This document shows, piece by piece, positions 1 through 64,000 of a stretch of DNA of 64,000 nucleotides (positions are counted from its first letter, which is position 1; each line of letters opens with the position of its first letter). The notes beneath the pieces were generated by a model. The model ran no database searches. It saw only the letters and a program-made list of their open reading frames with translations, and was not told the DNA's origin. The stretch lies in the NCBI GenBank assembly GCA_014860565.1, contig JACZJN010000045.1:1-64000 (forward strand). The letters run 5' to 3'. Source of the DNA: Bacteroidota bacterium (GTDB lineage Bacteria > Bacteroidota > Ignavibacteria > SZUA-365). The position numbers and the translations under genes are program-made.

Positions 1-88
1 TCAATTCGACACAGTACATATTCAAATTAACAGTGTCCCGCTCCCGGCGGTGACAGCTCATCCTATGTCTTGTTAGGAGGTTTTCCTT

Positions 89-922
89 ATGAAGAGTAGT
101 GGATTCATTCGCCACCTGTTGCTCGGTACTCTGCTGATCGCCTTCGTTTCTGTTTTCGCGGCTCCGGTCGTGCATGCGCAGAGCGATGATATGATGACGC
201 TCGAGCAGATGAAAATGAAACTTCGCGATGAGGGCAAGAGCCGCAACTTGAGCCAGCTCACGCATGCCGAGCTTGAAATGATCAGGCCGAGCGAGGGCTC
301 GCTGTTCGCAAATCTGTTCAACACGGAATACGTGAAGAAGATTGGAAATTCCACCTTCATCCTGAACATGCTCGCGATCACCTTGGTCATTCTCATCGCC
401 GGGTTCGTCGTTCTTTTCTTCTTTACGCCCATCGGTCTCTTCCTGTTCAGAGGCAGCATGCATGCCTTTGTCGGTGCGATTCTGAAGGCGTCGGGAATCT
501 CAAAGAAATTCGGTGATCACCTGATGAAGGAACCGAAGAAGTGGCTGCAGAAGGAAAAGAGCGTCCGTTCGGCGTTCGCCCTCTACATGCACAACGAATT
601 CATCCCCGAGTACAAGAACAACATCACCGCCATCGCCTTCATGGGCACGGCGTTCCTTATTCTTAACATCGGTCTCCGCGGCGTCAAGTTCATGACCGCC
701 CACGAGCCCGACCTGATCGTGATCGCCATCGTCGTCGAAATCACGGTGCTTCTTCTCCTCGGTATGACGACCTGGTACGAGAAGGAAGAAGAAGAAGAAA
801 CAGGCGCAGGCGCAGGCATGCCCGGAAAACAGCTTTCGCTCGCAGACGTCGAACGTCGTCTCGATGCCCTCAAGCAGGAACTCGAAGCCTCCGTTCGGAC
901 CGAAACCGGTCTTCGTCAGTAA
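89..922 (+). CDS. GldL-like inner-membrane motor protein with N-terminal extension
   Basis: 277 aa. The ATG follows a strong TAGGAGG ribosome binding site. Residues 1-31 look like a cleavable signal peptide (ending VVHAQ). A membrane segment follows at about 92-115, then a basic linker, then a pair of helices at about 172-190 and 203-222 and an acidic, Ala/Gly-rich tail that ends in a likely coiled coil. The helix pair resembles GldL/PorL: a K-x4-H motif (KFMTAH) sits between the helices and a glutamate lies inside the second helix (IAIVVEITVLLLLG). In GldL this glutamate is part of the proton-driven motor that powers type IX secretion and gliding. Canonical GldL has only the two helices and a cytoplasmic domain, so the signal-peptide-like start plus extra helix is unusual. 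The GldM-like gene follows 48 bp downstream, which supports the assignment. The overall similarity is weak and the call is an inference. Confidence 0.6.
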   Translation: MKSSGFIRHLLLGTLLIAFVSVFAAPVVHAQSDDMMTLEQMKMKLRDEGKSRNLSQLTHAELEMIRPSEGSLFANLFNTEYVKKIGNSTFILNMLAITLVILIAGFVVLFFFTPIGLFLFRGSMHAFVGAILKASGISKKFGDHLMKEPKKWLQKEKSVRSAFALYMHNEFIPEYKNNITAIAFMGTAFLILNIGLRGVKFMTAHEPDLIVIAIVVEITVLLLLGMTTWYEKEEEEETGAGAGMPGKQLSLADVERRLDALKQELEASVRTETGLRQ

Positions 923-970
923 GCAGAACGCGGATGTATGCCAATCAGTAAGAAGAAGGAGTAAGCAACA

Positions 971-2575
971 ATGGCTCATACTGCCGACCACTATAAAAAA
1001 TACCAGGTTTACTTCTTCCTGTATCTGGCTGTGATCTGCGAGCTTCTGATCATCATCGTGGAACGCGACGATGCGGAAGCCGACCTGCTTATGCAGCAGC
1101 GGATGTTGGAAGAAAAGAATCGTAAGATCATTCTCGAACTTCTCAAGAATATGCCCGCCGTGGCCGCCGCGGGCGACAACCAGCTCAAGGTCAATGAGGA
1201 ACGCAAGTTCACCATCAACGTGAAAGGCCTCGGCGAGAACGACGAAGTCACAACGCCGCCGGAAGTGAAAGTGTTCAAGGACGGCACCGAGATGGGGACG
1301 CTCAAGTACCCGCAGGACATCCAGGACTCTATCGTGCACGGCGCGACAGGCGAACGGCTCTACCGCTTCACCTGGAAGGCCGAAGCCGGTCCCGGTACCT
1401 ACGAATTGTGGGTGCAGGCGGGAACCAACCGTGTTTCCCTCACACCCGACCTCGATGACGGCGAAGCCAAAATCAAGGTGGGGACGCTGGAATTTTCCCG
1501 TAAGGAAATCCGTTCCGCGCTGGACTCCGATCCGGATTTGCGTGGCACGCCGGTGGAGCATTTCATCGAGCAGTCGGAAAACCTGAGTCCCGACAAGTTC
1601 GTCGTCGAAGTCGTCTCCGAGGAATACGATCAGTTGCAGATCCAGGCGGATCCGATCGTGACCGCCGTCGGCTTCCCGACCTTCAACGAAATCAAGGTAC
1701 GCGGTACCACCGTGGACAAGATCGCGAATATGAACGTTGTCGGCGGGGGCATCTCGCTCGGTCCCGACAATCAGCGCAACCCGTATTACAGCCCGGATCC
1801 CGAGCGCGGAAAATGGGTGTGGTCCAACACCTTCAACGAAGCCGGTACTCGCACGATCAGCGTGGATGCGCGTGACAAACGCTCCGCGGGCGTCAAGAGC
1901 GTCTCCCGTCCCATCAACTTTGATGTAATCGTCAAGGAGCCGTATCTGAGCCGGCGCAAGCCGAGCGGTGCCTTCGCGGGCGAAATTTTCGAAATGTACA
2001 TCAACGTCGCAGGTCTCGAGGACGTCGGTTCATACGAATGGTCGATCGAACTCGACAATGCCCAGGTTGACAAAGGCAAGGGCAACGTTGTCAAGTTCAA
2101 GGTACCTGAGGCCGCTCTCGGCAAGACCATGACTATCAAGTCGCAGTACCGGAACCGCATATATCAGGTGCTGGTGGATTCCGCCGCCACGAACCTGACA
2201 TCATCCGAGTTCCTGTTCAATATCACCGCCCCCGTCGATCGAATCGGATCACAGTCCTTCGCAAACGGCGGCGAATACCCGATCAATAACGTCTTCCAGT
2301 TTGTCGCGGCCCGTTGCGGCCGGTGTATCGGTGACAACATCCGGAATATTCCGTCTTCCGATATTCGCATCGAAGTCGAATCCGAAGACGGCCAGGATCT
2401 CCTGGATGAAGTCCAGATCATCCCACGCACCAATCCCAACACCGGAGCCGACCAGGGCAGCCTCGTGAAGTTCTGGCTGAAAGGCAAGGTAAGCCGCGAC
2501 GGGACCGAAGCCACTATCACGGTGCGCTACGGCTCTGTAAACGAACGTTACACCGTCCTGCTCTTCCAGGAGTAA
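971..2575 (+). CDS. GldM-like periplasmic motor/shaft protein
   Basis: 534 aa, close to the usual GldM/PorM length of about 515. An AAGGAG site precedes the ATG. The short N-terminal cytoplasmic tail leads into one membrane helix (about residues 10-30) that carries a glutamate (VICELLIIIV). A charged helical stretch follows (about 31-60), then a long beta-rich region that reads as successive Ig-like or beta-sandwich domains. This is the GldM architecture: a single anchor and a rod of periplasmic domains that transmits energy from the GldL motor to the outer-membrane ring. There is a CGRC pair near residue 455. It sits directly after the GldL-like gene and before two outer-membrane proteins. 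Known of the family: GldL and GldM form the T9SS and gliding motor. The assignment here rests on architecture and context rather than on a conserved signature. Confidence 0.6.
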   Translation: MAHTADHYKKYQVYFFLYLAVICELLIIIVERDDAEADLLMQQRMLEEKNRKIILELLKNMPAVAAAGDNQLKVNEERKFTINVKGLGENDEVTTPPEVKVFKDGTEMGTLKYPQDIQDSIVHGATGERLYRFTWKAEAGPGTYELWVQAGTNRVSLTPDLDDGEAKIKVGTLEFSRKEIRSALDSDPDLRGTPVEHFIEQSENLSPDKFVVEVVSEEYDQLQIQADPIVTAVGFPTFNEIKVRGTTVDKIANMNVVGGGISLGPDNQRNPYYSPDPERGKWVWSNTFNEAGTRTISVDARDKRSAGVKSVSRPINFDVIVKEPYLSRRKPSGAFAGEIFEMYINVAGLEDVGSYEWSIELDNAQVDKGKGNVVKFKVPEAALGKTMTIKSQYRNRIYQVLVDSAATNLTSSEFLFNITAPVDRIGSQSFANGGEYPINNVFQFVAARCGRCIGDNIRNIPSSDIRIEVESEDGQDLLDEVQIIPRTNPNTGADQGSLVKFWLKGKVSRDGTEATITVRYGSVNERYTVLLFQE

Positions 2576-2636
2576 TCGGTCGTTCGCCCATCATCATACG
2601 CGAAGTGGAATATTCAATTCGATTAGAGGTAAGTTC

Positions 2637-4682
2637 ATGAGCAAACAATTTCTTTTACGTGCCTTTCTCGTCGTGGCACTCGTTGTAGGCCTCATGCCGC
2701 AGCTTTTTGCTCAGACCGACCGTGAGGTAAAGAGCAAACAGACGGATCTGAAGCGCGAATACAACGATGCCTCGGAGAAAAACCAGATCATCAAGTCGGC
2801 GGCGGAGGACAAACCTCGCGCCACGACCGGTCGCCGCCGCAGTTCGGCTACGACTGGTTACGACTATACGCAGGTGAAAGGCTATGCGCTGCGACAGTTC
2901 TATGATCGCATCGACAAGGTCTTCGCGCGCGCCAACGATCTCGGTCTGTTTGAGGAAGAGTACCGCGTAGACGGTACCTTCCCTGTCCCCGGTCGTCAAG
3001 GCAAGGGCAGTGCGCAGATGCGCAAGGTCGAAGTCTATTACGTGGAAGCGACCCCGGAAGAGCAGGAACAGTTCGATATCGAACCATTTCAGATTATTGA
3101 AGTGTACGTCGAGAAGCTGGAAACGCTGCCGCCTGAGGAAACCACCGGTGAAACGGAAGAAGGCGGTCTCGGACTCGGCTTCGATGCAAGTGCATCGGAA
3201 CCGATCGCCAAGGGCTTCTCTCTTGCCGGCACCGATCTGACCAGCGTCCTCCAGCTGGCCGATGAGCCGCTGTATGACGACATTCTCGCCAAGCGCAGCC
3301 AGTCCAACCCGATTCCGCTTCCGGAACGCGGCGACTGGATGCCCGGCAAGGTCGGTCCGTTCATCGTGATGACGCAGCGCGAGCTGGAGACCACCACCAG
3401 CCGCTTCCGTGATTTCTGGAACATGCGCGACACGCTTGAAAGCGCAGTGATTCCGCCGCAGTTCGAAGCGGCCGGTCCGTTCTATACCGGAAGCATCCCG
3501 ATGTTCTTCCCCGAATCCAACAAGGTGCGTGTGCGTAATCCGGAGCGCAATCAGCCTCTGAAGATCACGAGCGCCGTGTTCGTCGGTGACAACGCCGACC
3601 AATGGGAAGTGCGCACCAAGCTTCCGAAGGTACTCGCCGGCAAGGGCGAAGCCAACGACAAGGACGACATCGAATTCGCCTATATCGGCGGATCAAGCTA
3701 CGAGACGCGCGGTCAGCTGCGCATCGACGCAAAAGAAGCCAACACGCAGCAGATCGTTGAAATCGTCGCGAACCCCGGCATGTATCCTGCGGATTTCGTT
3801 ACGCTCGACGCGTCGCTTGACCGCGTGGAGCTTCGCTCGCCGGCTCGTTCGGGCTTTGCACCCAACTGGAAACTTGCCTATGTCATCGGCAACGATGAAG
3901 TGGGGCTGCCGCGCTGGTCGACCGGAATCTCTACGCTGAGCGTCGGTTTCAAGAATCAGATGAGCGTCGGTGTGGTGCTTCCCATGAATATGGTCGCACC
4001 CGACTTGCCGAGTCCTCTTGCATTCGAGAAGAATCTGATGTCGTCGGGAAGCGGCTACAATGTGGCGTTTGATTTCACCTTCGGCTTCCCCTTCTCTCTC
4101 GGTGGCAGTCTGACCGTGGTCAATGACTTCTCCGCGAACAAGGCCTACGAACACCTGAAGGTCATGAACGTTCCGTTTGATCCGCTGGTCGATATCAAGG
4201 ACTATAACAACGACTTCTTCCATATTTCGACAATCGCGCAGGTGTACTACCCGATCATGTTCAAGGACAACGCGGTCAATCCCAGTCTCGCGTTCCGCCT
4301 GAACCTTGGCGGTGCGTTCATGCAGATCAGGCGCGACCACCTCGTCACGGCTGGCGATCCGCTCGGCATTGGCAAGGAAGGCCGTATGTTCAGAAACGAG
4401 GAGATCGGTAAAATGGTCACCCTCGGCAAGGAAAAGGATCTCGTGGATGTCTACATCCGCATGTCCTTTATCAACCTGCGCTCCTCCAACAAATACGGCA
4501 TGGGCATTCAATACTTTGCCGGCCGCATGATGGCGGATGCCTTCCTCGAGCTCACCGAATGGCTGCGCGTGGATGCAAAATACTCGTTCCTGCTCCGCGA
4601 ACAGGAGATTTGGGAGACCGAAAGCAGTTACTTCCTCATCACTCCGCGCCTGCGTATCGGGCTGCCCTCCATTTTTAACTGA
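2637..4682 (+). CDS. Outer-membrane protein of the GldL/M-like operon (first paralogue)
   Basis: 681 aa. A clear signal peptide (ends LMPQLFAQ) is followed by a basic, polar region (30-80), a mixed alpha/beta periplasmic region (about 80-170), a middle region, and a beta-rich C-terminal half (about 410-681) with alternating aromatic residues and a terminal phenylalanine-asparagine. This is typical of an outer-membrane barrel. The last 60 residues align with the end of the next gene product: GIQYFAGRMMADAF here against ALQYFNGGMMGEVY there, then W-x-R-x-[DE]-x-KYS, so the two are paralogues. I do not recognise GldN, SprF or PorP signatures. Position after the GldM-like gene suggests it is the outer-membrane partner of the motor. 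The function is inferred from context only. Confidence 0.55.
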   Translation: MSKQFLLRAFLVVALVVGLMPQLFAQTDREVKSKQTDLKREYNDASEKNQIIKSAAEDKPRATTGRRRSSATTGYDYTQVKGYALRQFYDRIDKVFARANDLGLFEEEYRVDGTFPVPGRQGKGSAQMRKVEVYYVEATPEEQEQFDIEPFQIIEVYVEKLETLPPEETTGETEEGGLGLGFDASASEPIAKGFSLAGTDLTSVLQLADEPLYDDILAKRSQSNPIPLPERGDWMPGKVGPFIVMTQRELETTTSRFRDFWNMRDTLESAVIPPQFEAAGPFYTGSIPMFFPESNKVRVRNPERNQPLKITSAVFVGDNADQWEVRTKLPKVLAGKGEANDKDDIEFAYIGGSSYETRGQLRIDAKEANTQQIVEIVANPGMYPADFVTLDASLDRVELRSPARSGFAPNWKLAYVIGNDEVGLPRWSTGISTLSVGFKNQMSVGVVLPMNMVAPDLPSPLAFEKNLMSSGSGYNVAFDFTFGFPFSLGGSLTVVNDFSANKAYEHLKVMNVPFDPLVDIKDYNNDFFHISTIAQVYYPIMFKDNAVNPSLAFRLNLGGAFMQIRRDHLVTAGDPLGIGKEGRMFRNEEIGKMVTLGKEKDLVDVYIRMSFINLRSSNKYGMGIQYFAGRMMADAFLELTEWLRVDAKYSFLLREQEIWETESSYFLITPRLRIGLPSIFN

Positions 4683-4696
4683 AAGGAGGCAGCACC

Positions 4697-6409
4697 ATGA
4701 AGAACCACACAGTATCAAGCACGGAACAACACGGCATGCAGATGAAACACCGACTTCTTTCGATTCTCGCCGCATTTCTCCTTCTCGCCTGGCTCGCCCC
4801 GACGGCGGTTCAGGCACAGAGCGCGGATGATGCCTTGACGAGCGTTGAGCAGATCATGCGATACATGAAGAGCGCGAATTATTCCGAAGATGATATGCTC
4901 CAGCGCATGGCCTGGGGAGATCAGATCATCAACGAACTGGTTTCATTCCGTGCATCGGAAGACGACCGGCAGAATTACCTGCGCCTCCTCGACATCGCGA
5001 TCGACCATTACAAGGACGAAAACGATCGTCTGCGCATTCTTCTGCGCGCCCTGACCACACTCGATCCGCTCGTGGCGAAATACTTCCCGCAGTGGGTCAT
5101 TCAGGACGAGCCGATGATTCTGGAAGTCATGCGCAAGGTGCGTGATAATCGCGACGATCTGCTCGATGCGGACGCCGTGGATATCGCCGAGCGCGTGCTC
5201 ACCGGGAAAGCTCGTATGCGAATTATCCAGAGTCCCAAGGATGATCAGAACCTGATCGCCATCATCATCGAGAAGGCACGTCCCCACGATGACGAGAAGC
5301 TTTCGGCCGGTTTCATGCCGAACAAGGACAACAGCGATTTCGACGATTACCGCATCGTCGGCCGCCGCAATCTTCGTGAGATCCTTACTCCGGATCTCTA
5401 CGATGCCGTCGTTGCCAAGCAGTCGTACGCGCATCTCGACGAGACGGGCGCGGTCAAACCGCAGCCGTATGTCGCTGAAGCGACGATCAGCATCCCGTTC
5501 GGCGGCGGGTTCATGTGGACCCTCGACTCTGACGAACGGATCGGCGATGGCGTGACGCTGCAGCCCTCGCGCATCCGCGCTGGCTTCGAACTCAAGATCG
5601 GCAACGACTGGGTCAATCTGCCGTTCCTCTACGGCGCGCAGTGGAACACCCTTTTCGTGTACGAGCCATCGACCACCGAACGCATCAAGATCGGTCCGTC
5701 CATTCCCTTCACCTGGGGTGACAAGAGCATCTCCGAGAATTTCCCGATTTTCAAACCGCGTACCATCAACGGGACGTGGGGCGCAGCCGGTGAATACTAC
5801 AAGCAGCTCTCGAATATCGCCGGCGCTCCGGGAGTGGACGCAGACGGAATCGGCGCCGCGGCGTTCGTTTCCTTCGGCCTGAAAACGCTGGGCACCAAGA
5901 AGATCACCAATCTCGATGGTACCATCGTCAACGGCGACGGTGCAGATGTCGCGCTCTTCAGTCCGCTGACTCCGGCCGACGCTCAGAAAGCGCATTTCTA
6001 TTACATCGCGAACACCGCGAACCTGTTCTACTGGCGCGATCTCGGCTTCATGCTCGACGGTCTCCGCCTCCATGCCGGTCTGGGATATCAGAAAGTCGTC
6101 GAAGCGGTTCGTCAGAATCAGTTCGATCTTCCGAACCAGTCCGCGTGGAATCCGGACAGCGTCAGTATCGTGAGTGACCACAGCATTCTCGATGCGTTTG
6201 TGCGTCTTGCGTACGACCACACGGGAAAGACCACCTATGGTGTCGCGTTGCAGTATTTCAACGGCGGCATGATGGGTGAGGTGTACTTGAACATCTTCAG
6301 CTGGATGCGTGCCGAAGTGAAGTACTCCCGCATGCTGTTCCGTGATCCGGAAGTCTGGGAACACGAAGAAATGATCGTGCCCGGTCTCCGCTTCGGGTTC
6401 GCATTCTAA
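4697..6409 (+). CDS. Outer-membrane protein of the GldL/M-like operon (second paralogue)
   Basis: 570 aa. The ATG lies 7 bp after an AAAGGAGG site and 14 bp after the previous stop. A second in-frame ATG at 4742 would give a shorter signal-peptide n-region, but the ribosome binding site favours 4697. The signal peptide ends VQAQS. An alpha-helical N-terminal half (about 40-200; leucine and charge patterned, TPR- or HEAT-like in feel but without a recognised motif) precedes a beta-barrel-like half that ends in GLRFGFAF with a terminal phenylalanine. Its C-terminal strands are paralogous to those of the preceding protein. It is the last gene before the terminator at 6442-6483. It probably assembles in the outer membrane with its neighbour. 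No family name can be supported. Confidence 0.55.
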   Translation: MKNHTVSSTEQHGMQMKHRLLSILAAFLLLAWLAPTAVQAQSADDALTSVEQIMRYMKSANYSEDDMLQRMAWGDQIINELVSFRASEDDRQNYLRLLDIAIDHYKDENDRLRILLRALTTLDPLVAKYFPQWVIQDEPMILEVMRKVRDNRDDLLDADAVDIAERVLTGKARMRIIQSPKDDQNLIAIIIEKARPHDDEKLSAGFMPNKDNSDFDDYRIVGRRNLREILTPDLYDAVVAKQSYAHLDETGAVKPQPYVAEATISIPFGGGFMWTLDSDERIGDGVTLQPSRIRAGFELKIGNDWVNLPFLYGAQWNTLFVYEPSTTERIKIGPSIPFTWGDKSISENFPIFKPRTINGTWGAAGEYYKQLSNIAGAPGVDADGIGAAAFVSFGLKTLGTKKITNLDGTIVNGDGADVALFSPLTPADAQKAHFYYIANTANLFYWRDLGFMLDGLRLHAGLGYQKVVEAVRQNQFDLPNQSAWNPDSVSIVSDHSILDAFVRLAYDHTGKTTYGVALQYFNGGMMGEVYLNIFSWMRAEVKYSRMLFRDPEVWEHEEMIVPGLRFGFAF

Positions 6410-6441
6410 CGCGAACGCTGTTCCAACGGATATCCAAATAC

Positions 6442-6483
6442 GTGCAGGCGGTGGACACAACCCATCGCCTGCACACGTTTTTT
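6442..6483 (+). terminator. Intrinsic terminator closing the GldL/M-like operon
   Basis: The 9-bp stem GTGCAGGCG/CGCCTGCAC (6442-6450 with 6466-6474) is followed by ACG and six T residues (6478-6483). It lies 32 bp after the stop of the second outer-membrane gene. Confidence 0.75.
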
Positions 6484-6564
6484 CCGACCATCATCTGACA
6501 AGGTGGAACCAGCGCGCGAGTTATTTTCCATTATCGATTGAGCCTGCGCGCCGCATCAAGCGTT

Positions 6565-7917
6565 ATGCCCGTACTTACGTTCGTTCCATTATACATTGTC
6601 ATCCACCTGCTTCTCGTATTCACGGGAGTTGCGGGGGTGCAGCCGCATGCACGACCTGCGGCAGGTACACCGGCCGACAGCCTGCGAAAGCCCACCATCA
6701 TTTCCGCCCGCAGCAAGAACCCCGAAGCCGTCACCGTCTCCATCCGCGCCGTCGACATCAGCCGCTATCCTGAAGTCAGCGTCATTCTCGATGCTCGCGA
6801 CTCGGTCGGCAATCATTTCCCGAGCCTCCGCAAGACCGACATGGTCATTTACCAGGATGGTGCCCCCGTCGTTATTGAGTCGCTGGAGAAAATTTCCGCC
6901 AGCAACAGTTTCCCTGTCGACATCGCTTTCATCATCGACCAGACGGGCAGCATGTCGCAGGAAGTGTACGAAGTCAAAGCGAACATCATTGAGTTCACGC
7001 AGCGACTGGCATCGCGGGGCGTTGACTATCGACTCGCGCTGCTGACCTTCAGCGACCGCATCGAGCGTTATAAGGATTTCACCGAGGACGTGAAGACATT
7101 CATCGGCTGGATCGACGGATTGAAGATCGGCGGGGGAATGGATGACAATGAGAATGCCCTCGAAGGATTGTTCGAGGCGACGTCGTTCAAATTCCGGCAG
7201 AGCGCGCAGCGCATTTTCATCCTCATCACCGACGCCATGTTCCATCAGAAAGGGGACAAGGGCTACGGGAAGACGGATTTCACCGCAAAGACGATGACGG
7301 ATTTCCTGCTCAAGCAGAACATCAAGCTGTTCGCCATCACACCGCCGCAGATTCCCGAATACAAGTACATGACGGAAGCGACACGCGGGAAACGCTTCAA
7401 TATCATCGAGGACTTCAGCTCCATTCTTGACGATTTCAGCGAGTCGCTGACGAATCTCTACGCGATACGCTATCACATCAAGGAAGAAGTGCCGCCGGAA
7501 AAAATGAATCTCGAGATCCGGAATTCGCAGGACGAGGTTGTGCTGCAAGAAGAAGTGACCGTGCTCGACGTGGACAAGAAGTTCGTGCTGGAAAACATCC
7601 TGTTCGATTTCAACCGCGCCACGTTTGACATGTCGTACACCGATGAGCTGAAGAATATCCTCGCGATGCTTCGCAAGTACGAAAACATCCATATCGAGAT
7701 CCGCGGACATACGGATTTTATCGGCAGCGACGAATACAACGTCGCCCTGTCTGACGCGCGCGCACGCGCGGTGAAAAAGTATCTTGTGGAACGGGGCGTC
7801 GGCGAAATGCGCATCACGACGCGTGGGATGGGAAAATCGCAGCCAATAGCGCCGAACGATACGGAACTCGGGCGCCGACTCAACCGCCGAACCGAGATCA
7901 TCATTACCCGCAAATAA
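6565..7917 (+). CDS. VWA domain-OmpA domain fusion protein
   Basis: 450 aa from ATG 6565. A TTG at 6538 is also in frame, but neither start has a good ribosome binding site. A signal or anchor helix (residues 4-23) is followed by a linker and a von Willebrand A domain at about 115-300. Its MIDAS sequence is DQTGSMS, with Thr in place of the first Ser of DxSxS. A C-terminal OmpA/MotB peptidoglycan-binding domain follows (about 335-450), with the typical RGHTD and LGRRLNRRTEI signatures. Such proteins are exported and clamp the cell wall while the VWA domain binds a partner through a metal ion. It stands after the GldL/M-like operon but behind its terminator, so a link to that machine is only suggestive. 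OmpA-family anchors are known partners of some T9SS complexes (PorE). Confidence 0.8.
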   Translation: MPVLTFVPLYIVIHLLLVFTGVAGVQPHARPAAGTPADSLRKPTIISARSKNPEAVTVSIRAVDISRYPEVSVILDARDSVGNHFPSLRKTDMVIYQDGAPVVIESLEKISASNSFPVDIAFIIDQTGSMSQEVYEVKANIIEFTQRLASRGVDYRLALLTFSDRIERYKDFTEDVKTFIGWIDGLKIGGGMDDNENALEGLFEATSFKFRQSAQRIFILITDAMFHQKGDKGYGKTDFTAKTMTDFLLKQNIKLFAITPPQIPEYKYMTEATRGKRFNIIEDFSSILDDFSESLTNLYAIRYHIKEEVPPEKMNLEIRNSQDEVVLQEEVTVLDVDKKFVLENILFDFNRATFDMSYTDELKNILAMLRKYENIHIEIRGHTDFIGSDEYNVALSDARARAVKKYLVERGVGEMRITTRGMGKSQPIAPNDTELGRRLNRRTEIIITRK

Positions 7918-7918
7918 C

Positions 7919-7943
7919 ACTGCCGCGCCTGCTCCGCGGCAGT
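7919..7943. terminator. GC-rich hairpin between convergent genes
   Basis: A perfect 9-bp stem ACTGCCGCG/CGCGGCAGT (7919-7927 with 7935-7943) with a 7-nt loop starts just after the VWA-OmpA stop. There is no T tract, so it is a possible terminator or simply a stabilising 3' hairpin. Confidence 0.4.
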
Positions 7944-8005
7944 CCCCGACGTGCAACGGTCTGTCCTGCCCTCACGGCACTTGCCTGTGTTGCGTCCCGG
8001 CGGTA

Positions 8006-8419
8006 TTATTCTCCCATCACCTTGATAATGAGCCGCTTGCGCCGCTGTCCGTCGAATTCGGCGTAGTAGATCTGCTGCCAGGGTCCGACATCAAGTGCGC
8101 CGTCCGTTACTGGAACGATAACTTCATGATGGACCAGCAGGCTTTTCAGATGCGCGTCACCGTTGGTCTCGCCTGTTCGGTGATGGCGATAATCCTGGCG
8201 AAACGGAGCAAGGTGTTCGAGCCACTCATCGATGTCGCGCAGCAGGCCGTCTTCCGCGTCGTTGACCCAGACGCCGGCGGTAATGTGCATCGCGGAGACG
8301 AGGACCATCCCTTCCCGGATGCCGCTTTTCCGCAGGGCGGCTTCGACTTCGGTGGTGATGTTCAGGTACTCGCGTTTGTTTCGGGTGTTGAATGTCAGAT
8401 ATTCGGTGTGGAATTTCAT
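8006..8419 (-). CDS. YjbQ/UPF0047 family protein
   Basis: 137 aa, the standard length for this family. The ATG at 8419 has a GAGGAG site just upstream, and the longer upstream open frame has no such support. The family signature is visible: [19 protein letters not shown] (residues 48-66) and the later [11 protein letters not shown], which carry the conserved His, Asn, Asp and second His that line a metal or phosphate pocket. YjbQ homologues are small, mostly beta, and have been linked to weak thiamine-phosphate synthase activity. Their true role is not settled. It is divergent from the RecD2-like helicase, with only 36 bp between the start codons. Confidence 0.85.
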
Positions 8420-8455
8420 GAATGATCTCCTCGGATATGAACGGATAGCGGGAAG

Positions 8456-10666
8456 ATGAGCAAACAGGTTTCGGATCATGATAGGCGCGGCGGCGATGAA
8501 ACGCAAGACGAGCAATCGCTCGAGGCAACGCTCGAGCGGGTGATCTGGTCTGCCCCCGACAGCGCTTTTGTCGTATGCAGCATCAAGGTGGAGGGCGAGC
8601 TTTTTCCACTCTCGGCGGTCGGGGAAATGGTCTCTCCCTCGCCAGGCGACCGCTACGTCCTGCACGGCCGCTGGGACGAGCATCCGCGCTACGGCCGGCA
8701 GTTCCAGTTCAGCTCCTACGATGTGCAGTATCCCGTGACGCCCGAGGGGATCGAACGCTACCTGGCATCGGGCCTGATCCGCGGCCTCGGCAAGGGCACC
8801 GCGCGGAAAATCGTCGATCAATTCGGCACCCGCACTCTCGATGTGATGAATAATGAAATCGAGCGCCTCCTCGAGGTGGAGGGCATCGGGGAGAAGAAAC
8901 TCGACGCTATTCAGCACGAATGGGAGAAACAGCGCGGCGTGCAGACCGTGATGGTCTTTCTCAAGGCCCATGACATCAGCAGCACCTGGGCGGTGCGTAT
9001 CTATCGCGCTTACGGAAACGACGCAATCAATGTCATGCACGACAATCCGTACCGCCTGATCGACGAGGTAGAGGGCGTTGGTTTCATGACGGCCGACACG
9101 ATCGCGCGATCACTCGGGACGGTGCCCAGCGACGCGCGCCGCGTGCTTGCCGGCATGAGTTTCGCACTGCGTGAAGCTGCGAGGCGCAACGGACACAGCT
9201 GTGTTCCCGAGATGGATTTTCTGCGGCATGCGGCGGCCCTGCTTGAAGTGGAGCCTGACGAAGCACAGGCAGCGCTCACGCTCGCGATCGAGACGGGCAG
9301 CGTGCTGCTTTTCGATGGGCATGTGTATCTCCCGGAACTCCTGCACGCGGAGGCATCCATCTCAGACGCGCTTCGCGCATCCTTTGCGGAGCGTTGGAAC
9401 ACCCTTGATCATCTTGGTCTCGACGGGCGGCTCACCGAGGTGGAGACCGCACGCGGCATTCACCTCAACGCGCAGCAGGTGGAGGCGGTGCACAAATGTC
9501 TGGCAGGGCCCGTCTGCATTCTCACCGGCGGACCGGGCACAGGGAAAACGACGACACTCATCGGCATTCTCGACCTCGCGCGGCAGCTTGATTGGAAAAT
9601 AGCGATCTGCGCGCCGACCGGCCGGGCCGCAAAGCGCATCACGGAGTTGACCGGCCATGAGGCCAAGACCATTCACCGACTCCTTGAGTTTGATCCTTCG
9701 GTAATGGTGTTTCAGCGGCATGAAGACAATCCCGTCGAGGCCGATATTCTCGTGGTCGACGAAATGTCGATGGTCGACGTACCGCTGATGGCGGCGCTGC
9801 TGCGCGCGCGCCGCCCCGGCTGCCGTCTTGTGCTTGTCGGGGATGCGGATCAGCTCCCTTCCGTGGGGCCGGGCACCGTCCTGCGCGATCTGCTTGCATG
9901 CGGAGAAATCGAAACGGTAGTGCTTCATCTCGTTTTTCGTCAGGCCGCGCATTCGAGCATCGTCACCAATGCGGATCGCATGCGGCAGGGATTCATGCCG
10001 GTGTTCGATACGCGCATCGTCGATGGTGGCGAGACGTTCTTCCGGGAAGTCGGTCCGGACGAACATCTTCCGCAACTCGTGCGCGACCTCGTATCCACCC
10101 GCATCCCGGAGGAGCTCGGCTGCGACCCGATGCGCGACATTCAGGTTCTGTCCCCGATGTACGATACTCCCGCGGGGGTGACGCATCTCAATCACGTGCT
10201 GCAGCAGGCGATCAACGGCCATTCCCGGGTCGCATTCCAGCGGGGTGATCGCGTCTTCCGCCTGGGAGACAAGGTGATGCAGACACGCAATGATTATGGC
10301 AAGGATGTTTACAACGGCGATATCGGCTATGTGCGCGGGTTTGACGAGGAGGAGAATCTGCTGAATGTCGATTTCGACGGAAGGCGGGTGACATATGCTC
10401 CCGAGGAAACCGATGAACTCGTGCTCGCCTATGCGATCACCGTGCATAAAAGCCAGGGCAACGAATACGAGATCGTCATTGTCCCTGTCGTCATGCAGCA
10501 CCGGGTCATGCTGCGGCGCAATCTGATGTACACCGCCATGACGCGAGCGAAACGGATGATGGTGTTTCTCGGACAGCGCAGCGCCTTGTCGCTCGCGGTG
10601 CAGAATGCGCGCGAGCAGCCGCGGCATGGTCTGCTGCAGCAGCGTTTGCGCGAGGCGCTCCGGTGA
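8456..10666 (+). CDS. recD2: RecD2-type ATP-dependent DNA helicase
   Basis: 736 aa, the usual RecD2 length. The N-terminal OB-like domain (about 20-95) is followed by helix-hairpin-helix segments ([12 protein letters not shown] and [12 protein letters not shown], about 105-155), then the SF1B helicase core: motif [11 protein letters not shown] (residue 358 on), motif [10 protein letters not shown], the motif III region [14 protein letters not shown], and near the C-terminus the UvrD-like [10 protein letters not shown] and YTAMTRAKR motifs. RecD2 is the RecBC-independent form of RecD. It unwinds DNA 5' to 3' and is implicated in mismatch and replication-fork repair. No recB or recC gene is nearby, which fits the RecD2 subtype. 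The protein appears complete. Confidence 0.93.
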
Positions 10667-10823
10667 AGCACCGCCACGAGGTCATCCGCATCGACGGTGA
10701 GGACTTGGGGGCAGGGAGTGATTTCCGGATAGGTTTCCTGCAGACATTTTCATAAATTATACAGTCATTTGCGATTTGATTCTCCTCTCCTTTGAATTTG
10801 CGAAGCAGATTCAGGAAAGAGCA

Positions 10824-11690
10824 ATGCCCGTTGACATGATCCGGAAGAAAAAAGCCCCGTCCATAGATAAACTTGGTCTTTCCAACCCTCAGAAGGTGGC
10901 CGTCAACCGTCTTCTGACCGGAGTAAAGAACAAGTACAAGAAGCTCCTGCACGAAACGCACGAGCGCATGCATATTATTGCCGATCTTACGAGCAGCCTC
11001 GAATTCTGGTACAACGTAAACGGGAGTTACGAGTATGTATCGCCATCGTGCAAGGATGTGCTCGGGTACGACCCGGACGCGTTCGTCCACAATGGGCTTC
11101 TGATAGAAAACATCGTTCACGAAGATCATCTCGAGCAATTCCGCAGGGACAGGGCCGCGGCCTATGCCGGGCAATCGGGCGCAGGCTCGGAGTACCGCAT
11201 GAAGACGAAGGACGGAAACACGCGGTACGTGATTATGAGTTGGAGTCCGGTGCTCACGCGCAAGGGCAAGCATATCGGCATCCGCATCAGTATGCGGGAC
11301 ATTTCCGAGTATAAGCGCTGCCGGCATTTCTCCGAGGCCTACGAGCAGCTGACGCTGGCCATCGCCGACGAGCTTCCACAGACCGGTGTCTTTTCATTGA
11401 CGCCTGACCGTGTTCTCACGTCATGGAACGCCACGGCCGCCCGGCTTTTCGGCTGGTCGAAAGAGGAGGCCATTGGAAAGACGCTTTCCGACCTTTTTCC
11501 CGGCCAGGTCGACTCCGTGCTCGAAGGTCTCGATGCACTCGAATGTTCCGGACGATTCAATACGAACGTCCTGCTCAAGACAAAAGACGGCGGGGAGATC
11601 GGGGTGCGGCTTATTGTCCTCTCCCTCTGCGACGTCGAGCAGATTCTCCATCAGTACACCTTTCTCGTCTATCCCCTGACGTCGGTCTGA
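10824..11690 (+). CDS. PAS-PAS protein without an output domain
   Basis: 288 aa from ATG 10824, which has an AGGAAAGA site; an earlier TTG at 10776 is less likely. A basic N-terminus (residues 1-50) contains a helical linker. PAS domain 1 (about 55-160) has the pattern FWYNVNGSYEYVSPSCKDVLGY and a PAC-like ending (VIMSWSPV...GIRISMRDISEYK). PAS domain 2 (about 165-285) has a weaker match (VLTSWNATAARLFGWSKEEAIG). It ends there: no kinase, GGDEF, EAL or DNA-binding domain follows. It may be a single-component sensor that works through a partner or an adaptor for one of the PAS kinases of this genome. The ligand is unknown. The M16 protease gene starts 11 bp after its stop. Confidence 0.75.
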   Translation: MPVDMIRKKKAPSIDKLGLSNPQKVAVNRLLTGVKNKYKKLLHETHERMHIIADLTSSLEFWYNVNGSYEYVSPSCKDVLGYDPDAFVHNGLLIENIVHEDHLEQFRRDRAAAYAGQSGAGSEYRMKTKDGNTRYVIMSWSPVLTRKGKHIGIRISMRDISEYKRCRHFSEAYEQLTLAIADELPQTGVFSLTPDRVLTSWNATAARLFGWSKEEAIGKTLSDLFPGQVDSVLEGLDALECSGRFNTNVLLKTKDGGEIGVRLIVLSLCDVEQILHQYTFLVYPLTSV

Positions 11691-11701
11691 TAATCGCAAC
11701 C

Positions 11702-12985
11702 ATGCGCACCGCACGACGAAACCTCCCCTCAGATACTCAGCAGCCATCCGGCAGAAGCAGCACACTGCTGAAATCCGCGCTCTCATCAGGCTTGCGGGTC
11801 ATCACCGAGCATGTACCGTCGGCGCATTCCCTCGCGCTTGGAGTATGGATCGACACGGGCAGCCGCGATGAGGCGTCCGGAGAAAACGGGATTTCGCATT
11901 TCATCGAACACTGCGTGTTCAAGGGAACCAAGCGACGCCGCACACATCACATCGCGCAGTATCTCGAAAGCGTGGGCGGATATCTCAATGCCTTCACCAC
12001 GAAGGACAATACCTGCTACTACGCGCGCGTGCTGCAGCCGCATCTTGACCGCGCGGTGCATCTGCTCGCGGATATCGTGCTTCATTCCACCTTCCCGGAA
12101 CGGGAGGTAGAGAAGGAGAAGCAGGTTATCATCGAAGAAATGCGCGGTGCGGAAGATGATCCCGAGGATCTCGTGCACGACCAGTTTGAGCAGCAGCTTT
12201 TCGGAAAGCACGCGCTCGGACAGCCGATCATAGGGGAGGAACCGCAGGTACTCTCTTTCAGCAGCGCCACGCTGCACGAGTTCGTGCGACGGCATTACGT
12301 GGCGGAGAATATGGTCATCGCCGCCGCCGGCGCCGTGGATCACGACGTGCTGCTCGCCCTCTGCGAAAAGGAATTCGCAGACATACCGCATGGAACAATG
12401 CAGCGGAGGCGCAAGCCGCAGCCGCGCCCAGCCCGGCATATCACCGCGGAGCGCCCGATACAGCAGGCCCATCTTGTGCTGGGCACCGCCGCAGCCGGAT
12501 ATCATGACGGGAAGCGGCATGCACTCGCGGTGCTCAACGCCGTGCTTGGCGAGGGCATGAGTTCCCGCCTGTTCCAGCGCGTGCGTGAGCGCCATGGCTA
12601 CGCGTACAACATCTATTCTTTCGTTTCGATGTTCACCGACGTCTCCACGTTCGGTGTCTACGCGGCGATCGAACCGGGCCGCGTCGACCGGGCGCGTGAT
12701 GTCATTCTTCATGAACTCGCCCTTCTGCAGCGGGAACTGGTGCCCGCCCGGGAGCTCAACCGTGCCAAGGAGCAGATCATCGGCTCCATGATGCTCGGAC
12801 TCGAAAGCATGACCAATCGTATGACCCGTCTCGGACGCGACGAACTGGTGTACGGCCGCGACATTCCCGTCAGCGACATGATCGCGCAGATACGCGCAGT
12901 CAGCGCCGAGGATATCCGGCAGCTGGCCGCAGTCCTCCTCGCCGAAAACGCACTCTCCAGCCGCACGCTGCTGCCCTCCGCATAG
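11702..12985 (+). CDS. M16-family zinc metallopeptidase (processing-peptidase-like)
   Basis: 427 aa, typical for single-module bacterial M16B peptidases. ATG 11702 lies 11 bp after the preceding stop; the open frame extends upstream but overlaps the PAS gene. The inverted zinc motif HxxEH is present as HFIEH (about residue 62-66), and the third ligand glutamate is expected in the EKEKQVIIEEMRGAEDDPED region. The N-terminal half has the VWIDTGSRDE substrate-channel signature and the C-terminal half the second M16 fold (IQQAHLVLGTAA, ...RVRERHGYAYNIYS). No signal peptide is evident, so it is probably cytoplasmic. It should degrade or trim peptides. In related bacteria this gene often sits near genes for translation or nucleotide metabolism, which is not the case here. 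Confidence 0.9.
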   Translation: MRTARRNLPSDTQQPSGRSSTLLKSALSSGLRVITEHVPSAHSLALGVWIDTGSRDEASGENGISHFIEHCVFKGTKRRRTHHIAQYLESVGGYLNAFTTKDNTCYYARVLQPHLDRAVHLLADIVLHSTFPEREVEKEKQVIIEEMRGAEDDPEDLVHDQFEQQLFGKHALGQPIIGEEPQVLSFSSATLHEFVRRHYVAENMVIAAAGAVDHDVLLALCEKEFADIPHGTMQRRRKPQPRPARHITAERPIQQAHLVLGTAAAGYHDGKRHALAVLNAVLGEGMSSRLFQRVRERHGYAYNIYSFVSMFTDVSTFGVYAAIEPGRVDRARDVILHELALLQRELVPARELNRAKEQIIGSMMLGLESMTNRMTRLGRDELVYGRDIPVSDMIAQIRAVSAEDIRQLAAVLLAENALSSRTLLPSA

Positions 12986-13169
12986 CCGCGCGCAATGGCG
13001 TGGGCGCGGGGTGCCGACGCGGAGAAGAGTGGGAACCCGCCGTTTTGCTTATTCTTCTGTATGTCCGTACATTTGTCAGGATTACACCATTCTGTCCAAT
13101 CCCGCTGCTGAAACGCATCCGCACGGGGGACAAATCAGCGTTTCGCGGTTTATTCCCGAGATTCAACCT

Positions 13170-14381
13170 ATGTCATCCGCACCTTTGCTTTCCCGCCGCG
13201 CCTCCATCATGCCTGCTTCGCCCATCCGCAAACTCGTGCCGCTCGGCGACGCGGCGAAAAAACGCGGCACGCATGTGTATCACCTGAATATCGGTCAGCC
13301 CGATATCGAAACGCCGCCTGAATTCTATGAGGCTGTGCGTTCGTATCAGGATAAAGTCATCGCCTACGGAAATTCCCAGGGCATTCGGCTCTTCATCGAA
13401 AGCCTGCAGCAGTATTACGCGTCGCTTTCGATTCCGCTTGCCTACGACGACATTGTCATAACCACGGGTGGGTCCGAGGCCATCATGTTCGCCATGATGG
13501 CCGTGGCACAGCCCGGGGATGAGATCCTCGTCTTCGAACCCTTCTACACGAATTACAACGGCTTTGCGATCATGTCCGGCATCACCCTGGTGCCGATCGC
13601 CACGCAGGCCGAAGACGGCTTCCATCTGCCTCCGGCGGATGAAATCGCCCGGCACATCACGCCGCGCACCCGTGCGATGATCATCTGCAATCCCAACAAC
13701 CCGACCGGTACCGTGTTGCGGGACGACGAACTCGAGACCGTGCGAGAGATCGCGCTGCGTCATGACATCTTTGTCCTCTCCGACGAAGTGTACCGCGAGT
13801 TCGTGTACGAAGGTACCACGAAATCCGTGTTGGAAATCGAAGGACTCGAGCAGCACGCCGTGGTCATGGACAGCCTTTCGAAGCGCTACAGCCTGTGCGG
13901 CGGGCGCATGGGTTCGGTGATCAGCCGGAACCGCGCGTTCATGGACGTCATGCTGCGCTTCGGACAGGCGCGCCTCTGCGCCGCGACGCTCGAGCAGGTC
14001 GGCTCCGCGGCGCTCGTCGCGGCAGGCGCAAAGTATTTCGAACCGATGATCAGCGAGTACCGCCAGCGCCGCGACGCCACGTTCGAGGAACTGCAGAAAA
14101 TTCCCGGCATCCTTTGCCGCAAACCGAGCGGGGCGTTTTATATCATGGCGCAGTTCCCCATCGACGACATCGAACGCTTCGCCTCATGGATGCTGACCGA
14201 CTTCAGCGACGGCAACGAAACAACCATGCTCGCACCCGGACCCGGCTTCTACGCCACACCGGGGCGGGGGATGAGCGAGGCGCGTCTCGCCTACGTCCTT
14301 AATGTGCCGGAGTGCCGACGCGCAGTGGAACTCGTTGCCCGCGGCGTCGAAGAATTCAACAGTGTGAACAGAAAGGATTAA
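13170..14381 (+). CDS. PLP-dependent class I/II aminotransferase
   Basis: 403 aa from ATG 13170; the frame remains open upstream, but that part has no family similarity. Fold type I aminotransferase features in order: LNIGQPDIETP near the N-terminus, GGSEAIMFAM (cofactor phosphate region), NPNNPTGT (Asn contacting PLP), SDEVYREF (Asp and Tyr contacting the pyridine ring), and the Schiff-base lysine in DSLSKRYSLCGGRMG. The substrate cannot be read from the sequence. The family includes aspartate and aromatic aminotransferases. The gene sits 10 bp before nuoG, so it may be co-transcribed with the complex I genes, although no functional link is known. Confidence 0.9.
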   Translation: MSSAPLLSRRASIMPASPIRKLVPLGDAAKKRGTHVYHLNIGQPDIETPPEFYEAVRSYQDKVIAYGNSQGIRLFIESLQQYYASLSIPLAYDDIVITTGGSEAIMFAMMAVAQPGDEILVFEPFYTNYNGFAIMSGITLVPIATQAEDGFHLPPADEIARHITPRTRAMIICNPNNPTGTVLRDDELETVREIALRHDIFVLSDEVYREFVYEGTTKSVLEIEGLEQHAVVMDSLSKRYSLCGGRMGSVISRNRAFMDVMLRFGQARLCAATLEQVGSAALVAAGAKYFEPMISEYRQRRDATFEELQKIPGILCRKPSGAFYIMAQFPIDDIERFASWMLTDFSDGNETTMLAPGPGFYATPGRGMSEARLAYVLNVPECRRAVELVARGVEEFNSVNRKD

Positions 14382-14391
14382 CAGTCGACCT

Positions 14392-16095
14392 ATGATCACA
14401 ATCACGATCGACGGCAAGGAAATTCAGACCGATCCTTCCAAAACCATCATCGAGGCTGCCTTCGAGAACGGGATTTATGTGCCGCATTTCTGCTGGCACC
14501 CCGCGCTTTCCATCAGCGGCAACTGCCGCATGTGCCTGGTGGAAGTGGAGAAGATGCCGAAGCAGGTGATCGCCTGCTCCACGCGATGCATGGACGGGAT
14601 GGTGGTGCAAGTGAATTCCGACAAAGCAATCCAGGCCCGCGAAGCGGTCATGGAATTCATCCTCATCAATCATCCGCTCGACTGTCCGATCTGCGACGAA
14701 GCAGGGGAGTGCAAGCTCCAGGATTACGCATACCGCTTCAGCGTGGGCGAAAGCCGTTTTGACGAGGAAAAGCAGCACAAGCACAAGCGTGTTGAACTCG
14801 GCCCCCAGGTCATGTTCGACGGCGAGCGCTGCATTTCCTGCTCGCGCTGCATTCGCTTCTGCGAAGACATCGTCGGCTATCCCCAGCTCACCTTCGTCGA
14901 GCGGGGTGACAATGTGACCATCGAGACCTTCCCGGGCAAGCAGCTCGATAATCCGTATTCGATGAACGTGGTGGATATCTGTCCTGTCGGCGCCCTCACA
15001 AGCAGGGATTTTCGCTTCAAGGCGCGGGCGTGGGACATGTCCGAGACCGCAGGCGTCTGTCCGGGCTGCGCGCGCGGATGCAATATGGACATGTGGGTGC
15101 GGCAGAACACCATTCTCCGGCTTACCCCGCGCGAGAATCAGGAAGTGAACAACTTCTGGATGTGCGACAAGGGCAGGCTCGAAACCTTCAAACACGTGAA
15201 TGCCGACACGCGCGTCGAGCAACCCATGCTCCGTCGGGACGGCGTGCAGACGCCGGTCGGTTGGGACGAGGCGCTGGCATCCGCCGCGTCTGATCTGCGG
15301 AGTTTCAAAAGCGATCAGATCGCCGTCGTGGCATCGGCCTACGATACATGTGAGGACAATTATCTGGCCGCGCGCTTCGCGAAAGAAGTACTGAAGACAC
15401 CGTTCCTCGATATCCTGCCGCATGTGCAGCCGGGCGACCAGGATGAATTCCTGATCCGTGAAGACAAGACGCCGAACGCCGCCGGTGCACGGCTTGCCGG
15501 CGTCGCACCCGCCGACGCGGAACATGGCCTTGCCCGGATCATCGAAGGTTTGCGCACCGGACGCATCAAGGCTGTTGTGGTCAGCGACACGCAGGCGGCA
15601 GCGCATGCCGAGTTCATGGATGCCCTCGGGAAGGCGCAGTACGTGCTCGCCATTGTCAGTAACCGCTCCGCTCTTACAGAGCGCGCCGATGCCGTGCTTT
15701 GCGCTTCCACCTTCGCGGAGAAGCTTGGCACCTTCCTGAACTTCTCACATCAACTGCAGCTGATTCGTCCCTCCGTGACTACCACGGAAAACGAGCGCTG
15801 GACCGGCGCGTTTTCCGTGAGCCGGCTCGACAAGTTCGCCAGCGAATTCGACCGCTGGGGCCAGATGAAGAAATACGATGCGCGTTCGGCGGGACGAATC
15901 TACGCCAATCTCGGCATGCTGATGGGCGCAAAATGGAAATACGATCATCCCGAAGATATTTTCGAAGAAATGACCGGACGCATTGAAGCTCTGAAGGGGC
16001 TTTCGTACGAGCGGCTCGGACGCTGGGGTGTGCGCCTCGCTGGCGCGCAGCCCACGCACCTGCTTCCGTACGTGTACAGTGACGTTCGTTCATAA
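14392..16095 (+). CDS. nuoG: NADH-quinone oxidoreductase subunit G
   Basis: 567 aa, shorter than the 700-900 aa of many NuoG proteins. An N-terminal [2Fe-2S] ferredoxin domain (Cys at FCWHP, GNCRMC and ACSTRC) is followed by the His-Cys3 cluster motif HPLDCPICDEAGEC, the [4Fe-4S] motif CISCSRCIRFC with its partner CPVGA, and the N7-type motif CPGCARGCN...WMCDKGR. The molybdopterin-oxidoreductase-like remainder is reduced. The protein carries the electron wire of the peripheral arm of complex I. It is followed by nuoH and nuoI at 14 and 21 bp, forming a partial nuo set. No nuoE or nuoF lies in the window. Confidence 0.9.
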   Translation: MITITIDGKEIQTDPSKTIIEAAFENGIYVPHFCWHPALSISGNCRMCLVEVEKMPKQVIACSTRCMDGMVVQVNSDKAIQAREAVMEFILINHPLDCPICDEAGECKLQDYAYRFSVGESRFDEEKQHKHKRVELGPQVMFDGERCISCSRCIRFCEDIVGYPQLTFVERGDNVTIETFPGKQLDNPYSMNVVDICPVGALTSRDFRFKARAWDMSETAGVCPGCARGCNMDMWVRQNTILRLTPRENQEVNNFWMCDKGRLETFKHVNADTRVEQPMLRRDGVQTPVGWDEALASAASDLRSFKSDQIAVVASAYDTCEDNYLAARFAKEVLKTPFLDILPHVQPGDQDEFLIREDKTPNAAGARLAGVAPADAEHGLARIIEGLRTGRIKAVVVSDTQAAAHAEFMDALGKAQYVLAIVSNRSALTERADAVLCASTFAEKLGTFLNFSHQLQLIRPSVTTTENERWTGAFSVSRLDKFASEFDRWGQMKKYDARSAGRIYANLGMLMGAKWKYDHPEDIFEEMTGRIEALKGLSYERLGRWGVRLAGAQPTHLLPYVYSDVRS

Positions 16096-16109
16096 GCCGG
16101 GCAGAAACC

Positions 16110-17138
16110 ATGGAATTTACCGACATTCTCATCTCTTTAATAAAAATCATCGTCATGTTCGTCGTGGTGCTGCTCACGGTGGCGGAACTCGTGTACACAG
16201 AGCGCAAGATCAGCGCCTGGATACAGAACCGCCTCGGTCCCAACCGCGTCGGATGGAAGGGTCTGCTGCAACCGTATGCGGACGTGATCAAGCTCCTGCT
16301 CAAGGAAGACATCGTCCCGACCGCAGCGAACCATTTCATTCACACCCTGGCGCCCATCATTTCGATCGGTGTTGCCTTCAGCACGCTCGCAATCGTTCCC
16401 ATCGCGGGTGAGACCATCACGATGTTCGGCCGCGAGGTCAAGATGGTCATTGCCGACGTCAACATCGGCATTCTCTACATCCTCGCACTGACCTCGATGG
16501 GCGTATACGGGCTGACCCTCAGCGGCTGGTCATCGAACAACAAGTACTCGCTACTCGGCGGACTGCGTTCCTCCGCGCAAATGATTTCCTACGAGCTGTC
16601 GATGGGCCTGAGCGTCATCGGCGTCGTGATGGTCACCGGATCGCTGCAGCTGACCGATGTCGTCTCCCATCAGGCGGGATGGATGTGGAACATGATACTA
16701 CAGCCTGTTGGCTTCATCACCTTCGTCGTTGCCGCATTCGCGGAAACGAACCGCACACCGTTCGATCTACCCGAGGCGGAGCCCGAACTCGTCGGCGGTT
16801 ACCACACCGAATACAGCAGTTTCAAGTTCGCCCTGTTTTTCCTTGCGGAATACGCCAACATGATCACTGCGAGTGCCGTCATCACCACCCTTTATCTCGG
16901 TGGCTGGCAGGTGCCGTATCTCGAACTGCTGCAGCTCCCTGTTGGACTTGTCATCGCGGCGCAGGTTCTTGCCTTCATGCTCAAGGTTGCATTCATGCTG
17001 TTCGTCTTCCAGTGGGTGCGATGGACGGTGCCGCGGTTCCGTTACGACCAGTTGATGAACCTTGGATGGAAAGTCATGCTTCCGATCGCGCTCGCCAACG
17101 TGATTGCCACCGGAATTGTCATTCTGCTGATTTCGTGA
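16110..17138 (+). CDS. nuoH: NADH-quinone oxidoreductase subunit H
   Basis: 342 aa, normal for NuoH. About eight or nine membrane helices are visible. The conserved loop signatures are present: TERKISAWIQNRLGPNRVG near residue 30, LPEAEPELVGGYHTEYS near residue 220, and the C-terminal WVRWTVPRFRYDQLM. NuoH joins the peripheral arm to the membrane arm and forms much of the quinone pocket. It lies between nuoG and nuoI. Confidence 0.95.
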   Translation: MEFTDILISLIKIIVMFVVVLLTVAELVYTERKISAWIQNRLGPNRVGWKGLLQPYADVIKLLLKEDIVPTAANHFIHTLAPIISIGVAFSTLAIVPIAGETITMFGREVKMVIADVNIGILYILALTSMGVYGLTLSGWSSNNKYSLLGGLRSSAQMISYELSMGLSVIGVVMVTGSLQLTDVVSHQAGWMWNMILQPVGFITFVVAAFAETNRTPFDLPEAEPELVGGYHTEYSSFKFALFFLAEYANMITASAVITTLYLGGWQVPYLELLQLPVGLVIAAQVLAFMLKVAFMLFVFQWVRWTVPRFRYDQLMNLGWKVMLPIALANVIATGIVILLIS

Positions 17139-17159
17139 TTCGAGAAGAAAGGATAGATA

Positions 17160-17657
17160 ATGCAAGTGCAGACGCAGGATAAATACACGCTCACCTTCTG
17201 GGAGAAGCTCTACATCCCTGAGATTCTGAAGGGGATGAAGCTCACGTTTGGGCAGATGGTGAAGAAAAAAGACACACGCGAATATCCCGAAGAGAAGTGG
17301 GTCCCACCTTCCTCGTATCGCGGGGCGCCCGTGCTCGTGCAGGAAGAGAACGGGATCGAGCGCTGTGTGGCCTGCGGGCTTTGTTCGCGTGTCTGTCCGG
17401 CACTTGCCATCGAAGTGCAGGCCGCGGAAACGACCGACGAGAAGGAACGGTATCCTGAGCTCTTCGAAATCAACATGCTCCGCTGCATTTTCTGCGGCTT
17501 CTGCGAGGAAGTTTGTCCCGAAGAAGCCATTGTCATGAGTCCCACTTACGAGATGGTCTTCACCAAATATGAGGACGCCATTCTCGACAAGGAGAAACTT
17601 CTCACTCCGGTGGAGCAGCTCCGCCCCCGTCTCGAATTCCTGCGCGCGCATCGCTAA
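17160..17657 (+). CDS. nuoI: NADH-quinone oxidoreductase subunit I
   Basis: 165 aa. An AAGGATA site precedes the ATG. The two [4Fe-4S] motifs that define this TYKY-type subunit are clear: CVACGLCSRVCP (about residue 62) and CIFCGFCEEVCP (about residue 109). It has no membrane segment and docks on NuoH, passing electrons from NuoG towards quinone through NuoB. It is the last nuo gene here. The next gene, a secreted LamG-like protein, is 12 bp downstream and unrelated in function. Confidence 0.95.
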   Translation: MQVQTQDKYTLTFWEKLYIPEILKGMKLTFGQMVKKKDTREYPEEKWVPPSSYRGAPVLVQEENGIERCVACGLCSRVCPALAIEVQAAETTDEKERYPELFEINMLRCIFCGFCEEVCPEEAIVMSPTYEMVFTKYEDAILDKEKLLTPVEQLRPRLEFLRAHR

Positions 17658-17669
17658 CCCACGATCAAG

Positions 17670-19442
17670 GTGAGCTCCACCGTTTCTCACGCATATCGAC
17701 TATTTGTGATATCGTCCCTGTTCGGGGCGATATTCCTTTTTCACGGTTGCCTCAGCCTCATCGACGGTATCCTGATGCCGCCGCAGGCCTTTCTGGACCA
17801 GGAATTCATGGTTGCGGTCGACGGTTCGGTCATTGGCCACGGGGGCGGTATGGCAGGGCTTGTCGTGCAGGTGCCGGAAGGTTTCGAATTCGTGGGCGCC
17901 AGCTATATAACGGCATCCGCGCGGCGCGCGCTGCGCCGGAACAGTAATATCGCAGCGCGCTACAAGGCCGAGAAAGGGCATGTGGTCATTGCGCTGGGAG
18001 ACAGCATTCCCACGAGCAGGGAAACAGATGCCGACGTGAGGGTACTGCTGCGCTTCATTCCGAAGGAAGCGGGAACATTCACATTCAAATTCGTGACGGG
18101 CGTCGTTGCCGAGCATAACGGACGTCTGGTCTGGCGCAGCACCGATCCGCCGGATCTCCGCGACTTCGCGGAAATGCAGGAAGAGCGGCTGACGCGCTCC
18201 GTTCAGGTGGTGTATGCCGAACGCAACGGGACGGCTGCGATCGAACTTGCGGGGAATCGGCAGCATCTGCTGTGTCCCGACAGCGGGCTGTTCCGGTTGG
18301 CTCTCGAGCGTGATTTTACCATCGAGACGTGGTGCACAACCACGTCTCTCGACGCACCGCTTTTGAGTTCGCGACCGGACGATTTCAATACCGCCTATCC
18401 GTTCGAATTGCGTGTCTCACCCTGGGGCGAGGCCCAGTTACGATGCGCCGACGGGCATCATTCGTGGACAAGCGGGCGTGGGCCATTCATTGCTGATGGC
18501 AGCTGGCATCATCTCGCAGTTTCATGGTGTACCGACAGTCTGCGATTCATGCTCTTCGTCGACGGCCACGCCGCCGACACGCTACAGGTCCCCGCGGAGA
18601 TGCGCGGAGTGGCTGCGCAGCAGCTGCTGCTGGGGACCAACATTCCGCGGACCCAGTTTGCCCGTGCGTCATTCGATGAATTTCGCCTATGGGAAACCTG
18701 CCGCAACGAGCAGGAGGTAGCGTATTACCGCGACCTGGCTCTCAGCGGATACGAAACGAATCTCTACGTTCTGTTCTCCTTCGACAATGGCATCGACGGG
18801 CGCATCCCCGGTCAATCACAGCTCGACAGTCTGTGGCTCTTCGCCTACAATAATCCGCGTCTCGTTGTTTCCACGACACCGCTGCGCATTGAGCTGCTGG
18901 CGTTCAGTGCCGTGCAGGACGGCGACAGTGTGCGCATGAGCTGGGAGACATACGATGAATCGAAGGTGCGTGGCTACGAAGTGGAGAAGCGGTTGGAATC
19001 GGGCCGGTACGCGGTGCTTCAGCATATCGAACCCATGCGCACGGTAGAGCGGCATCAGGTGTACTCCGTGACCGACACATGGCGGGGTCGCGAGATCGCC
19101 TATTACAGACTCAGAAAAATAAATACGGACGGAACGGTGTTGTTTTCAGACGAGGTGCCGATCGGCACGGAGACGATTCTGAATTTCAGCCTTGAGGACA
19201 ACATCCCGAATCCCTTCACGGAAACGACGGAAATCCATTACACACTGTCGAAACGGACACGCGTCGATCTTTCCGTCTATGACATTATGGGCAGTGAAAT
19301 CAGCGTGCTTGTGGCTGAACGGCAGGAGGCCGGGAGCTATGTCGTGAGCTTCGATGGCCGCGATCTGCCAGGAGGCATGTATTTTTACAAAATGCGCACA
19401 AGTACTGGTTCTCAAACAAAAAAGATGTATCTTGCCAAGTGA
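17670..19442 (+). CDS. Secreted LamG/concanavalin-like protein with T9SS sorting domain
   Basis: 590 aa with a GTG start 12 bp after nuoI. A hydrophobic N-terminus (residues 10-30) is a signal peptide; FLFHGC is only an imperfect lipobox. A beta-rich domain (about 40-180) precedes a LamG/concanavalin-like domain (about 195-370; DFTIETW, GSWHHLAVSW, FDEFRLW are typical LamG strand motifs). A fibronectin-like stretch follows, then a T9SS type A C-terminal domain (about 510-590: NIPNPFTETTEIHYTLS, ...LPGGMYFYKM...KKMYLAK). The sorting domain means outer-membrane translocation by T9SS and surface anchoring or release. The LamG domain suggests binding of sugars or another surface ligand. The ligand is unknown. 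Confidence 0.85.
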   Translation: MSSTVSHAYRLFVISSLFGAIFLFHGCLSLIDGILMPPQAFLDQEFMVAVDGSVIGHGGGMAGLVVQVPEGFEFVGASYITASARRALRRNSNIAARYKAEKGHVVIALGDSIPTSRETDADVRVLLRFIPKEAGTFTFKFVTGVVAEHNGRLVWRSTDPPDLRDFAEMQEERLTRSVQVVYAERNGTAAIELAGNRQHLLCPDSGLFRLALERDFTIETWCTTTSLDAPLLSSRPDDFNTAYPFELRVSPWGEAQLRCADGHHSWTSGRGPFIADGSWHHLAVSWCTDSLRFMLFVDGHAADTLQVPAEMRGVAAQQLLLGTNIPRTQFARASFDEFRLWETCRNEQEVAYYRDLALSGYETNLYVLFSFDNGIDGRIPGQSQLDSLWLFAYNNPRLVVSTTPLRIELLAFSAVQDGDSVRMSWETYDESKVRGYEVEKRLESGRYAVLQHIEPMRTVERHQVYSVTDTWRGREIAYYRLRKINTDGTVLFSDEVPIGTETILNFSLEDNIPNPFTETTEIHYTLSKRTRVDLSVYDIMGSEISVLVAERQEAGSYVVSFDGRDLPGGMYFYKMRTSTGSQTKKMYLAK

Positions 19443-19483
19443 AATTCTCGGGGAAGATAGACCGTGCGACGGTACTTCCGTGT

Positions 19484-19507
19484 GCTGTTTTACCCCGGAA
19501 AAACAGC
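19484..19507 (+). terminator. Possible terminator hairpin
   Basis: The stem GCTGTTTT/AAAACAGC (19484-19491 with 19500-19507) lies 42 bp after the LamG gene stop and is followed by TT only. The remaining part of the 287-bp gap up to 19730 is AT-richer than its surroundings and should hold the promoter of the next gene, but no confident box was identified. Confidence 0.35.
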
Positions 19508-19729
19508 TTGACATTCGTAGCACCCTTGGTTAATTTTAGCTTTATTATACTTACATGACGTTTATTTGCGGAGATGCAGCTACAATTTCACGGAGAAGCG
19601 AACGGTTGGAGCACGCCTTCAATCGTTCATGTGACACATCTTCGCTACCCAGCTGAATCTGCGAGCGATACAAGTAAAGTGAATGAACCATATCAGCTCA
19701 ATTATTCCCCAACTGCCAGGAGGTATTTC

Positions 19730-22700
19730 ATGAGGAAGTTGACTCTTCTTTCAGCAGTATTTCTTCTCGGCGTACTGCTTACGCAGGTGGGGTTTGCGAA
19801 CGGGACGTACAAGTACGTGAGCAAGCCGCATCTTCGTATTCAAGCCGGCCAGACGACTATCGACGCCATTTACGTTCCCGTGAATGTGCCGATATCCGAT
19901 CTGCGCGTCGGCGTGTATGCCAAGACCATCATGTACTCTTCATTGCGTATCACCCTCACCTCTCCGTACGGACAGCAGGTGGTGCTGAAGCAGGAGAGCG
20001 GCAACCCCGCGGCTACCCCGCTCTACGGATCGCTGGGCTCGTCTCGTTCGTATGCCCTTTTCCAGCAGGGTGGCAATCCTCTTGGCGCCCAGCCGAATGA
20101 TCGCACTCTCAACACGGCAACCAGTCTGTCCATCATGAACGGAGTACTCTCCGCCGGATGGTGGCAGATATTGGTCGTTGACGAGCGCAATTATGCCACC
20201 AGTGCTCCGCCTCAGGACGGCTTCCTCGAGGAGTGGGCCCTGATGTTCAACCGTCAGATTATTGAAGCGGTGCAGCCGTTCAATCCTCCCGTCAATCTGG
20301 TTTTCCCCGGTGGTTCCACCATCCGCGGACAGATTAACGGCACCACGGCAACGCAGACCAATCCCAACCGCGCTCAGATTCCCAATGAAAGTGGTAACCC
20401 GGGTCTCCTCTGCAACGGAGCAGGCAACGACCCGAGCGTCGTGCTCGGCAAGAACGGCGATGCATTCCCCGTGATTATTTCCGGTCACCCCGGTGCCATT
20501 GTTGGCCAGACCGCAAACGGTTATCCGGCAGGACGTTTCCGCGTGACTATTACCGTTGAGACGAACTTTGCTCCGGGCAGCACATTCATCACCGGTCTGA
20601 CCGAAGATATCTCGATTTATTTCGGCCGCGTGGCAGACGCCCCCGGCATTCTTCCTCTTCCCGCACCCCCGGGCGTTGGCGATCCTGGCTTCCAGGCCAA
20701 GAATGCCTCCGGCTGGCCCACTGGTGCCGGTACGGTCAATACACTGCAGGGCGGCGCAAGCGGTCTCTACGGTGGTGTGCGTCTCGCAGCCTGCCTCTCG
20801 CCGCTTCCCGGTGTTGATGAGTACGGCTACGATTGCGTGACCTTCGACGACTTCGCATTCGATCAGATTGCAGACAACATCACTGCCGGTCCGAACGGCG
20901 GTTTCGCAGGAACACTGCGCGGTGAGCAGGCACTCAGCACGCTCAACGGTCAGCCCGTTGATGGTCTCTATTATGTTTCCGTCTACGATTGCTTCAATGA
21001 CGCACAGCTTGGCTTCGGCCACATTCGCGTGACCTATCTCCAGGTCGAATACATCGTCGGCGGCGGCGAGATCTCCGATCCTTCCCGCCATCAGGGCTTC
21101 GTTGGTCCGCTCATGGGCGTGCCCATCCCGGGTACCTTCACGGGTTCGGCCCTCGGCTATCTCTCCGACGTGGTCGGCGTGATTCCGCCGTACAAGGAAA
21201 ATGCCAAGGATCAGGATCCCATCCTCGTCTTCTGGGCAACGCAGAAAATGTACCCGAAGGATGCGACCGGTACCGAGCGCATCATGGCCATCGACCAGAA
21301 CAACTATGCGCCGCCTTCGGCAACGCATTATCACGGTCCGTATGCCTATCCGGGCGCACTTGACAGCGATCCTTTGGTCGCCGGTGCTCTGGTGAACGCT
21401 GACGTTCTCCTCGTGCCCAAGGGTGATTACAATCTCCGCCTCAACCTCATGCAGGCCCGTTACGACGATGATCTCGCCGACAATCAGTTCGAGTCGCCTG
21501 AGATCAACGTCAACGATGTCTCCCTGTCGTATCATGGCAATCAGGTTGTGCAGTGGAACAGCTTCATCAATCCTGAGAACACCGGTGTTATCGCCTCCGC
21601 GACGATCGGTCCGAATCAGGGTCTCGGCGATGCCTTTACACTGTTCAAGTTCCCGACCTCGAAGGTTGCCAGCGTCGATTACCGTTTTGACAAGGGTACC
21701 GTGGTCACACCGCGCGCCCGTGTCCGTGCAACGATCTGGGCATGTGCCGGTGGATACACGGGTGCACCGCAGACGGTCGTCGCCCGCTCACCGTATGTCA
21801 GCATGAATGACTATGTCGAAGGCAACTGGCGTACTTTCCCGATCTACCCGATCGATAATAACGGAAACGCCGACGTTGCAGCCGGTGGTTCGGTGAGCCT
21901 TGCCCCGGGTACCTACGTTGTCACCATCGACAACGGCGACAACCAGGGCGGACAGGTCCTTCTCTACCCGTACACATACGGCGTCATTCCGGCGCTCAAT
22001 GATCGCTATGAAAGCTATGTTTTCGGCGACCTGTTCGGTCCGCTTGGCCCGTACGCGACGCTTGGAACCCGCATGACCTACATCAACACGGATAACGCGA
22101 CTCCGCCGAACCTTTCGTTCGGAACCGCCAACACGACGTTCGCTAACTTCGTCGCTCCTATCCGTGTCAACATGACCAACCTCAACGATTTCGCGGTCAA
22201 CTATGTCCGCTGGTCGAGCCAGACCGCGCACGATGAAGCCATCACTGTCGGTCAGCCTGTGACCCCGATCGTGAGCGTGACGGCTGCTTCCACGCAGGGC
22301 GGCAACACCAAGGACTTCAATATTTACCTCGGCGTGTACGACGGTGGAAACAACCTGCTGTACAGTGACATGGTCAATGTTGCAAACACTGGTGGAATCA
22401 ACGGTTACCAGACACTCTCGATCAATCTGGATCCCTGGACCCCGCAGACAGGCGGCGTCTACAAGGTCAGAGCATACTTTACCCGCAATCCTGATGATCA
22501 GAATCCTGTGAACGACAGGATCGAATACGACCTCACCGTCCTCGCACAGCCGGTCGTCATGTACGATCCGGGTGTGAGTGCGTCACAGCTCAACGAGCTG
22601 GTTGATGTGCTCAGCAGCCGCGGTACGAATCCTGTGCTTGTCAACGCCAGCGAAGGAAACCTCGCAGCATACAAGAACAGCACGATCTTTGTTCTCGGCA

Positions 22701-23467
22701 ACGTCAACAGCGATCTTCTTACTCCGGCCATCGCCAATGGCAACGACATTGCGTTCGTCTACGATCGCAGCAGCAAGATTGGTTCCACGATGCAGGCAAT
22801 CGACGTCCTTTACGGCATCGAGCGCGTACGTCCGGTGGACTATTCGAATCTCGAACTTGCCGCCACGCTCAAGGTTGATCCCAATGCTGTTCCTGAGGGC
22901 ACGGTGAAGGCAGTCCAGCTTCCCGAATTCCGTTCGAAGGAAGATGTATTGACCTACATCGCATCGCAGGATCTCAAGGTCGAAGCACCGCAGTCGTTCC
23001 GCAAGGATCGTGTCACTGCGACCAGCTATGACAACGTGATTTCTGCCGCAAGCGGCAGCAAATACGGCGATATCCGCTTCACCAGCGAAAACATGGGCTC
23101 CCTCGGTGTTATCTACACCGTGCCCAGCATTCGTAAGGCGGGACCTGCCGTCGAAGTCAATCCGACTCCGGCTGCATTCGCTCTCCAGCAGAACTATCCC
23201 AACCCGTTCAATCCTTCGACGGTTATCTCCTACACACTGCCTGAGGCCAGTGTCGTGACCCTGCGCATTATGGATGTGCTTGGCCGCGAGATTGCAACCC
23301 TCGTCAGCAGCACGCAGGATGCCGGCACCTACTCTGTCAATTGGAAGGGTATGGATCAGAACGGCGTCGATGTTCCCTCTGGCAACTACTTCTATCGTAT
23401 CGATGCAGTGCCCACCAGCGGTGCCGCTTCCTTCTCGAACACGATGAAGATGGTGCTGTCCAAGTAA
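19730..23467 (+). CDS. Giant secreted protein with P-like domain and T9SS sorting domain
   Basis: 1245 aa from ATG 19730, which follows a perfect CCAGGAGG site; the open frame extends to 19574 without support. The signal peptide ends QVGFANG. Residues about 25-165 read like a proprotein-convertase P-like beta domain (SDLRVGVYAKT, SSLRITLTSPYG, SAGWWQILVVDE). Several further beta-sandwich repeats follow. The C-terminus (about 1155-1245) is a textbook type A sorting domain: LQQNYPNPFNPSTVISYTLP, DVLGREIATLVSS, VPSGNYFYRI, KMVLSK. It is therefore exported across the outer membrane by T9SS. P-like domains often cap or stabilise secreted proteases, but no catalytic domain was recognised here, so a structural or adhesive surface role is more likely. 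The 18-bp hairpin downstream suggests a single-gene transcript. Confidence 0.88.
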   Translation: MRKLTLLSAVFLLGVLLTQVGFANGTYKYVSKPHLRIQAGQTTIDAIYVPVNVPISDLRVGVYAKTIMYSSLRITLTSPYGQQVVLKQESGNPAATPLYGSLGSSRSYALFQQGGNPLGAQPNDRTLNTATSLSIMNGVLSAGWWQILVVDERNYATSAPPQDGFLEEWALMFNRQIIEAVQPFNPPVNLVFPGGSTIRGQINGTTATQTNPNRAQIPNESGNPGLLCNGAGNDPSVVLGKNGDAFPVIISGHPGAIVGQTANGYPAGRFRVTITVETNFAPGSTFITGLTEDISIYFGRVADAPGILPLPAPPGVGDPGFQAKNASGWPTGAGTVNTLQGGASGLYGGVRLAACLSPLPGVDEYGYDCVTFDDFAFDQIADNITAGPNGGFAGTLRGEQALSTLNGQPVDGLYYVSVYDCFNDAQLGFGHIRVTYLQVEYIVGGGEISDPSRHQGFVGPLMGVPIPGTFTGSALGYLSDVVGVIPPYKENAKDQDPILVFWATQKMYPKDATGTERIMAIDQNNYAPPSATHYHGPYAYPGALDSDPLVAGALVNADVLLVPKGDYNLRLNLMQARYDDDLADNQFESPEINVNDVSLSYHGNQVVQWNSFINPENTGVIASATIGPNQGLGDAFTLFKFPTSKVASVDYRFDKGTVVTPRARVRATIWACAGGYTGAPQTVVARSPYVSMNDYVEGNWRTFPIYPIDNNGNADVAAGGSVSLAPGTYVVTIDNGDNQGGQVLLYPYTYGVIPALNDRYESYVFGDLFGPLGPYATLGTRMTYINTDNATPPNLSFGTANTTFANFVAPIRVNMTNLNDFAVNYVRWSSQTAHDEAITVGQPVTPIVSVTAASTQGGNTKDFNIYLGVYDGGNNLLYSDMVNVANTGGINGYQTLSINLDPWTPQTGGVYKVRAYFTRNPDDQNPVNDRIEYDLTVLAQPVVMYDPGVSASQLNELVDVLSSRGTNPVLVNASEGNLAAYKNSTIFVLGNVNSDLLTPAIANGNDIAFVYDRSSKIGSTMQAIDVLYGIERVRPVDYSNLELAATLKVDPNAVPEGTVKAVQLPEFRSKEDVLTYIASQDLKVEAPQSFRKDRVTATSYDNVISAASGSKYGDIRFTSENMGSLGVIYTVPSIRKAGPAVEVNPTPAAFALQQNYPNPFNPSTVISYTLPEASVVTLRIMDVLGREIATLVSSTQDAGTYSVNWKGMDQNGVDVPSGNYFYRIDAVPTSGAASFSNTMKMVLSK

Positions 23468-23507
23468 GTCCGCGGATTCCGCGCTTACCAGACAGGAACG
23501 AACAAGT

Positions 23508-23546
23508 GAACGCGCCCTGTCCGCCATCGGCGGACAGGGCGTGTTC
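23508..23546 (+). terminator. Long perfect hairpin after the giant T9SS gene
   Basis: 18-bp stem (23508-23525 with 23529-23546) with a 3-nt loop ATC and one G-T wobble, 40 bp after the stop. No T run follows. It probably terminates or protects the transcript. The rest of the 213-bp gap to 23681 shows nothing I can name. Confidence 0.55.
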
Positions 23547-23680
23547 GTATTTCACACATCGCGATTGCAGGGATGTCGCCCGGGTCGAACGCTTCAGGGA
23601 TCCTGCCCCGGGTAAGGGGTAGTATGTTTAAATCATTATGTGTACTTTAGTTTTTCCGCACTTTCATGGATGGAATTCGC

Positions 23681-24901
23681 ATGCATATTCGCTCTGCTGT
23701 CGCTGTTTTCTGCGTTCTATTCCCCGCATTCACCGCACTGTCACAGATCCCGTGTGACCCTCTCTCATACTTCAACGAGAGCGGACAGGAACTCGTCTAT
23801 CGGCAGGCCGTACCGACTCCCTGGTTCGCTGTGCGCATGACTGCTGATTGGGTTGCGACAATTGATACGGCATTCATCGGCATGGGCGTAGAGCGGGCCA
23901 TGTCTAGCGGAATGCGTCCGGATACTCTCGAGGTCCGTGTGCTTGCAAATCAGCTCCCCACCTATTTCATCCTTGATCAATTCATCGCACTCATTCCGCC
24001 AAATCTGCAGGGGCTCGTCCCGGATGCGATGTATATCATCGAATTTACCATAGACAGCCCGATCGCATGGGTTGATCCACCCAACGACTTTTATCTCGCC
24101 TGGCGGGTACGCGGACCTTCCGGTGATGTGGCGCGCATTCGGATGATGAAGCCTGCACAGGATCCAACCCGCTCCATTATCATCAACCAAAACAATACAA
24201 CCACGTTGGCCACGGATTATATGCGGACACAGTTGCAGCTCGGAACTGCTGATTCCGTTGATTTCCGCACCCAGACCCACGTCTGCTGGCAAAACGGAAC
24301 TCCCGTGGAGCTTACTTCCTTTACTGCGCGCAGTATCAACGACGCCGTGCTACTCGAATGGCACACCGCCACGGAAGAAAACAACAGTGGATTCAGCATC
24401 GAACGGCTCGCCGCGAGCTCCGATAAGGGCATGATGAACCTCTGGGAACGCATCGGTTTCGTGGATGGGCACGGGACAACCACTGCAGCGCAGTCATATT
24501 CTTTTATCGATTCCCATCCGCTCCCCGGGGCCAATCCCGATGGGCGAGTCCGCTACAGACTGCGACAGATCGATTTCGACGGAAGGACGGACCTTTCGCC
24601 GATCGTGGAGATTACCCTCCCGAATTCCTTTGCTTTTTCTCTGGAACAGAACTATCCCAATCCTGTCCGCGTCTCAGCGGGCAGCACCATCGCGGCAATT
24701 GCACTCCCTTCAGCTCAGAGTGCCCGGCTCGAACTTTTCGATGCCCTCGGGCGTTCGGTCGCGCTCATCGCAGACCGTCCTTTCTCCGCGGGACGCCATC
24801 AATTATTGATTCCGTTGCAGGGACTCCGTACCGGAATGTATTTTTATCGGTTGACGTCAGCTGGACAGTCGCTCACGCGCCGTCTGTCCGTCGTCGAATA
24901 A
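23681..24901 (+). CDS. Secreted protein with T9SS sorting domain
   Basis: 406 aa from ATG 23681 (GGATGG upstream); ATG 23666 in the same frame adds five residues. The signal peptide ends TALSQ. The middle is a beta-rich region without a recognised fold. From about residue 210, a fibronectin-like module characteristic of many T9SS cargo proteins (PVELTSFTARSINDAVLLEW, ...NNSGFSIER) leads into a type A sorting domain (LEQNYPNPVRVSAGS, DALGRSVALI, TGMYFYRLTS, RRLSVVE). Function is unknown beyond surface delivery. The glycosyltransferase gene begins 10 bp later, so the two may be co-transcribed. Confidence 0.8.
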   Translation: MHIRSAVAVFCVLFPAFTALSQIPCDPLSYFNESGQELVYRQAVPTPWFAVRMTADWVATIDTAFIGMGVERAMSSGMRPDTLEVRVLANQLPTYFILDQFIALIPPNLQGLVPDAMYIIEFTIDSPIAWVDPPNDFYLAWRVRGPSGDVARIRMMKPAQDPTRSIIINQNNTTTLATDYMRTQLQLGTADSVDFRTQTHVCWQNGTPVELTSFTARSINDAVLLEWHTATEENNSGFSIERLAASSDKGMMNLWERIGFVDGHGTTTAAQSYSFIDSHPLPGANPDGRVRYRLRQIDFDGRTDLSPIVEITLPNSFAFSLEQNYPNPVRVSAGSTIAAIALPSAQSARLELFDALGRSVALIADRPFSAGRHQLLIPLQGLRTGMYFYRLTSAGQSLTRRLSVVE

Positions 24902-24911
24902 CCCGAGACCG

Positions 24912-26765
24912 ATGAAGCGGAACTCCCCGCCATCAGGATCTGATCACCGCACGCCATGGCGCGGTCTCCAGAGCCCGGATATCCTCATCCCTGCGGCCTT
25001 GTTCGCGGGTGCCGTCGTTTTCCGTTTGCTCTTTGTCTTTTCGCTCGAAGACACACCGTTCTTTCTTCAGCATTTCTCCGACACGCGCTTGTACATGCGG
25101 CTGGCCGGGCAGATCAATGGTGCGGGCATCCCGCATGCATATTTCATGTCGCCGCTCTATCCCTATATCATCGCCGTTGTGCAGAAAATAACCGGGAATC
25201 CGGAACTGTGGGTGCGGATTCTCCAGAGCGTCTTCGGCGGTACGACGGTACTGTTGACCTACCTTCTCGGAATCAAACTCTTTCAAAGATGGACGGGGAT
25301 CCTCGCCGCGGTCATCGTCGCCATGTATGCTCCGCTGATCTATTACGACGGACTCATTCTCACCGAATCACTGCAGACGTTGCTCCTCACCGCACATCTT
25401 TTCTTCCTCATTTCGGCATTCGAGCGAAGGGATCTGTGGTATTGGATCGGCGCAGGCATTCTGCTCGGTCTTTCCGTGATTACTCGTGCCTCCATCATAC
25501 TATTTTTACCTACGCTCTTCGTGATGTGGCTGTTCATGCGTGGACAGTCTCGTCCGCCGTTGCGCAACATTCTTGTGTATGCCGCTGCGACGCTGCTTCT
25601 GTTGCTGCCAACCGCGCTGCATAATGCGGCGACGGAAGGCGTGTTCATGCCAGTGACATCTTCGTTTGGCTACAATCTGTATGCCGGCAACAATGCGAAC
25701 GCGACCGGTTTGTACGCCATGCCGGAGGGAGTGGATCTTGACAGGGATCTCAACGGGAGGCGCTGGGCCGAGCAACACACCGGTCGAGAAATGAACGCGG
25801 CGGAAGTGTCAGCGTTTTGGCGTGATCGCGCCATTGCCTGGATCACCGCCCATCCCGTGGATGCAGTATCCCTGCTCGGGCGCAAGTTTCTGCTGTTCTT
25901 CCATAGCGGTGAAATCGATCAGCTGGGTCTCAGCATGCGATTTTTTACCTCTGAATTCGGGCCGGTGTTGGGACTTCCCGCGGGCATCTTCCCTGCGTTG
26001 CTGATCCTCGCGGTGATCGGACTGCTTCTCGCGCTGCCGGAGCGCCGCGGCGGCTGGATTCCACCCATGTTCATCGCGGTATACGTTTTTTCGACCATCG
26101 TATTCTTTGTCAGCGGCCGTCTGCGTCTGCCGCTGATGCCTGTACTGGTCACATACGCGGCGTACGCGCTTGTTACGATTGTCCAGCGGAGCCGTGCAGG
26201 GACGATCATGTCACTGCGCATGCCCGTGATCGTTGGGGCGTCTGCCGTGCTCGCAGTGTTCATTATGCAACCGGAAGTGCATCAGGGATTCGAGCAGGAG
26301 TACATCAAGCTCGGGCAGGCGGCATTTGTCAGCGGGGATTATAGTGGGGCGGAGTTGCGTTTTCGTGCTTCGCTGAAGGAGGAAGAGACCGTTGACGGTC
26401 TCGTGAATCTGGGGAATGCGCTCGCGGCGCAGCACCGCGCCGACGAAGCCGCCGTGCAGTACCGCGCAGCGCTCACGCGCGACTCGACCGATGCGCTTGC
26501 ATGGTTCAACTTCGGCAACCTGCGGATGCAGACCGGGAGTCCTCAATATGCATACGGATACTGGAAAAAGGCCGTCGAGTGCGATCCCCTTCTCGCGGAG
26601 GCCCGGAGAAATCTCGGGCTGCTGCTGATGCAGGCGGGTCGCCTTCCTGAAGCAGAGCAGCAGCTGCGGATGTATCTCGAGCTCGAAACCGATACTGCGC
26701 GCCGTGCGGAGGTAGGGAAGGATCTGCAACATCTGCAGCAAATGATCCGATCAACCAGCAGGTGA
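24912..26765 (+). CDS. Glycosyltransferase-39-like membrane protein with TPR tail
   Basis: 617 aa. About ten or eleven membrane helices fill residues 25-445. The first periplasmic loop holds an acidic motif (FSDTRLYMRLA), and the loop after helix 5 is consistent with ArnT/PMT-type (GT39/GT83) enzymes, which move sugars from polyprenyl carriers to proteins or lipids outside the cytoplasmic membrane. The C-terminal 150 residues form TPR repeats (LGQAAFVSGDYSGAELRFRA, ...VNLGNALAAQHRADEAAVQY, ...WFNFGNLRMQTGSPQYAYGY, ...RRNLGLLLMQAGRLPEAEQQ). Membrane GT-TPR fusions are common in Bacteroidota. Protein O-glycosylation of exported proteins is known in this phylum, so glycosylation of the neighbouring T9SS cargo is possible but unproven. 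Confidence 0.8.
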   Translation: MKRNSPPSGSDHRTPWRGLQSPDILIPAALFAGAVVFRLLFVFSLEDTPFFLQHFSDTRLYMRLAGQINGAGIPHAYFMSPLYPYIIAVVQKITGNPELWVRILQSVFGGTTVLLTYLLGIKLFQRWTGILAAVIVAMYAPLIYYDGLILTESLQTLLLTAHLFFLISAFERRDLWYWIGAGILLGLSVITRASIILFLPTLFVMWLFMRGQSRPPLRNILVYAAATLLLLLPTALHNAATEGVFMPVTSSFGYNLYAGNNANATGLYAMPEGVDLDRDLNGRRWAEQHTGREMNAAEVSAFWRDRAIAWITAHPVDAVSLLGRKFLLFFHSGEIDQLGLSMRFFTSEFGPVLGLPAGIFPALLILAVIGLLLALPERRGGWIPPMFIAVYVFSTIVFFVSGRLRLPLMPVLVTYAAYALVTIVQRSRAGTIMSLRMPVIVGASAVLAVFIMQPEVHQGFEQEYIKLGQAAFVSGDYSGAELRFRASLKEEETVDGLVNLGNALAAQHRADEAAVQYRAALTRDSTDALAWFNFGNLRMQTGSPQYAYGYWKKAVECDPLLAEARRNLGLLLMQAGRLPEAEQQLRMYLELETDTARRAEVGKDLQHLQQMIRSTSR

Positions 26766-26808
26766 GCCATTGCGCGCAGGAAACGTTTCCTGCCGACCAA
26801 AAGAAAAA

Positions 26809-26832
26809 AACGCCCCAGTCATTTGGGGCGTT
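26809..26832 (-). terminator. Intrinsic terminator of the CBS-domain gene
   Basis: A perfect 9-bp stem AACGCCCCA/TGGGGCGTT with a 6-nt loop lies directly after the CBS gene stop. On the minus strand it is followed by TTTTTTCTTTT, so it is a classic intrinsic terminator for that gene and sits between convergent genes. Confidence 0.85.
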
Positions 26833-26835
26833 GTG

Positions 26836-27396
26836 TCATGCTTCGTCGTCTGCCAGCAAGTCGGGTTCATCGGACAAGGGGAATTCCTCCTCTGCGACGG
26901 CCAGGGGATGGGGGGGCAGATTCAACACCTCGTCCGCGAAATGTTGGACGAGATACGAGATGATGTCCTTGACCGAGCAAAGACCAACGGGCTCGAACAG
27001 ATCATTGACGAGTGGAATATGGCGATACCCCCCGAGGTCCATGAGATTCAGCGCGTAGGCGATGGTGTCATCTTCATTGAGTGCCTGCGGATTGATGGTC
27101 ATCACCTCCGTAATCGGAGTGACACGCAAATCAAATGAACTCCCGACGATTTTCTTCAGCACATCGCGCTCTGTAAAAATGCCAAGCAGCTTGCGATGGC
27201 TCGTCACCAGGACGCAGCCGATGCGCTTGCTTTGCATGAGGCGAATGGCATCGCGTATCGGGGTATCGATATCAACCGTGATCGCCGGTTTCATGAGGCT
27301 GCGCAACGAGCGGCGCAAATCGTTCACTTCAAGCGCAGGGATGTAGGGATCTGCGTCCTGGGTGAAAACGATATCCGGATCATCCTTCCTGTTCAT
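26836..27396 (-). CDS. CBS-domain pair protein
   Basis: 186 aa from ATG 27396; a GTG at 27405 is also possible. Two CBS domains occupy about residues 33-90 (MKPAITVDIDTPIRDAI, GIFTERDVLKKIV) and 96-155 (MTINPQALNEDDTIAYA, GLCSVKDIISYLV). CBS pairs bind adenosine nucleotides and usually regulate another protein. No enzyme or channel domain is fused here, so it is a stand-alone sensor. The acidic C-terminal tail (EEEFPLSDEPDLLADDEA) is notable. Its transcript probably begins in the short gap next to the ammonia-lyase gene, which is 26 bp upstream, so the two may form one operon. Confidence 0.85.
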   Translation of the reverse strand: MNRKDDPDIVFTQDADPYIPALEVNDLRRSLRSLMKPAITVDIDTPIRDAIRLMQSKRIGCVLVTSHRKLLGIFTERDVLKKIVGSSFDLRVTPITEVMTINPQALNEDDTIAYALNLMDLGGYRHIPLVNDLFEPVGLCSVKDIISYLVQHFADEVLNLPPHPLAVAEEEFPLSDEPDLLADDEA

Positions 27397-27422
27397 CACA
27401 ACCACTTTCGCTGATGAATAAA

Positions 27423-28955
27423 CTATTCGAGAGTTCCGATCGTATGTTCGACGTTTTCCAAGATAGTATTTTTTTGCACGAGTTCAGCGGTACGGCGCAG
27501 ATCTTCGAACATCAGGCGATCGGCATCGAGATGCGGAACGGACTGCCGCAGCAGGGAGTGTGCAATGCGTGTGCCACGTCCGAGTCCCATCGGTGCATGA
27601 AAATCGAGAGCCTGTGCGGCGGTCATGAATTCCACTGCGAGTACATTCTCGACGTTGCGCATGATCTGCCAGGCCTTTCGCGCACCGATGGATCCCATGC
27701 TGTTATGGTCTTCCTGGTTCGCGGAAGTCGGAATCGAATCGACGCTGGCGGGATGCGCGAGCACCTTGTTTTCCGAGACCAGCGATGCCGCGGTGTACTG
27801 TGCGATCATCAGGCCGCTGTTGAGTCCGCCCTGCGATGTCAGAAAGCGTGGGAGGCCGCTCAGTTTCCCGTTTACCATGCGTTCGGTTCGGCGTTCGGAG
27901 ATGTTGGCGAGTTCCGCGAGTGCGATGCCGAGAAAATCCGCCGCCAGGGCCACCGGTTGACCATGGAAATTGCCGCCCTCGATGAGCGCGTTTGTCTCGG
28001 CGAAGATCAGCGGGTTGTCCGTCGCCGCGTTGATTTCCCGGAGGAGCACCTCTTCCACATATGCGATGGCATCGCGTGAAGCACCGTGCACCTGCGGCAT
28101 GCATCGCAGAGAATAGGCATCCTGCACGGCATCGTGACCCTCGCGATGCGATTCGCGAATCTCGCTTTCCTCGAGCAGACGCAGCAGGTTGCGGGCCACC
28201 TTCTGCTGCCCGGGATGGGGACGCACCGCGTGCAGTCGCGGATCGCAGGCGTTGGTTGTGCCGAGCAGTCCCTCGAGGGTCATGGCGCCGGCAATGTCGA
28301 ACTGCCGCATGAGCGATTTCGCTCGCGCGGTGGTCCAGCTCAGGTACGCGGTCATCATTTGGGTCCCGTTGATGAGCGCCAGTCCTTCCTTGGCGCCGAG
28401 CACGACAGGTTCGAGTCCTTTCTCCTTCAGTGCGTCGGCTGCCGGCCGGTGACCGTCGCCGTTCCACACGTTTTCGAGTCCCATCATCCCGCAGACGAGA
28501 TGCGAAAGCTGCACCAGATCGCCGCTGGAACCAACCGATCCCTGCGAGGGGATGACGGGGATAATGTCCTCATTGAGCATCGCCAGCAACAGCTCCACCG
28601 TGCTGACGCGGATGCCGGAATATCCCTTCGCGAGCGCGTTGGCCCGAAGCAGCATCAGGATGCGCGTGATATGCTTTGGGATCGGATCGCCGCAGCCCAC
28701 CGCATGGCTGACGATCAGGTTGCGCTGCAGCTGTTCGAGCTGGTCGCGTCCGATGTGCACATTGCTGAATTCTCCGAATCCGGTGGTAATTCCATACATG
28801 ACCTTGTTGTCCCGTACCCATTCGTCGACCAGGGCGCGCGAAGCCTGCATTCGGGGCAGGGCTTCGTCTGATAATGCGACACGGCAGGTCCCGGCGGCGA
28901 CCGCCAGGACGTCGTCGAGAGTCAGGGAATTTCCGTCAATTTTGAGCATCGTCAT
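27423..28955 (-). CDS. Histidine ammonia-lyase-family enzyme with SSG triad
   Basis: 510 aa, the HutH length. ATG 28955 is chosen; ATG 28949 is close by and an upstream codon at 28988 is less likely. Family motifs: VMYGITTGFG, then GSVGSSGDLVQLSH where the MIO cofactor is made from residues 143-145, then ALINGTQ, VQDAYSLRCMPQVHGA, and LAHPASVDSIPTSANQEDH. The selectivity pair before the MIO loop is SH (LIVSHAVG), as in histidine lyases. Two points are unusual: the triad is Ser-Ser-Gly rather than Ala-Ser-Gly, and the loop reads DLVQLSH as in some tyrosine-lyase relatives. No other hut gene is nearby. The neighbours are a GbsR regulator, a KAS-III-like protein, a symporter, a CoA ligase and a hydratase. 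It should remove ammonia from histidine or an aromatic amino acid, giving an unsaturated acid. The substrate is uncertain. Confidence 0.8.
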   Translation of the reverse strand: MTMLKIDGNSLTLDDVLAVAAGTCRVALSDEALPRMQASRALVDEWVRDNKVMYGITTGFGEFSNVHIGRDQLEQLQRNLIVSHAVGCGDPIPKHITRILMLLRANALAKGYSGIRVSTVELLLAMLNEDIIPVIPSQGSVGSSGDLVQLSHLVCGMMGLENVWNGDGHRPAADALKEKGLEPVVLGAKEGLALINGTQMMTAYLSWTTARAKSLMRQFDIAGAMTLEGLLGTTNACDPRLHAVRPHPGQQKVARNLLRLLEESEIRESHREGHDAVQDAYSLRCMPQVHGASRDAIAYVEEVLLREINAATDNPLIFAETNALIEGGNFHGQPVALAADFLGIALAELANISERRTERMVNGKLSGLPRFLTSQGGLNSGLMIAQYTAASLVSENKVLAHPASVDSIPTSANQEDHNSMGSIGARKAWQIMRNVENVLAVEFMTAAQALDFHAPMGLGRGTRIAHSLLRQSVPHLDADRLMFEDLRRTAELVQKNTILENVEHTIGTLE

Positions 28956-29037
28956 TGTTCTGTATTCCGTAGTAGTCAGAAAAAGCACATCAATAAAAAT
29001 ACACAGATGCCGCGTGAGGGGAAAGGAGGGAACGCGC

Positions 29038-29066
29038 TTGACATTGACAGATCCACGATCTATATT
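29038..29066 (+). promoter_or_regulatory. Sigma-70-type promoter of the GbsR-family gene
   Basis: TTGACA (29038-29043), a 17-bp spacer and TATATT (29061-29066) give near-consensus -35 and -10 boxes, with the start codon at 29108. Confidence 0.6.
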
Positions 29067-29076
29067 TTCTCAACGT

Positions 29077-29090
29077 TTGAAATATTCCAA
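29077..29090. promoter_or_regulatory. Candidate operator palindrome
   Basis: TTGAAATATTCCAA is a palindrome in 12 of 14 positions. It lies just after the -10 box, where a dimeric MarR/GbsR protein could block its own promoter. It also lies in the intergenic region divergent from the ammonia-lyase gene. Confidence 0.45.
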
Positions 29091-29107
29091 ATATTGGCAG
29101 AGTAGAC

Positions 29108-29599
29108 ATGGAGCATCGTGCCGCGCAGCTGCAGAAGGATTTTGTCGAGGAATTTGGCAATCTCTATGCTGCCTACGGGTGGAAGCGGCTTGATGGACTG
29201 ATCATCGGGCTTCTACTGGCCCGGGCCGCGACGCTCTCCCTCGACGAAATCTGTGAGGCGCTGGGACGGAGCAAGGGGCCGATTTCCGAGAGTGTGCGTC
29301 AGCTCGCGGGGAGGGGACTGCTGAGGAAAACAGCAGGACGCGAAAACCGGCGAGATTACTATGCCATCGATCCGGATGTGTTCCATCATAACCATCTGCT
29401 GAACATGCAGGCGGTCCGGAAGAACAGGGAAATCGCCGAGCAGTTCCTTTCCGGGGAAACGGAATCCACGTCGAACGCGGGTATGCGAAGGAATCTTCGC
29501 GAAATGCATGCGTTCTACACACTCATGGAGAGTTTTTACAGTGACTTTTCAGCGCGATGGATCGCGGAGAAGCAGCGTGTGAACGAACTGGGGCCTTGA
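29108..29599 (+). CDS. GbsR/MarR-family transcriptional regulator
   Basis: 163 aa. The winged-helix segment LSLDEICEALGRSKGPISESVRQLAGRGLL (about 41-70) and the wing (GRENRRDYYAI) match the GbsR branch of the MarR superfamily, whose members control choline, betaine or other metabolite uptake in Bacillus and Bacteroidota. The C-terminal half is helical and should dimerise. It is divergent from the ammonia-lyase gene and precedes the KAS-III-like gene, with a strong promoter and a palindrome upstream. It probably represses itself and one or both flanking units. The effector is unknown. Confidence 0.8.
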   Translation: MEHRAAQLQKDFVEEFGNLYAAYGWKRLDGLIIGLLLARAATLSLDEICEALGRSKGPISESVRQLAGRGLLRKTAGRENRRDYYAIDPDVFHHNHLLNMQAVRKNREIAEQFLSGETESTSNAGMRRNLREMHAFYTLMESFYSDFSARWIAEKQRVNELGP

Positions 29600-29688
29600 G
29601 CGGCGCTCCACCCGTTTGGACCTCACCGGTCCGCGCGCATCAATGACAGCAACTCCGATCCAGAGGTATGAAGCACGAGGACATGAAC

Positions 29689-30699
29689 ATGCGAAATGCA
29701 ATAATCACCGGTACCGGGTTGTATGTGCCGGGGGAACCGATTCCCAACGCGGTTTTCGATCAGCGGCATCATCAGGAAATCGATGCCTTTCTCCGTGAGA
29801 ATCGAAACATCTATCAGCGCTACTATATGTCGGAGGATCAGGCCACGTCGGACCTGATCGTACCCGCAGCGCGTGATGCACTCGCCGAGGCGGGCATAGG
29901 AGCCGATGCGCTCGATCTGATCATCGTTTCCACCGATACTCCGGACTATATTTCTCCCAGTACCGCAGCGGTGGTGCAGCACCGTCTGGGCGCGGTGAAT
30001 GCCGGTGTGTTCGACGTCAATACCGCATGCGCGGGCTTCGTCACCGCCCTTGATATTGCGTGGAAGTATATCCGCAGCGATGCGCAGTACCGGCATATCC
30101 TCGTGGTGGGGGCCTACGGTATGAGCAAGTATCTTGATCAGGACGATTACCGGATCGCCACCCTCTTCGCGGACGGCGCCGGCGCAGTGGTGCTCTCCGC
30201 AAGGGAAGACAATGAAGATGTGGTCACTGGTGTTCTGGCCTCCACGCTGTATGCGGACGGCAGCTACCATGATTACATGGGCATCTACGGGGGTGGCACG
30301 CGCATCCCGGCATCGCATGCCAGCGTGGATGCAAAGGATACACTGCTCCGATTTGCCAGGAAAATTCCCCCGGAGACGAATCCCCGGCACTGGCCGCGGC
30401 TGGTGCGGACCGTGCTCGGACGCATCGGGAAAACACCGCAGGATGTGAAGACGTACTTTTTCACGCAGATCAACATCAACAGCATCCGGCAGACGCTCGA
30501 CATTCTCGAGGTGCCACACGATCGTTCGCACAATGTGATGGACAAATTCGCGTACACGGGGAGCGCCTGCATTCCCATGGCGATCGCCGACGCCGCGGAT
30601 GCGCATCGTCTCGCCGAAGGGGACCTTGTGATGCTCGTCGGTTCCGGCGGCGGGATCGCGATGGCTGCGCTCGCACTCGGCTGGTCGTACAACACGTGA
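29689..30699 (+). CDS. Ketoacyl-ACP-synthase-III-like protein with altered active site
   Basis: 336 aa from ATG 29689, which has a GAGG site 8 bp upstream and the usual KAS III N-terminus (NAIITGTGLYVPGE); ATGs at 29668 and 29683 are also in frame. The thiolase fold is intact and the nucleophile Cys114 is present (NTACAGF). The other two FabH catalytic residues are replaced: the HQAN motif reads TQIN (Thr259 where His is expected) and the GNTS motif reads AYTG (Tyr289 where Asn is expected). His and Asn drive decarboxylation of malonyl-ACP in FabH, so this protein is probably not a normal FabH. It could be an acyltransferase, a non-decarboxylating condensing enzyme or a thioester hydrolase. 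It is followed 9 bp later by the symporter gene and so is likely in the same operon as the ligase and hydratase. Confidence 0.82.
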   Translation: MRNAIITGTGLYVPGEPIPNAVFDQRHHQEIDAFLRENRNIYQRYYMSEDQATSDLIVPAARDALAEAGIGADALDLIIVSTDTPDYISPSTAAVVQHRLGAVNAGVFDVNTACAGFVTALDIAWKYIRSDAQYRHILVVGAYGMSKYLDQDDYRIATLFADGAGAVVLSAREDNEDVVTGVLASTLYADGSYHDYMGIYGGGTRIPASHASVDAKDTLLRFARKIPPETNPRHWPRLVRTVLGRIGKTPQDVKTYFFTQININSIRQTLDILEVPHDRSHNVMDKFAYTGSACIPMAIADAADAHRLAEGDLVMLVGSGGGIAMAALALGWSYNT

Positions 30700-30708
30700 G
30701 CAATACCC

Positions 30709-32205
30709 ATGAATGGTGAGACGCTTTACGCCTGGATAGCCTTCTCCATGTACGCGATGACAATTGCGGGCATCGCCATATGGTCACGCGCGCGCGCGCG
30801 TTCCATGGAGACATTCTCGGTGGGAACCCGAACGGTCAGTCCATATTTCGTCGGTCTTTCGCTCGCCGCGAACATGGCCAGTGCGGCAACGTTTGTCATC
30901 AATCCCGGGCTGATGTATCTCTACGGCTGGGCGGGGATCGTGGGATACGCGATAGCGACACCACTGGGCATCTTTCTCGCACTCATCGTGATCAGCAAGA
31001 AATTCCGCAGCATCGGCGACCGCACACGCGTGATCACCGTGCCGCAGTGGATCGGCGATCGATTCGGCGCCCGCTCCCTTACGGTGTACTTTTCCGTGCT
31101 CTCTCTTCTCCAGATTACGTTCCTGGTGCTTATCGTCGTCGGGCTCGCCGTCGTACTGCGCAGTACCCTGGGCATTTCCATCGAGACCGCATTGCTCGTC
31201 GTCGTAGGGTTCACTTTCGGCTACATCGTGCTCGGCGGCGCAAGTGCGCATATCCTGACTAACACCATACAGGCGATTATCATGATCGTCGTGGCGATCC
31301 TGTTCATCACGTCCGGTCTGGAGTTTTTCGGCGGGGACGGAGGCGGTTTCTTCGCGCGGCTCGGCGAAGTGGCTCCTCACTTCGGTTCCGCCACCAATCC
31401 CGACAGCGCGTTGTTCAGGGACTGGTTCGAGGTCTTCGCGGCGAATTTCATCATTGGCATCGCCATCATCCTGCAGCCGCATATCATTTCGAAATCCCTC
31501 TATCTGCGCACCGAACGCGACGTGAACCGCTATCTCGCAACGGCGATCATCGTCGCCACACTCTTTTTTGCGGTGCTGTTGACGGGACTGTATGCCCGTC
31601 TCACGCTTGGTGGCGAGGTGCTCAAACCCGACATGGTCATCGCGACATATATCGTGCACGAGTTCTCTCCGCCCCTGCGCGCTCTGATCGGGCTCGGCAT
31701 TCTCTCCGCCGGTTTTTCCACGCTTGAGGGTATTCTGCTCGCGCTGTCGTCGATTTTTGCGAACGATTTTCTGCGCAGTGTGCTGCCGACTCGACTGACT
31801 GAAAGCGAGGAGTGGAAAACGCGCTCGCTGCGTTATGCGAAAATATTCCTGGTGGCGCTGGCACCGATCACGCTGCTGCTATCGTGGGACCAGATCCTGC
31901 ATCCATCGATTTCCGTGGCCCTGTTCGCCCAGAATGGCGTGTACGGCCTTTTCGCCGCGACGTTCGTCCCGGTGCTCTTTGGCGTGTTCACGCGTCGCGC
32001 GACGAAGGAGATGGTGTTCGCGGCGTCGCTGCTGGCGCTCGGTGTTCACTTCGGCATGTACTATGGCGAGCTGACGAAATACCACAATAATCCCGCTGTA
32101 ACGGCGGCATGTGCCCTCATCGCCAGCGTCGCGTTCATGCTCATCATGATGGCTTTCGCGAAATCGACTCCACAGCAGCCAGTTCCTCTGGAGCGTGCAA
32201 AATGA
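30709..32205 (+). CDS. Sodium:solute symporter family (SSS) transporter
   Basis: 498 aa with about thirteen membrane helices, matching the SSS/SLC5 family. The N-terminal region has FSVGTRTVSPYFVGLSLAAN (the conserved helix-1 to helix-2 region), and GWAGIVGYAIATPLG and LGGASAHILTNTIQAIIM fit the family. It should import a small solute with sodium. Its stop codon overlaps the ligase start (ATGA at 32202-32205), so translation is coupled and the substrate is probably an organic acid that the ligase activates. A short CG-alternating run near 30786-30800 is coding (Arg-Ala repeats in a cytoplasmic loop). Confidence 0.88.
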   Translation: MNGETLYAWIAFSMYAMTIAGIAIWSRARARSMETFSVGTRTVSPYFVGLSLAANMASAATFVINPGLMYLYGWAGIVGYAIATPLGIFLALIVISKKFRSIGDRTRVITVPQWIGDRFGARSLTVYFSVLSLLQITFLVLIVVGLAVVLRSTLGISIETALLVVVGFTFGYIVLGGASAHILTNTIQAIIMIVVAILFITSGLEFFGGDGGGFFARLGEVAPHFGSATNPDSALFRDWFEVFAANFIIGIAIILQPHIISKSLYLRTERDVNRYLATAIIVATLFFAVLLTGLYARLTLGGEVLKPDMVIATYIVHEFSPPLRALIGLGILSAGFSTLEGILLALSSIFANDFLRSVLPTRLTESEEWKTRSLRYAKIFLVALAPITLLLSWDQILHPSISVALFAQNGVYGLFAATFVPVLFGVFTRRATKEMVFAASLLALGVHFGMYYGELTKYHNNPAVTAACALIASVAFMLIMMAFAKSTPQQPVPLERAK

Positions 32206-33734
32206 ATGCGACAGCGCCGATAAGGACCGACTGGTTTGACCGGTGGGCCGTGTACTCCCCGGATCGCATTGCGCTGACGGATCAGGAATCCGGGCGCAGT
32301 TTCAGCTATGCCGAGTGCAACCGCATCGTCAATCGTCTGGCAGGCGTGCTGCGTAACGAGTACGGGGTCGAGGCCGGTGAGCGCATTGCTGTGCTTTCGA
32401 CCAATGAAGTCGAATACGTCTTTCTTTTTTTCGCGTCACAGAAACTGCGATCGATACTCGTGCCGATCAATTATCGTCTGGCTCCGCGAGAGATCGCGCA
32501 TATTCTCACCGATTGTGCACCGGTGCTCTTCACCTGCCAGCGGCAGTTTGACGAGACGGTGCAGGCACTGCCGCAATCGCTGCGTGAAGGCATGACAACC
32601 GCGGCCTTTGACGGTCACGACAGTCTGACCGTGCGCATGTTCAACGAATCCCTGTCTGCTGAAGCGATCGATCAGGATGCCGATTTCGACACCCCGGTCA
32701 TGGTGCTGTACACCTCGGGCACGACAGGTGCGCCGAAGGGCGCGGTGATCACGCACGGAATGCTGTTCTGGAATTCCGTCAATACCTCCATGCGCTTGAA
32801 TCTCGTGCAGCAGGATGTGACGCTCACATTCGCGCCGTTCTTCCACACCGGGGGGTGGAACGTGCTGACCACGCCGTTTCTGCATCGCGGGGGACACATC
32901 ATTCTGCTCAAGAAATTCGATCCCGAGCAGGTCCTTCGTCTCTGCGATGACGCGGGCGTCACGATATTGTTCGGCGTTCCCACCATGATGGACATGATGC
33001 ATCGCGCCGCTGCCTTCGCCGATGCGTCGCTGGCCTCGGTGCGCTACGCCATCGTCGGCGGGGAACCCATGCCCGAAGCCCTGATCCGGGTGTGGCAGGA
33101 GAAGGGCGTTCCGATACGGCAAGGGTATGGCCTGACCGAATTCGGACCGAATGTGTTTTCACTCAACGAGGAAGACGCCATCCGCAAGATCGGCTCAATT
33201 GGCTTTCCGAATTTCTACATCGACACGCGCGTCGTCGACGATGCAGGGAAGGATGTCGCCGATGGAGAGGTCGGCGAATTGCTGTTGCGTGGTCCCGTCT
33301 GTACACCTGGGTACTGGAACAATCCGGAGGCGACGGCAGCGGCCATCCGCGAAGGGTGGATGCATACCGGCGATCTCGTGCGTCGTGACGACGAAGGATA
33401 TTTCTATGTCGTGGATCGGAAGAAGGATATGTTCATCAGCGGGGCTGAGAATGTCTATCCGGCCGAAATCGAGCATTTCCTGCGATCGCATCCGGCTGTG
33501 AAATCCGTCGCCGTCGTCGGCGTTCCCGATCCGCGTTGGGGTGAAGTCGGTCGCGCCTTTATCGTGCTTCACGACGATGCGACTGCGACCGCCGAGGAAA
33601 TTCTCGAATTCTGCCGCGGGAATCTGGCAAAATACAAAATTCCGAAGTACGTTGTCTTTATTGACGCTCTTCCTGTGAGCGACAGTGGAAAGATTCTTAA
33701 AAAACAGCTCAGAGAATTCGATCATGCAAGGTAA
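32202..33734 (+). CDS. AMP-forming acyl-CoA synthetase/ligase
   Basis: 510 aa. ATG 32202 overlaps the symporter stop. ANL-superfamily motifs in order: phosphate loop VLYTSGTTGAPKGAV (about residue 168), the A5-type motif GYGLTEF, ...MHTGDLVRRDDEGYFYVVDRKKDMF, hinge GAENVYPAEIE, and the catalytic lysine near the C-terminus in VSDSGKILKKQLRE. It makes an acyl-CoA from a carboxylic acid, CoA and ATP. The substrate is not readable; the neighbours suggest an unsaturated or short-chain acid. Its last 11 bases overlap the start of the MaoC gene, which supports a shared operon. Confidence 0.9.
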   Translation: MNATAPIRTDWFDRWAVYSPDRIALTDQESGRSFSYAECNRIVNRLAGVLRNEYGVEAGERIAVLSTNEVEYVFLFFASQKLRSILVPINYRLAPREIAHILTDCAPVLFTCQRQFDETVQALPQSLREGMTTAAFDGHDSLTVRMFNESLSAEAIDQDADFDTPVMVLYTSGTTGAPKGAVITHGMLFWNSVNTSMRLNLVQQDVTLTFAPFFHTGGWNVLTTPFLHRGGHIILLKKFDPEQVLRLCDDAGVTILFGVPTMMDMMHRAAAFADASLASVRYAIVGGEPMPEALIRVWQEKGVPIRQGYGLTEFGPNVFSLNEEDAIRKIGSIGFPNFYIDTRVVDDAGKDVADGEVGELLLRGPVCTPGYWNNPEATAAAIREGWMHTGDLVRRDDEGYFYVVDRKKDMFISGAENVYPAEIEHFLRSHPAVKSVAVVGVPDPRWGEVGRAFIVLHDDATATAEEILEFCRGNLAKYKIPKYVVFIDALPVSDSGKILKKQLREFDHAR

Positions 33735-34143
33735 ACGGCTGCAGGACATGCAGGTCGGCGACACGGCCTCATTCACGAAAACGATCAGCGAATCAGACGT
33801 GTACGGATTCGCGGGCATCACCGGGGACTTCAATCCGGTGCATATCGATGCGGTCTATGCGGAGCAGAGCATGTTCAAGCACCGCATCGCGCATGGAATG
33901 CTCTATGCCGGCTTCATCTCTACCGTGCTCGGAACGCAGCTCCCGGGACCGGGCACTATTTATCTTTCGCAGTCGCTGCGTTTCCTCAAACCCGTGTATA
34001 TTGGTGATACAATCACTGCCGAAGTTGAGGTCACCGAATTACTCGAAGAAAAAAATCGAGTTCGACTCTCCACGCGCTGCCGCAATCAGGACGCCGTGAT
34101 TGTTGCCGAGGGTGAATCCGTTCTCATTCCGCGTACGGATTGA
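33724..34143 (+). CDS. MaoC-family enoyl-CoA hydratase (hot-dog fold)
   Basis: 139 aa. ATG 33724 overlaps the ligase stop by 11 bp. The hydratase-2 motif is clear: FAGITGDFNPVHID (residues 23-36), with Asp and His that activate water, and the neighbouring RIAHGMLYAGFIS. A hot-dog fold of this size works as a homodimer and adds water to trans-2-enoyl-CoA or removes it. It is the last gene of the symporter-ligase-hydratase operon. Confidence 0.9.
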   Translation: MQGKRLQDMQVGDTASFTKTISESDVYGFAGITGDFNPVHIDAVYAEQSMFKHRIAHGMLYAGFISTVLGTQLPGPGTIYLSQSLRFLKPVYIGDTITAEVEVTELLEEKNRVRLSTRCRNQDAVIVAEGESVLIPRTD

Positions 34144-34212
34144 GCCGCGTTTCCAAAACGAGTCCATCTGTTTTCTACCATTTACACACATCACTCACGA
34201 AGGAATACTGCC

Positions 34213-34989
34213 ATGAAGTTCCGCCTTCTCCCATTTTTTCTGGTCGCGGCAATGTTTGTTTTCTCCGCATGCTCGGACGATGATGACGGCACGCCCGTCG
34301 CCCCGAGCAACAAGATTTCCGTTACCAATCTATCCCCGATCTCGGGTCCGATCGGAACGACCGTGACGATCAAAGGCACGAATTTCGGTACCGATCCCGC
34401 CGAATTGACAATCACCTTCGGCGGCGTGACCGTTACGCCAACGTCGGTCAAAGACACCGAAATCAAGGTCATGGTGCCTGGCTCGCTGGCCATTGGCGCG
34501 ACGAGCATCAAGCTCAAACGCGGCACCGGATCGGAAGTCACTGTGCAGTTCACTGTCGAAGATCCGATCGTGGGCACCTGGACCTCCGAGGGCGCCAACG
34601 TCGCACCGCTGCTGTATGGCGCACCGTTCAACGTCCGCAAGATTGTCGCGACTTTCAAGTCCGACGGTTCATACCTGGTCGTCCAGACCGATTCCTCCGG
34701 CACCTCGCTGAACCTGACCGGCGTCTATGTCGCCGCGGCCGGAAATGCACCTGCGCCGAATGACATGATCCGCACTGTCACCGTGAACCAGGGAGCCCCG
34801 ACCTCGGTCACGGCGGAAGGGATTTACGAAGTCACCGTCGGTGCGAACAGCATCACGATGAAATACGAGATCGCACAGACCGAACCGCCCCTCGCAGGCG
34901 TGACCAAGCCGACGCCGGCACTCGGATTCGGCAGCACCGCCGGAGGCGCCTTCGGCATGATCAACATCCAGAACTACGTCAAGAACTGA
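34213..34989 (+). CDS. Lipoprotein with IPT/TIG domain
   Basis: 258 aa. The signal peptide ends in a good lipobox (VFSAC), followed by SDDDDG, an acidic run of the kind linked to lipoprotein surface export in Bacteroidota. An IPT/TIG immunoglobulin-like domain (about 35-115; ISVTNLSPISGPIGTTVTI) is followed by a lipocalin-like or beta-rich domain that begins VGTWTSEG, as seen in many small Bacteroidota lipoproteins. The function is unknown. The hairpin downstream separates it from the porin-like gene. Confidence 0.8.
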   Translation: MKFRLLPFFLVAAMFVFSACSDDDDGTPVAPSNKISVTNLSPISGPIGTTVTIKGTNFGTDPAELTITFGGVTVTPTSVKDTEIKVMVPGSLAIGATSIKLKRGTGSEVTVQFTVEDPIVGTWTSEGANVAPLLYGAPFNVRKIVATFKSDGSYLVVQTDSSGTSLNLTGVYVAAAGNAPAPNDMIRTVTVNQGAPTSVTAEGIYEVTVGANSITMKYEIAQTEPPLAGVTKPTPALGFGSTAGGAFGMINIQNYVKN

Positions 34990-34998
34990 TTCCGTTAC

Positions 34999-35022
34999 GG
35001 GAGGGACCCCGTGGTCCCTCCC
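34999..35022 (+). terminator. Perfect 10-bp hairpin between lipoprotein and porin genes
   Basis: GGGAGGGACC/GGTCCCTCCC with a CCGT loop, 10 bp after the lipoprotein stop and followed by TATTCG rather than a T tract. It may terminate, attenuate or protect the upstream message. Confidence 0.5.
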
Positions 35023-35056
35023 TATTCGTACCGTTCATGTACCGCGAGGTGGAATA

Positions 35057-36616
35057 ATGCTGCGCGTTCTCCTGCTCCTCCTGCTCACCGCGCCACTCTG
35101 CGCACAGATGCCCGACTATCCGGTCGACGACGACCGCAGCCGCGGCATACCCGAAAAACCCGCGCCCGAGCTGCAGTTCATCGGCTATATGTTTAATCGT
35201 TTTTCAACAACGAACATCGCACCGACGAATGAACTCCTTCGTGGACAGATCATCGGCCGGCTTTTCGGCGCGAATACCACGACGACGCTGCCGCGGACCG
35301 CAATCTACGGGGAGACGCGCTTCGTCCCGCTGTTTGTCTATCGCCCTGCGATCCTCGACGGATCGGCTGTCTTCCGAGGACTCTTCAAAGTCGATATGAC
35401 CTGGGGCGATGCCAACTACGGCGTCGGGAACAATACCGGTGGCGCCATCAGCGGCGGGACGGTCAACATTCAAACCCTGATGGCCAATGTCGAGCTGCGG
35501 CCATCGAAGGATTGGAACGTGATCGTCGGTCTGCAGCGCATTTTCGACAATGTGCGCGACCCGAATGTCAACACGTTGTGGACGAATCAGACCAGCGGCA
35601 ATCGGCTGATGTACTGGGGCACGCAGGGCGTGGGAGTGAGCAGCTACATGCAGCTTTCCGCCGTGACCAAGGCGCGTCTGGCCTATTATCAGCTTTACGA
35701 AAACCTGATCCAGGTCGACGACGATGTCGTGCTCTGGATGGCCGACGCAGAGACGCAGGTCAATCCCCTCTGGGAGCTCGGCGGCAGCGCCTGGTACGTA
35801 CGTGACCGCGGTGCGGGAAGCGGCGGTGTTTCCGTGCTCGGACAGGGGTTCAATTCGTCGCTTGTCAATTACAACGGTGGTGCACGTCTTCAGCTCGACA
35901 ATCCCAAATACACCGCGGATGTGTTCTGGTTCGGTGCCAACACGGCCTGGAACCGGGAGTTCGTCAACGGCCGCTGGTGGGCAAGCGCCCTGGCCATGGC
36001 GAACCTCGGCAGCATCGACACCGTCGGACTCGATGGCACCGCCAGTAAGCGTGTGGATATGTTTGGAGTCACCGGCCAGGCGTCGCTCTATTATAAAACG
36101 GGGCAGACGCTGAATGATCGCATCGGCGTCGAGGCGCTCTATACCACGGGCGACAAGGATGGAGCCGCCGACGGGAAATATTCCGGTGTCATTACCGGGA
36201 ATACATGGGGTTCCCCGGTCGGCATCTACAGCTCCCACAGGGCATTCCTGCTCTTTCCGGACGCGCAGGTGATCAATCGCTACTATTCCGCCGTGCACGA
36301 TATCTCGAATCTGGGACTCGGGACACGCGCGCTGTTCGTGAACTATTTCAACGATCTAATCCCCAACAAGCTCGGCATGAAGCTGGGGGCCGCAGCGGCA
36401 TTCTCGAATGAAAAACCGGAACTCGGCGGCGACTTCATCGGCTACGAGGCGAACGCCGAATTCAAGTACAGCTACGGCGTTTTTCTGCAATTCGGACTGC
36501 ATATGGCCTACATGGTCCCAGGCGATTTTTACGACAGTCCCTTCGTCCGCAACACCGAGCACCGGCCGTACGATCCGTGGGTCGTTTTCGCTTCCATCGC
36601 CTGGCTGATGTTCTGA
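35057..36616 (+). CDS. Outer-membrane porin-like barrel protein
   Basis: 519 aa. An AGGTGG site precedes the ATG. A short signal peptide (ends LCAQM) is followed by repeated amphipathic beta strands rich in aromatic residues, and the C-terminal residue is phenylalanine (FASIAWLMF), as needed for barrel assembly. The length and strand pattern suit a 16-18-stranded specific channel. I recognise no substrate-specific signature. The lipoprotein-type hydrolase follows 38 bp later, perhaps in the same transcript. Confidence 0.75.
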   Translation: MLRVLLLLLLTAPLCAQMPDYPVDDDRSRGIPEKPAPELQFIGYMFNRFSTTNIAPTNELLRGQIIGRLFGANTTTTLPRTAIYGETRFVPLFVYRPAILDGSAVFRGLFKVDMTWGDANYGVGNNTGGAISGGTVNIQTLMANVELRPSKDWNVIVGLQRIFDNVRDPNVNTLWTNQTSGNRLMYWGTQGVGVSSYMQLSAVTKARLAYYQLYENLIQVDDDVVLWMADAETQVNPLWELGGSAWYVRDRGAGSGGVSVLGQGFNSSLVNYNGGARLQLDNPKYTADVFWFGANTAWNREFVNGRWWASALAMANLGSIDTVGLDGTASKRVDMFGVTGQASLYYKTGQTLNDRIGVEALYTTGDKDGAADGKYSGVITGNTWGSPVGIYSSHRAFLLFPDAQVINRYYSAVHDISNLGLGTRALFVNYFNDLIPNKLGMKLGAAAAFSNEKPELGGDFIGYEANAEFKYSYGVFLQFGLHMAYMVPGDFYDSPFVRNTEHRPYDPWVVFASIAWLMF

Positions 36617-36654
36617 TTTTCGCCTCCGGATTTCCATTATTTACGGCATGCGCT

Positions 36655-37620
36655 ATGAAATTATCCTTGTATCCCATTCTCGCCGTCATTTTTATGGTCA
36701 CTGGCTGCAGCTCCACCCGATTCTATTATGATGCTCCGCCCCTGGCGTTCGAAGACATCGATTACACGTTCCCGACTGCTTCGGGCGTCGTGAACGGCGT
36801 ACAGATGGCCTGGCATGACAGCGGCGGCAACGGTCCTGTCGTCGTGCTGGTGCACGGCCTCGCGAGCAACGCCGGTTTCTGGCGCTACAATGTGGCTCCC
36901 CTCACCGCGGCCGGACTGCGGGTGATCGCGGTGGACCTCCCCGGCTACGGGAAATCGGCCAAAGCCTACGGTACGCCGTACGGCATCGGATTCTACGCGC
37001 AGACGCTCGATGCGCTGCTGGCGAAACTCAACATCCCCAAGGCGGTCATTGCCGGACATTCCATGGGCGGACAAGTCGCCATGACCATGGCGCTGCAGGG
37101 GAGCACGCGCATGGAGGGCCTGATCCTGCTTTCTCCCGCGGGGATCGAACGCTTCAAGGACGGCGAAGGCCGTTGGATGAAAGATGCCGTCTCACCGGCG
37201 TTCGTCATCAACACACCTGAAGACCGCGTGCGCGCGAACCTGTCGTCGAATTTCTACGACTGGCGGGACGAGCTCGAATGGATGGTGGAAGAACGCGTGC
37301 GCATGGCCAAGGACCCCGCATTCGAACGATTCGCGTACGTGGTGTCGCGATGCGTCGCGGCCATGATCGAGGAGCCGGTATGGCAGAAACTCGATCAGCT
37401 GAAGCTGCCGGTCCTGATCCTTGCCGGAGAAAAGGATAATCTTATCCCGAACCCCTATCTTCATGGCGGCACGACGCGCGGTGTGATGGAAGCTGGAGCA
37501 GCGCAAATGCCCTCCGCGAAACTGCGGATGATCCCTGAGGCGGGGCATATGATTCAGATAGAGAAACCGGAGATCGTCAACACGTTGATGATAGACTTTA
37601 TGAACGGGAAGGAGCGGTAG
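36655..37620 (+). CDS. Alpha/beta hydrolase lipoprotein
   Basis: 321 aa from ATG 36655. The N-terminus is a lipoprotein signal (VTGC at 14-17). The hydrolase fold is complete: oxyanion HGLASNAGFW, nucleophile elbow GHSMGG (Ser at about residue 137), acid AGEKDN, and catalytic His in PEAGHMIQ. Such exported esterases or lipases act in the periplasm or at the outer membrane. The substrate is unknown. It converges with the minus-strand membrane gene at 37687. Confidence 0.87.
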   Translation: MKLSLYPILAVIFMVTGCSSTRFYYDAPPLAFEDIDYTFPTASGVVNGVQMAWHDSGGNGPVVVLVHGLASNAGFWRYNVAPLTAAGLRVIAVDLPGYGKSAKAYGTPYGIGFYAQTLDALLAKLNIPKAVIAGHSMGGQVAMTMALQGSTRMEGLILLSPAGIERFKDGEGRWMKDAVSPAFVINTPEDRVRANLSSNFYDWRDELEWMVEERVRMAKDPAFERFAYVVSRCVAAMIEEPVWQKLDQLKLPVLILAGEKDNLIPNPYLHGGTTRGVMEAGAAQMPSAKLRMIPEAGHMIQIEKPEIVNTLMIDFMNGKER

Positions 37621-37686
37621 GTGCGTGTAGGGGCGAGCCAACGTGCGCGATGCGGCAACCTTTCGGGACCCCCGGTATCGGCAACG

Positions 37687-38262
37687 TCACAGCACGGTCG
37701 GCTTCGTATGCGGCTCGGCCATGGGAGAGATCAGCAGTAGCGCCGTCGTCGTCAAGACCACGCATTGAAGCAGCACGATCGGCAGCGACAGGGAATCGAG
37801 AAAGATGCCGAGCGGCGTGAACCACAGCCAGTTCCATTCAGACGGGAGCGGACGAAACGTGACAGCGTAGTAGATCAGATCGCAGCCGGCGCCCCACCAG
37901 ACAAGATTTCCCGCAAGCATCGCCCGCCAGCCGGCGGCGAAAAGCACCGCGGCGCTGAGGATGAACTGAAAGGAAACCTGCACGATGCGGTAGGCATTCA
38001 GACTTGCCGTGTATGCCGCCTGCAACTCGGGCCGCTGCGCGATGCTGGCGGCCGCAGTCGAATCCGTCATCACGATGAAGTCGTACCCGAAAACGTCGTA
38101 CACGCTGAAGGCGGCGACGAAGAGCAGCAGCGCCGCGACGCGCCGATGGAGGGGCTTGCGGAAAAAGAGAAGGGAGACCAATGCGAGCAGCCCCGCGATA
38201 ACAAGCGCGCCCGCGGCGGTGCGTTCGAACAGCAGAGAGAAAATATGTTCCGATGCGAGCAC
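37687..38262 (-). CDS. Small integral membrane protein, function unknown
   Basis: 191 aa using GTG 38262, which directly follows the upstream gene's TAA; no ATG is available near this point. Five or so hydrophobic segments are visible (about residues 15-35, 45-62, 95-120, 125-145, 160-180) with short loops. I do not recognise a family. It is translationally coupled to the ABM-domain gene upstream, so the two proteins may work together. Confidence 0.65.
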   Translation of the reverse strand: MLASEHIFSLLFERTAAGALVIAGLLALVSLLFFRKPLHRRVAALLLFVAAFSVYDVFGYDFIVMTDSTAAASIAQRPELQAAYTASLNAYRIVQVSFQFILSAAVLFAAGWRAMLAGNLVWWGAGCDLIYYAVTFRPLPSEWNWLWFTPLGIFLDSLSLPIVLLQCVVLTTTALLLISPMAEPHTKPTVL

Positions 38263-38264
38263 GG

Positions 38265-38855
38265 TTAATCGAGCCTGCGATAGAGCCAGCCGGAAAACAG
38301 CCGTGTCATCTGCGGCATGACGACGTACGTCATGAGAAGAACCATGACGGCGGCGACGATCATGACCTGTCCCCACGACGGTATCGCACCAAGAAATCGA
38401 AGTATCAACGGTGGGATCACCAGAACCAGAGGGAACAGCGCCAGCCAAGTGACGAAAGCCATTTTATGACGGGGAGGAGGGACGCTCCCCGGATGTTCCG
38501 GCACGGTGAACCAGTATTCAAGGCCGGTCATGCGCTGCACGCTGGTTTCCCCGGTGATCAGGGGTTGGACGCGCTGCACCCAGTTTCGTCGCACCTCCGA
38601 GGTCTCCCATGCAATCAGGTGCTCGTAGGTATCGAAGCGAAACACGATGAGATACTCGAGACGCGCTTTGCTCGATGGACGGATAATACCGACGCCGAGA
38701 TGGCCCTCGAAGCGCATCGCATCGTTCATGATGCCGCTCAGCCATTCCTCGAAGGCTTGTTCCTTGCCCGTCTTGATCGTGCGGCGGACGACAGTGGTGA
38801 ACGGTCCCTCTGTTTTCTCAGGAGGATTCGCGATCAGCGGATCATGGTGCTGCAT
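38265..38855 (-). CDS. ABM-domain protein with membrane anchor
   Basis: 196 aa from ATG 38855 (TTG 38864 also in frame). Residues about 20-110 form an antibiotic-biosynthesis-monooxygenase-like ferredoxin-fold domain (VVRRTIKTGKEQAFEEWL, ...LEYLIVFRFDTYEHLIAWETS). Two or three C-terminal membrane helices follow (about 130-152 and 160-180). Soluble ABM proteins are dimeric monooxygenases or heme-degrading enzymes; membrane forms are widespread and uncharacterised. It sits in a two-gene unit with the small membrane protein downstream. Confidence 0.75.
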   Translation of the reverse strand: MQHHDPLIANPPEKTEGPFTTVVRRTIKTGKEQAFEEWLSGIMNDAMRFEGHLGVGIIRPSSKARLEYLIVFRFDTYEHLIAWETSEVRRNWVQRVQPLITGETSVQRMTGLEYWFTVPEHPGSVPPPRHKMAFVTWLALFPLVLVIPPLILRFLGAIPSWGQVMIVAAVMVLLMTYVVMPQMTRLFSGWLYRRLD

Positions 38856-38960
38856 TTTGCTCAATTGCTGTGTGGTTGACTCAGTCTCTTATAACATCGA
38901 TGAGGCGTGAAAGAATCCTGACGCAATACTCCGGGGACATGTCTCCGCTGCTCCGCCGAT

Positions 38961-40892
38961 CTATCGTACGACACTCAGGAGTCGTGTCTGTATTTCACTC
39001 GCGGAAGCGAGTGTCAGCACGTACACGCCGGGAGACACCAGGTGTCCCGCTGCATTTGTGCCGTCCCATGACAGTTGGGCCTTTTCCTTGCCGCTTCCTT
39101 CGTACAGCGTTTGTACATGCCGGCCAAGCAAGTCACGGATGTCGATCCGCACGTTCTGCGCCGGGGATGCGTCGAAGCTGATGTGCAGGCTGTTGCCCTG
39201 TGTCAGCGGCTGCGGCCAGGGCTCCAAGAGACGAAGGGACGCCGGCGATACCGGGAGTCGCGAAGCATTCACCGTCTGTCCCGTTTCGAGAATCAGGGCC
39301 GAAGGGAACACATCCGAATGATAGATCTGGTTCGCCGCCGTCAGCGTGTCACCGGCTGCGTACAACGCACTGCCGTTGTTCAGGTTGATATCGAAGCGGG
39401 GGTAGTCGGCGCCGCCGATGACGACGCGCACACGGTGTCCTTTGAGAAATGTGTGCGCCAGTTCCTGTAGCGCGATGTCGATACGGTGAACGGAGTCGGG
39501 GTTCATAAACACTTCGCGGTCCGTTCCCTCACGAAATCGGGCGCGCGTGATTCCATCGGTCAGAATGATCGACCTGCCGTCGGGATACACATCGCAGAGC
39601 CGGACCGAGAAATCGGTATCAGGCCTGTCGGAACGCGCAAACAGCTGCACCGTTCCTGCCCCGCTGACGACGAGATCTTCCGTGAGAGTTTCCGTGGTGT
39701 AGACGAGCACATCCGAGCGGCTTTCGACGACGTCGCGAATGTCGAGGGGTCCAGGGATGACCGAAGGATCGAACGGATTGAATCGCGCGCCTCCATGCGA
39801 CGGACTCGGATCGCGTGGATCGGCGGAAAAGGCATCCGCGGTTCCGCCGCCAGACGCGGGTTCTCGTGAGAGACTTCCGCCGCTGCCGAAAAACAGCGTG
39901 TGTTCGTCAGTCCCAAGAGCGAACCAGTCATCGCAAGAACGCCATTCGTTCTCCCCCATCTGATAGTAGCGCATTACCGGCGTCAGCGGCCAGCCGTTCT
40001 TCGCACCGTTGAGGTAGTAATCGAAAAACGCGAATGCAGCTTCGCGTGCAATTCTGACGGCGTTGGGGAACGTGAGCTCACCCTGATCGGCGAGGTCGAC
40101 GGATGAATGCAGCCACGGCCCCATGATGAGGCGATGCTGCTGCCGGACGTTCTCGCCGCTCTGTGCGCGCAGATCATGAAAAGCGCGGAGCACGTCGTTC
40201 GGATAATGATCGAACCATCCGCTTACCATGAGCAGCGGCACTTCGATGTCGGCCGGATAATCGCTGCGACTGGTCACGAGTCTCCAGTAGGCGTTCTCCA
40301 CCGGCTGGGAAGTAACCAGGCCTACCGTAATAAAGCCGAGCTTTTCCAGTGTCTCGACATGTTCCCGGCGCAAGTCGCCGCCGTAGTAATAATCGGAGTA
40401 TTCCGTCCTGTAATCGATGATCATTGGTGCGGCGCAGACCAGATGCGGTGGATGCAGTCGGGCGGTCTGGAATTGAATCATCCCGAGCGCGGAGCCGCCG
40501 TAGGTGGCCACCTTCCCGTTGCACCAGGGCTGTGCCGCGATCCACTCAACGATATCGTACCCGTCAAGCCCGCGGTCATATCCGGCGACAGCGGCGTCTT
40601 TCGATGCGTAAAATCCGCGCCAGTCGACGATGACGTACTGATACTTCGACGAATCCAGAGGAAAGACGGTCTCGCGGTACAATCCGAAAGTAAGACGGTA
40701 CGTCGTCTTGTTATACGGCGTCTGCACGAGTATCACCGGTTTCGGGCGGCTCCCCTCGTTGACATAAATATCCGCGCTGAGCACGTTTCCGTCACGAACA
40801 GGAATGTCGGTTTCCGCGTGGCGGAGCTGGGCTTGAAGAGGGAAGAGGGAGAAAAAGATCAGGAGACAGAATGTCGCAATCGTGTATTTCAT
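38961..40892 (-). CDS. CocE/NonD-type hydrolase with T9SS sorting domain
   Basis: 643 aa from ATG 40892, which follows a GAAGGTGAT site. The signal peptide ends PLQAQ. An X-Pro dipeptidyl-peptidase/CocE-type alpha/beta hydrolase domain (about 30-310) contains VDWRGFYAS, the nucleophile region YGGSALGM and the GPWLH histidine region. A beta-sandwich PepX_C-like domain follows (about 360-540; FARSDRPDTDFSVRLCDVYPDGRS is typical). The end (about 555-643) is a type A-like sorting domain: PWPQPLTQG, RDLLGRHVQTLYEG, SPGVYVLTLA, TRLLSVVR. It is thus an outer-surface or released esterase or peptidase. Confidence 0.87.
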   Translation of the reverse strand: MKYTIATFCLLIFFSLFPLQAQLRHAETDIPVRDGNVLSADIYVNEGSRPKPVILVQTPYNKTTYRLTFGLYRETVFPLDSSKYQYVIVDWRGFYASKDAAVAGYDRGLDGYDIVEWIAAQPWCNGKVATYGGSALGMIQFQTARLHPPHLVCAAPMIIDYRTEYSDYYYGGDLRREHVETLEKLGFITVGLVTSQPVENAYWRLVTSRSDYPADIEVPLLMVSGWFDHYPNDVLRAFHDLRAQSGENVRQQHRLIMGPWLHSSVDLADQGELTFPNAVRIAREAAFAFFDYYLNGAKNGWPLTPVMRYYQMGENEWRSCDDWFALGTDEHTLFFGSGGSLSREPASGGGTADAFSADPRDPSPSHGGARFNPFDPSVIPGPLDIRDVVESRSDVLVYTTETLTEDLVVSGAGTVQLFARSDRPDTDFSVRLCDVYPDGRSIILTDGITRARFREGTDREVFMNPDSVHRIDIALQELAHTFLKGHRVRVVIGGADYPRFDINLNNGSALYAAGDTLTAANQIYHSDVFPSALILETGQTVNASRLPVSPASLRLLEPWPQPLTQGNSLHISFDASPAQNVRIDIRDLLGRHVQTLYEGSGKEKAQLSWDGTNAAGHLVSPGVYVLTLASASEIQTRLLSVVR

Positions 40893-41032
40893 AGGATCAC
40901 CTTCGTGTGTCAATCGGAGTTGCCGGGAAAAAGGCGGCGAGGACGCTCAGCCTTTGACAGCAATATACGCATTGAAGTTTAGCCTGCGGAGTCCGCATTA
41001 CCCATGGGAGGATCCTCGGATGCCAGGTTTGC

Positions 41033-41902
41033 CTAGTTTGCTTCGACCCGCAGACGGCCGCCTTGACGCAGGAATGGATAATACACGTATTGCGTACTCA
41101 TTGCGCTGATGTCGGTGCCGAGGCTTGCAAGGAGTCCGTACGGCATGTTTCGATCGCGGGGCAGCAGGTACGGGATGATTTCATACTCACCGGCCTGCAG
41201 CTTGTATTTCGGAATGTTGAGAATCATCGACCGCGAATACGCGACGGGACCGATCTCGACGTAGTCGGATATTTCCACGCCCGTCACGGTGCTTTTAAAG
41301 ATTTCGACTTCGCCGGTCCCAAGATTATGCAGAAGCAGTGGTCCCTCGATTGCTCCGACCATGCGGGGGTAGTAGACTTCGACTGGGGGAACCGAAGAGC
41401 GCAGGATGACTTCTATGGAAAGGACACGCGGAGAATCCGCTTCGATGCTGCCGCGGCTGAGGTTTGTGGTAATCGAAAAGAGCTCCTGCAGAAAGAGGTC
41501 TTCGTGGATATTCCCATCTTCGTCCACATCCGTGCTCGGGAAAACAAAGGTACCGTCGTGGACCGCGGTCCTCACGTTCTGCATGCGGTAATTGCCAAGA
41601 AACGCATAGAGACGAAAGGCCCCTTCGTTCCCGCCCGGTGTGCTCTGCATGCCGACAGGGGGGAGCGTGAGCGAAAAACTCCCGTCAGGCTTCGTCACCG
41701 TTCCGAGGTCAAAGCCCTCCATCCAGATGTATGCGCCGCTGTAGTCCGCCCTGTCCGACAGCCGTACCGTGCCACGAATGCGGCGCTTGGACGCCGCGAC
41801 CGTCGGATCGCTCTCGAACGGATTATCCGTGCACGCACTGGCAGCAAGGAGGAGTCCCAAAAAAACGATAAAAGGAGGCGTATATCTGCAGGGTTTGTTC
41901 AT
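41033..41902 (-). CDS. Lipoprotein with carboxypeptidase-regulatory-like domain
   Basis: 289 aa. The lipobox is AASAC (residues 20-24). Residues about 40-130 form a CarboxypepD_reg-like beta sandwich (IRGTVRLSDRADYSGAYIWM, ...GTVTKPDGSFSLTLPPVG). The rest is beta-rich and unassigned. Its ATG overlaps the stop codon of the TonB-dependent receptor gene, so the pair is co-translated. It may be a surface or periplasmic partner of the receptor, in the way SusD works with SusC, although it is not a SusD homologue by sequence. Confidence 0.75.
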   Translation of the reverse strand: MNKPCRYTPPFIVFLGLLLAASACTDNPFESDPTVAASKRRIRGTVRLSDRADYSGAYIWMEGFDLGTVTKPDGSFSLTLPPVGMQSTPGGNEGAFRLYAFLGNYRMQNVRTAVHDGTFVFPSTDVDEDGNIHEDLFLQELFSITTNLSRGSIEADSPRVLSIEVILRSSVPPVEVYYPRMVGAIEGPLLLHNLGTGEVEIFKSTVTGVEISDYVEIGPVAYSRSMILNIPKYKLQAGEYEIIPYLLPRDRNMPYGLLASLGTDISAMSTQYVYYPFLRQGGRLRVEAN

Positions 41903-44166
41903 CAGTACTGTATCCCCGCTGTGAGGTAATAGCGCCGGTCGCGCAGGGCGAGTCCGGAAAGGACGACATTCTCGCTGTTGAGAATGTTGCGCAGGCTTAT
42001 GTTGACGAACAACTGGAACTTGCCAATGTCGAAGAACTTGCTCGCATGAACATCAATGTTGCTGAAGCTGGGCAGCTCCACCTCCGCATAGGTGCCATCG
42101 GGCTGACGGAGCAGGCCGATTTGCGAACTCTCGGCGAAATGGAAAAGCTGCAGCGAATATCCGGCGTGATCGAGGAGAATGCTGATTGTGCGCTTGCTGT
42201 CGGATTTGAACGGGAAAGCGGATTGCTCGGATATGAAATACCGTGAGAGGCCGAATTCCGTCAGTACCTTTTTCCCCCAGAAAAACAGTGCCGCCTTCGC
42301 TTCCAGGCCTGAAATCTGCGCGTTGTCCACGTTGTCGTAGAGGGTGAGGGGGATGCCTGGCGTGCTGATGCTGCGGAACTTGTTGTCGTAGCTGTTCTGA
42401 AAAAAACTCCCCTGTACTTCCCAGCCGCTGACGGCGCCGTCCTGCAGACTGCGCGTGAGCGAACCGCCGACTTCCACGCTTCGATTCGTTTCCACCTCGA
42501 GCGCTTCCCCGACCCGCGACGGATCGAGCAGCGCGGGAGAGTTCACCTGCTGGAACAGTGTGGGGTAGCGGACGTTGTTGCCGTAGCTGAGGAAGACGTC
42601 GAGCAGGAAATTCTCCTTCATCCCCTTCAGGTCGATGGCGAACTTGAAGATCGTGTGGCTCCAATCGCGCTCGCTGAATGCGCCATCAGGGATGCTCTGT
42701 TCGCGGAGCACGACCTCATCCTGCGCATCGCTGACAAAATCCTGCCGCAGGCTCGCATCGAAATCGAAGCTGCGAAAGAAAGATGATCCCGTTTCGCCGT
42801 GCAGTTTCCCGATTGCGACCAGTCCGTGATGCGACCGCGTCAACTGCGTCGATGCGATACCAATCGGCTGTTCGCGCAGGTTGCGGCGAATATCCCCCAC
42901 ATCCAGCTGTGCATGCGAGAATTGATAGGAGAAGAGAAAATCAAATATCCCGGGGGCCCATCGCTTTTCGATGCTTCCCTGTCCGCCGTCTTCGTGCACG
43001 CCGCGTTCGACGGAGGCGTCGGTGCTGTTGAGCGTCATGTCCTGCCGAAGTCCGTTGTATCCAGCCACGAGTTTGATATCGCCCAGAAGGGGAAGGCCGC
43101 CGGCGTATTGGAGGCCGGCGAAGCTGTTGCGGTCGTCGAGCTGCTCGCCATCGCGTTCGTTGACATATTCGAGCGATGCGGTTCTCCAGTGCAGCGTCAG
43201 AGCATCGGCCGGCTGCGCATCCTCGGAGAAACGATACGACAAGCTGCCGCTGTGATGCATACTGCTATTCGTGAGCTTGTCTTCAGGGAGGTCCTCGAAT
43301 GCACGTGTCATGCCGCCGTTCCGCAGACTGTAGCTTCCCGCGAAGCGGCCGAAGCGACGATAGAGCTGTAGTCCCCAGATGCCTGAGTCATACGATCCGA
43401 TCTGCTGATGCAGCCGCACCGTATATTCGCGCTCCTCTTTCGGGACGATGTTGATCACGCCGGAGAAGGCCTCCGATCCGTAGAGCGTGCTGTTGCTGCC
43501 CTTGATGATTTCGAAGCGTTCGACGTCGGAAAGTTCGATCAGGGACAGATCGAAATCGCTGGTGTAGCTGCCATTAAGCTTGATGCCGTCGTAGAGAACG
43601 ATCACCTCGTCGGGATTCCCGCCGCGCATCGACACGAGTTTTTTGCCACTGAACTGTTCGTCGATCTGGATGCTGTGTTCCGTACGGAGCAGGTCCCCGG
43701 CATCGACATACCCGCGCACTTCGAACTCCCGGGATTCGATCGTGGAGACCGTCTGCGGTATGTCCTTCGCCGCGGCTCCTTCGAGACGCGTGCCGGTGAT
43801 TTCAGTGGACTCGAATGGAATGACGCGTGGCGTCAGGTACACATCGCCGGAGCGCCGAAGATCGGCAAGCCGCACGCTGCGGCTTTCATACGACACATGC
43901 TGAAAGACGATCGCGGTTTGTTCGTCGACATCCGTGATGCTGAGCGAATAGAAACCGGCCGCGTCGCTCGAACACCCGAAACGGGTTCCGGGTACGGTAA
44001 TGTTCACGTCCGCAAGTGGACGGTAGGTATTTCCGTCCTTCACCGTTCCGGAGATGGTGACGGTCTGTGCCGCGAGTGGAATCGCACAGAGAAACGCGCA
44101 CAGCAGCAGAACCGCCGCGGCAGCTGCGGACCCGAGTGCAGGACTATTTCTATCGGCGCAATTCAT
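41902..44166 (-). CDS. TonB-dependent outer-membrane receptor
   Basis: 754 aa. A long signal peptide ends PLAAQ. A CarboxypepD_reg-like domain (about 36-115; SGTVKDGNTYRPLADVNI) precedes the plug domain (about 130-235; MRGGNPDEVIVLYDGIKLNG, ERFEIIKGSNSTLYGSEAFSGVINIV), then a 22-strand-type barrel to the terminal tyrosine (YLTAGIQY). These receptors import large or scarce substrates such as siderophores, cobalamin or oligosaccharides using TonB. No metal or sugar enzymes lie next to it, so the substrate is open. It overlaps the downstream lipoprotein gene. Confidence 0.9.
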   Translation of the reverse strand: MNCADRNSPALGSAAAAAVLLLCAFLCAIPLAAQTVTISGTVKDGNTYRPLADVNITVPGTRFGCSSDAAGFYSLSITDVDEQTAIVFQHVSYESRSVRLADLRRSGDVYLTPRVIPFESTEITGTRLEGAAAKDIPQTVSTIESREFEVRGYVDAGDLLRTEHSIQIDEQFSGKKLVSMRGGNPDEVIVLYDGIKLNGSYTSDFDLSLIELSDVERFEIIKGSNSTLYGSEAFSGVINIVPKEEREYTVRLHQQIGSYDSGIWGLQLYRRFGRFAGSYSLRNGGMTRAFEDLPEDKLTNSSMHHSGSLSYRFSEDAQPADALTLHWRTASLEYVNERDGEQLDDRNSFAGLQYAGGLPLLGDIKLVAGYNGLRQDMTLNSTDASVERGVHEDGGQGSIEKRWAPGIFDFLFSYQFSHAQLDVGDIRRNLREQPIGIASTQLTRSHHGLVAIGKLHGETGSSFFRSFDFDASLRQDFVSDAQDEVVLREQSIPDGAFSERDWSHTIFKFAIDLKGMKENFLLDVFLSYGNNVRYPTLFQQVNSPALLDPSRVGEALEVETNRSVEVGGSLTRSLQDGAVSGWEVQGSFFQNSYDNKFRSISTPGIPLTLYDNVDNAQISGLEAKAALFFWGKKVLTEFGLSRYFISEQSAFPFKSDSKRTISILLDHAGYSLQLFHFAESSQIGLLRQPDGTYAEVELPSFSNIDVHASKFFDIGKFQLFVNISLRNILNSENVVLSGLALRDRRYYLTAGIQY

Positions 44167-44202
44167 ATACGGTAGACACCGGAGCCGAGAATTGGTTTCC
44201 GC

Positions 44203-46173
44203 CTAGTGTACGATGCTCATTCGCTGCGATTGCCGCGTGCCGTCGGCTTCGAGCACGCAGTGGTAGACGCCGTTCAATTGCTGTGCGGGCTGCCAGACGA
44301 TCGTGTGCGGTCCGGAATCGAAATTCTCATCCGCGAGCGTGGCGACCAGTCGCCCCAACGCATCGAAGACGCGAAGTCGCACATGCATGCGGACGGGAAG
44401 CGTGAAGGGGATTGCGGTGACCATAGAGACGGGATTCGGGAAATTCCGCCCGAGAGTGACCGATGCAGCAAGCGCCGGGATATCATCCGTCCCGTTGACT
44501 TGCAGCACGACGACGGTATGCGTGAGCACGGTGGTGCATTTCCCGTTGGATACTGTCACACGTACGACGAAGCTCCCCGTACGCGTGTAGCTGTGCTGAA
44601 CGGTCGGATCCGTTCCGGTCGCGCCGTCGCCGAAATTCCAATCCCAGGAAACAGCTCCTGGAGCACTGACGGAGCACTGCAAAGTGGCTCCTTCACTCAG
44701 ATAGAGTGTGTCGGCGGAAATGTCGAGCATCGCCTCCGGCGCCGCAATGATATCGACGCTTGCCTCGAACAATCCCCGGCCGACGAAATTTTCGTTCATG
44801 AAGGTAAAGGTCCTGTTCCCGACAGAGTCTGCCTGCACCCATGTGGAAACCCCGGATGCGACATAGAGCGGATGGCGCGGAGTGAGTTCGCTGCCGGCAT
44901 TGAGCACTGTCGCGGAGTCGCCTGCGAACCAGAACATGTTGCCGGGCTTGGTGCTGTCGGCGCGGAGAAGAATGCTGCTCCCCTTGCAGACCTCGGCCGG
45001 CACGTCTGCGATAGGACGCGGCGGAGTCGGAATCTCGGTGATGATGGAAGTCTTGGGATCGCCCACGATCACGGCCATCCAGGAAATCGTCGGATTCGAC
45101 ATGTAATAGCTTTCCGCGAGGTTGTAGCCGCTGGTATAGCGGTCCGCGAGATAGTTTACCCACGTCAGGGCCACCGTGTATGGCTCGAACACATACCCGC
45201 TTGCCCCCGTGCATCCCTCGGCGATCAGATCGGCGATGCGCGATTGTCCCGCCTGTCCGCCGGGCGTGAAGTTGCGCGCGGAGGTGGAGACATACGTTTC
45301 CGCCACCGAGCCCGGCAGCCAGTGATTGCGCGTCCGCGCATACGAAGTGTAATGATGGTCGTAATGGTCGTTCGATCCCCAGCTCCCGTACCCGAGCACG
45401 TTGCGCTGGTCCGTGACAAAAACGGAGTCCTCGTTGAGGAGGACATTCCACCCTTTCCCGCTCAGGATCTGGCTGGCGGCCACGAAGTTGAGGTCGTACG
45501 GATCGAGCTGTATCGGACGGGGATCGCGATCGAACACCCACAGCGCACTGTCCTTGTTGACGAGGGTAAACGGCCCCGAGCGGTCGATGAGCGTGAAGAC
45601 ATCTTCCTTCGTCAGTCCGGTGAGCCGAGTCGTGAGAAACAGGTCATAGGGTGCCGGCGGACTTGATCCCGGCACGATGGCCTTGCGCGAATAGTGCTCG
45701 TTCTTGCGGAAATAACCGTGCGTGCGAACGGATGTGGGGGAACTGAAAAGCGTGTTCTGATGGATCTGGTTCGCGTACGCTCCGAGGATGAGCATCAACT
45801 CCGCATCGACGGACGCGTTGGTGGCATCGCCGCCGTCGTTGTTGTGCAGCACGCGCAGCGGCACCCCTTTCGTCGTGACGAAGTAATTCAGCGAATCGAC
45901 CAGTCCCGTCGTGACCGTGAGGTATTCTTCGATCTGAAACCGCATATCTTCGAACTGCTCAGGGGTGATGGTCTCCTTCGCCGGTGCCTGTACGTGAATG
46001 ACATTCCACGAGGGGATATTCCGTTTCTGGATGAAATACTCTCCGATGGCCACGGAATTCGTGTCATTGTCGTTGATGATCAGACCGACGTCGCGATAAT
46101 CCACGGGCATCTGGCAAAGCAGGGATGACGCATACAGCAACAGCATCGCAAGCACGGAGACAAGCATTCTCAT
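44203..46173 (-). CDS. TIGR03790-like secreted protein with PKD and T9SS domains
   Basis: 656 aa from ATG 46173, which has a CAGGAGT site; the open frame continues upstream without support. A signal peptide (ends SLLCQ) precedes a domain resembling the uncharacterised TIGR03790 family: VGLIINDNDTNSVAIGEYFIQKRNIP at the start, ...YFVTTKGVPLRV, and a long histidine-rich loop (GSNDHYDHHYTSYA). A PKD domain is at about 490-565 (WDWNFGDGATGTDPTVQHSY), followed by a type A sorting domain (LGRNFPNPVSMVTAIPF, DALGRLVATLADE, LNGVYHCVLEAD). TIGR03790 is usually described in other phyla. No biochemical role is known. The protein should be surface-exposed. Confidence 0.82.
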   Translation of the reverse strand: MRMLVSVLAMLLLYASSLLCQMPVDYRDVGLIINDNDTNSVAIGEYFIQKRNIPSWNVIHVQAPAKETITPEQFEDMRFQIEEYLTVTTGLVDSLNYFVTTKGVPLRVLHNNDGGDATNASVDAELMLILGAYANQIHQNTLFSSPTSVRTHGYFRKNEHYSRKAIVPGSSPPAPYDLFLTTRLTGLTKEDVFTLIDRSGPFTLVNKDSALWVFDRDPRPIQLDPYDLNFVAASQILSGKGWNVLLNEDSVFVTDQRNVLGYGSWGSNDHYDHHYTSYARTRNHWLPGSVAETYVSTSARNFTPGGQAGQSRIADLIAEGCTGASGYVFEPYTVALTWVNYLADRYTSGYNLAESYYMSNPTISWMAVIVGDPKTSIITEIPTPPRPIADVPAEVCKGSSILLRADSTKPGNMFWFAGDSATVLNAGSELTPRHPLYVASGVSTWVQADSVGNRTFTFMNENFVGRGLFEASVDIIAAPEAMLDISADTLYLSEGATLQCSVSAPGAVSWDWNFGDGATGTDPTVQHSYTRTGSFVVRVTVSNGKCTTVLTHTVVVLQVNGTDDIPALAASVTLGRNFPNPVSMVTAIPFTLPVRMHVRLRVFDALGRLVATLADENFDSGPHTIVWQPAQQLNGVYHCVLEADGTRQSQRMSIVH

Positions 46174-46366
46174 AGCAACTCCTGGATACGGGGAACAGGG
46201 ACGGACGAAAGGGAGGCGGGGCCACTCGCCGTGATCATAGGATAAAAAGGTCCGGCATAGCCTATGATTGAAATCTATCCAATTTGCGGGTCCGTGGCAA
46301 GGGCGGCGCATGGTTTTCGCACCTATATTCTGATGAATTTTTTGTAATCTGGAGAGAAGTGTTTCC

Positions 46367-47695
46367 ATGAAAGGATCCTGCATGCTCCGTATCGTTCCCG
46401 TTTCCTCCCGTTTCTCTGCATTTCTTCTCCTGTCCGTTTTCCTTTTCCCGTTCCGGTTGTATTCCCAGGTGCCTGATGCCATCGGCTCGAAGGCTGATGC
46501 AGCGGTCACGGTTCGGGCGGAGGATGAAGAGGCGCGGATGGAGCACACCGCGATGCAGCGGGAGGACGATCCCTGCGGGTTTTCGCTGCGGAAACCGGGG
46601 GACACGCAGGTCTGGGCCTATGGCCGCGATGCGCTGATCGCCGACATGCAGGGATGGGCGCTGCATCCCATGACCGGCATCGATGTCATCGGCAGCAGCG
46701 TCCAGGGACGTCCGCTGTATCACATGGTGTTCACCAATCCCGCGTCGAAACTCCCGAAAAAGCGCATCTGGATTCATGCCCGCACGCATCCGATCGAATC
46801 GGAATCGTCATTCGTCGCGCGCGCCATTGTCGAGGAACTCCTCGGGGGCTCCGCACTGGGAAATCTGATTCTCGACAACGCGATCGTGCATGTGCTTCCG
46901 ATGCTCAATCCCGACGGGGTGGAACTGCAGCGCGCCCGGGAAAACGCGCACGGAGTCGACCTCGAAAGCAACTGGAACGCAGCGGCGCCCGAACCCGAGG
47001 TGCAGGCATTGCGCCGTCATCTCATCGCGTTGATGGGAAGCAGCGCACCGATCGACGTGGCGCTCAATCTGCATTCCGCCTACGACTGCAAGCGCTACTT
47101 CGTCTACCATGCCGCCGCGGGAACCTCGGAGATGTTCACGCAGCTCGAACAGCGCTTCATCAATTTCGCCCGCGCGCGTTTCCCGGGCGGTATCCAACCG
47201 TACGATTATTTTGTGAGCTGGACAGGGGGAACGCCGGACCGCTATCCCGAAAGCTGGTACTGGTTGAATTACGGCGCGGATGTGATGGCGCTTACCTATG
47301 AGGACATGAATTGCGCATCGGCCGGCGAGTACAACCGGACGGCACGCGCATTGCTCGGTGCGGCCGCGGATTATCTCGGATTGACGGGAGTACTTGATGT
47401 GCCTCCCGCGATCGCGGCACGAGCCGATATTCTCCTCACGGACGTCTACCCCAACCCCGTACAGCGCAGCGGCAGCATCAGCGTTCGACTTGCCCCGACT
47501 CGTGCGGGCGAGAGGGTGCGCGTGAGTCTGTTTGACGCCCTGGGCCGCGAAGTGCGAGCGATGTATGACGGCGACGGAGGAGCGGCAGGACATACGCTCG
47601 TCGTGCCCACCGGGACACTGCCTTCGGGAACCTACTACCTTCGTGCCGTCTCAGGCCGTACCGTGGATACGCGGTCCCTGCTCCTCATGCAATAA
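46367..47695 (+). CDS. M14-family zinc carboxypeptidase with T9SS sorting domain
   Basis: 442 aa from ATG 46367 (ATG 46382 is an alternative). The signal peptide ends RLYSQ. The M14 domain (about 75-345) has zinc ligands His and Glu in HARTHPIES and a third His in LNLHSAYD, with the substrate-binding NPDGVELQRAREN and the catalytic Glu near TYEDM. The C-terminus is a type A sorting domain (LTDVYPNPVQRSGS, DALGREVRAMYD, LPSGTYYLRAV). It should trim peptides at the surface or outside the cell. It is divergent from the TIGR03790-like gene. Confidence 0.9.
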   Translation: MKGSCMLRIVPVSSRFSAFLLLSVFLFPFRLYSQVPDAIGSKADAAVTVRAEDEEARMEHTAMQREDDPCGFSLRKPGDTQVWAYGRDALIADMQGWALHPMTGIDVIGSSVQGRPLYHMVFTNPASKLPKKRIWIHARTHPIESESSFVARAIVEELLGGSALGNLILDNAIVHVLPMLNPDGVELQRARENAHGVDLESNWNAAAPEPEVQALRRHLIALMGSSAPIDVALNLHSAYDCKRYFVYHAAAGTSEMFTQLEQRFINFARARFPGGIQPYDYFVSWTGGTPDRYPESWYWLNYGADVMALTYEDMNCASAGEYNRTARALLGAAADYLGLTGVLDVPPAIAARADILLTDVYPNPVQRSGSISVRLAPTRAGERVRVSLFDALGREVRAMYDGDGGAAGHTLVVPTGTLPSGTYYLRAVSGRTVDTRSLLLMQ

Positions 47696-47709
47696 AATCC
47701 TGACTGACG

Positions 47710-49809
47710 CTATTTCTGAATGACGACGGGGACGATGCTCCCGCCTTCGGGGCAGTTGAGGTACAGGAAGTAATGTCCGCTCGGAAGATCCGCCGCAGGA
47801 AGCTGCATCACGCGTTCTCCTTTCTCGAGCGTTCCTTCAAACAGCCTACGTACCAACCTGCCGCGCGCGTCGTGCATGCGCAGCGTTGCGAAGACCGGCG
47901 AGACGGCGTCGAGCCGCACGGTCAGAACGTCGCGCGCCGGCTGGGGCGATACCGTCATCCCCGGCGTCTGGCTCCGGTGCAGGCCGTCGGGATGCCGACA
48001 GGAAGGATTGATGCACACGTCCCCGATTGCGTAACCGAAGAGGCGATAGGGCTGATGTATCGACCAGTCGAGGCGGATATCACGGCATTCGGGACCCTCC
48101 GCGGCGGCCTGCAGTTTCACCGCGATCACCGCGCCGGTGTCGCGGAGTCCACCGGGTTCGGTCAGATAGAAACGCAGTATCCCGTTCTGCAGCCACGGGG
48201 TGTCGATGCTCGCGTTGGAGCTGAGTCCGGGAGAGATGGTCTCAAGGCCGAGAAACCGTGTGAACGCGGGGTCGACCGTCACTTCAAATCGAACCTCCTC
48301 GATCGCGCTGTTTCGCGGGACCGAATCCAGCATGATCACCAGCGCATCCGTTTCGCCGGGCGACAACACCATCGGGGTGCGCAGGCTGAAGAACATGTGC
48401 TCGTTTTCTCCCAGCCCCATCACATACAGCGCGGCGAGTTCCGCGCATTCCGTACCGACGAAGAGGGAATCCCAAAAGTGAGTGATCGACTGGGGAGCGA
48501 AGCGGAATACCGTCATGATGCTGTCGCCGGGGATGAGTGTCAGCGGTGTCGCGATCGAAATCGTAAACACGCCGCGCCCCGCATATTCCCATCGGGTACC
48601 GGAAATCCGCACCGGGACGCGTCCGGTATTTTTCAGCGCCGCCGTCACTGTCGATGTGTCGCCCACCCATGTTTTCGGGAAAACGATGCGCTGCGGCGAC
48701 CACGCAAGCACGGGTTTTTCCGCAATGATGCGCAGTGTGTCATAGACCGTTTCCCCACTGGCCGCGGCGATCTTGAGCACAGCCTCGTACGCACCGGCCG
48801 CGGTGATGTCTATCCGCAGCGGTATGGTCAAACGGCCGCCCTGATCCACGGACACCGGAGCTGGATTCGACACGATGGAAAAAACACCGGGTGTCGCGGT
48901 TTCGAGCGTCACCGAAGCGATGAGCAGCGTCCCGCCGTCGGGATGGTTGTTCTCGATCGAGACCGCGGTATCGAGTTGGAAGGGCTGGCAGATATTGACG
49001 GGAGGAAATTCGATGTGCGTGCGTGTGGGGAGGGAAAGCGCGATGTCGTCGACGCGATGTTCGTTCGTCGCGAAGCCCGTGGCAGAACTGAATCCGAAAA
49101 ATCCTTCGAATGGATAGAAATCCGTGATAACCGTATTGAGCCTGCGTGTCCCATCGACGAACACCTCCACGACGCCTGCACGGAAGCGGATACGCAGCAC
49201 GTGCCAGCGTTCGTCTTCCAAGGTATTGTCCGCCAGTATTTCAGAGATGAGGTGGTTGTCGCTGCGGTCCTTGATCACCGCGACATGCTCTGGGGATCGA
49301 TCCTTGCGGTCGTCGTTCTGATAGGTGTCGAACTCCACCCCGTATCCGAGACACCCGTCGAAATTCAGCGCGCCGCCGCCGCTTTCCGCATAGTCGTAGA
49401 TGGGCGCCACGACGAAAACGATGCCGTCGGCGCCGGAGCCGTTGCCGGGGACGCTGCGTCCGAACCACGCGCGGAAGGAAACGTCGAAATAGTCGACAGG
49501 CAGAAGGGAGGGAAGAAAAAGTCGTCCCGTGCGACTTTCCGCTTCGGGAGTCAGCATGACATATCCCGCCGCGGTATCGATGCGCGTATCGGTGCCCAGG
49601 TAGTATTGCGCCGAAGGAGCGGGGGAGAAGGATTCGGTCCACTGCTGCGTGCGCCAGGTCAGCGCCTGCTGTGCGTGCAGACCGGCCGTCGCGCTCCAGA
49701 GCGCGATCGCCAGGAAAAGGAATTTAATCGAAGATGGCGTCGAGCAGCCGGTCTGTCTCGGTGAGGTCTTCGAACAGATGATCCGGCCGGGCTTCCGCAA
49801 GGGATTCAT
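47710..49809 (-). CDS. L-type-lectin-like secreted protein with T9SS-type C-terminus
   Basis: 699 aa if ATG 49809 is used; it has a strong GGAGGAT site but lies inside the upstream HAD gene and overlaps it by 86 bp. The hydrophobic signal segment (FLFLAIALWSATAGLHAQ) begins only after the HAD stop, and an ATT codon at 49728 overlaps that stop, so a rare start there is possible. An L-type (legume-like) lectin fold covers the next 230 residues (VDYFDVSFRAWFG, GADGIVFVVAP, LGYGVEFDTYQND, WHVLRIRF, EGFFGFSSATG), which fit carbohydrate-binding proteins. Beta-sandwich domains follow, and the C-terminus is a shortened sorting-like domain (SPQPARDVLTVRL, DARGRLVRRLFEG, LPSGHYFLYL, PVVIQK). Confidence 0.75.
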   Translation of the reverse strand: MNPLRKPGRIICSKTSPRQTGCSTPSSIKFLFLAIALWSATAGLHAQQALTWRTQQWTESFSPAPSAQYYLGTDTRIDTAAGYVMLTPEAESRTGRLFLPSLLPVDYFDVSFRAWFGRSVPGNGSGADGIVFVVAPIYDYAESGGGALNFDGCLGYGVEFDTYQNDDRKDRSPEHVAVIKDRSDNHLISEILADNTLEDERWHVLRIRFRAGVVEVFVDGTRRLNTVITDFYPFEGFFGFSSATGFATNEHRVDDIALSLPTRTHIEFPPVNICQPFQLDTAVSIENNHPDGGTLLIASVTLETATPGVFSIVSNPAPVSVDQGGRLTIPLRIDITAAGAYEAVLKIAAASGETVYDTLRIIAEKPVLAWSPQRIVFPKTWVGDTSTVTAALKNTGRVPVRISGTRWEYAGRGVFTISIATPLTLIPGDSIMTVFRFAPQSITHFWDSLFVGTECAELAALYVMGLGENEHMFFSLRTPMVLSPGETDALVIMLDSVPRNSAIEEVRFEVTVDPAFTRFLGLETISPGLSSNASIDTPWLQNGILRFYLTEPGGLRDTGAVIAVKLQAAAEGPECRDIRLDWSIHQPYRLFGYAIGDVCINPSCRHPDGLHRSQTPGMTVSPQPARDVLTVRLDAVSPVFATLRMHDARGRLVRRLFEGTLEKGERVMQLPAADLPSGHYFLYLNCPEGGSIVPVVIQK

Positions 49810-50425
49810 GACTGTATCCTCCGGTGGCGACCCCGATGCTGCGCACGTTGAGGTGGCGTCCGCAGTCGATATCGTGCGGGGTATCGCCGATGATGACGAT
49901 GTCTTTGGCCTTGAATGTCGCGCCCGTGCGCTCATACGCGCGGGCAATCGCGATTTCCGGCAGATCGTGACGGTAATACGCATCGTTGCCGAACGCGCCA
50001 AAGGAAAAGAATTCCAGCAGTCCGGGAGGCGTTAGCTTGATGCGCGCTCCCTGCAGCATGTTTCCCGTCAGCAGGGCGACGGTGGCGGCTTCCTCGTCCC
50101 GCAGCGCTTCGAGCAGCGCCCGTACGCCGGGGAGAACGGTGACATTTTCCTCGCCGAGACGCTCTTCGAGTTTGCGGAAGAAAAGAGAGAATACCGCGTC
50201 GTGATGCGTCGAGAGCAGCTCTTCCGGAAGATTCGACCCGCGCACGATCTCGGAATAAATCTGTTGATCTGTTTTTCCTGCGAAATCGTGCGCATGCGCG
50301 ATCGTCGGCGTGCCGAACGTTTCCTCGATCGCTTCGGCAAACGCCGTCTTTGCGATGCCGTCGGTCGTGATCAAGGTTCCGTCGATGTCAAAAAGTATGA
50401 GGCGGAGATACTGCTTCGTGATCAT
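49724..50425 (-). CDS. HAD-superfamily phosphatase (phosphoglycolate-phosphatase-like)
   Basis: 233 aa. HAD motifs: nucleophile LFDIDGTL (Asp13 and Asp15), motif II LLTGNM, and motif IV IIGDTPHDIDCG. The cap domain (about 20-90) is of the C1 helical type, so a small-molecule phosphate is the likely substrate. Phosphoglycolate phosphatase is the nearest commonly named relative. The ATG overlaps the stop of the SDR gene upstream (ATGA), so they are coupled. Confidence 0.88.
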   Translation of the reverse strand: MITKQYLRLILFDIDGTLITTDGIAKTAFAEAIEETFGTPTIAHAHDFAGKTDQQIYSEIVRGSNLPEELLSTHHDAVFSLFFRKLEERLGEENVTVLPGVRALLEALRDEEAATVALLTGNMLQGARIKLTPPGLLEFFSFGAFGNDAYYRHDLPEIAIARAYERTGATFKAKDIVIIGDTPHDIDCGRHLNVRSIGVATGGYSHESLAEARPDHLFEDLTETDRLLDAIFD

Positions 50426-51216
50426 GGCTTATCCGGTCTGGGAACATTGTAATATAAAAGAAAATCGCTCAGCCGGGGAAAATGATAGCCGACGAAAGCG
50501 AAGAGTTTTCCCGGAATGCTGACCACCACCTCGCGCCTGCGCAGGCGCACGCAGCGAAGAATGGCCTTTGCGACCAGTTCCGGGGGATTGGTGGGCACGC
50601 TGCGGCGTGCGGTCTGTGGCACCGCGTAGGTCATACGATCGAAAAACGGGGTATCGGTGCGCGCCGGACACACGACGCCGACGTGAATCCCGAAGGGCTT
50701 GAGTTCGATACGCAGTGCGTCGGCGAAGCCCAGCATTCCCTGCTTTGTCGCACAGTACGCCGCGTTGTAGGGAATGGCCCGCTTCCCTATGGTCGAGGAA
50801 ACCAGCACCAGGCTGCCGTGTCCCTGTTCGCGGAGCGTGGGAAGCACGGCCCGCGCAGAAGCCAGGGCTCCTTCGAAGTTGGTCCGCAGCACTGATACGA
50901 TGTCTGTCCAGTCGGTATCGACGTAGGGACCGTACAGGCCGATGCCCGCATTGATAACGGCCACGGCGAGCCGGCGTCCGGCAAGCGCGGCGCGAATCCG
51001 GCGCATCGCCTCCTCGGCGTCGGCGACATCCGCCGGAAGGGGTGTGCAGGCAACGTGGAATTCCGATGCGAGGGAGGCGCACAGTTCCTGTAAACGCTCC
51101 TTCCCGCGTGCGAGCAGCAGTAGGTCGAATCCCTGCGCGGCGAACAGCGCGGCAGTCGCGCGTCCGATTCCTTCGGAGGCTCCCGTAATGAGCACCAGAC
51201 CTTCGTTTCGCTTCAT
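50422..51216 (-). CDS. Short-chain dehydrogenase/reductase
   Basis: 264 aa from ATG 51216; an upstream open frame to 51321 adds 35 residues of no family character. Rossmann cofactor motif TGASEGIGRATA (about residue 11), NAG motif as VINAGIGLYG, catalytic Ser in VSSTIGKRAIP, and the YxxxK pair in YNAAYCATKQG. These are complete classical SDR features, so it reduces or oxidises an alcohol or ketone with NAD(P). The C-terminal hydrophobic part (KLFAFVGYHFPRLSDFLLYY) suggests membrane association. The substrate is unknown. It overlaps the HAD gene. Confidence 0.9.
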   Translation of the reverse strand: MKRNEGLVLITGASEGIGRATAALFAAQGFDLLLLARGKERLQELCASLASEFHVACTPLPADVADAEEAMRRIRAALAGRRLAVAVINAGIGLYGPYVDTDWTDIVSVLRTNFEGALASARAVLPTLREQGHGSLVLVSSTIGKRAIPYNAAYCATKQGMLGFADALRIELKPFGIHVGVVCPARTDTPFFDRMTYAVPQTARRSVPTNPPELVAKAILRCVRLRRREVVVSIPGKLFAFVGYHFPRLSDFLLYYNVPRPDKP

Positions 51217-51356
51217 GCAATTCTTGAGAAGTTCGCGAGAAAACACTATTATACAAAGTCTGAACTTGCGATTCACCATCGAAATTGATAAACTCGAGCG
51301 AGTCGTTTTTAGATAATTCACGTTGTTTGAGATTCCATTCCAGAGGACTGAAGAAG

Positions 51357-52772
51357 GTGGGAAACCTGTCCGACGCGGGTGATATTCTGATCGTCGACGA
51401 TGAGGAGATGATGGGCGTCGTGCTTTCCGGCGTTTTCGAAGACGCGGATTTCACTGTGCGCACCGCAACGAACGGCGAAGATGCCATTCGGCTCATCGGC
51501 GAGCGCCTTCCCGATGCGATGCTGCTCGACATCATCATGCCGGGACTGAGCGGCATGGAGGTGCTCAAGCGCATCAAATCCGTGGACGAGAGCATCCCTG
51601 TCATCCTCATGACTGCCATGGCGGCCGTGAGCGGGGCCGTGGAAGCCATGCGCGCCGGCGCCTACGACTATATCGCCAAACCGTTTCACAACGAAGATCT
51701 TCTGCGGATCGTCAGCGCCGCCGTGCGGCAGCGGCGATCACGCACGGATGTTGTCGTTGCCCGCAACGATGAAAACGAGCAAAGGGACCCGATTCTCTTT
51801 AATATGGGCACCAGCGAAGTGATCATGGAGCTTTCGGCCAGGACGCGGCGTGTTGCGAAGAGCAACTTCGACGTACTGATCACCGGCGAAACCGGCACCG
51901 GGAAAGAGCTGATCGCCCGCTCGATCCATGAAATGAGCGGCCGCGCTGGCAGTCCCTTCATTCCCATCGACACGGGCGCGATCCCGGAAACACTGCTCGA
52001 AAGCGAGCTCTTCGGCCATGAAGAAGGCGCATTCACCGACGCGCGCAATCAGAAAAAGGGGAAGTTCGAGCTCGCCCAGGGCGGAACGATTTTCCTCGAT
52101 GAAGTTCCGAACATGTCGTGGCAGTCGCAGGCCAAACTCCTGCGCGCGCTGCAGGACCGCGCCATCTCCCGCGTCGGCGGCAGCAAGTCCATCAACATCG
52201 ATGTGCGGGTCATCGCGGCGAGCAATACGGATTTCCAGCATATGATCGACGAGAAAAAATTCCGCGCCGATCTTTTCTACCGGCTGCGCGAATTTTCCAT
52301 TCATGTGCCGGCGCTTCGCGAACGCAAGGCCGACATTCCGTTTCTCGTCGACAAGTTCGTGCGGTTGACGAACCAGGAGCTCGGCAAGAATGTGGGCGGC
52401 TGCAGCGCCTCAGCGATAGATGCGCTGATGATGTACGACTGGCCCGGTAACGTGCGCCAGCTGCGTTCGACAGTGCGGAGCGCCGTGCTGCAGGCGGGAC
52501 ACGTAATCGATGTCGAACACCTGGAATTCATGGAAATGGTTTCAGGCGACGGTCATGCGCGACAGGGAGTCGAGATGCCCGAACTCGAAAGCGGCATGCC
52601 TCTCAAGGAACATGTCAAGAAGCATGTCGCGCAGATCGAACGGCAGATCATTTACGAGACGCTGAAATCGACAAAATGGAACAAGGCGAAAACGGCACGC
52701 GTGCTGCAGATAGCCTACAATACCCTGCTCACCAAGATCAGCGAATACGACCTGCAGAATCCCAACGGCTGA
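51357..52772 (+). CDS. NtrC-family response regulator (REC-AAA-HTH) with GAFTDA loop
   Basis: 471 aa from GTG 51357 (GAGG site about 10 bp upstream); a TTG at 51285 is also in frame. The receiver domain has Asp58 (LLDIIMPG). The central sigma-54-interaction AAA+ domain has Walker A GETGTGKE, ELFGHEEGAFTDARNQ (GAFTGA with Gly changed to Asp at the fifth place, a variant seen in this family), Walker B FLDE, and an arginine-finger region FRADLFYRLREF. The C-terminal Fis-type helix-turn-helix is about 430-471 (WNKAKTARVLQIAYNTLLTK). It activates sigma-54 promoters after phosphorylation, very probably by the giant PAS kinase that follows 66 bp downstream. Confidence 0.92.
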   Translation: MGNLSDAGDILIVDDEEMMGVVLSGVFEDADFTVRTATNGEDAIRLIGERLPDAMLLDIIMPGLSGMEVLKRIKSVDESIPVILMTAMAAVSGAVEAMRAGAYDYIAKPFHNEDLLRIVSAAVRQRRSRTDVVVARNDENEQRDPILFNMGTSEVIMELSARTRRVAKSNFDVLITGETGTGKELIARSIHEMSGRAGSPFIPIDTGAIPETLLESELFGHEEGAFTDARNQKKGKFELAQGGTIFLDEVPNMSWQSQAKLLRALQDRAISRVGGSKSINIDVRVIAASNTDFQHMIDEKKFRADLFYRLREFSIHVPALRERKADIPFLVDKFVRLTNQELGKNVGGCSASAIDALMMYDWPGNVRQLRSTVRSAVLQAGHVIDVEHLEFMEMVSGDGHARQGVEMPELESGMPLKEHVKKHVAQIERQIIYETLKSTKWNKAKTARVLQIAYNTLLTKISEYDLQNPNG

Positions 52773-52838
52773 CCGGGACGCAACGGCGGCCGTTTTCCAC
52801 GTAACGACATATTTTTCCCTGTTGGCGGACCCGACCGT

Positions 52839-55800
52839 ATGATGTATTCGGACGTGCCCATACATATTCTCCTCGTCGAGGATGATCCAGAACAGGTGCA
52901 ATTTCTGAAATTGACCCTGCGTACGGAACAGGAATCCCCCTACTCGCTGACGCATGCCGGAAGTGTCGGAGAGGCGAAGGCGCTCCTCGCGGAATTGCGT
53001 TCGGACGTCATTCTTCTCGATCTGCATCTTCCCGACAGTGCGGGACTCGATACACCGCGCGAGATGCTGACGTGCGCACACGAAATCCCCATCGTCATAT
53101 ACAGCGGCAACACCGACGTCGAAGTCGCCGTCGAGGCCGTGCGTCTCGGAGCGCAGGACTACCTTCTTAAGGGTGAAGCGCGTGAGCCGCTGCTTTCCCG
53201 CGCACTCCGCTATGCGATCGAACGCAAGCGCATCGCGATGGAACTCGAGACGGCGCATAATCAGCTCGAAGAGCGCAACACCGCGCTCGAAATTGCGCGG
53301 GGTGAATTGCGCGCCGAGCGCGACATGTTTGTTTCCGGTCCCACCGTGCTTTTCCAGCGGCAGATCGCTTCCGGTTTCCCGATCACCTTCGTTTCCCGCA
53401 ACGTGTCGCAGTTCGGCTTTCTGCAGCGCGACCTGATGGTCGAGGGATTCCGTTACGATTCGCTGGTGTTCGCCGATGACCGCGAGCCATTCCGCGCGCA
53501 GCTCACTGCCCGTCTTGCCGATGGTGTCGACAGCGTCGAGCAGGAATACCGCATACGGGACGCCAAAGGCGAGATCGTCTGGCTGCATGAAGTTGCGCGT
53601 ATTCAGCGCGACGCGGAAGGCCGGCCGATCGCACAGCTCGCCTACGTCGTCGATATCACGAGGCGGCGGCAGGCGGAGCGCACGTTATCCACGACGCGAA
53701 AACGCTTCGAAAGCATCCTCGGCAGCATCAATGAAATTGTGTACGAAGTCGACGCCAACGGCCGGCTGCTGTACATCAGTCCAGTAATCGAACGCGTCCT
53801 CGGCTGGGAGGCCGACACGCTGCTCGGACAACCCTTCTCCGAACTTGTCGTCGAGGCGCAGCGGAGCGGATGGGATGAAACCTTCCGTCGTGTTCTTTCC
53901 GGATCCATTCTCTCCTGCGAGTTTCCGCTCGCCTCCGCCGATGGCCATGAACGCATATTCCAGATTTCCACGCGGCGGCAGTCCGACGGCGACCAGGTAC
54001 GCGGCGTTGCCGGCGTGCTCACCGACATCACCGAGCGCCGGGAAATGGAGTACGCGATCCGCAACGTTCGCACCCAAACCCAGCAATACCTGGATATCGC
54101 GGAAGTCGTGTTCATGTCGCTCGACCTGAGCGGGTGCATTTCGCTTCTCAACAAGAAGGGCTGCCAGGTGCTCGGCTATTCCGAGAGCGAGATAATCGGG
54201 AAGGACTGGTTCGACCTCTGCATCCCCGAGCCGCTGAGGAATGACCTGCGCGGCTATTTCTTCCGCATACTCGACGGCAGTGAAGCACACCCCGAAGTGC
54301 ATGAAAATGTCGTGCTGACGAAAAAAGGGGAGGAACGTCTCATCCGCTGGCACAACTCCCTGCTGCACGATTCACGCGGAAGGGTGATCGGCATGCTCAG
54401 CAGTGGGGAAGATATCACCGAGCGGCGGCGGATCGAGCAGGAGGCCGAAGGGTCGCGCGAGCTGATCGAACTCGCGCTCTGGGGCGCGGATCTCGGCGCA
54501 TGGGAATGGGACATCGCCACCGATGCCATCACGCTCAACAAGCGTGCGCTTTCGATGTTCGAGTATGAAGCCGATCAGCTGCCCGCCTTCAGCGAACTGC
54601 GGGAACGGACGCTGCCGGCCGAGGATGTGGGGCGTCTGCGCGCGTTGATGGACGACCACCTCGAAGGCCGTTCCCCTGTGTACCAGGCCGAGACATGGAT
54701 GATCTGCAGGACGGGAGAATGGAAATGGGTGCTCGAACGCGGGAAGGTGGTCGCCTCGGATGCTTCCGGCCAGCCCTTGCGTATGGCTGGCACGTATCTG
54801 GATCTCACCGTTCGCAAGTATGCCGAGATCGCCCTTGAAGACAGTGAAAAGAAATTCCGGCTGCTTGCCGAGAACTCGTCGGATATCATCTGGACTGTTA
54901 ACGCTGATTTCGAAATGACGTTTGTCAGTCCATCGGTGGAATTCGTCATTGGGTATACCCCCGCAGAAATGCTGCGGATGAATCTCTTCGATGTGCTGGA
55001 AGATGAATTCCGCCAGGCGAATAAGGATGCGTTCATCACCTTCATGCAGACCGCCTCGGAGCGTCCGCTGCCCGAACGGAACATGCGCGCCGAGGCTCCG
55101 TTCCGGAAAAAGGATGGAGACATCCTGTGGGTGGAAGTCGTCGCGACGCCCATTCTCGACCGGGCCGGCAGACTGATCAGCATTCACGGCAACACGCGCG
55201 ATATTCACCATCGCAAACTTGCCCAGGAGGCATTGGCCGAAAGTGAGGAGAAGTATCGTCTGCTCGTACAGAACCAGACGGATCTCGTGGTGAAAGTGGA
55301 TCTCGATGGGAAACTTCTTTTCGTCAGTCCGTCGTACTGCAGAATGTTCGGGAAAACGGAAGCGGAGTTGCTGCACCAGACCTTCTTCCCGCTGGTCCAC
55401 GAAGACGACCGTCTCAGTACACTCGAAGCGATGAAAAAGCTGTTCGAGCCTCCGTACACCAGCTATCTCGAACAGCGTGCCCTCACGCGCGACGGCTGGC
55501 GATGGCTCGGGTGGCAGGATACCGCCGTGCTCGATGAAACGGGCGAGGTGGTGGCGATCATGGGGGTGGGACGCGATGTGACGGAACGTCGCATGGCGGA
55601 GCGCGCGCTCATCGACAGCGAGAAGCGGCTGCGCACGGTCATCTCGAATCTCCCGGTGATCATGTTCACGCTCGACAGTGCCGGAAGATTCACGCTTTCG
55701 GAGGGCATGGGCCTCGAATCGCTGGGTCTGCATTCGGGCGAGGTCGTCGGGCTCTCCGCCTTCGACGTCTACGCGAATCATCCCGAGGTGCTTGCGACCC

Positions 55801-57812
55801 TGGTGCGGGCGATGGAGGGAGAAGCCTTCGTCGCCACCGTCGAAGTAGACGGAAAATCCTTTGAAACCTGGTATTCGCCCGTGTTCGGGGAGAGCGGCGC
55901 CGTCGAGCATGTCATCGGCGTGGCGGCCGATATCACGAACAGAAAGAAAACCGAGCAGGAACTGACCCAATACCGCGATCATCTCGAGGAACTCGTCGAA
56001 GCGCGAACGCTGGAACTCGAGCGCGCCAACGAGCGTCTCAAGCGCTTCCGTTTCGCGCTCGACAGCGCGGCCGACAACATATACATCATCGATCCGCACA
56101 CGATGAAGTACGTCGACCTCAACGACAGCGCCGTGCAGGCGCTCGGCTACTCGCGTGAAGAGCTTCTGACGATGGGTCCGCAGGACGTTCAGGCCCATGC
56201 CGACAAGCCCGCTCATCTGGGCATTTACGCACAGGTGCGGGACGGGGCGCTGGAAGTCGGCATTTTCGAGACCGAGCATTCAAGGAAAGACGGGACCCAT
56301 TTCCCGGTCGAAGTATTCGTGCGCGCCTTCGGTTCCGGGGAGGAGCGGCTGCTGATCGCGACCTCGCGCGATGTTTCACGCCGCCGCGCCGCGGAACTGG
56401 CGCTGAAGGAATCCGAGTCGAAATATCGCAACGTACTGGAAAACGCGAACGAAGCGATCGTCGTGCTGCAGGACAACCTGCTCCGCTTCTTCAACTACAA
56501 AGTGCTCGAGTTGACCGGATTGAGCGAAGCGGAGCTGAAGGACCTTCCGATCTTCGAATTCGTGCATCCCGACGATCACGTCCTTATTCGGCGGCAGTAC
56601 CAGGAGCGGCTGCGCGGCGGTCTGCTGCCTGAGAGCTACGACGTACGCATGTTCGACAGCAACGGCACCATCAAGTGGATGGAAGTGCGCGACGTGCTCA
56701 TCACCTGGGAAGGGAAGCCCGCGACGCTGAACTTCTTCAACGACATCACCGCCCGCAAGCGTGCCGAGGATTACATCCGTTTCCAGGCGTCTCTGTTGAG
56801 CATCGTGCGCAACTCCGTGATCGCCCTCGATGCGTCCGGCCGCGTCATGTACTGGAATTCCTTCGCGGAGACCCTCTTCGGCTGGACCGCCCAGGAAGTA
56901 CAGGGGAGGAAGCTGCAGGAGCTGTCCACCTTCGGTGTTGAGTTCGAGACTGGTCTGCTGCCATCGCTCAAGCAGCGTGGACACTGGGAAGGCGAAGTCG
57001 AGCTTCCCCGGCGCGACGGCACCATGTTGTCGGTGTATTCCATGTGGAACGTCATCACCGAGGAAGACCAGCTCCGCGGCTACGTCGGCATCGGCATGGA
57101 TCTCTCCGAGCGCAAGAAGCTCGAGCGGGAGCTGCTGCAGTCGCAGAAGCTCGCCTCGCTGGGCATACTTTCCGAGGGCATCGCACACGAACTGCGTAAT
57201 CCGCTGGGGTACGCCAGTTCCGCCGCTCAGCTGCTGATCTCGAAAAAGGATCTGACCGAGGAGCAGCGAAAGAAATACAGCACCGTCATTTATACGGGTG
57301 TCGACCGCGCCAACAAGATCGTGGAAAATCTGCTCCTCATCGGCAAGCCGAAGGGACAGCTGATGAAGAAGCCGCTGAATCTGGTCGATACGGTCAAGGA
57401 AGCGCTTTCGCTGATCTCATCCCATCACAACGCGGACAGCGTGCAGAAAGAGCTGAATTTCGGTTCCAAGCCCCTGCAGGTGCACGGCAACAGGGAAATG
57501 CTCGTGCAGCTGTTCTACAATCTGTTCACGAATGCGATCGACGCCATGGCCGGAAGCGGAACGCTGCGAGTGGGAGGCGAGAAAAAGGGAGCGCATGTGC
57601 GCATCCGCGTCAGCGACACTGGTCCCGGCGTGCCCGACGACATCGTGGAGAATATCTTCGACCCGTTTTTCACCACCTCCAAGACCGACAAGGGCGTCGG
57701 CCTTGGCCTCACGCTCTGTTATTTCATCATGGACGACCACGAAGGCCGCATCGATCTCGACACCACCGCCGAATCCGGCGCCGCCTTCGTCCTGACCTTC
57801 CCCGCCGCCTGA
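52839..57812 (+). CDS. Giant cytoplasmic hybrid histidine kinase, REC plus about ten PAS domains
   Basis: 1657 aa, far longer than a usual kinase. Domains: N-terminal receiver (about 1-125, Asp61 in [10 protein letters not shown]), a coiled coil, then about ten consecutive PAS/PAC modules of roughly 120 residues (about 160-1430), several ending in the ITERR or DITARKRAE type of PAC linker. A HisKA dimer with His1450 ([11 protein letters not shown]) and an HATPase domain follow (about 1545-1655; N box [11 protein letters not shown] boxes DTGPGVPDD and GVGLGLTLC). No membrane segments are visible, so it senses inside the cell. Gene order indicates that it phosphorylates the regulator just upstream. 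The amino-terminal REC may make it part of a larger relay. Confidence 0.93.
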
Positions 57813-58297
57813 CCCGCCCCCGTGCCGACTTTTCCGGCCGCGTAGGCTATCCACCTCATTCCGGGATTTTGTCGCAATCGGACGCGCATTCCCTGCGCTT
57901 TCGTGGCAGTTCACGTCTGCACTCCTGATTTATCCCTCATCATTCGGGAATCCGTTTCCAAAATCCCGGCTTTCCGAGCACCATGCAATTCATTCCCTAT
58001 TCAATTCATTGAATAGTTCTTCAGCCACCTGCATACTCTCCAACGGAGCCCCTTGTCCAAAATTCACGGCCGCAATACGCGGCTGCTCCACCGGTGCCGG
58101 TGCATTTTCTTCAACCATCTCTTTAACCCCGATCCAGTATCCTCTTGTCCCACATGCGACAGTTTTCACGAATCCGGGCCGGATTCCACTAAAACAGATA
58201 TTGGAGTCCTTAAGACAATTTTCTGGCATGTTTTATGCGGTTAAGAAGGGCCATTACCGAATGCCGTACTTGACAACATTGCTGAGGAGAGAGAATC
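57813..58297. other. 485-bp intergenic region before the T9SS cargo gene
   Basis: No supported gene is present. It contains the palindromic repeat element at 57986-58037 (described separately). A GAGGAGAGAG ribosome binding site lies just before the ATG at 58298. A TTGACA at about 58270 is too close to the start codon to be a -35 box of that gene. Nothing else is recognisable. Confidence 0.6.
57986..58037. repeat. Palindromic element, copy A
   Basis: A 52-bp element repeated without gaps at 60704-60755, with 42 of 52 bases the same by hand count. Its core is the perfect inverted repeat CTATTCAA/TTGAATAG (57997-58004 with 58009-58016, loop TTCA). It ends in CTGCATACT in both copies. It lies about 260 bp upstream of the T9SS cargo gene. 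It could be a protein-binding site or an RNA hairpin in the leader. Confidence 0.65.
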
Positions 58298-60172
58298 ATG
58301 CTTAATTCGAGACTACTTTCAATAGTAGGCGCTATCGCGATAACATTCCTTCTGTTCGGAATCGGGACAGAGGCAGCAGGGCAAGTGAAGACTTGGAATG
58401 GTACCACGGGCGATTGGGTGACCGGTGCCAATTGGTCACCAGCCGGAGCACCTGGACCAGGTGACGCAGTGTTTTTCCCTTCCGGGACGTACACAGTAAC
58501 ACTTGCAAGTGCAGTCACAATCACCAATCTCGCGGTTTATGGCCACGTGACACTTACAACGGGGATCACTACAGGAGTGGCAATTACCTGTAATAATCTT
58601 ACGGTTGGGGATGCCAGCAGTCCGGCTCCAGCAGATCTGATTTTGGAAAGAAGCGCTGCGAACACCGATTATTTCCTCTCAGCCAACGGTGTTACTCTGT
58701 TGGACGAAGCCAGAATCATTCGTCCCGCCTTACCTACTGCTAACACAGTGAAGATACAGTTGCGGCGTGCGAGTGGAACGATTGCAATGGGTGATGTTTC
58801 AGACTCTTATGTTGGTGTTGGCGTATATACTGTGACCAGTGGAGGGACGCCGTTTACCACCGATGCGCGTTTCGATGACGACATCACGTTTACCGGCGGT
58901 ACCATTTATCTTGGCTCGCACAACCTCTTTCTGGGAAAAGCATGCACACTGATCACTCCCGTGACAGCTTCGGGCGAACCTGGTTCTATCGGCGCTGGTA
59001 GTGGATATTTTGGTTTCCACTCATCGACGAATGGGACGTATAACAGCCAGCCGATCGGTCGGCTGTGTCGCGAGGTTGGCCCGACAACGCTGGGACCGCT
59101 TTTCTTCCCGGTCGCGCCGATTGATGGTGATATGCCTGGCGATAAATATGTTCCGTGCAGAGTCCAAATAATGAGTTTCACTCCGCCCTTCTCCTCATCG
59201 ACTGTGCCATTCCCCCATGTTGCGGTCCGCCCGGTTGGAATCCAGCACCCGGCGAATCTCCAGGATAAACCCAGCCTTCACCTATACTGGGAAGTCGACG
59301 GAGTTGGCACGCCGGATGTCATTTGCACCAAGGTCGACATGTGGTACCATCAGCATTATGTTACCTCTGGGAGTGATAAAAAGGCATTCTCTGCACGGTA
59401 CTACGACAACATTGTCTACAATAATGTCTTCGGTAGTGGTTGGGATCCGACAGGAATCGAGCAGAACCTGAACTTCTCATCCGGGAATTATATTACGGTT
59501 GGACCCAGTAATTACCCGTCACTCCCTGCGAACCCATGTGTCACTGAATTCGGCGACTATACCATCGGCTTCGGCTACCCGGGCGGCGATCCCATCCCCG
59601 TCGAGCTGACGTCGTTCAGTGCGCGGTACATGGACGGCCGGGTCGATCTCAACTGGCAGACGGCGACGGAGCTGAATAACTTCGGCTTCGCGATCGAGCG
59701 TTCCGTCGATAAGGAGAACTGGGAGGAAGTCGGCTTCGTCCAGGGCTTTGGCACCTCCAGCAGCCCGAAGAGCTATGCGCATAGCGACTATCTGCGCGAT
59801 GATCTCAAGCATTTGCCACAACTGGCGTATCGCCTGCGGCAGATGGATCGTGACGGTACCACGGACTATTCAAATATCGTATTCGTCAAAACGGGCGAAC
59901 TGCCCGAAGGAGTGAAACTGTACGCTGCCTATCCCAATCCCTTCAATCCCACCACCACGATCAGCTTTGCGATCGGAAATCCCGCGGACGTCACGCTCAG
60001 GATTTACAATACCCTGGGACAGAACGTCGCCACGCTGCTGAGGGGCAGCGCGATGGATGCGGGCCTCCATACGGTGCCCTTCAACGGAGATCAGCTCCCG
60101 AGCGGCATCTACATGGCGGTGCTTGAGGCGAATGGCGAAGTGCAGCATCAGAAGCTTGTGCTCAACAAGTGA
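58298..60172 (+). CDS. Secreted T9SS cargo protein with type A sorting domain
   Basis: 624 aa with a GAGGAGAGAG site. The signal peptide ends TEAAGQ. The passenger starts with TWNGTTGDWVTGANWSP and GDAVFFPSGTYTVTLASAVTI, a repetitive beta-helix-like pattern also seen in autotransporter-type surface proteins. From about residue 430 the text changes to the standard T9SS cargo tail: a fibronectin-like module (PVELTSFSARYMDGRVDLNW, ...FGFAIERSVD) and a sorting domain (AAYPNPFNPTTTISF, NTLGQNVATLL, LPSGIYMAVL, KLVLNK). Codon choice looks AT-richer in the passenger than in the tail (change near 59570). Surface or released protein; ligand unknown. Its last 38 codons are repeated as a relic at 61037-61153. 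Confidence 0.85.
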   Translation: MLNSRLLSIVGAIAITFLLFGIGTEAAGQVKTWNGTTGDWVTGANWSPAGAPGPGDAVFFPSGTYTVTLASAVTITNLAVYGHVTLTTGITTGVAITCNNLTVGDASSPAPADLILERSAANTDYFLSANGVTLLDEARIIRPALPTANTVKIQLRRASGTIAMGDVSDSYVGVGVYTVTSGGTPFTTDARFDDDITFTGGTIYLGSHNLFLGKACTLITPVTASGEPGSIGAGSGYFGFHSSTNGTYNSQPIGRLCREVGPTTLGPLFFPVAPIDGDMPGDKYVPCRVQIMSFTPPFSSSTVPFPHVAVRPVGIQHPANLQDKPSLHLYWEVDGVGTPDVICTKVDMWYHQHYVTSGSDKKAFSARYYDNIVYNNVFGSGWDPTGIEQNLNFSSGNYITVGPSNYPSLPANPCVTEFGDYTIGFGYPGGDPIPVELTSFSARYMDGRVDLNWQTATELNNFGFAIERSVDKENWEEVGFVQGFGTSSSPKSYAHSDYLRDDLKHLPQLAYRLRQMDRDGTTDYSNIVFVKTGELPEGVKLYAAYPNPFNPTTTISFAIGNPADVTLRIYNTLGQNVATLLRGSAMDAGLHTVPFNGDQLPSGIYMAVLEANGEVQHQKLVLNK

Positions 60173-60203
60173 GAGTGTGAGAGAGAGAGCACATTGCCGA
60201 ACG

Positions 60204-60233
60204 CATGAGGCGGGATCGCGGTCCCGCCTCGTG
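60204..60233 (+). terminator. Hairpin between cargo gene and small sorting-domain ORF, copy A
   Basis: 12-bp stem with one U-G wobble: CATGAGGCGGGA/TCCCGCCTCGTG (60204-60215 with 60222-60233), 6-nt loop, no T tract. The matching hairpin of copy B is at 61183-61218. Confidence 0.55.
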
Positions 60234-60330
60234 TGAGTTTCCCACGTATGTGTCCGGAGGAGGGATGAGGAAAGGAAGCTGGTTGGAAACAGTGAATGCA
60301 ACTGGGAACCTTGAGCAACGGAGCATAGAG

Positions 60331-60609
60331 ATGGAAATCCCGTTCACGTTTTCGCAATACGCGTATCCGTTGAACCCGAGTGCCACTCTGACGTTCACCC
60401 TTGACGAACCGCAGGAAGTGTCGCTCAAGATCTACAATACGTACGGCCAGGTTGTGCACACGCTATACGAGCGTGTGATGATGAAGCCCGGATACCACGA
60501 GCTCAAGCTGTACGGCGAGACATTTCCCTCGGGTGGCTGCTATGCCCGCCTGCATACAAAATATGGTGTTCAGCAACGCACTCTTGTGCTGAGCACCGAT
60601 AGCCCCTGA
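60331..60609 (+). CDS. Stand-alone T9SS sorting-domain-like protein, copy 1
   Basis: 92 aa from ATG 60331 with CGGAG 7 bp upstream; in-frame ATGs at 60265 and 60205 would lengthen it, but copy 2 has a stop codon in the corresponding leader, so the short start is preferred. The whole protein matches a type A sorting domain: YAYPLNPSATLTFTL stands for YPNPFNP..., then IYNTYGQVVHTLYE, MKPGYHEL, FPSGGCYARL and QQRTLVLS. There is no signal peptide, so it should stay in the cytoplasm unless fused or exported otherwise. It has a single Cys70. Copy 2 (61336-61614) is 88% identical (81 of 92) with many silent codon changes, which indicates selection on the protein. Possible roles: a chaperone or decoy for sorting domains, a regulator of T9SS flux, or a partner of the two-component proteins nearby. 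Confidence 0.65.
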   Translation: MEIPFTFSQYAYPLNPSATLTFTLDEPQEVSLKIYNTYGQVVHTLYERVMMKPGYHELKLYGETFPSGGCYARLHTKYGVQQRTLVLSTDSP

Positions 60610-60656
60610 CGATGAACAGTCGATCCGGAAGGGTCGATAAAGAGTGAGATGAGGAG

Positions 60657-60682
60657 AAGAGTCCGCCCGATGGCGGACTCTT
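60657..60682 (+). terminator. Hairpin after sorting-domain ORF copy 1
   Basis: A perfect 11-bp stem AAGAGTCCGCC/GGCGGACTCTT with a 4-nt loop CGAT, 47 bp after the stop. Its stem shares the GTCCGC/GCGGAC core with the terminator after copy 2 (61647-61675), which supports a common origin. Confidence 0.65.
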
Positions 60683-60703
60683 GCTTAACACCCTGGAGGT
60701 GTT

Positions 60704-60755
60704 CAATCCATTCCCTATGCAACCCATTGCATAGTCCTTCATGCGACTGCATACT
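60704..60755. repeat. Palindromic element, copy B
   Basis: Second copy of the 52-bp element (copy A at 57986-58037). The inverted repeat is CTATGCAA/TTGCATAG (60715-60722 with 60727-60734, loop CCCA). Relative to copy A one base on each arm has changed so that pairing or symmetry is kept. It sits upstream of the cargo relic, the same relative place as copy A upstream of the intact gene. Confidence 0.65.
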
Positions 60756-61036
60756 ATTGCGCATGTAATGCGGAGCTACTTGGGCCGACCCTATAAAAAG
60801 AACAAGAAGCTTTATCCTAAATAACCACATCAGCCAACATCCCTATCCCCTTGTCACCGAACACCCCCGGGGATCCGCGTCACTGTCATTAACGGATAAA
60901 AAATATCAACATTAGCAGAAAATATGTCTGGCGCGCTTTTTGCTGTATAAGGTCCAGAGATAGAAGCTATCGTATCATATTGTACATCTAAGGCCAGTGA
61001 ACTATTACCACGGCGGATCGCCGAATCTGCTCTCTG

Positions 61037-61153
61037 GACGCCGGCCTGCACACGGTTTCCTTCAACGGAGATCAGCTCCCGAGCGGTGTGTACATGGCGG
61101 TGCTGGAGGCGAACGGTGTGCCGCAATACCAGAAGCTTGTGCTCAACAAGTGA
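61037..61153 (+). pseudogene. 3' relic of a T9SS cargo gene
   Basis: Thirty-eight in-frame codons and a stop that match the end of the 58298-60172 product (DAGLHTVSFNGDQLPSGVYM... to KLVLNK). Upstream similarity stops near 61010 with a deletion and loss of frame, and no start or signal peptide is present. The sequence after the stop (TGAGAGTGGAAGAGAGAGAGC) also matches the intact copy. It is the remains of a duplicated cargo gene. Confidence 0.8.
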
Positions 61154-61182
61154 GAGTGGAAGAGAGAGAGCACAATTGCTGA

Positions 61183-61218
61183 TTACGCAAGGCGGGGCGC
61201 AAGCCCCGCCTCGCGTAA
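61183..61218 (+). terminator. Hairpin between relic and small sorting-domain ORF, copy B
   Basis: Inner stem AGGCGGGGC/GCCCCGCCT with a GCAA (GNRA) tetraloop and outer stem TTACGC/GCGTAA separated by one mismatch. It equals the copy A hairpin at 60204-60233 in place and general sequence, but the arms differ. Confidence 0.55.
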
Positions 61219-61335
61219 AGCGAATATGGAACACTGCCCTGAGGAGGGCGTTGCGTCGGAGAGAAGAGTGGTGAGAATGGAAATTGCTGAATTAAGTGAA
61301 TGCAGCAGCGAACCGAGTAGCGGAGTAGAGAAATA

Positions 61336-61614
61336 ATGGAGATTCCGTTCACGTTTTCGCAATACGCGTATCCGTTGAACCCGAGTGCCACGTTGTCGTT
61401 TACGCTGGAAGAACCGCAAGAGATTTCACTGAAAATCTATAACACGTTCGGACAGGTTGTGCACACGCTTTACGAAAGGGTTCTGATGAAACCCGGATAC
61501 CATGAACTGAGGCTGTATGGCGAGACCTTCCCCTCGGGTGGATGTTACGCACGGCTTCATACGAATAATGGAGTACAACAGCGCACACTTGTGCTGAGCA
61601 GTGAAAACCCCTGA
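61336..61614 (+). CDS. Stand-alone T9SS sorting-domain-like protein, copy 2
   Basis: 92 aa from ATG 61336, with CGGAG upstream and an in-frame TAG shortly before it, so the start cannot lie further upstream. 81 of 92 residues equal copy 1; ten of the eleven changes are conservative or at the C-terminal tail (for example D25E, V30I, Y38F, K59R), while many third codon positions differ. Bases 10-56 of the two ORFs are identical. It is a free sorting domain without signal peptide, with Cys70 kept, and it ends before a strong terminator. The intergenic relic before it suggests it arose with the cassette duplication. Confidence 0.65.
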   Translation: MEIPFTFSQYAYPLNPSATLSFTLEEPQEISLKIYNTFGQVVHTLYERVLMKPGYHELRLYGETFPSGGCYARLHTNNGVQQRTLVLSSENP

Positions 61615-61646
61615 CGCAGGCGGTTTGATGAATATGAGTAGAGGTG

Positions 61647-61675
61647 AAAAAAGTCCGCGGCATGCGGACTTTTTT
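61647..61675. terminator. Intrinsic terminator after sorting-domain ORF copy 2
   Basis: A perfect 12-bp stem AAAAAAGTCCGC/GCGGACTTTTTT with a GGCAT loop. The T run gives termination in the forward direction and the A run could serve the reverse. It separates the cassette from the second two-component pair. Confidence 0.85.
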
Positions 61676-61752
61676 CTTGCCCCATGCTGGTCTGAATTCG
61701 GAGTTTTTTATATTATGTCCTGAATACGTTTTGGACGCAACCCTCCTTCGCC

Positions 61753-63135
61753 ATGCCACATACCGAGAGACCCGACGTACTGATCGTCGATGACGAAAGC
61801 CTGATCTGTTTCGTTCTCACGCATCTGCTCAAGGTGCATGGATACGGATCCCGCACTGCTTCGCGCGGCGATATCGCACTGCGTATGATCGAAGACAGAC
61901 GTCCCGACCTCATCATCATGGACATCCGCATGCCCGGCATGAGCGGCTTCGATGTGCTCGCCCGCATCAGGGAATTCGATTCCCATGTCCCGGTGATTCT
62001 GATGACGGCGCTTTCAGGCGTGCGCGATGCGGTCGTGGCCATGAAAGCCGGGGCCTTCGATTACATCGCCAAGCCATTCAACAACGATGACATGATCGCC
62101 ACAGTGAACCGGGCCATGAATCTCGCGGCGGAGATGCAGGCGCAGCGTTCTGCGGAAGAGAAGACCGAGGACGCCCTCCACCCGGCCTTTGCTTCGATGG
62201 GAAGCAGCCTCGCCGTGCGCCGCCTCGCGCGTGAGAGCGGCCGTCTTGCCAAAAGGGCGACACCGGTCATGATCGTCGGAGAAATCGGGGTGGGAAAACG
62301 CCTACTCGCCCGAACGATGCACGCACTCAGCGAACGGAACGGCGGTTTTTTCGACATCGACTGTACAGGAGTGGATGAACTCCTTCTGCGCCACGAACTG
62401 TTTGGGTCTGCCTCCGGGAACGGACAGAGTGGCAAACTCGAACTCGCGAGCGACGGGACGCTGCTGCTCGATGAGGTCTCGGACATCCCGTGGACCCTCC
62501 AGGACACGCTCGCCGAGGAGTTACATCAAGGCCAGTTTCACCGTCCTGCAGGCGATGATATCCTGCCGATCGCTGCACGACTGCTCTTTTCCGCGAGCAT
62601 CGGACCGGGCAAGGGCATTGACGGAAATTATTTGACCCGGCGCTTCCGCGAGCTGTACGGGGAAGCGATTCTCGAAGTACCGCCGCTGCGGGATCGTCAT
62701 GAAGATATTCCACTCCTTGCCGCGGATTTCCTCAAGGACGCCAACGCCGAACTCGGCCGGGAAATCACAGGCATTTCAGAAGCGGCCCTCGAACTTCTCG
62801 TGGCGTACCACTGGCCGGGGAATGTGCACCAGCTGAAATCCACGATCCGGCGTGCCGCATTGACGGCAAAGGAACAGGTAGACATCGACGATATCGAGCT
62901 TCCGCTGGCGCAATCGGTGATGGACGAAGATGGGGAGTCTTTCCCCCGAATCACAGTCACGACCGCTCCGTTGAAGGTTCAGGTAAAACGCCATATCGCC
63001 AAGCTGGAGAGACAGCTGGTCTTCGACACTCTGCGAAAAACGGGTTGGAACAAGGCGCAGGCATCGAGAATGCTCGGTGTCACATACAAGACGCTCTTGA
63101 AAAAAGTGAGCGAATACGGCATTGATCATGGATGA
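61753..63135 (+). CDS. NtrC-like response regulator lacking the GAFTGA loop
   Basis: 460 aa. Receiver domain with Asp57 (IIMDIRMPG). The AAA+ domain is degenerate: Walker A is GEIGVGKR, and where the 51357 paralogue has HEEGAFTDARNQ this protein has SASGNGQSG, so the GAFTGA sigma-54 contact loop is absent. Walker B is LLLDEV and the arginine-finger region reads RRFRELYGEAILEVPPLRDR. The C-terminal Fis-type HTH is well kept (WNKAQASRMLGVTYKTLLKK). Regulators without GAFTGA that work at sigma-70 promoters are known (for example TyrR and Rhodobacter NtrC), so this one may repress or activate without sigma-54. It is paired with the PAS kinase 36 bp downstream. Confidence 0.88.
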   Translation: MPHTERPDVLIVDDESLICFVLTHLLKVHGYGSRTASRGDIALRMIEDRRPDLIIMDIRMPGMSGFDVLARIREFDSHVPVILMTALSGVRDAVVAMKAGAFDYIAKPFNNDDMIATVNRAMNLAAEMQAQRSAEEKTEDALHPAFASMGSSLAVRRLARESGRLAKRATPVMIVGEIGVGKRLLARTMHALSERNGGFFDIDCTGVDELLLRHELFGSASGNGQSGKLELASDGTLLLDEVSDIPWTLQDTLAEELHQGQFHRPAGDDILPIAARLLFSASIGPGKGIDGNYLTRRFRELYGEAILEVPPLRDRHEDIPLLAADFLKDANAELGREITGISEAALELLVAYHWPGNVHQLKSTIRRAALTAKEQVDIDDIELPLAQSVMDEDGESFPRITVTTAPLKVQVKRHIAKLERQLVFDTLRKTGWNKAQASRMLGVTYKTLLKKVSEYGIDHG

Positions 63136-63171
63136 CATGCGTGCCACGTGCTTTCATAGGGAGATATCCAC

Positions 63172-64000
63172 GTGAAAAAGAAAATGGCGGTTTTCCCCGC
63201 ACAAATTGAACAGGTATTGGACATGTTTCCCGACGCCGTGTACGTGCTTGACGACACAGGCGTTTTTCTGTATGCGAACCCGGCGGTGGAACAGCAGACG
63301 GGATGGGAACCCGCACAGCTCATCGGCCAGTCCATTATCGATTCCCTGCTCTTTGCTCTTCCCTTTCGTTCGACGCTGCTCGGTTCGCTGCGCAGTGATG
63401 GAAGCTGGCAGGGCGAGTCGGAGCGCATTATGCCCGACGGCAGCCTGCGGAGCGTGCGCGCCCTCTGGCGGCGGCTGGCAGAGCCGGTCGGACCAGGGTG
63501 GGTTATCGGCATCGAACATGACATCTCCGAGTACAGCGCACGCGATGCTGAATTCCAGCAGGCCCGCAAGCTCGCGAAAATCGGGATTCTCTCTGAAGGT
63601 ATTGCCCATGAACTACGAAACCCCTTGAGCTACGCCCTTTCCGCGGCGCAGTTGCTCACCGAGGATGACCTGCCTGACGAAGTGCGGCAGAAGTGCATTC
63701 AAACGATCGCGACAGGCGTGAAAAAAGCCGGCCTGATCGTCGATAACATGCTCTCGCTCGGGAAGCCAAAAGCGCAGGTTGTCCGCCATCAGGTGAGTTT
63801 AGAGAAAGTCCTGGCCGAGGCCATCGACGCCGCCGCAACGCATCCGAACTCCCATACCGCTGCCATCACGCACTATTTCCCGGCGGCTGCGCTCACCGTG
63901 CTGGGGAATCACGACATGCTCGTACAGGTGTTCCACAATGTCATCACCAACGCGTTGAACGAAATGCCGGACGGCGGCAGCATCAGCGTCCGGGGAGAAG
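63172..64000 (+). CDS. PAS-domain histidine kinase, partial at window end
   Basis: 276 codons are visible from GTG 63172, which has GGGAGA 7 bp upstream; ATG 63184 is in frame. The reading frame stays open to the end of the window. One PAS domain (about 10-125; MFPDAVYVLDDTGVFLYANPAVEQQTG) is followed by a HisKA domain with His146 ([11 protein letters not shown]) and the start of the HATPase (N box HNVITNALNEM). The HisKA region closely resembles that of the giant kinase at 52839, so the two kinases are paralogues. No membrane segment is seen. It should phosphorylate the GAFTGA-less regulator. Confidence 0.9.
   Translation, partial: MKKKMAVFPAQIEQVLDMFPDAVYVLDDTGVFLYANPAVEQQTGWEPAQLIGQSIIDSLLFALPFRSTLLGSLRSDGSWQGESERIMPDGSLRSVRALWRRLAEPVGPGWVIGIEHDISEYSARDAEFQQARKLAKIGILSEGIAHELRNPLSYALSAAQLLTEDDLPDEVRQKCIQTIATGVKKAGLIVDNMLSLGKPKAQVVRHQVSLEKVLAEAIDAAATHPNSHTAAITHYFPAAALTVLGNHDMLVQVFHNVITNALNEMPDGGSISVRGE

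Follow-up and report, generated by a model that had tools for sequence, protein, structure and literature searches.

A free-standing relative of the T9SS sorting domain and its possible regulatory role, inside the cytoplasm, in a sigma54 two-component circuit

What does a secretion signal do once it has a gene to itself? The question is raised by the window analysed here, a stretch of DNA of 64,000 nucleotides in which two short reading frames, small genes a and b, each encode a protein resembling the type A sorting domain (CTD) of the T9SS. The original prediction had placed both frames, given each product a length of 92 residues, noted the lack of a signal peptide and counted 81 of 92 residues as identical between the two, and all of these points were reproduced (88% identity in the genome search). 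The small genes lie among genes for a T9SS cargo protein and for two two-component systems, in the following order:

51285..52772, forward strand: RR1, an NtrC-type response regulator with Pfam receiver, AAA+ sigma54-interaction and Fis-type HTH domains
52839..57812, forward strand: HK1, a 1657-aa sensor kinase with Pfam receiver, many PAS, HisKA and HATPase domains
58298..60172, forward strand: cargo a, with a Sec signal peptide, a body, a conserved C-terminal region and a type A CTD ending in KLVLNK
60331..60609, forward strand: small gene a, encoding a 92-aa free-standing CTD-like protein
61035..61153, forward strand: cargo b remnant, the last ~38 codons plus the stop
61336..61614, forward strand: small gene b, encoding a 92-aa free-standing CTD-like protein
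61753..63135, forward strand: RR2, an NtrC-like response regulator by Pfam, in which the GAFTGA loop is absent
63172..64000, forward strand: HK2, a PAS histidine kinase by Pfam, whose gene extends past the window end in the contig

The sequence evidence indicates that both frames are genuine genes for a leaderless protein. Their DNA differs at 6, 4 and 42 sites in codon positions 1, 2 and 3, respectively, which corresponds to a dS of 1.31, a dN of 0.061 and a dN/dS of 0.047 (NG86). This ratio is far below 1 and agrees with the earlier claim that the differences are mostly silent and that the protein is under purifying selection. Purifying selection was found for every pair of small genes with measurable dS (w 0.009-0.22), and the reading frame is intact in all 13 copies of the family, none of which has a signal peptide. 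A repeat search independently recovered a 281-nt direct repeat that covers the two copies. The repeat exceeds the two frames, as the duplicated unit consists of an upstream palindrome, a sigma54 site, a cargo gene, a hairpin and a small ORF. The original prediction had also raised the concern that the frames might be tails of a larger protein. Read-through or frameshifting from the cargo gene is rejected, since the small ORF is in another frame and stop codons and a hairpin intervene, and a pseudogene or chance ORF is rejected by the dN/dS and by the monophyly of the family.

The start of the small protein is assigned to the sequence MEIPF because an in-frame stop closes the frame 1-5 codons 5' of the ATG in small gene b and its orthologue in genome G001. 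The frame of small gene a is open for 50 codons 5' of the ATG through a stretch that is neither hydrophobic nor conserved, and the 5' extensions of the other copies are variable, non-hydrophobic and non-conserved. Three small genes of genome G007 lack the MEIPF methionine, so that their start must be further upstream. A cytoplasmic location for the small protein is supported by its sequence.

The small gene has a narrow distribution. It occurs in 7 of the 12 genomes of one bacterial family, in three genera and 13 copies in total, and was found in no other genome of a 294-genome sample of the class or a 396-genome sample of the phylum at E <= 1e-16. The carriers, all from this family, are mostly MAGs, and those relatives that have a name are MAGs with the labels Bacteroidetes bacterium SZUA-365 and uncultured Ignavibacteria. 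Among the five non-carriers in the family, three have contigs that break exactly at the locus and two are without the whole module. G004 and G006, whose Mrp loci are well assembled, carry no RR2/HK2 at that position and no small gene. G002, G009 and G010 were left out of the absence counts, as their contigs end inside HK2 or RR2; reading them as cases of co-absence with RR2 was rejected because these contig ends are assembly gaps. Contig breaks at a tandem repeat of the cargo make counts of gene absence misleading at three loci (L058, L061 and L062) of three related MAGs.

The 13 small proteins group in a single clade (100/100) that includes neither the cargo CTDs of their own loci nor other CTDs of the genome. 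Searching the genome with the small protein returned its two copies, then the CTD of the upstream cargo, and then about 74 weaker matches to T9SS sorting domains, nearly all within long reading frames. The complete genome G007 has 150 scored TIGR04183 matches, and the open frames that hold them are all at least 184 aa long. The proposed family of stand-alone domains is borne out by 13 monophyletic copies encoded as separate genes in 7 genomes. Among the papers listed in searches of the open-licence PMC literature, none described a CTD protein that is leaderless and stands alone.

How closely is the small protein related to a working sorting signal? The resemblance to TIGR04183-type domains claimed at the outset is real with respect to sequence and fold, but its scores of 15.9 and 16.4 bits are below the cut-off of 23, whereas the CTD of cargo a scores 40.4 bits; PF18962 gave no match to the small proteins. 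The small protein is 40% identical to the adjacent upstream cargo CTD (E 1.4e-14) and can be aligned with it over about 80 residues. An AF2 model of the family is all-beta (pLDDT 82.7), and a Foldseek search with it returned Ig-like sandwiches, the fold of the type A sorting domain, including FlgD and chain 8gl8_D of a T9SS translocon complex, none at E <0.001. A sequence search of the PDB with the small protein gave no match, and the predicted model of the cargo was poor (pLDDT 49). From sequence and fold, the small protein appears to descend from the T9SS type A sorting domain or to be its sister.

Unlike that domain, the small protein has its own gene, no Sec signal and no cargo domain; it is not the C-terminus of a larger protein that carries a Sec signal peptide. 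All small proteins have a YPLNPSAT-type sequence where CTDs carry YPNPFNP, and the PNPF motif is lost. Cargo CTDs end in K/R-L/V/I-V-L-N/S-K, whereas the small proteins begin this stretch with T, S or N and continue beyond its end. PNPF and the C-terminal basic residues are lost in 13 of 13 small proteins and kept in 12 of 12 cargo CTDs, and the terminal lysine (motif C-t) is missing from all 13 small proteins. In structures of the T9SS translocon, one highly conserved CTD lysine contacts PorV (PMC10994853), and secretion in Porphyromonas gingivalis requires the C-terminal motif with its lysine (PMC11285876). We infer which residue of the small protein matches the PorV-contacting lysine. SprA is encoded in all seven carrier genomes. 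Given the lack of a Sec signal and the loss of both PNPF and the C-terminal lysine motif, the small protein should reach neither PorV nor SprA, and the suggestion that it titrates or guides the T9SS is unlikely on the same grounds. The small protein is thus best described, as judged from its motifs, as a sorting-domain relative and not as a working sorting signal. The family has 31 residues, including one cysteine, that are invariant in 13 of 13 copies. This cysteine (Cys70) belongs to an invariant Cys-Tyr-Ala-Arg-Leu sequence, and cargo CTDs have a tyrosine at its position; the motif may be a redox or binding site.

The full order of the module is RR1-HK1-[cargo-small]x1-2-RR2-HK2. G000, G003 and G008 have RR1-HK1-[cargo-small]-[cargo-small]-RR2. 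HK2, Mrp and NifU come next in G000 and G008, and parts of the module are visible in G001, G005 and G011 as far as their contigs extend. In G007 the block is split between two places (loci L050 and L051), and each half has cargo-small units and its own two-component system. All 13 small genes lie within this order or the G007 halves, and 12 of the 13 adjoin their own cargo gene. The association with the flanking two-component systems, on which the earlier idea of a signal to them relied, is therefore non-random, as seen from the conserved synteny and the presence of cargo-small units in both G007 halves. The thirteenth copy, small gene b, follows a recently deleted cargo. All 16 differences between the remnant of cargo b and the cargo tail of G001 are at third positions, with the first and second positions unchanged, which implies that cargo b was lost very recently or that the assembly is at fault. 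For this reason the deletion was not accepted as proving the small gene independent of its cargo. The stretch at 60735-61034, which runs from the second palindrome to the remnant of cargo b, may reflect this recent deletion or misassembly of the tandem repeat. A conserved untranslated sequence resembling GTGAGAGTGGAGAGAGAGCACA lies just 3' of the cargo stop in two genera, for example at 60170-60195 and 61151-61175.

RR1 has a GAFTDA loop in its orthologues of G000, G003 and G009. In the RR2 orthologues the loop is absent wherever the region is readable, and RR2 is possibly a sigma54-incompetent co-regulator or antagonist. In HK1, Pfam matched about eight PAS domains and no membrane domain. The DNA between the genes contains the following elements:

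57997..58016, no strand: palindrome CTATTCAATTCATTGAATAG, an exact genome site and candidate upstream activator site of cargo a
58223..58239, forward strand: sigma54 -24/-12-like element of cargo a, CTGGCATGTTTTATGCG (9/13 match, not significant alone)
60207..60230, forward strand: GC-rich hairpin that separates cargo a from small gene a and resembles a terminator or attenuator, with a strong stem in most copies
60659..60680, forward strand: terminator-like hairpin 3' of small gene a, with a T run in several relatives
60715..60734, no strand: second exact palindrome, CTATGCAACCCATTGCATAG, from the genome search
60928..60944, forward strand: sigma54-like element of the deleted cargo b, CTGGCGCGCTTTTTGCT (11/13 match)
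61190..61211, forward strand: hairpin between the cargo b remnant and small gene b, seen in the sequence
61653..61669, forward strand: intrinsic terminator 3' of small gene b, a hairpin plus TTTTTT

All ten cargo genes for which enough upstream sequence was available have a sigma54 -24/-12-like element, at a distance of 54-60 nt from the ATG. Compared with shuffles, seven of the ten elements are strong, one is marginal and two (G000a and G003a, each a 9/13 match) are not significant alone. A genome-wide search for the pattern at two mismatches gave no more sites than the control, and so the evidence for sigma54 is the fixed position of the element across genomes alone. The exact palindrome has two sites in the 4.75 Mb G000 genome, both inside the module, and one to three palindromes of the form CTATKCAANNNNTTGMATAG occur in each of nine cargo upstream regions out of nine, about 265-310 nt before the start and often 16 or 20 nt apart. 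The nearest cargo outside the module in G007 has no sigma54 site, palindrome or small gene. Together with rpoN, present in nine of nine family genomes examined, and an NtrC-type activator with a GAFTGA-type loop (GAFTDA in RR1), the -24/-12 element gives the module the parts of a sigma54 two-component operon, and the phased palindromes about 200 nt further upstream and the adjacent NtrC-type regulators are likewise as in sigma54/NtrC-type operons. The difference lies in the target, which is a T9SS cargo gene with a CTD-like small gene. These sequence patterns give good support to a unit in which a sigma54 promoter, with phased palindromes upstream of it, serves both the cargo and the small gene; RR1, with its GAFTDA loop, would be the obvious activator of this predicted unit and RR2 a possible co-regulator. 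None of the papers listed in searches of the open-licence PMC literature reported T9SS cargo under the control of sigma54.

The hairpin between cargo and small gene keeps its pairing while the stem sequence varies among genomes (z-scores -0.8 to -3.6), and in G005, G008 and G011 a T run comes after it. With this hairpin in place, probably only part of the transcripts reach the small gene, and less small protein than cargo would be made. Rfam matches to Thr and Trp leaders at 61551-61678 are below gathering and fall on the terminator, and they were rejected.

Between genomes, the small protein is 67-93% identical, the cargo 41-50% (cargo body 32-43%, cargo CTD 56-84%), HK1 56-71%, RR2 46-61% and the housekeeping protein Mrp 69-78%; the figures for the small proteins and cargo are those of the best paralogue pair and are raised by this choice. 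The small protein is the best conserved member of the module and about as tightly held as a housekeeping enzyme. Its conservation exceeds that of the cargo, and so should that of its partner. The leading possibility, to which we give a probability of about 40%, is that the small protein serves the sigma54 two-component circuit as a regulatory partner in the cytoplasm, with a sorting-domain fold that has retired from secretion. We favour this reading because of the synteny, the tight, cargo-independent conservation and the loss of export features. The small protein would be produced alongside the cargo without leaving the cytoplasm, where its Ig-like beta-sandwich may bind either the response regulators or the PAS kinases, which are cytosolic. 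Alternatively, it may pair with the CTD of unexported cargo by strand swapping. Either way it could act as a feedback or coupling regulator that matches transcription of the cargo operon to export, in the way that HrpV and HrpG connect secretion with transcription in a type III system. The more specific proposal that a secretion-signal domain was freed from its cargo and became a cytoplasmic regulator of the circuit controlling synthesis of that cargo is tentative. Two observations weigh against a regulator: the 1:1 pairing with the cargo gene equally fits a cargo-specific partner, and the synteny could reflect shared ancestry within one family.

The main rival is such a cytoplasmic partner or chaperone of the cargo, made from the same operon, that would shield the cargo CTD or swap strands with it ahead of Sec export and then stay behind. 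The adjacency of one small gene to each cargo gene in 12 of 13 copies, the relatedness of the small protein to the CTD, the strand-swapped dimers formed by isolated CTDs (PMC4804311) and the lack of a small gene beside a cargo paralogue outside the module would all be expected of a chaperone. It is harder to see why a chaperone would be far more conserved than the cargo body, and more so than even the cargo CTD, why about 75 other CTD matches of the genome do without a small gene, or why a terminator-like hairpin separates the two genes in several relatives, and we regard such a partner as plausible but less likely than the regulator.

The strong constraint and the 31 invariant residues, with their single cysteine, could also be explained if the beta-sandwich was exapted for a structural or enzymatic role in the cytoplasm, unrelated to circuit or cargo, with Cys70-Tyr-Ala-Arg-Leu in the working surface. 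As the small gene is never seen away from the cargo and two-component module, such a role seems unlikely. Less probable again is that the leaderless protein exits through a different pathway to serve as a decoy CTD, either at the T9SS or on the surface. The CTD-like fold and the weak match to 8gl8_D suit a decoy, but no copy has a signal peptide and the C-terminal lysine motif that matters for PorV contact and secretion (PMC10994853, PMC11285876) is replaced in all of them. That the small ORFs are functionless, decaying fragments of a duplicated cargo gene would accord with the second cargo, which really is a deleted remnant (61035-61153), yet it is scarcely credible for one monophyletic family (100/100) with a dN/dS of 0.047 and frames intact in 13 of 13 copies over three genera.

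Precedents for a cytoplasmic regulator linked to export come from other systems. HrpV and HrpG are small cytoplasmic proteins that link export to transcription in the Hrp type III system (PMC6069116, PMC4145663); both they and their secretion system are unrelated to the small protein, and the analogy is one of function. PorA of P. gingivalis is a short CTD protein reported to act upstream of the two-component system PorXY-SigP (PMC7712824). PorA has a signal peptide, a FimH-like domain, a PorV-binding CTD and a surface location (PMC7712824), whereas the small protein is without a signal peptide, and the downstream factor of the PorA pathway is an ECF sigma in place of sigma54. PorA and HrpG/HrpV are thus functional precedents for the small protein and not its relatives. 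The small protein bears on the question of how T9SS bacteria sense their export state, and with it on what activates PorY in P. gingivalis (PMC7712824). An export-signal fold that stands alone within a short, well-defined sigma54 circuit makes the step from sorting domain to two-component signalling directly addressable. Selection on the small genes points to a secretion signal that has been reused as an independent cytoplasmic protein. If the regulator reading is true, control of transcription by export would have been built out of the export signal itself.

Sites of the same kind occur elsewhere in G000. The sole one-mismatch palindrome of this genome (C132:32568) lies upstream of a T9SS cargo-like gene with a sigma54-like element. 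This gene belongs to a cluster (C132:23803-32146, locus L078) of T9SS cargo-like genes encoded by the minus strand; sigma54-like elements precede several of their start codons, and a second cargo there has a site with a 13/13 match, TTGGCACGATTATTGCA. The cluster adjoins the gene for a 1608-aa sensor, and its elements suggest that a sigma54 regulon of T9SS cargo may be wider than the module.
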